A stretch of DNA of 14,047 nucleotides from Bacilli bacterium. GTDB lineage: Bacteria > Bacillota_I > Bacilli_A > RF39 > UBA660. Numbering within the stretch: the stretch's first letter is position 1; the number at the start of each line of letters is the position of its first letter. Shown here piece after piece: positions 1 through 14,047 of this stretch. Below the pieces are notes generated by a model. It saw only the letters and a program-made list of their open reading frames with translations, did no database searches and was not told where the DNA came from. The stretch covers positions 1 to 14,047 of the forward strand of contig CAAHEM010000111.1 in NCBI GenBank assembly GCA_900772435.1. Reading direction: 5' to 3'. Position numbers and translations under genes: made by a program.

Positions 1-3
1 ATG

Positions 4-822
4 TTACTTGATATTTCTTTTACTATGAAATAAATATTGTATTGCTAAACCTGAATATTCTTTATATTTTTCTTTAGCAAATCTTTCTATTGTTTTTTGA
101 TCATCTTTTATTCCATATATTTCTTTTATATTTTGTTTTACCCATGTATCTATTGGAAAAGTATCTAATCTTTTATATCCAAATAATAATATACACGAAG
201 CTACTTTAAGACCTATTCCTTTAACTTTCATTAATTCATTTGTTGCTTCTTCTGTTGATAAAGTGTTTATATCTTTTAAACTTGGATACTTAATTAAGAA
301 GTCTTCTAAATATTTATCTCTAAATCCTACTCCAAGTTCTCTAAAGTCTTCGCTTTTTAAGTTTTTTAATTGTTCATATGTTGGAAATAAATAGTATTCT
401 TTATTATTAAATTCTACTTTTGTTCCATATTTTTTGCATAATAGATTTATACTATTAGATATTCTTTTAACATTATTATTTTGACTTATTATGTAGCTAA
501 TACACATTTCGAATGGACTTTGGTTTAGTATTTTATATCCATTACATTTGTTAATTATTTCTTTCATTTTATCATCACTGTTAATAAGTTGTTGATTTAT
601 GAAATTATAGTCTCTTTTTAGATCAAAATATTCTAAAATTACTTCTTTTAAATTTTTATTATTATTTGAACTTACTATTAAAGTGTTAGTAACTTGTTTA
701 ATATTTATTACTCTATCACTTAATATATTAGTAAAGCTTCCATCTGTTTCATCTATTACTCTGAAACATGCTCCACTTAGTATAGTATCTCTTAAATTAA
801 AATCATTTACTTCTATTTTCAT
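4..822 (-). CDS. ogg: 8-oxoguanine DNA glycosylase / AP lyase (OGG family)
   Basis: A 272-residue base-excision repair enzyme expected to remove 8-oxoguanine from DNA and cut the resulting abasic site. The N-terminal ~95 residues match the OGG N-domain in layout. A helix-hairpin-helix follows, with the hairpin KGIGLKVASCILL at about 201-213. Lys206 is at the position of the catalytic Schiff-base lysine, and Asp225 in FPIDTW is at the position of the conserved HhH-GPD aspartate; both correspond to the K and D of human OGG1 (GVGTKVADC and VPVDVH). There is no C-terminal 4Fe-4S cysteine cluster, which argues against an EndoIII/MutY enzyme. It is the last gene seen of a minus-strand operon, one base after the LtaS-like gene. 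Its AGGA ribosome site overlaps the end of that gene. The start ATG at 822 is well placed. AlkA-type specificity is less likely because the lysine is present. Confidence 0.9.
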   Translation of the reverse strand: MKIEVNDFNLRDTILSGACFRVIDETDGSFTNILSDRVINIKQVTNTLIVSSNNNKNLKEVILEYFDLKRDYNFINQQLINSDDKMKEIINKCNGYKILNQSPFEMCISYIISQNNNVKRISNSINLLCKKYGTKVEFNNKEYYLFPTYEQLKNLKSEDFRELGVGFRDKYLEDFLIKYPSLKDINTLSTEEATNELMKVKGIGLKVASCILLFGYKRLDTFPIDTWVKQNIKEIYGIKDDQKTIERFAKEKYKEYSGLAIQYLFHSKRNIK

Positions 823-823
823 T

Positions 824-2755
824 TTATAGTCCTAACTTTTTATAGTAATTATTATCTAGTATTAATGAGGACATACTAAATTTTTGATATACTTCTGTAT
901 TAATGTTTTCTATATATTCTTTAGATACTTCTTCATTTGTAGTGTTTGTAAATTCTTTTGAGACACTATTATATTTTCCTTTATCTGATACCCAACTTCT
1001 ATCAGATAGTATTGCTAAACCTTCAGTTTCACTAAATATATCTTTTCCCATAAGTAATCTTGAATCATAAGATATTCCAAATAAATTAAGTACTGTTGGT
1101 AAAATATCTATTCCTGAAACTACTTTATTAACTTCTGTTTTCTCTATTGTTGGATTATATATTATTAATGAAGTATGATAATTTTCAAATTTATCACTTC
1201 TATCTATTTTACTTACTTCATTCATTTCAGATGTTTTTAATCCATACGGATAATGATCTGGTGCGATTACTATTAATGTATCATTTAATAAATTCTTTTC
1301 TTCTAATTTATTTAATAGTTTTGACATTGCTTTATCTAATTCTATTTGTGTTGCATAATATGCTTTAACTGCTGTACTATATTTTAAATTTTTTACTGCT
1401 TTTTTATTTCTTGATGCCATATTATTACCATAGAAATTATAATTTAAATGTCCACTTACTGTCATATAATATGTTACGAATGGTTTATTATCTTTTAAAT
1501 AATAGTCAAATGTTGCATCCATCATTTCAGCATCACTATTTGGCCAATGCTTACAATTCATTTTCTTTTCTAGTCCATTACCACAACCAATATATTTAAA
1601 CCCTATATTTGTATGTGATTTTTCTCTACTATAATATTTGTATGTATGATTATGAAAAGCATATGCATTATATCCTTCTTTTTTAAATATATTTCCAAGA
1701 CCAAACGGCATTGATAGTTTGCTTGTTGCTTTAAAACTCCATACTCCTTCTTTAGGAATTAAGCTCATTAAATTCATATATTCACCATCAGATGTTGAAA
1801 CCGGATATAAAGGTTGATAATAATTATTAAAAACGAATGAATTGTTAGCCATCTTATAAAGCGTTGGTGTTATGTTTTCATCTATTGCGATTGTATCGAA
1901 TGCTTCAGCTGTTATAAATATCAAATTTTTTCCTTTAAACATTCCTGTATACTTGTTCTTTTCAGTTGGTTCAACACTTTGAAAATATTTATGCATATTT
2001 ATTAAATTATTATCAGTTGTTTCAGATATTAACTTGTCAAAATCTATGTCATATACGTTATATTCTTTTTTCTCTTCTTTTATAACTGGTTCAGTTTTCT
2101 CTTCGATATACATCTCTTCTTTGAATCCAAATAAATATCTATATATATCTATTGTTTCCATTGTTAATAAACCAGTTTTGTTTATTGTTAACATTGGAGC
2201 ATGTGTTTTAAATAATAATCTTCTTAATGAATAAATTCCTTTATTATCAAAATGTACTAAAGTAGTTATTCCTATAATCGATAATATTACTGCTACTACT
2301 TCACTTATAACTATTGTTTTATTTGGTCTTTTAAAATTAAATTTCTTATTAAAGACTAAGAATAAAATATATGGAATTAGTATTATTACAAATATATACC
2401 AAATTCTTAATATAACATCTATTATCATTTGCCAAAATTGCATTACTTGACCTGTACCTGTTGTAAGTGAAAAAAAAGAAAATATTGAATCATAGAAATT
2501 ATAATATACTATTTGAGCAAGTGTAACCAGTGTTAAAGCTGATGTTAATATAATGTTTAATACTTTATTTACTTTTTCACTAAATAATGTTGTTATCGTA
2601 CTAAAAATAACTATGAAAGGTATACTAAATAGTATAACCATTAATGTATTAACAGAAAATAAATTCCCTATTATAAATGCTCTATATACTAATTCTAAAA
2701 ATATAATATAAAATAGCCACCAAAGGTGAACTACAATTTGTTTATTCTTTTTCAT
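824..2755 (-). CDS. ltaS: LTA synthase family protein (phosphoglycerol transferase, sulfatase fold)
   Basis: A 643-residue membrane enzyme, close to the ~650 residues of LtaS. It is expected to move glycerol-phosphate from phosphatidylglycerol onto a growing lipoteichoic acid chain outside the membrane. The N-terminus has about five membrane segments (roughly 8-30, 35-58, 66-88, 112-135, 148-166). A linker then leads to an extracellular alkaline-phosphatase/sulfatase domain from about 275. Metal and catalytic residues can be read by motif: Glu284 (FITAEAF), the nucleophile Thr321 (VSTSDGEY), His436 (SGHLNY) and Asp500-His501 (APDHYPYG). They correspond to the Glu, Thr, His and Asp-His of Staphylococcus aureus LtaS. 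It lies between a small membrane protein gene (one base upstream) and ogg (one base downstream). Whether it makes true type I LTA or another phosphoglycerol decoration cannot be told from sequence. The symbol denotes the family. Confidence 0.9.
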   Translation of the reverse strand: MKKNKQIVVHLWWLFYIIFLELVYRAFIIGNLFSVNTLMVILFSIPFIVIFSTITTLFSEKVNKVLNIILTSALTLVTLAQIVYYNFYDSIFSFFSLTTGTGQVMQFWQMIIDVILRIWYIFVIILIPYILFLVFNKKFNFKRPNKTIVISEVVAVILSIIGITTLVHFDNKGIYSLRRLLFKTHAPMLTINKTGLLTMETIDIYRYLFGFKEEMYIEEKTEPVIKEEKKEYNVYDIDFDKLISETTDNNLINMHKYFQSVEPTEKNKYTGMFKGKNLIFITAEAFDTIAIDENITPTLYKMANNSFVFNNYYQPLYPVSTSDGEYMNLMSLIPKEGVWSFKATSKLSMPFGLGNIFKKEGYNAYAFHNHTYKYYSREKSHTNIGFKYIGCGNGLEKKMNCKHWPNSDAEMMDATFDYYLKDNKPFVTYYMTVSGHLNYNFYGNNMASRNKKAVKNLKYSTAVKAYYATQIELDKAMSKLLNKLEEKNLLNDTLIVIAPDHYPYGLKTSEMNEVSKIDRSDKFENYHTSLIIYNPTIEKTEVNKVVSGIDILPTVLNLFGISYDSRLLMGKDIFSETEGLAILSDRSWVSDKGKYNSVSKEFTNTTNEEVSKEYIENINTEVYQKFSMSSLILDNNYYKKLGL

Positions 2756-2756
2756 A

Positions 2757-2894
2757 CTACTTATCTTTTGCTTTCTTAATTATTGTTAAACATATTATTG
2801 ATAATATTATTAAAAGCATAACTATTAATAATATAGTTAATTCTACTTCATAACTTGTTTCAGATATGTTTAGAATTTGTGCTAATAATTTCAT
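2757..2894 (-). CDS. 45-residue single-pass membrane protein
   Basis: A small gene, ATG at 2894 to TAG at 2759-2757. Its 45 residues begin MKLLAQILNI, continue with a short acidic stretch (SETSYEVE), then one hydrophobic helix at about 19-39 and a basic tail KKAKDK. Support is more than length: a GGTGA ribosome site at 2904-2900 sits five bases before the ATG, a good promoter (TTGAAT, 17 bases, TATAAT) lies just upstream, and the stop is one base before the ATG of the LtaS-like gene. The positive-inside rule suggests an outside N-terminus and a cytoplasmic tail. I do not recognise the family. From position it may be a small partner or regulator of the LtaS-like enzyme, or may simply support translational coupling; that is inference. 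Confidence 0.75.
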   Translation of the reverse strand: MKLLAQILNISETSYEVELTILLIVMLLIILSIICLTIIKKAKDK

Positions 2895-2910
2895 TCAAAT
2901 CACCAATATA

Positions 2911-2939
2911 ATTATACTAAAATTTAATATTTCATTCAA
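2911..2939 (-). promoter_or_regulatory. sigma-A-type promoter of the small-protein/ltaS/ogg operon
   Basis: On the minus strand, -35 TTGAAT (2939-2934), a 17-base spacer and a perfect -10 TATAAT (2916-2911). The start of transcription is predicted near 2904, so the leader would be only about ten bases and would begin at the ribosome site. Confidence 0.7.
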
Positions 2940-2969
2940 CATTATTTATATACTTGTATGGCTTTGATA

Positions 2970-2978
2970 TGTTATAAT
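2970..2978 (+). promoter_or_regulatory. extended -10 promoter of the CDF exporter gene
   Basis: TGTTATAAT is a perfect extended -10 (TGnTATAAT). A weak -35, TATACT at 2949-2954, would give an 18-base spacer. The ribosome site AGAGGTG (2984-2990) follows at once and the ATG is at 2996, so the leader is about 10-12 bases. It runs divergently from the minus-strand operon promoter in the same ~100-base gap. Confidence 0.65.
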
Positions 2979-2995
2979 TAGTTAGAGGTGTAGAT

Positions 2996-3919
2996 ATGAA
3001 AAAAGATATTAAAAAAGAAATAGAAAACACTGTTAATGAGAAAGTAAATTTGATTAATAAAACCCCTGAAAATATTAAAATTGCATTTTTACTTAATTTA
3101 GCTTTTTCTATTGTAGAAGCAATAGGTGGAATTTTAACTAATAGTATTTCTATTATTTCAGACTCTCTTCATAATTTAGGTGATTCTATAACAATTGGTA
3201 TAAACTATATATTTGAAAAGAAAAGCAAGAAACTTCCTAATAAAGAATACTCTTATGGTTATTTAAGATATACTATGTTAGGTTCTTTAATAGCATCTTT
3301 TATTTTACTTGTAGGTAGTGTTGTTATTATTTATAATGTTGTTCCAAGATTAATTAAGCCTTTAAGTGTTAATTATGATGCAATGATAATATTTGGTATA
3401 TTTGGTCTTTTAATTAATTTATATGCAACTATTAAAATTATGAGAAGTAAAGATAAAGATAAAAAAATCAATACTCATATGATTGAAGATACTGTTATTT
3501 GGTTATTCATTCTTACTGGAAGTATATGTATTAAAGTATTTGATTCAGTTATTATAGATCCAATTTTATCTTTATTAATAGCTATTTATATTTTATATCA
3601 AGTTTATAAATATATGAAAAATATATATAACATTTTTATGGAAAAAGTTCCTAAAAACGTTAAAATTGATGAAATAAAGAAAGATATTGAAGAAAATGAA
3701 AACATAGATAATGTTCATCATATACATATTTGGTCTATGGATGGAGTTAATAATTATATGACTGCCCATATTCATTTAAATAAAGTACTTAGCGAAGAAG
3801 AAATAATTAAAACTAAAAATGATGTTAAAAACAAACTTATGGAAGATAAAATAAATCATATTACTTTAGAAGTTGAATATTTCAATGAAAGATGTGATTC
3901 TAGTAAATGTAAAAACTAA
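2996..3919 (+). CDS. cation diffusion facilitator (CDF) family metal exporter, zinc type
   Basis: A 307-residue inner-membrane proton-coupled exporter for divalent metals, most likely Zn(II) and perhaps Cd/Co. Six membrane segments can be drawn between about 27 and 210. The transport site is visible: H59xxxD63 in TM2 (SDSLHNLGDS) and H161xxxD165 in TM5 (THMIEDT). HxxxD in both helices is the pattern of zinc-type CDFs, as opposed to the D-first motifs of iron/manganese members. The TM4-TM5 loop is Lys/Asp-rich, not His-rich. The cytoplasmic C-domain has the typical HHIHIW (241-246) and AHIHL (257-261) metal-site histidines. The chain ends with Cys300 and Cys305 (ERCDSSKCKN), a possible extra metal or redox site. 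It forms its own transcription unit with an extended -10 promoter and a terminator that contains its stop codon. CzcD/ZitB-like is the best label; exact metal unknown. Confidence 0.9.
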   Translation: MKKDIKKEIENTVNEKVNLINKTPENIKIAFLLNLAFSIVEAIGGILTNSISIISDSLHNLGDSITIGINYIFEKKSKKLPNKEYSYGYLRYTMLGSLIASFILLVGSVVIIYNVVPRLIKPLSVNYDAMIIFGIFGLLINLYATIKIMRSKDKDKKINTHMIEDTVIWLFILTGSICIKVFDSVIIDPILSLLIAIYILYQVYKYMKNIYNIFMEKVPKNVKIDEIKKDIEENENIDNVHHIHIWSMDGVNNYMTAHIHLNKVLSEEEIIKTKNDVKNKLMEDKINHITLEVEYFNERCDSSKCKN

Positions 3920-3937
3920 CTTAGTGTTAGTTTTTTT
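3911..3937 (+). terminator. intrinsic terminator of the CDF gene
   Basis: A perfect 10-bp stem, AAAAACTAAC (3911-3920) with GTTAGTTTTT (3926-3935), a five-base loop and a run of seven T. The TAA stop of the CDF gene (3917-3919) lies inside the 5' arm. Confidence 0.85.
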
Positions 3938-3958
3938 ATTTATTTATTTAGTTAAATT

Positions 3959-3978
3959 TGCTACAATTATATTATAAT
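3959..3978 (+). promoter_or_regulatory. promoter of the FAD oxidoreductase/ferredoxin operon
   Basis: Two overlapping -10 candidates: TGCTACAAT (3959-3967, extended -10) and TATAAT (3973-3978). The first puts the start near 3974, just before the AAGGAG ribosome site (3979-3984); the second would remove most of that site, so I favour the first. No good -35 is visible; the region where it should lie is the T-rich tail of the CDF terminator. Confidence 0.55.
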
Positions 3979-3989
3979 AAGGAGTAGAT

Positions 3990-5516
3990 ATGAACGAAGA
4001 ATATGATTCAATTATAGTTGGTGCTGGAAATGCTGGTTTGATGGCTGCTTTAAACATAGCTAAGAATGGTAAAAATGTTTTAGTTTTAGAATCTAATAGT
4101 ATGCCAGGTGGACTAGCTACTAGTTTTGTTCGTGGAAGATTTGAATTTGAAGCATCACTAAGAGAATTAAATGATTTTGGTATTGAAACTAACAAAGGAG
4201 ATATTCGTAGTTTATTTGATAAATTTGATTTAAATGAATCTATTGAATGGGTAGAACTTCCTGAAGCATATAAAATAATTAAGACTAATAATCCTAAAGA
4301 AGAATATATTATTCCATTTGGTATAGATGAATTTATTAAAAAAATGGAAGAAATAGAAGAAGGTTCTAAAGATAAAGTATCAGAGTTTTTTGAGCTTGCT
4401 AAAGAAGTTTATAATGGTGTTTCATACATTAAGAATAATGGTTATGATTATGATTATTTAAAAAGCAATTACCCTAACTTTGTAAATACTGCTTCGTATT
4501 CAGTAGATGAAGTGTTCAAAAAATTAAAACTTCCTAAAAAGGTTGAAGATATTATTAAATCTTATTGGATATATTTTGGTGTTTCATCAATTAATATGAA
4601 TTTTGCTCAATATATATATTTCTTCTATCAATACATTAATATGAAAGGATATGTTCCTAAAAATAGAAGTCAAGAAATATCTAATGCTATTGAGAATAAA
4701 ATAATTGGTTATGGTGGAAAGATATATTACAATGAAACTGTTAATAAAATCTTGGTAGAAAATAATGAAGTCTGTGGAGTAACTACTAAAAAAGGAAATA
4801 TGTATAAATCAAAACATGTTATTGTGAATAGTAGTCCTTTAAATGTTTATTCTACTATGCTTGATAATGTTCCTAGTTTTGCTTTAAAACTTACTAATAG
4901 TAGAAAACTTGGAGCTAAAGCTATTACTGTTTATTTAGGTCTTAATAAAAGTGCTAATGACCTTGGAATCAAGAATTATATGTATTTAGTTTATAATGAT
5001 CTTGATAGTAATGTTGAGAGTGAAAAAATGAAGAGTATTGACTCTAATACTATTATTGTTACATGTTTGAATAATGCTATTAGTGATGCTTCAGTAGAAG
5101 GTACATCTATTTTAACTATAACTGCTTTATATTTTGATAATCCATTTGATAAAGTGTTGAATGAAGAAAATTATTACTCTTTTAAAGAAAAAATTGCAAA
5201 TAAATTAATAAATAGATTAGAAATTGCTTTAGGAGTTAATATTAAAGAGAATATTGAAGAAATAGAAATATCTACACCAATTACATATTCTAAGTATAAC
5301 AGCTCTCCTGATGGCTGTATTTATGGTTATACGATGAATAATTTTGATTCATCTTTATCAAGAATGACTAATAAAAACGAAGACAATGTTATTAAAGGAT
5401 TAAGACTATGTGGTTCTTATTCATACTATGGACATGGATATGATAATACATACTTAAATGGATATGAAATTTCAAATATGACACTTAAAGATATAGAAAT
5501 GGATGGTGAAAAATGA
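3990..5516 (+). CDS. FAD-dependent oxidoreductase, phytoene desaturase / retinol saturase-like
   Basis: A 508-residue flavoprotein of the amine-oxidase/phytoene-desaturase superfamily. The N-terminus has the FAD Rossmann motif GAGNAG (11-16), with Glu34 at the end of strand 2 for the ribose and the family PGG turn (40-42, MPGGLATSF). The C-terminus carries the second FAD contact (GLRLCGSYSYYGHGYDNTYLNG, about 470-491), a variant of the GxxLxGD...G...G motif in carotenoid desaturases and isomerases. No signal peptide or membrane helix is seen; such proteins often touch membrane lipids. It overlaps the next gene by ATGA (5513-5516), so the two are translationally coupled, and that gene supplies a flavin reductase plus 2Fe-2S module. 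A reductive role (saturating a C=C bond with NAD(P)H electrons) is therefore more likely than oxygen-linked desaturation. The substrate is unknown; no other lipid, carotenoid or steroid gene is in the window. Confidence 0.8.
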   Translation: MNEEYDSIIVGAGNAGLMAALNIAKNGKNVLVLESNSMPGGLATSFVRGRFEFEASLRELNDFGIETNKGDIRSLFDKFDLNESIEWVELPEAYKIIKTNNPKEEYIIPFGIDEFIKKMEEIEEGSKDKVSEFFELAKEVYNGVSYIKNNGYDYDYLKSNYPNFVNTASYSVDEVFKKLKLPKKVEDIIKSYWIYFGVSSINMNFAQYIYFFYQYINMKGYVPKNRSQEISNAIENKIIGYGGKIYYNETVNKILVENNEVCGVTTKKGNMYKSKHVIVNSSPLNVYSTMLDNVPSFALKLTNSRKLGAKAITVYLGLNKSANDLGIKNYMYLVYNDLDSNVESEKMKSIDSNTIIVTCLNNAISDASVEGTSILTITALYFDNPFDKVLNEENYYSFKEKIANKLINRLEIALGVNIKENIEEIEISTPITYSKYNSSPDGCIYGYTMNNFDSSLSRMTNKNEDNVIKGLRLCGSYSYYGHGYDNTYLNGYEISNMTLKDIEMDGEK

Positions 5517-6799
5517 AAGCAATAAAAATATCATCTTTTCCTAATAAAGATTTTAAGAAATTTAAAAAAATGAAAGAAGATAGAGAAAAGATTATTAATA
5601 AAACTTCATCTTCTCCTATTAACAATGAATATATAGTTGATAGAATAGCTAAAAGTGTTCACCCTTCTTATCAAAAATTAATGATTAAAAATATTGTTGA
5701 TGTTAATGAGGATATTAAAGTATTTTATTTTTGTAATGCTGATGGTGGAAGTTTAGCTACATTTAGACCTGGTCAATATATAACATTACAATTTCAATTT
5801 GATAATAAATTTGTATCACGTGCTTATTCATTATCTAGTTCTCCAAAAGATGCTTTAAATAATGTATATAGAATAAGTGTTACAAGAATTAAAAATGGTT
5901 TAGTTTCTAATTATATGTTAGATAAATTAAATATTGGTGATACTGTTGATTCCTTATCCCCTTCTGGATATTTCTTTCCATCAAGCATAAGAGATAAAAA
6001 GCAAATAGTTGGTCTTGCTTCTGGATATGGAATTTCTCCACTTTTGTCTATTGCTAAAAGTATTGAAGATAAAACAATTGACAAAGATATAACAATTTTT
6101 TATGAAGCAAATGATGAAAATTCATTTATATATAAAGATGAATTAAAGAGGCTTTCCAACACTTATAATAATATTAGAGTTATCTTTATAAATAAAAGTA
6201 ATTCTAAAAATAGAATTACAGTTAATATGATTAAAAGCTTTGTGACTTCTAATTTCACTGTATTTGCTTGTGGAAGTTTAGACTTCTATGCTGAAATGAA
6301 GAATGAACTTTCTGTTTTAAATTTAGATATTAAAGATATAAGGTTTGAAAGTAGTCCACTTATTGAAGAAAATATAGCAGATACTGTCGAAACTCCTAAT
6401 GTTGTTGACATAGTTGTTGAAGAACCTAAAAAGAAGAAAAAGAAAAAATCAAAAGATGAAGAAGAAATAGAAAAAGAACCTGAAGTTGAAGTTAGTGAAC
6501 AAACACCTACTGAACTTCCAACACAATATAATATAAAAGTATTTTCAAATGATGAAGAATATAATGTTACCTGTTTTGAAAATCAAACTATATTGTCTGC
6601 ATTAGAATTAAGTAATGTACGAGTTAGAAGTAAATGTAAATGTGGAGAATGTGGCTATTGTAGAAGTCTACTTCTTTGGGGAACTATTCGTGTTAAAGAT
6701 GGAATGGAACATAGGCGTAAAGCAGATATAAAATTTAATTATATTCATCCATGTTGTAGTTATCCTACTAGTGATATTACAATAAAAATAGACAATTAA
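5513..6799 (+). CDS. NAD(P)H-flavin reductase fused to a plant-type 2Fe-2S ferredoxin
   Basis: A 428-residue electron-transfer fusion. Residues ~50-160 form an FNR-type FAD barrel with PGQYITLQ (86-93) and the FAD motif R103-AYS (SRAYSLSS). Residues ~163-280 form the NAD(P) lobe, with GLASGYGISPLLSI (167-180) and the terminal FACGS (251-255). A charged linker (~283-337) includes seven lysines in a row (306-312). The C-terminal domain, ~338-428, is a plant-type ferredoxin: Cys375, Cys380 and Cys383 in C-x4-C-x2-C, with the fourth ligand Cys414 or Cys415 (HPCCSYP). Cys377 is an extra cysteine. The domain order (reductase then ferredoxin) is that of phenol hydroxylase-reductase relatives. The ~50 N-terminal residues are basic and unassigned. 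The ATG overlaps the stop of the FAD oxidoreductase, its likely electron acceptor. It ends in a terminator shared with a convergent gene. Confidence 0.88.
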   Translation: MKAIKISSFPNKDFKKFKKMKEDREKIINKTSSSPINNEYIVDRIAKSVHPSYQKLMIKNIVDVNEDIKVFYFCNADGGSLATFRPGQYITLQFQFDNKFVSRAYSLSSSPKDALNNVYRISVTRIKNGLVSNYMLDKLNIGDTVDSLSPSGYFFPSSIRDKKQIVGLASGYGISPLLSIAKSIEDKTIDKDITIFYEANDENSFIYKDELKRLSNTYNNIRVIFINKSNSKNRITVNMIKSFVTSNFTVFACGSLDFYAEMKNELSVLNLDIKDIRFESSPLIEENIADTVETPNVVDIVVEEPKKKKKKKSKDEEEIEKEPEVEVSEQTPTELPTQYNIKVFSNDEEYNVTCFENQTILSALELSNVRVRSKCKCGECGYCRSLLLWGTIRVKDGMEHRRKADIKFNYIHPCCSYPTSDITIKIDN

Positions 6800-6826
6800 A
6801 AAGAAGATTATTCATCTTCTTTTTTT
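6798..6826. terminator. bidirectional intrinsic terminator between convergent genes
   Basis: A perfect 11-bp stem, AAAAAGAAGAT (6798-6808) with ATCTTCTTTTT (6814-6824), and a five-base loop. On the plus strand seven T follow (6820-6826). On the minus strand the arm itself ends in five T, a weaker tail. The TAA of the plus gene (6797-6799) and the TAA of the minus gene (6810-6808) both touch the stem, so one hairpin serves both. Confidence 0.85.
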
Positions 6827-7521
6827 ATTCCAAAGAATGTTTGTTTTATATTTTCAATATTTGGATAGTCTTTATTATTAATACTTTTTAAGAATGTTTT
6901 TCTATCGTAATAAAGATTTATCTTTTTAACTTTGTTTTTCTTTGTATCTATTATGTAATAGTATGTAGTATTATCCATTCTACATCCACTACTACCTATT
7001 CCATAGAATTCTTTTCCATTTATAAAATCTATTCTTCCAGCGTGTTCATGTCCATAAAATACATAGTCACCGTCTATTTTATCCATTTCTTTTTTATATG
7101 TGTCATCTCTAAAAACACTTAAATGTTTGAATGGATATTTTGTTTTATTATCAAGTAAAAAATGTATAAATGTATATTTTTTATTGTTAATAGAAAGTTC
7201 ATAAGATAATTCTTGATCTTTTAATTTCTTTAGATTTTGTTTTGAGATAGTACTTGTTACCCATAGATTATGATTTTTTTTATTTATATTACTATCTGGA
7301 TCTATTGAAACACCTTTAGTACAATAAAGTTCATGATTTCCAAGAATAAATGTTACTTTTTCTTTAAATAGTAAATCCAAGCATTTGTTTGAATCAGGTC
7401 CAAGTGAAACCGCATCTCCTAAAAAAATAGTTTTATCTATGTGTTTACCTTTTATATCTTTAAGAATTGATTCAAGTGCTTGATAATTTCCATGTATATC
7501 TGAGAATACTGCTATTTTCAT
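6808..7521 (-). CDS. calcineurin-like metallophosphoesterase (YfcE/MJ0936-like)
   Basis: A 237-residue cytoplasmic phosphoesterase with a two-metal site. Counting from the ATG at 7521, the motifs are Asp8-x-His10 (FSDIHGN), Asp36 (FLGDAVSLGPD), Asn62-His63 (GNHE), His120 (FIHFL) and His158-x-His160 (GHEHAG), the complete set for this fold. The LGDAVSLGPD stretch is typical of the Metallophos_2 group (YfcE, MJ0936). These cleave phosphomonoesters or cyclic/phosphodiester bonds in vitro, so the substrate cannot be named. I start at 7521 and not at the upstream in-frame ATG at 7533: GGTGA (7531-7527) lies five bases before 7521, no ribosome site precedes 7533, and the first beta strand (MKIAVFSDIH) begins exactly there. 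It is a single gene, convergent with the redox operon and divergent from the ABC exporter. Confidence 0.9.
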   Translation of the reverse strand: MKIAVFSDIHGNYQALESILKDIKGKHIDKTIFLGDAVSLGPDSNKCLDLLFKEKVTFILGNHELYCTKGVSIDPDSNINKKNHNLWVTSTISKQNLKKLKDQELSYELSINNKKYTFIHFLLDNKTKYPFKHLSVFRDDTYKKEMDKIDGDYVFYGHEHAGRIDFINGKEFYGIGSSGCRMDNTTYYYIIDTKKNKVKKINLYYDRKTFLKSINNKDYPNIENIKQTFFGIKKEDE

Positions 7522-7537
7522 ATTATTCACCATTTTA

Positions 7538-7546
7538 ATTTTAACA
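7538..7546 (-). promoter_or_regulatory. extended -10 candidate close to the phosphoesterase gene
   Basis: On the minus strand TGTTAAAAT (7546-7538). Its predicted start near 7531 falls at the ribosome site, giving a leader of about ten bases, as at 2904. If used, it excludes the upstream ATG at 7533. No clear -35 is seen. Confidence 0.45.
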
Positions 7547-7601
7547 CTTTTATAAAGAAAAAAGAATTACATCAGTAACCCTTTACATTTAATGTATTAA
7601 T

Positions 7602-7610
7602 ATTATAACA
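7602..7610 (-). promoter_or_regulatory. second, distal extended -10 candidate for the phosphoesterase gene
   Basis: On the minus strand TGTTATAAT (7610-7602), a perfect extended -10. It would give a leader of about 75 bases to the ATG at 7521. It may be used in place of, or with, the proximal candidate. Confidence 0.5.
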
Positions 7611-7633
7611 AATTTTCCTTTTTATTTAAAGAC

Positions 7634-7661
7634 TTGTATTAAAATGGATTATCAGTAAAAT
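7634..7661 (+). promoter_or_regulatory. promoter of the ABC exporter gene
   Basis: TTGTAT (7634-7639), a 16-base spacer and TAAAAT (7656-7661). The start is predicted near 7668, about 20 bases before the ATG at 7689. A GGGGTG ribosome site lies at about 7677-7682. Confidence 0.5.
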
Positions 7662-7688
7662 TGTTTATAGGAATTTGGGGTGTGAAAT

Positions 7689-9419
7689 ATGAAAAAAGAT
7701 AATTTTAAATTAAATGTTAAAAGAACGTGGAAGTATATTAAAGAAGCTAAATCCTCTTTAATTGGTTATGGTTCAGTCAGTGTTGTCGAGGCCATTATAA
7801 CAACAATTCTTCCATTATTATCTGCAAAAATTATTCTTAATATGACTAATGGAGTTATTAATCAGTTGATAATATCTTCTGTCGCAGTGTTATTTATCGA
7901 ACTTATACTTTACTTAATGGTATATTTTAAAGGTTTTTTTTACCAAAAAATATATCAGAAAACATTGATTGGTATTCAAAAAGATGTAACAAGGGAGATA
8001 TTAAATTTAGAAATTGAAGAAATAGATAAAAATTCTTCTGGTTTATTTATAGATAGAGTTAACAAAGATACTACTGATATAGCTAAATTATTTATGGAAT
8101 ATGCTTATTGGATTTCCTATATAATTACTAATGTTGGAGTTCTTGTAACAGTATATATACTTAATAGTTATTTATTTATATATGCAATTATTACCTCTTT
8201 AGTAGTATATTCTATCAATAAGAAAAGGCTTAATAAACAATACGATATAAGTAAGAAATTAAAAGCAATTCAAGAACAAAAAACTGGTTTAACTAGTGAA
8301 GTTGTAAGAGGTATTACAGATATTAAAGTATTGAATGCTACTGATACTATATTAAAACAAACTTCAGATAAAATTGAAGAATCTACCAAAGAAGAAATAA
8401 ATTTTATGAATATCAAAAGATTTTATATGTATTTAGAGAACAATGTAAGAAGTATTACTGACTTAGGTTTAATACTACTAGGTTGTTATCTTTATAGTAG
8501 CTCTCTTCTTGATATTCCAACATTTATAATCATATTTAATTATCAATCTAAAATTAAAAATTTATTAATGGGTATTGTTCAAATAATAGAATATAATAAA
8601 AAGTTTAATGTTGCTTCCGATAGAATTTATGAATTAATAGATGATAATAAATTTAAAAAAGAAAAATTTGGTACTACTAGTATTGAAAAATTAAATGGAA
8701 ATATTGAATTTAAAAATGTAAGTTTTGGATATGATAGAATTAAGGTTCTTAAAGATATGAGTTTTGAAGTTAAAGAGAAAGAAAAAGTTGCTTTTGTTGG
8801 TAAAAGTGGCGCTGGCAAAACAACTATATTTAATTTAATTACTAAGTTATATGATGTTGACAAAGGTGAAATACTTTTTGATGGTCATAATATTAATGAT
8901 CTTACTTGTTCTACTATTAGAGATAATATGTCTATAATAACTCAAAGTCCTTATATATTTAACTTCTCTATTAAAGATAATTTATTACTTGCAAAAGAAA
9001 ATGCCACTATGAAAGAAATAAGAGAGGCTTGTAAGATGGCTTGTATTGATGACTATATAATGAGCTTACCCGAAAAGTATAATACTGTTGTTGGTGAAAA
9101 TGGTGTTACATTATCAGGTGGTCAAAAACAAAGACTTGCTATTGCTAGAGCTTTACTTGTTAAAAGTGAAATAATTCTATTTGATGAAGCTACGAGTGCT
9201 CTTGATAATGAAACTCAAAGAAATATAAAAAAAGCAATTAATAATTTAAATGGTAAGTATACAGTATTAATAATTGCTCATAGACTTTCTACTGTAATAG
9301 ATTCTGATAAAATATTTGTTATTAATGATGGTAAGGTTATTGATAGTGGTAGTCATAAAGAGCTCTTAGAAAGATGTGAATTCTATAAAGAATTATATAA
9401 AAGTGATTTAGAAAAGTAA
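7689..9419 (+). CDS. ABC exporter half-transporter (fused permease and ATPase)
   Basis: A 576-residue type IV ABC exporter subunit with an N-terminal six-helix membrane domain (about 22-315) and a C-terminal ATPase. All nucleotide-site elements are intact: aromatic A-loop Tyr348 (FGYDR), Walker A GKSGAGKT (371-378), Q-loop Gln419 (ITQSPYIF), signature LSGGQ (475-479), Walker B IILFDE ending at Glu500, D-loop SALD and switch His531 (IIAHRLS). With a full set of catalytic residues it could work as a homodimer. No second half-transporter is adjacent, whereas heterodimeric pairs are usually side by side. Cargo (drug, lipid or peptide) cannot be read from sequence; there is no C39 peptidase domain. 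It is a single gene with its own promoter and a weak terminator. No regulator is next to it. Confidence 0.92.
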   Translation: MKKDNFKLNVKRTWKYIKEAKSSLIGYGSVSVVEAIITTILPLLSAKIILNMTNGVINQLIISSVAVLFIELILYLMVYFKGFFYQKIYQKTLIGIQKDVTREILNLEIEEIDKNSSGLFIDRVNKDTTDIAKLFMEYAYWISYIITNVGVLVTVYILNSYLFIYAIITSLVVYSINKKRLNKQYDISKKLKAIQEQKTGLTSEVVRGITDIKVLNATDTILKQTSDKIEESTKEEINFMNIKRFYMYLENNVRSITDLGLILLGCYLYSSSLLDIPTFIIIFNYQSKIKNLLMGIVQIIEYNKKFNVASDRIYELIDDNKFKKEKFGTTSIEKLNGNIEFKNVSFGYDRIKVLKDMSFEVKEKEKVAFVGKSGAGKTTIFNLITKLYDVDKGEILFDGHNINDLTCSTIRDNMSIITQSPYIFNFSIKDNLLLAKENATMKEIREACKMACIDDYIMSLPEKYNTVVGENGVTLSGGQKQRLAIARALLVKSEIILFDEATSALDNETQRNIKKAINNLNGKYTVLIIAHRLSTVIDSDKIFVINDGKVIDSGSHKELLERCEFYKELYKSDLEK

Positions 9420-9421
9420 TT

Positions 9422-9442
9422 GGAAGTATTAAGCTTCCTTTT
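9422..9442 (+). terminator. weak intrinsic terminator after the ABC exporter
   Basis: A GGAAG (9422-9426) / CTTCC (9434-9438) stem with a seven-base loop, followed by TTTTG. The stem is only 5 bp and the T-run short, so read-through into the next genes is possible. Confidence 0.5.
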
Positions 9443-9515
9443 GTTATTAAATAATTTTCCATCTATCACGAAATATGTAAAGTTTTATTAAATATTTAAA
9501 TTTAACTATGATGAA

Positions 9516-9524
9516 TGCTATAAT
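9516..9524 (+). promoter_or_regulatory. extended -10 promoter of the ADP-ribosyltransferase-like gene
   Basis: TGCTATAAT, identical to the -10 of the gene at 11895. The -35 region (TTTAAA at 9495-9500, 18-base spacer) is weak. The start near 9531 gives a leader of about 26 bases. The ribosome site AAGGAG is at 9543-9548, eight bases before the ATG. Confidence 0.65.
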
Positions 9525-9556
9525 ATAATTGTATAAAGATATAAGGAGTATTTGTT

Positions 9557-11035
9557 ATGGATGAGAAGATGGCTTTATCTACTAATATTAATAATGCTTT
9601 AAAGTCCAATTTCATAATTGAGATGTTGAAAAGAAATTGGGAACAAAGTAAAAGTATTGGTGTTCTAGGGAATCTGCTAGGAGAAGTATATACTCATATG
9701 ATTATTCATAAAGATGGTTTTGGTTTTGAATACTATATGAATCAAATGGAATCATTATATGCTAAACTTGGTACTAAGCAAATTGCTCCTGAACAGTTTG
9801 ATGTTGAAAAAGCAAAAGTTATTTCCTTTGTAATTGCTAATAAACTTGGTATTGATATATCAAAAGGTCTTTCTACTGAAGACGAAAAAACAATTAAGGA
9901 TTTTTATTTAAGAGAATATATTCAAGAAGGTTTTGTAACACATTCATTTCCTGATGCATATAGTGAATCAATTATGACAAATGGTCTAATTGCAAATCCT
10001 AGTAATAGAGCTAGCGCGACTTATGATAAGCAGTGGGTTCAAGATACCTTTATGAGTAAAGGTGTAGCAGCACCAATTGGAGGATATCCTTATTATGGTG
10101 GCACTGGTATATATTATGAACATGATTATTCTAAAATTTTTCAACATGCTATATATTCACCTGAATGGTTTAATTGGTTTACTTCTTCTGATCATCTGAT
10201 TGGTTTTCAGAGTATTGAGAATTCTCCATATATATTAAGAAATCAGGAAGCTTGCAGAAGAAATATTTTGGATTTGTGTACAAACGCAGGGCTATCAGAA
10301 GATGAAACAAAAAGAGTTATTGATTTTTATCAACAAAATTATGATAAATATTCTTCTCCAAAGCTTAACGTAGGATTAATATCTAAACAATTAGTTGGTA
10401 AAAACGATGTATCAAGAGCTGTTCCTAGTGATTTAGGGCTTCTTGATACCATAATTTATACTATGAAAGATAAAGCTTTTGAATATATAGAACATCAAGG
10501 AAATGTTTATTATGATACTATTAGTCCTTCTGATATTATATTTACAAATATACCAGAAGCTAATATGTATATTAAGGTCCAAGAATATAATCGTGAATCT
10601 AAAGATCATTTAACTAATCCTAGAAACAATTATGCAATAGTTAGAAGAGCAATTAAAAATGAATCTAGAATGACTCCAAAGATGGTAGAAAATGTTATGA
10701 AATTAAAAAGTATGTTAGAAGAAAAAATTAGTGGACTCGATAATAAGCCTTCACAATTAACTGATAGTGTTGAATTACAAACATTTAGAGTTAAAAAAGA
10801 ACAAAGGGATTCTGCTTCTAAAAATATAAATCAAATGTCTACTACTAGAAAAGAAATTTATGAATTACAATGTAAGATAACAGAAGAACATAACTTATCA
10901 AGAACCATTGAAGATAAAAATGCAAAGTCACTTGTCAGATCTTCTGGTGGGTTTGCCGGACAACTAGTGCTAACTATTATATCTATGTTTGTAGCTTGTG
11001 CTTTATTTTTGATCGTATATTATTTATATAGATAG
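9557..11035 (+). CDS. tail-anchored protein with a putative PARP/DarT-like ADP-ribosyltransferase domain
   Basis: 492 residues that I do not recognise as a named family. The middle reads like the H-Y-x class of ADP-ribosyltransferases. VTHSFP holds His129 at the place of the NAD-binding His in strand 1. SIMTNGLIANP (138-148) resembles PARP1 ILSQGLRIAP. GGTGIYYEHDYSK (181-193) resembles FGKGIYFADMVSK, placing Tyr186 at the second key residue. GNVYYDTISPSDIIF (315-329) looks like the third strand, with no Glu where PARP1 has Glu988. A helical, probably coiled-coil stretch (~370-457) leads to one membrane helix (~467-489) and a short YR end, so the enzyme domain should sit in the cytoplasm. The next gene is eight bases downstream. 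The fold is inferred from a few motifs by eye. Mono-ADP-ribosylation in defence, in a toxin role or in regulation is speculation. Confidence 0.6.
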   Translation: MDEKMALSTNINNALKSNFIIEMLKRNWEQSKSIGVLGNLLGEVYTHMIIHKDGFGFEYYMNQMESLYAKLGTKQIAPEQFDVEKAKVISFVIANKLGIDISKGLSTEDEKTIKDFYLREYIQEGFVTHSFPDAYSESIMTNGLIANPSNRASATYDKQWVQDTFMSKGVAAPIGGYPYYGGTGIYYEHDYSKIFQHAIYSPEWFNWFTSSDHLIGFQSIENSPYILRNQEACRRNILDLCTNAGLSEDETKRVIDFYQQNYDKYSSPKLNVGLISKQLVGKNDVSRAVPSDLGLLDTIIYTMKDKAFEYIEHQGNVYYDTISPSDIIFTNIPEANMYIKVQEYNRESKDHLTNPRNNYAIVRRAIKNESRMTPKMVENVMKLKSMLEEKISGLDNKPSQLTDSVELQTFRVKKEQRDSASKNINQMSTTRKEIYELQCKITEEHNLSRTIEDKNAKSLVRSSGGFAGQLVLTIISMFVACALFLIVYYLYR

Positions 11036-11043
11036 AGGTAGTT

Positions 11044-11658
11044 ATGGAAGATAAAAATTATAACGAAATTATATTAAACTGTTATAAAAAAGTTCAAGAA
11101 TTTGATCAAATAATAAATAATAAATTGCTTAACTTTGTAACAAATTGTATTGTGTTTGAAAAAACATCTAATCATAAATATGAGATACAAAAAAATATTA
11201 AATTAAACAAGATATATTTGCAAGGCTATGTACTTGACTCTCCTGTTTGTAAGTACTTGAAGGAAAAATATAAACATAACTATTCTATTAATGAATTACA
11301 TGAGTTTATTAATTTGTATGAAAAAGAAAGTGGCTCTGATTTCGTATCTTATCATGATGCGTTGAATTTGTTTGAAGATGCAAATAAATTAGAAGAATTA
11401 GTAGATAACAAGATTGAATATGAAATTAATGTTGTTAAAGGTTTTACTAATAAAATTCTAAGTATAGATAGTATAGAAAAAAGTAAATATCAGGTTCTTT
11501 TTGATGATATTGAGAATACAATTATTAATTACTATTTTAAAAGTAGTTTAATTAATGGTGATTGTTTAAAGTTAATTATTATGATTGTTAATGACATATT
11601 TAATTATTTTTCATCGGGGAATATTGAAATTCCAAAAGAATATATAAATCACGAGTAA
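11044..11658 (+). CDS. unknown helical protein, partner gene of the ADP-ribosyltransferase-like protein
   Basis: 204 residues with no motif I recognise. The sequence is rich in Lys, Asn, Ile and Glu and appears mostly alpha-helical. It has no signal peptide, and the only strongly hydrophobic stretch is KLIIMIVNDIF (176-186), too short and polar for a clear membrane helix. Four cysteines (13, 35, 69, 174) are not spaced as a metal site. The ATG is eight bases after the stop of the ADP-ribosyltransferase-like gene. Its AGAGG ribosome site overlaps that stop, so the two are co-transcribed and probably made together. The TAA lies within a strong terminator, closing the operon. From position it could be an immunity, antitoxin or adaptor protein. 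It does not look like a DarG macrodomain or an ADP-ribosyl hydrolase. Confidence 0.8.
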   Translation: MEDKNYNEIILNCYKKVQEFDQIINNKLLNFVTNCIVFEKTSNHKYEIQKNIKLNKIYLQGYVLDSPVCKYLKEKYKHNYSINELHEFINLYEKESGSDFVSYHDALNLFEDANKLEELVDNKIEYEINVVKGFTNKILSIDSIEKSKYQVLFDDIENTIINYYFKSSLINGDCLKLIIMIVNDIFNYFSSGNIEIPKEYINHE

Positions 11659-11676
11659 GTTTTACTCGTTTTTTTT
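11651..11676 (+). terminator. intrinsic terminator of the two-gene unknown operon
   Basis: An 8-bp stem, ACGAGTAA (11651-11658) with TTACTCGT (11662-11669), a tight three-base loop and eight T. The stop codon (11656-11658) is the last part of the 5' arm. Confidence 0.88.
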
Positions 11677-11682
11677 GACATT

Positions 11683-11709
11683 AAAAAAGCTAACAAATTT
11701 ATGTCAGCT
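11683..11709 (-). terminator. minus-strand intrinsic terminator in the 11659-11894 gap
   Basis: Read on the minus strand: AGCTGACA (11709-11702), six-base loop, TGTTAGCT (11695-11688), then a T-run (11688-11683). The stem is 8 bp with one G-U pair. No gene precedes it on the minus strand, so it would end a short transcript or antisense transcription from the right. Confidence 0.65.
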
Positions 11710-11795
11710 CTAATATTTATTTTGGAGCGATTGGTTAAGTTATTTACTACTTTTCCATCACAATTGAGAATTAATACATTTTGTGTCAATTTCTA
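11683..11795 (-). ncRNA. possible small minus-strand RNA of about 110 bases
   Basis: A minus-strand promoter candidate (TTTACA at 11830-11825, 18-base spacer, extended -10 TGTTATTCT at 11809-11801) predicts a start near 11794. The terminator above would end it near 11683. The space has no ribosome site or convincing reading frame on that strand. The promoter overlaps the first copy of the 40-bp tandem repeat. This is a prediction from two signals only. Confidence 0.3.
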
Positions 11796-11810
11796 TATAT
11801 AGAATAACAT

Positions 11811-11882
11811 AAAATTGCAAAATGTGTAAATATAATAATTAAAATTTTGAAAAATTGCAAAAAAGTATGCTATAATAATTAA
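11811..11882 (+). repeat. two-copy 40-bp tandem repeat covering the promoter of the gene at 11895
   Basis: Copy 1 begins at 11811 and copy 2 at 11851, exactly 40 bases apart. Each has AAAATTGCAAAA, eight non-matching bases, then TATAATAATTAA (11831 and 11871), so 24 positions match in two blocks. Only copy 2 has the upstream TGC that makes a full extended -10. The shared TTGCAA block could be a protein-binding site. Confidence 0.8.
11847..11876 (+). promoter_or_regulatory. promoter of the unknown gene at 11895
   Basis: TTGAAA (11847-11852), an 18-base spacer and TATAAT (11871-11876) with TGC before it (extended -10). The start is predicted near 11883, at the AGAGGG ribosome site (11882-11887), so the leader is about 12 bases. 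Confidence 0.72.
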
Positions 11883-11894
11883 GAGGGTATGATT

Positions 11895-12842
11895 ATGTAT
11901 AATGTAAAAGAATTAAGAGAAAAACTTGTGGAAAAAGTTGCTGGATTGGGAATTGAACCAAAATTTAAAGAAAATCCTGCATATGCTTCAGCAATATCAG
12001 AAATTGATAGTTTAATTGGACAAATGAATATGTTTGAATCAGCCGAATCAGTAACAGTTCAAGAAGAACAAGGTAGTATTTCGTTTAATTGGATTTCACC
12101 AGTTGGAGTAAAATATTCTATGAGCATTTCATGTTCTAGTCCTGAAACTTTTAGCTGTGTTAGAACTGAAGAGAAAAAGCCATTTATTGGAACAAATGGA
12201 CAAACTATTAGAGAAAAAAATGTTATAGAACAAGTTGCTACTATCGATAAATCAGGTTTTATAACCTTAATTACCAATGGTTCAATGGTAGATAATATTG
12301 ATTGCAGTGTTGGTAAATGTAATAATACCACTTGGGCTGAAAAAAAATACTATACAGCTAATGGTGTGATGAGGGACAGAGAATATAAAGGGTTTTCAAG
12401 AGGAGAATTAACTGAAGACTTTGATAGAACAAGAGTTGGTTCTATGCTTTATATTCCAAGACAAGCGTTTGGTTTTGGATTTTGGCATGATAAATATGAA
12501 ACAAGAACATTATTAACTAGAGATAAATTGGATACTGCTAGAATAGTTTCAGAAGATAAATCAAAAGGAATAAGATATAGTGCTATTACTCCTTTAAATC
12601 AAGAACATGGATTAAGAGATATGGTACTTCCTGGCGGATATGATCCATATCCACAAGATGTTGTTATTTCTCCATTATCACATGAAGAAATAGAAACTAT
12701 GATACAAAGAGAAAATAATCCAAAAGTCGCAGAAGGATTAAGAGTATATGCAGTCGGCAGAGAAAACTATTATTATAGTACTTCTGAGGACAAAAACTTT
12801 GTTAGCGAAGGTATTTCACAATCGCAAGGTATTTCTAAATAA
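11895..12842 (+). CDS. unknown soluble protein of 315 residues
   Basis: I recognise no family. Counting from the ATG at 11895, an N-terminal helical part (MYNVKELREK to about residue 48) precedes a long, probably beta-rich region with many aromatic, Gly and Thr residues. There is no signal peptide and no membrane helix. Four cysteines (80, 88, 137, 142) fall in two pairs, C-x7-C and C-x4-C, and could bind a metal, though the spacing is not standard. FGFGFWHDKYETRTLL (192-207) and LPGGYDPYPQDVVISPLS (245-262) are distinctive enough for a search. I prefer 11895 to the in-frame ATG at 11889, because AGAGGG ends one base before 11889 but seven bases before 11895. Composition looks slightly less AT-rich than in its neighbours. 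It is a single gene with a duplicated promoter region and its own hairpin terminator. Confidence 0.8.
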   Translation: MYNVKELREKLVEKVAGLGIEPKFKENPAYASAISEIDSLIGQMNMFESAESVTVQEEQGSISFNWISPVGVKYSMSISCSSPETFSCVRTEEKKPFIGTNGQTIREKNVIEQVATIDKSGFITLITNGSMVDNIDCSVGKCNNTTWAEKKYYTANGVMRDREYKGFSRGELTEDFDRTRVGSMLYIPRQAFGFGFWHDKYETRTLLTRDKLDTARIVSEDKSKGIRYSAITPLNQEHGLRDMVLPGGYDPYPQDVVISPLSHEEIETMIQRENNPKVAEGLRVYAVGRENYYYSTSEDKNFVSEGISQSQGISK

Positions 12843-12856
12843 TAACATAAGATTTT

Positions 12857-12895
12857 AAAAGACGATAGTTTACAATGATAAGCAATTGTCTTTTT
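12857..12895 (+). terminator. long hairpin terminator between convergent genes
   Basis: Stem AAAAGAC / GTCTTTT (12857-12863, 12888-12894), extended inward by nine positions (12864-12872 with 12879-12887) with one A-A mismatch and two G-U pairs, and a six-base loop. The G-U pairs form only in plus-strand RNA, so it serves the gene ending at 12842. The recombinase remnant's stop (12872-12870) lies within it. Confidence 0.75.
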
Positions 12896-13352
12896 CTTTG
12901 TCTTCTTTATCGGTATAAAAATCTTCAGCAGATTCTTCCATTTCTTGATTCATATGTTTAGTTGCTTTTTCAATTTCTTTTTTGTTAAACAGATTAAATC
13001 CTTTAAATCTTCTTTCTTCTTTTCTTTTATAATTTCTAGAGTTCTTTTTCTTTTGAACTTGGCATTCTTCCAATAATTCTTTTGATACTATTGGCTCAAC
13101 AACATTTTCATAATAAGTTGGAACTCTATTTCTTTTACCATGAACGAAGTCGCCTTTATATATTTCATTTTCAAGAATCTTTAAAATAGTTCCATCACAC
13201 CAGTTTGTTTTACCAAATACTTTTTCTTTGTTATAAAGATTACTAATTGTTTGATAAGAATTACCTTGATGATATAAATTAAATATTCTAATAACTTGAT
13301 CTTTAGTTGATACACGAATATAAATACCTGCAACTTTCTTTTCATTATTCAT
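12870..13352 (-). pseudogene. large serine recombinase remnant, internally deleted in frame
   Basis: 160 residues remain of a protein family usually about 500 or more long. Residues 1-19 are the start of a resolvase catalytic domain, with GIYIRVSTKDQ and the nucleophile Ser15. They run straight into VIRIFNLYHQGNSYQ, which belongs to the Recombinase DNA-binding domain normally some 150 residues further on. That domain continues through GKTNWCDGTILKIL, YKGDFVHGKR and YYENVVEPIVS to about residue 110. The expected zinc-ribbon cysteines and coiled coil are missing; a charged tail (about 111-160) replaces them. The frame is open and AAGGAG still stands eight bases before the ATG, so a short DNA-binding product could be made, but strand exchange should be impossible. 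It marks a former mobile element. The family is that of Tn4451/ICE-type recombinases; the original element cannot be named. Confidence 0.82.
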
Positions 13353-13395
13353 TAACCAATCACTCCTTTTACTAAAAAAGAGAAGACAATAGTAT

Positions 13396-13473
13396 CTAGT
13401 AAAGTCTAAATGCTACTGACTCCTCATTAAATTCAATATTATAAATTTTCGATATCTTGTGTTTATATATCAT
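13396..13473 (-). CDS. possible 25-residue ORF upstream of the recombinase remnant
   Basis: ATG at 13473 to TAG at 13398-13396, preceded by a strong GGAGG ribosome site and a good promoter (13545-13516). The product ends EESVAFRLY. An in-frame ATG at 13509 would give 37 residues but has no ribosome site. It is not recognised. It may be a leader peptide for the recombinase, 43 bases downstream, or the stub of a second lost reading frame of the same element. Confidence 0.4.
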   Translation of the reverse strand: MIYKHKISKIYNIEFNEESVAFRLY

Positions 13474-13515
13474 AGATGTACCTCCATTTCTAGAGTATAC
13501 CTCTTTCATTGGTTA

Positions 13516-13545
13516 TTTATAATATCGCCTTTTAAGATTTGTCAA
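13516..13545 (-). promoter_or_regulatory. promoter of the recombinase remnant region
   Basis: On the minus strand a perfect -35 TTGACA (13545-13540), 18-base spacer and TATAAA (13521-13516). It is the best -35 in the window. The near-palindrome AGAGGTATACTCT, just downstream, could be an operator, though this is weak. Confidence 0.6.
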
Positions 13546-13619
13546 TTTCCTATAAAGGGAATAAGTAGTATTAGTTGAAGTTGATATTTAAATAACTATT
13601 TTAATTTCTTTATATAATC

Positions 13620-13871
13620 TTATAAATCTTTAATTTCAATAGAGTTTGATAGATTACCGATATAGAGTGTTTTAGAATAATTAAACGCTAGGAAAGTAAT
13701 TCCTTTAATAATAACTCTATGTGGCTCAATATAAGATAAATTAGAGTGTTCTATATTTCTTATATTACCATTTATTATTTTCGGTTTAGTATTACAAAAA
13801 TCACATATAAACTCAATTTTATTTTTTAATTCAGTTTCAAACTCTATTGGTTTACTTACAATATTAATCAT
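13620..13871 (-). CDS. unknown 83-residue protein with one CxxC
   Basis: From the ATG at 13871 the product has 83 residues. Cys23-x2-Cys26 (FICDFCNTKP) could be half of a zinc site, but no second CxxC or His pair follows. The C-terminal half (RVIIKGITFLAFNYSKTLYIG) looks beta-rich. It has no signal peptide and no membrane helix. I start at 13871, because AAAGGA (13884-13879) is seven bases upstream; a longer frame from GTG at 13892 has no ribosome site. It lies 22 bases after the terminator of the upstream tRNA-Cys unit, so its own promoter must overlap that terminator or depend on read-through. A 14-bp inverted repeat flanks it. It is probably an accessory gene; no function can be suggested. 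Confidence 0.6.
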   Translation of the reverse strand: MINIVSKPIEFETELKNKIEFICDFCNTKPKIINGNIRNIEHSNLSYIEPHRVIIKGITFLAFNYSKTLYIGNLSNSIEIKDL

Positions 13872-13892
13872 AATAAAATCCTTTCTTAACAC

Positions 13893-13924
13893 AAAAAAAT
13901 ATCAACTTCATTTAGAAATTGATA
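13893..13924 (-). terminator. intrinsic terminator of the tRNA-Cys transcript
   Basis: On the minus strand TATCAATTTC (13924-13915), five-base loop, GAAGTTGATA (13909-13900), then seven T (13899-13893). The 10-bp stem has one G-U pair, which would be a mismatch on the other strand, so the hairpin is made for minus-strand RNA. Confidence 0.85.
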
Positions 13925-13938
13925 CTTTTCTATATTAA

Positions 13939-13961
13939 GTTCAAACTATAAAAGTTCGAAC
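13939..13961 (-). other. second hairpin between tRNA-Cys and its terminator
   Basis: On the minus strand GTTCGAACT (13961-13953) and AGTTTGAAC (13947-13939) form a 9-bp stem with one G-U pair and a five-base loop, 11 bases downstream of the tRNA end. It has no T-run. It may help 3' processing, or block nucleases in the tRNA precursor. Confidence 0.55.
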
Positions 13962-13972
13962 AGATTTCCCAA

Positions 13973-14046
13973 TGGAGGAGCCAGTCGGATTTGAACCGAC
14001 GATGGAGGTGTTGCAGACCTGTGCCTTACCACTTGGCTATGGCTCC
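13973..14046 (-). tRNA. tRNA-Cys (anticodon GCA)
   Basis: Complete, 74 bases, with CCA encoded (13975-13973) and discriminator U (13976), as expected for cysteine. The acceptor stem GGAGCCA (14046-14040) pairs perfectly with TGGCTCC (13983-13977). The anticodon loop is CTGCAAC, with GCA at 14014-14012. The anticodon stem has four pairs plus a C-C mismatch at 27-43. The T arm GTCGG-TTCAAAT-CCGAC is perfect. The promoter, or any tRNA genes before it, lies beyond the window edge. Confidence 0.95.
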
Positions 14047-14047
14047 A

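Follow-up and report, generated by a model that had tools for sequence, protein, structure and literature searches.

The window analysed here is a 14,047-nucleotide stretch of a Bacilli bacterium contig (CAAHEM010000111.1). It carries two adjacent genes on the forward strand, the first for a 492-residue protein whose central domain resembles an ADP-ribosyltransferase (ART) and the second for a 204-residue protein that we call F3 (Table 1). The preliminary description of this DNA placed the two open reading frames in one operon, and we reached the same view: the F3 gene starts 8 bp after the ART gene on the same strand, a terminator spans its stop codon, and the next gene (positions 11889-12842, 317 aa) has a promoter-like site of its own, so the ART and F3 genes form one unit. 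Terminator-like sites number six in the scanned region against 0.6 in shuffled sequences. Promoter-like sites are about as frequent as in shuffles (28 and 27.0), so the one upstream of the pair is weak. For the 317-residue product, neither NCBIfam nor PADLOC gave a match, and Pfam gave none over threshold. Further downstream, both on the reverse strand, lie a short gene, apparently for a truncated serine recombinase (12870-13352; PF07508, 7e-14), and, near it, a tRNA-Cys gene (13973-14046); an integrated element next to the pair may have left these two behind.

Table 1. Features of the two-gene unit in the window (positions count from the first letter of the window).
Feature	Position	Strand	Basis
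Promoter-like site upstream of the pair, TTTAAA - 18 - TATAAT	9495..9524	+	10/12 matches
Tail-anchored ART-fold protein, 492 aa	9557..11035	+	ORF, AlphaFold model, structure comparison, 64-row alignment
N-terminal helical region, residues 1-111	9557..9889	+	AlphaFold helices 3-15, 18-31, 34-50, 57-72, 78-96
ART-fold domain, residues 112-347	9890..10597	+	Domain model and comparison with solved structures
H129, candidate NAD-binding His, motif 1	9941..9943	+	64/64; weak hhalign pairing with the YHGT His of E. coli KptA
Y186, candidate second-motif residue	10112..10114	+	63/64
E312-H313, candidate third-motif residues preceding the GNVYYDTISPSDI strand	10490..10495	+	60/64 and 64/64; positional assignment, not superposition
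Stalk, mostly helical (residues 349-460), with which the exchangeable tail module begins	10601..10936	+	AlphaFold model, tail alignment and profile
Membrane helix at the C-terminus, residues 466-491, after a conserved Gly-aromatic (GGF)	10952..11029	+	AlphaFold helix, hydrophobic segment 470-488
F3 partner protein, 204 aa, acidic, pI 5.1, without membrane segment	11044..11658	+	Homologue and profile searches
Intrinsic terminator across the F3 stop	11651..11677	+	8-pair stem then eight T; -7.7 kcal/mol, z -2.36

Because comparison of the full-length model with the PDB was dominated by helices, the central domain was modelled separately. Residues 112-347 alone gave a confident model (pLDDT 92.7, pTM 0.85), and when it was compared with solved chains the best 17 of 28 rows were all ARTs, with Tpt1/KptA nearest, followed by DarT and PARP14. 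The predicted model has the split beta-sheet of the ART fold, as the preliminary description had expected of this region. Foldseek by itself returned no significant match for the domain model; searches with the ART protein against PDB sequences, Pfam, NCBIfam, PADLOC and PHROGs gave nothing useful, and Pfam on 31 ART rows produced scattered single weak matches. Phage and plasmid records held no match to the ART protein, and a pattern and tblastn search of viral contigs found no relative of it or of F3. On the strength of the model, the central domain resembles an ADP-ribosyltransferase and is a candidate NAD enzyme. We dropped its reading as a poly-ADP-ribose polymerase, which nothing in the evidence favours. 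A profile of residues 1-111 matched only ART-bearing proteins (L001, L002/L137, L003 and the window), and weakly one distant ART (L125_10).

A search with the ART protein found 80 homologues at E<=0.01, none of which has a precomputed Pfam domain; the two that are named are each a 'hypothetical protein', one of them from a Bacilli bacterium. We aligned the window protein with 63 of the 80, omitting very long fused and some near-duplicate ones. The motifs quoted in the preliminary description, VTHSFP (with H129), SIMTNGLIANP, GGTGIYYEHDYSK and GNVYYDTISPSDII, all occur in the 492-residue protein and, judging from their conservation over the 64 rows, exceed chance. H129, F131, G143, L144, G184, E203, W204, F205, F208, R228, N236, K282, H313 and P333 are kept in every row. 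H129 and Y186, whose conservation had been named as the test that could refute the assignment, are thus kept in 64 and 63 of the 64 rows. A third catalytic Glu had been reported as not evident; a candidate, E312, is present in 60 rows, beside the invariant H313. All three ART motif positions (H/R, Y/S and the third site) are therefore occupied by conserved residues, the third by position only.

In related Bacilli, whose genomes range from 0.4 to 1.8 Mb, we searched 291 genomes from the family of G003 and 288 from the order of G001, two sets that overlap. The full-length profile matched 71 of the 291 and 69 of the 288, and its matches were of two kinds, covering either the ART part or solely the last ~110 positions, in open frames of ~90-1130 aa. 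A profile of this tail, built from 15 proteins, matches 45 of the 291 genomes, 15 of them at E<1e-8. In all 26 rows compared for this tail class, which represent 24 distinct places, a lone hydrophobic segment lies at the C-terminus. The window protein likewise has a single such segment (residues 470-488, within the AlphaFold helix 466-491), and the helical stalk and one C-terminal membrane helix of the preliminary description were both recovered. Model confidence is low at the stalk joints (399-411 and 452-464), and the net charge of the window's stalk is just +1, counted over the part 95-33 residues from the end.

The surroundings were examined for a subset of the tail matches in the order sample. 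An ART domain precedes the tail in the window, G001 and G002, and partially in G099 and G004. A GH10 domain precedes it in L132 (4e-25), L134 (1e-27) and L048 (2e-27; the same place as L149), and L132 also matches a solved xylanase (3e-16). HExxH motifs were seen by eye at the places of L132, L133, L135 and L136 (sequences L029, L033, L034 and L037). Sub-threshold matches were obtained to an alpha/beta-hydrolase in L047 (the place of L148; 0.028) and to LupA in L130 (0.0032), and the upstream domains of the remaining tail proteins were assigned to no family. An N-terminal helical hairpin of ~75 residues is common to 12 of the 26 rows (10 of the 24 distinct places) and absent from the window protein. 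The stalk and membrane helix form an exchangeable module, borne by unrelated domains in related small-genome Bacilli.

Several features of these proteins deserve mention in their own right. In L132, L134 and L149 the xylanase-like GH10 domain and the C-terminal membrane helix are accompanied by no second hydrophobic segment. At L169, a single F3 is preceded by two proteins in tandem, both with the N-terminal hairpin and a tail-like end; the middle parts of these two proteins resemble nucleotidyltransferases by eye. An invariant Gly lies directly ahead of the membrane helix both in this tail class and in the second class described below, and in the 15 aligned rows of the present class it is followed by Phe or Tyr; it is possibly a processing or recognition site. 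We gave up the idea that a prepilin peptidase cleaves at the Gly-aromatic pair: the peptidase occurs in 32 of 34 genomes, so that its presence does not discriminate, and the Glu usual at position +5 of its substrates is absent from the tail.

Tail proteins in the fetched loci are usually followed directly by an F3 homologue, 22-75% identical to the window's F3, and the family follows ART, GH10, HExxH-bearing and unassigned proteins. A single-sequence search with the 204-residue protein found ten close clusters. A profile built from 19 proteins, mostly from tail loci, matches 19 of the 291 genomes, 16 at E<1e-15. F3 occurs in 14 of the 15 genomes with a strong tail match and in 2 of the 276 others (Fisher 7e-21, a value that ignores kinship and completeness); because the F3 profile derives mostly from genes adjoining tails, this cross-table is not fully independent. 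A first count of places gave 24 F3 rows at 21 distinct places, with a tail-profile gene no more than two genes upstream in 18 and immediately upstream in 15. All-frame reading added G195, where the tail lies directly upstream of F3 in a frame without a called start, and the pairs in G004 and G339, the latter with a gap of ~400 bp. In total, a tail-profile match lies just upstream at 21 of 23 distinct F3 places, immediately so at 17, and at the remaining two (G106 and G047) the upstream protein has a tail-like end by eye. Two weak F3 matches, G073 and G155 (2e-5 and 2e-4), fall within long frames (722 and 725 aa) and were discarded as spurious. The gene-neighbourhood search proposed in the preliminary description for the pair therefore found a conserved linkage of F3, but to the tail and not to the ART domain. 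Conversely, no F3 match was found within the stretches fetched around six weaker tail matches (L142-L147).

The F3 profile found 302 proteins at E<=0.001, and those among the 120 matches listed are 201-221 aa long and without Pfam domains. In 24 rows the pI is 4.3-5.6 and there is no membrane segment. The stalks paired with F3 have pI values of 8.5-11.7, with the exception of L172 at 5.8, and among the others none is less basic than the window's; L142-L144 have basic stalks and no F3 match. By sequence, F3 gave one weak PDB match (E 0.16), and 19 rows searched against Pfam gave scattered single weak matches. In G001 and G002 a gene of 137-138 aa is kept between the ART tail protein and F3 (L001:~11480-11900 and L002:~11450-11880), and by eye its product resembles a HAD-type phosphatase.

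The ART profile matched 33 of 193 genomes of the family and 2 of 73 in a class-wide sample (the centre genome and one other, known before), so that the ART group looks confined to the lineage as sampled. It includes distant homologues of 378-484 aa with a different C-terminal hydrophobic tail, the profile of which matches 44 of the 291 genomes, in single copy in 43. In all 20 fetched loci (L110-L129) a gene of the fmt cluster directly follows the distant ART, and in 15 of them a gene of the priA cluster lies no more than two genes upstream. The order in L121, where Pfam identities were checked for PriA, Fmt, RlmN, PP2C, PASTA kinase and RsgA, is priA, a small gene, the ART-like gene (L121:7811-8977), fmt, an unknown gene, rlmN, PP2C, PASTA kinase and rsgA. 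A further alignment (A4) comprises the window protein and 30 of 34 ART matches, with partial or duplicate ones omitted. Its 27 distant rows keep H129 in 26 and Y186 in 15 cases, and E312 and H313 in none; the E312 position is occupied by R in 15 and K in 7. As far as these alignments and gene orders tell, the distant ART-like group sits in a housekeeping operon and has partly lost the candidate active-site residues. Its position next to a translation gene raises the question of whether an ART fold can have a housekeeping function in a bacterial operon.

Computation thus establishes the tail, its exchange between unrelated domains and its tight linkage with F3, together with the fold predicted for the window's domain. 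The explanation we prefer, to which we give a probability of about one half, is that the family is modular, combining a variable enzyme, here of ART fold, with a common C-terminal tail and with F3 from the next gene. The common tail would comprise a helical stalk (usually basic), a flexible linker, the Gly-aromatic pair and the single membrane helix. F3 would bind the stalk or the tail, keep the hydrophobic tail soluble as a chaperone or adaptor, and pass the enzyme either to the membrane of its own cell or to an export machine. The ART domain would use NAD as the donor of a single ADP-ribose or would hydrolyse it, and its pocket would contain H129, Y186 and E312/H313. Since F3 follows tails whatever the enzyme, a role as an adaptor or chaperone that binds the tail is likelier than one as an immunity protein specific to the ART. 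The preliminary description, which proposed a membrane-tethered ART with a new immunity or adaptor protein, is thus partly supported: the ART fold, the membrane helix and, as the likelier option, the adaptor stand, and the immunity role fits poorly with an F3 that follows varied enzymes. The mix of enzymes looks more like that of effectors than of metabolism.

Where the enzymes go divides two near-equal rivals. According to the first, which we regard as a substantial though less probable alternative, they are enzymes of the bacterium itself, tethered to its membrane, facing the cytoplasm and regulated by F3 for defence or stress response. Basic flanks of a membrane helix stay on the cytoplasmic side (the positive-inside rule), so that the mostly basic stalk favours an N-in topology; moreover, none of the 26 tail rows has a hydrophobic segment besides the C-terminal one, and the related ART-like group lies in a housekeeping operon. 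A defence role is harder to reconcile with the GH10 domains, which would be odd in a defence effector, and with the PADLOC results, in which the ART protein has no match and F3 has a weak partial Cas10 match (E 7e-4, 16.6 bits) and nothing more. In addition, no macrodomain was found with Pfam in the five ORFs scanned from 9557 to 13892.

The second rival is that these are exported effectors of reversed architecture, in which the stalk and tail would act as a C-terminal signal, F3 would be Lap-like, and a type VIIb or other exporter would deliver the enzyme to other cells, where the tail would insert into the recipient's membrane. We consider export plausible, if on balance improbable. Its model is TslA with TlaA1/TlaA2, and the gene order is as in the tslA locus, to judge from the accessible part of PMC10730906. 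The GH10 domains suggest extracytoplasmic targets. EssC, the type VIIb ATPase, exceeds its cut-off in 11 of 17 genomes with F3 and in 7 of 17 other genomes, and among 193 genomes in 8 of 10 with F3 and 79 of 183 without it (p 0.045, ignoring phylogeny and completeness), an association that is suggestive at most. EssC is, however, common in these small-genome Bacilli regardless (87 of the 193, some with several copies), and 6 of the 17 F3 genomes have no full match. A YxxxD/E motif occurs in the last 14 residues of 16 of 31 non-redundant F3 proteins, above random windows (mean 0.15, maximum 0.42), but this frequency does not exceed that of C-terminal residue shuffles (mean 0.35, maximum 0.58). 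Furthermore, TslA is not known to have a membrane tail, a Pfam search of the 19 F3 rows gave no T7 family at E<=0.1, and no other targeting segment was found in the tail proteins, whose mostly basic stalks favour an enzyme that stays inside.

Two further alternatives concern the ART domain itself. It is unlikely that the domain is catalytically dead and serves as a binding module only: the loss of E312 and H313 and the partial loss of Y186 in the distant rows would fit such a role, but in the group to which the window protein belongs these candidate sites hardly vary. A toxin-immunity or toxin-antitoxin pair, with a partner that specifically neutralises the ART, is very improbable, for although the two genes form a unit with its own terminator and ART-fold toxins with a downstream neutraliser exist (e.g., Tne5, in the accessible part of PMC13285283), F3 homologues follow entirely different enzymes, and one would expect an inhibitor specific to its target to differ from enzyme to enzyme.

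Returning to the modular explanation, we tentatively extend it to a more specific proposal, one we hold with less than even confidence: an interchangeable cassette of tail and companion may carry unrelated enzymes (ART, xylanase-like, HExxH) to or through the membrane in uncultured gut Bacilli, with F3 as a dedicated tail chaperone and the ART arm sharing ancestry with the fmt-linked housekeeping ART-like protein. What is striking in the sequences is the exchangeable tail with its common companion rather than a tethered ART with an immunity protein, and the functions suggested for them are putative. If the tail and F3 are a general targeting kit, they would provide a marker for listing and testing further effectors of uncultured small-genome gut Bacilli, and their layout would be that of polymorphic effectors turned end to end.

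The literature consulted on RF39 genome reduction, T7 toxins and tail-anchored or ART effectors, largely from outside the subscription journals, does not describe this family in its accessible parts. The nearest structural relatives, Tpt1/KptA, have an Arg-His-Arg-Arg catalytic tetrad, of which the motif-1 His alone aligned, weakly, with the window protein in hhalign. The KptA of E. coli has 184 aa and no such tail, and the window domain contains helical insertions. PF01885 matched neither the window protein (E up to 1) nor the 31 rows of A4 (E up to 0.5), and was found in none of the 17 F3 genomes. DarT and the DarTG system differ from the window pair, in which the partner is F3, the enzyme has a membrane tail and the five scanned ORFs include no macrodomain. 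PARP14 and other H-Y-x ARTs are weaker structural matches and have a different architecture. TslA is a T7SSb lipase toxin with an N-terminal enzyme, a C-terminal helical targeting region and the helical TlaA1 and TlaA2 genes 3' of it, partners without a clear F/YxxxD/E motif, according to the accessible part of PMC10730906. The window pair is similar in having its enzyme at the N-terminus, a helical C-terminal region and a partner gene 3' of it; it differs in the membrane tail, the single partner of ~200 aa and the several enzyme types of its family, and its export is putative. Polymorphic toxin systems, as outlined in the accessible part of PMC3482391, likewise combine a common trafficking part with exchangeable enzymes, but the window family has the reverse order, a C-terminal membrane helix, and a common partner in place of a toxin-specific immunity gene.
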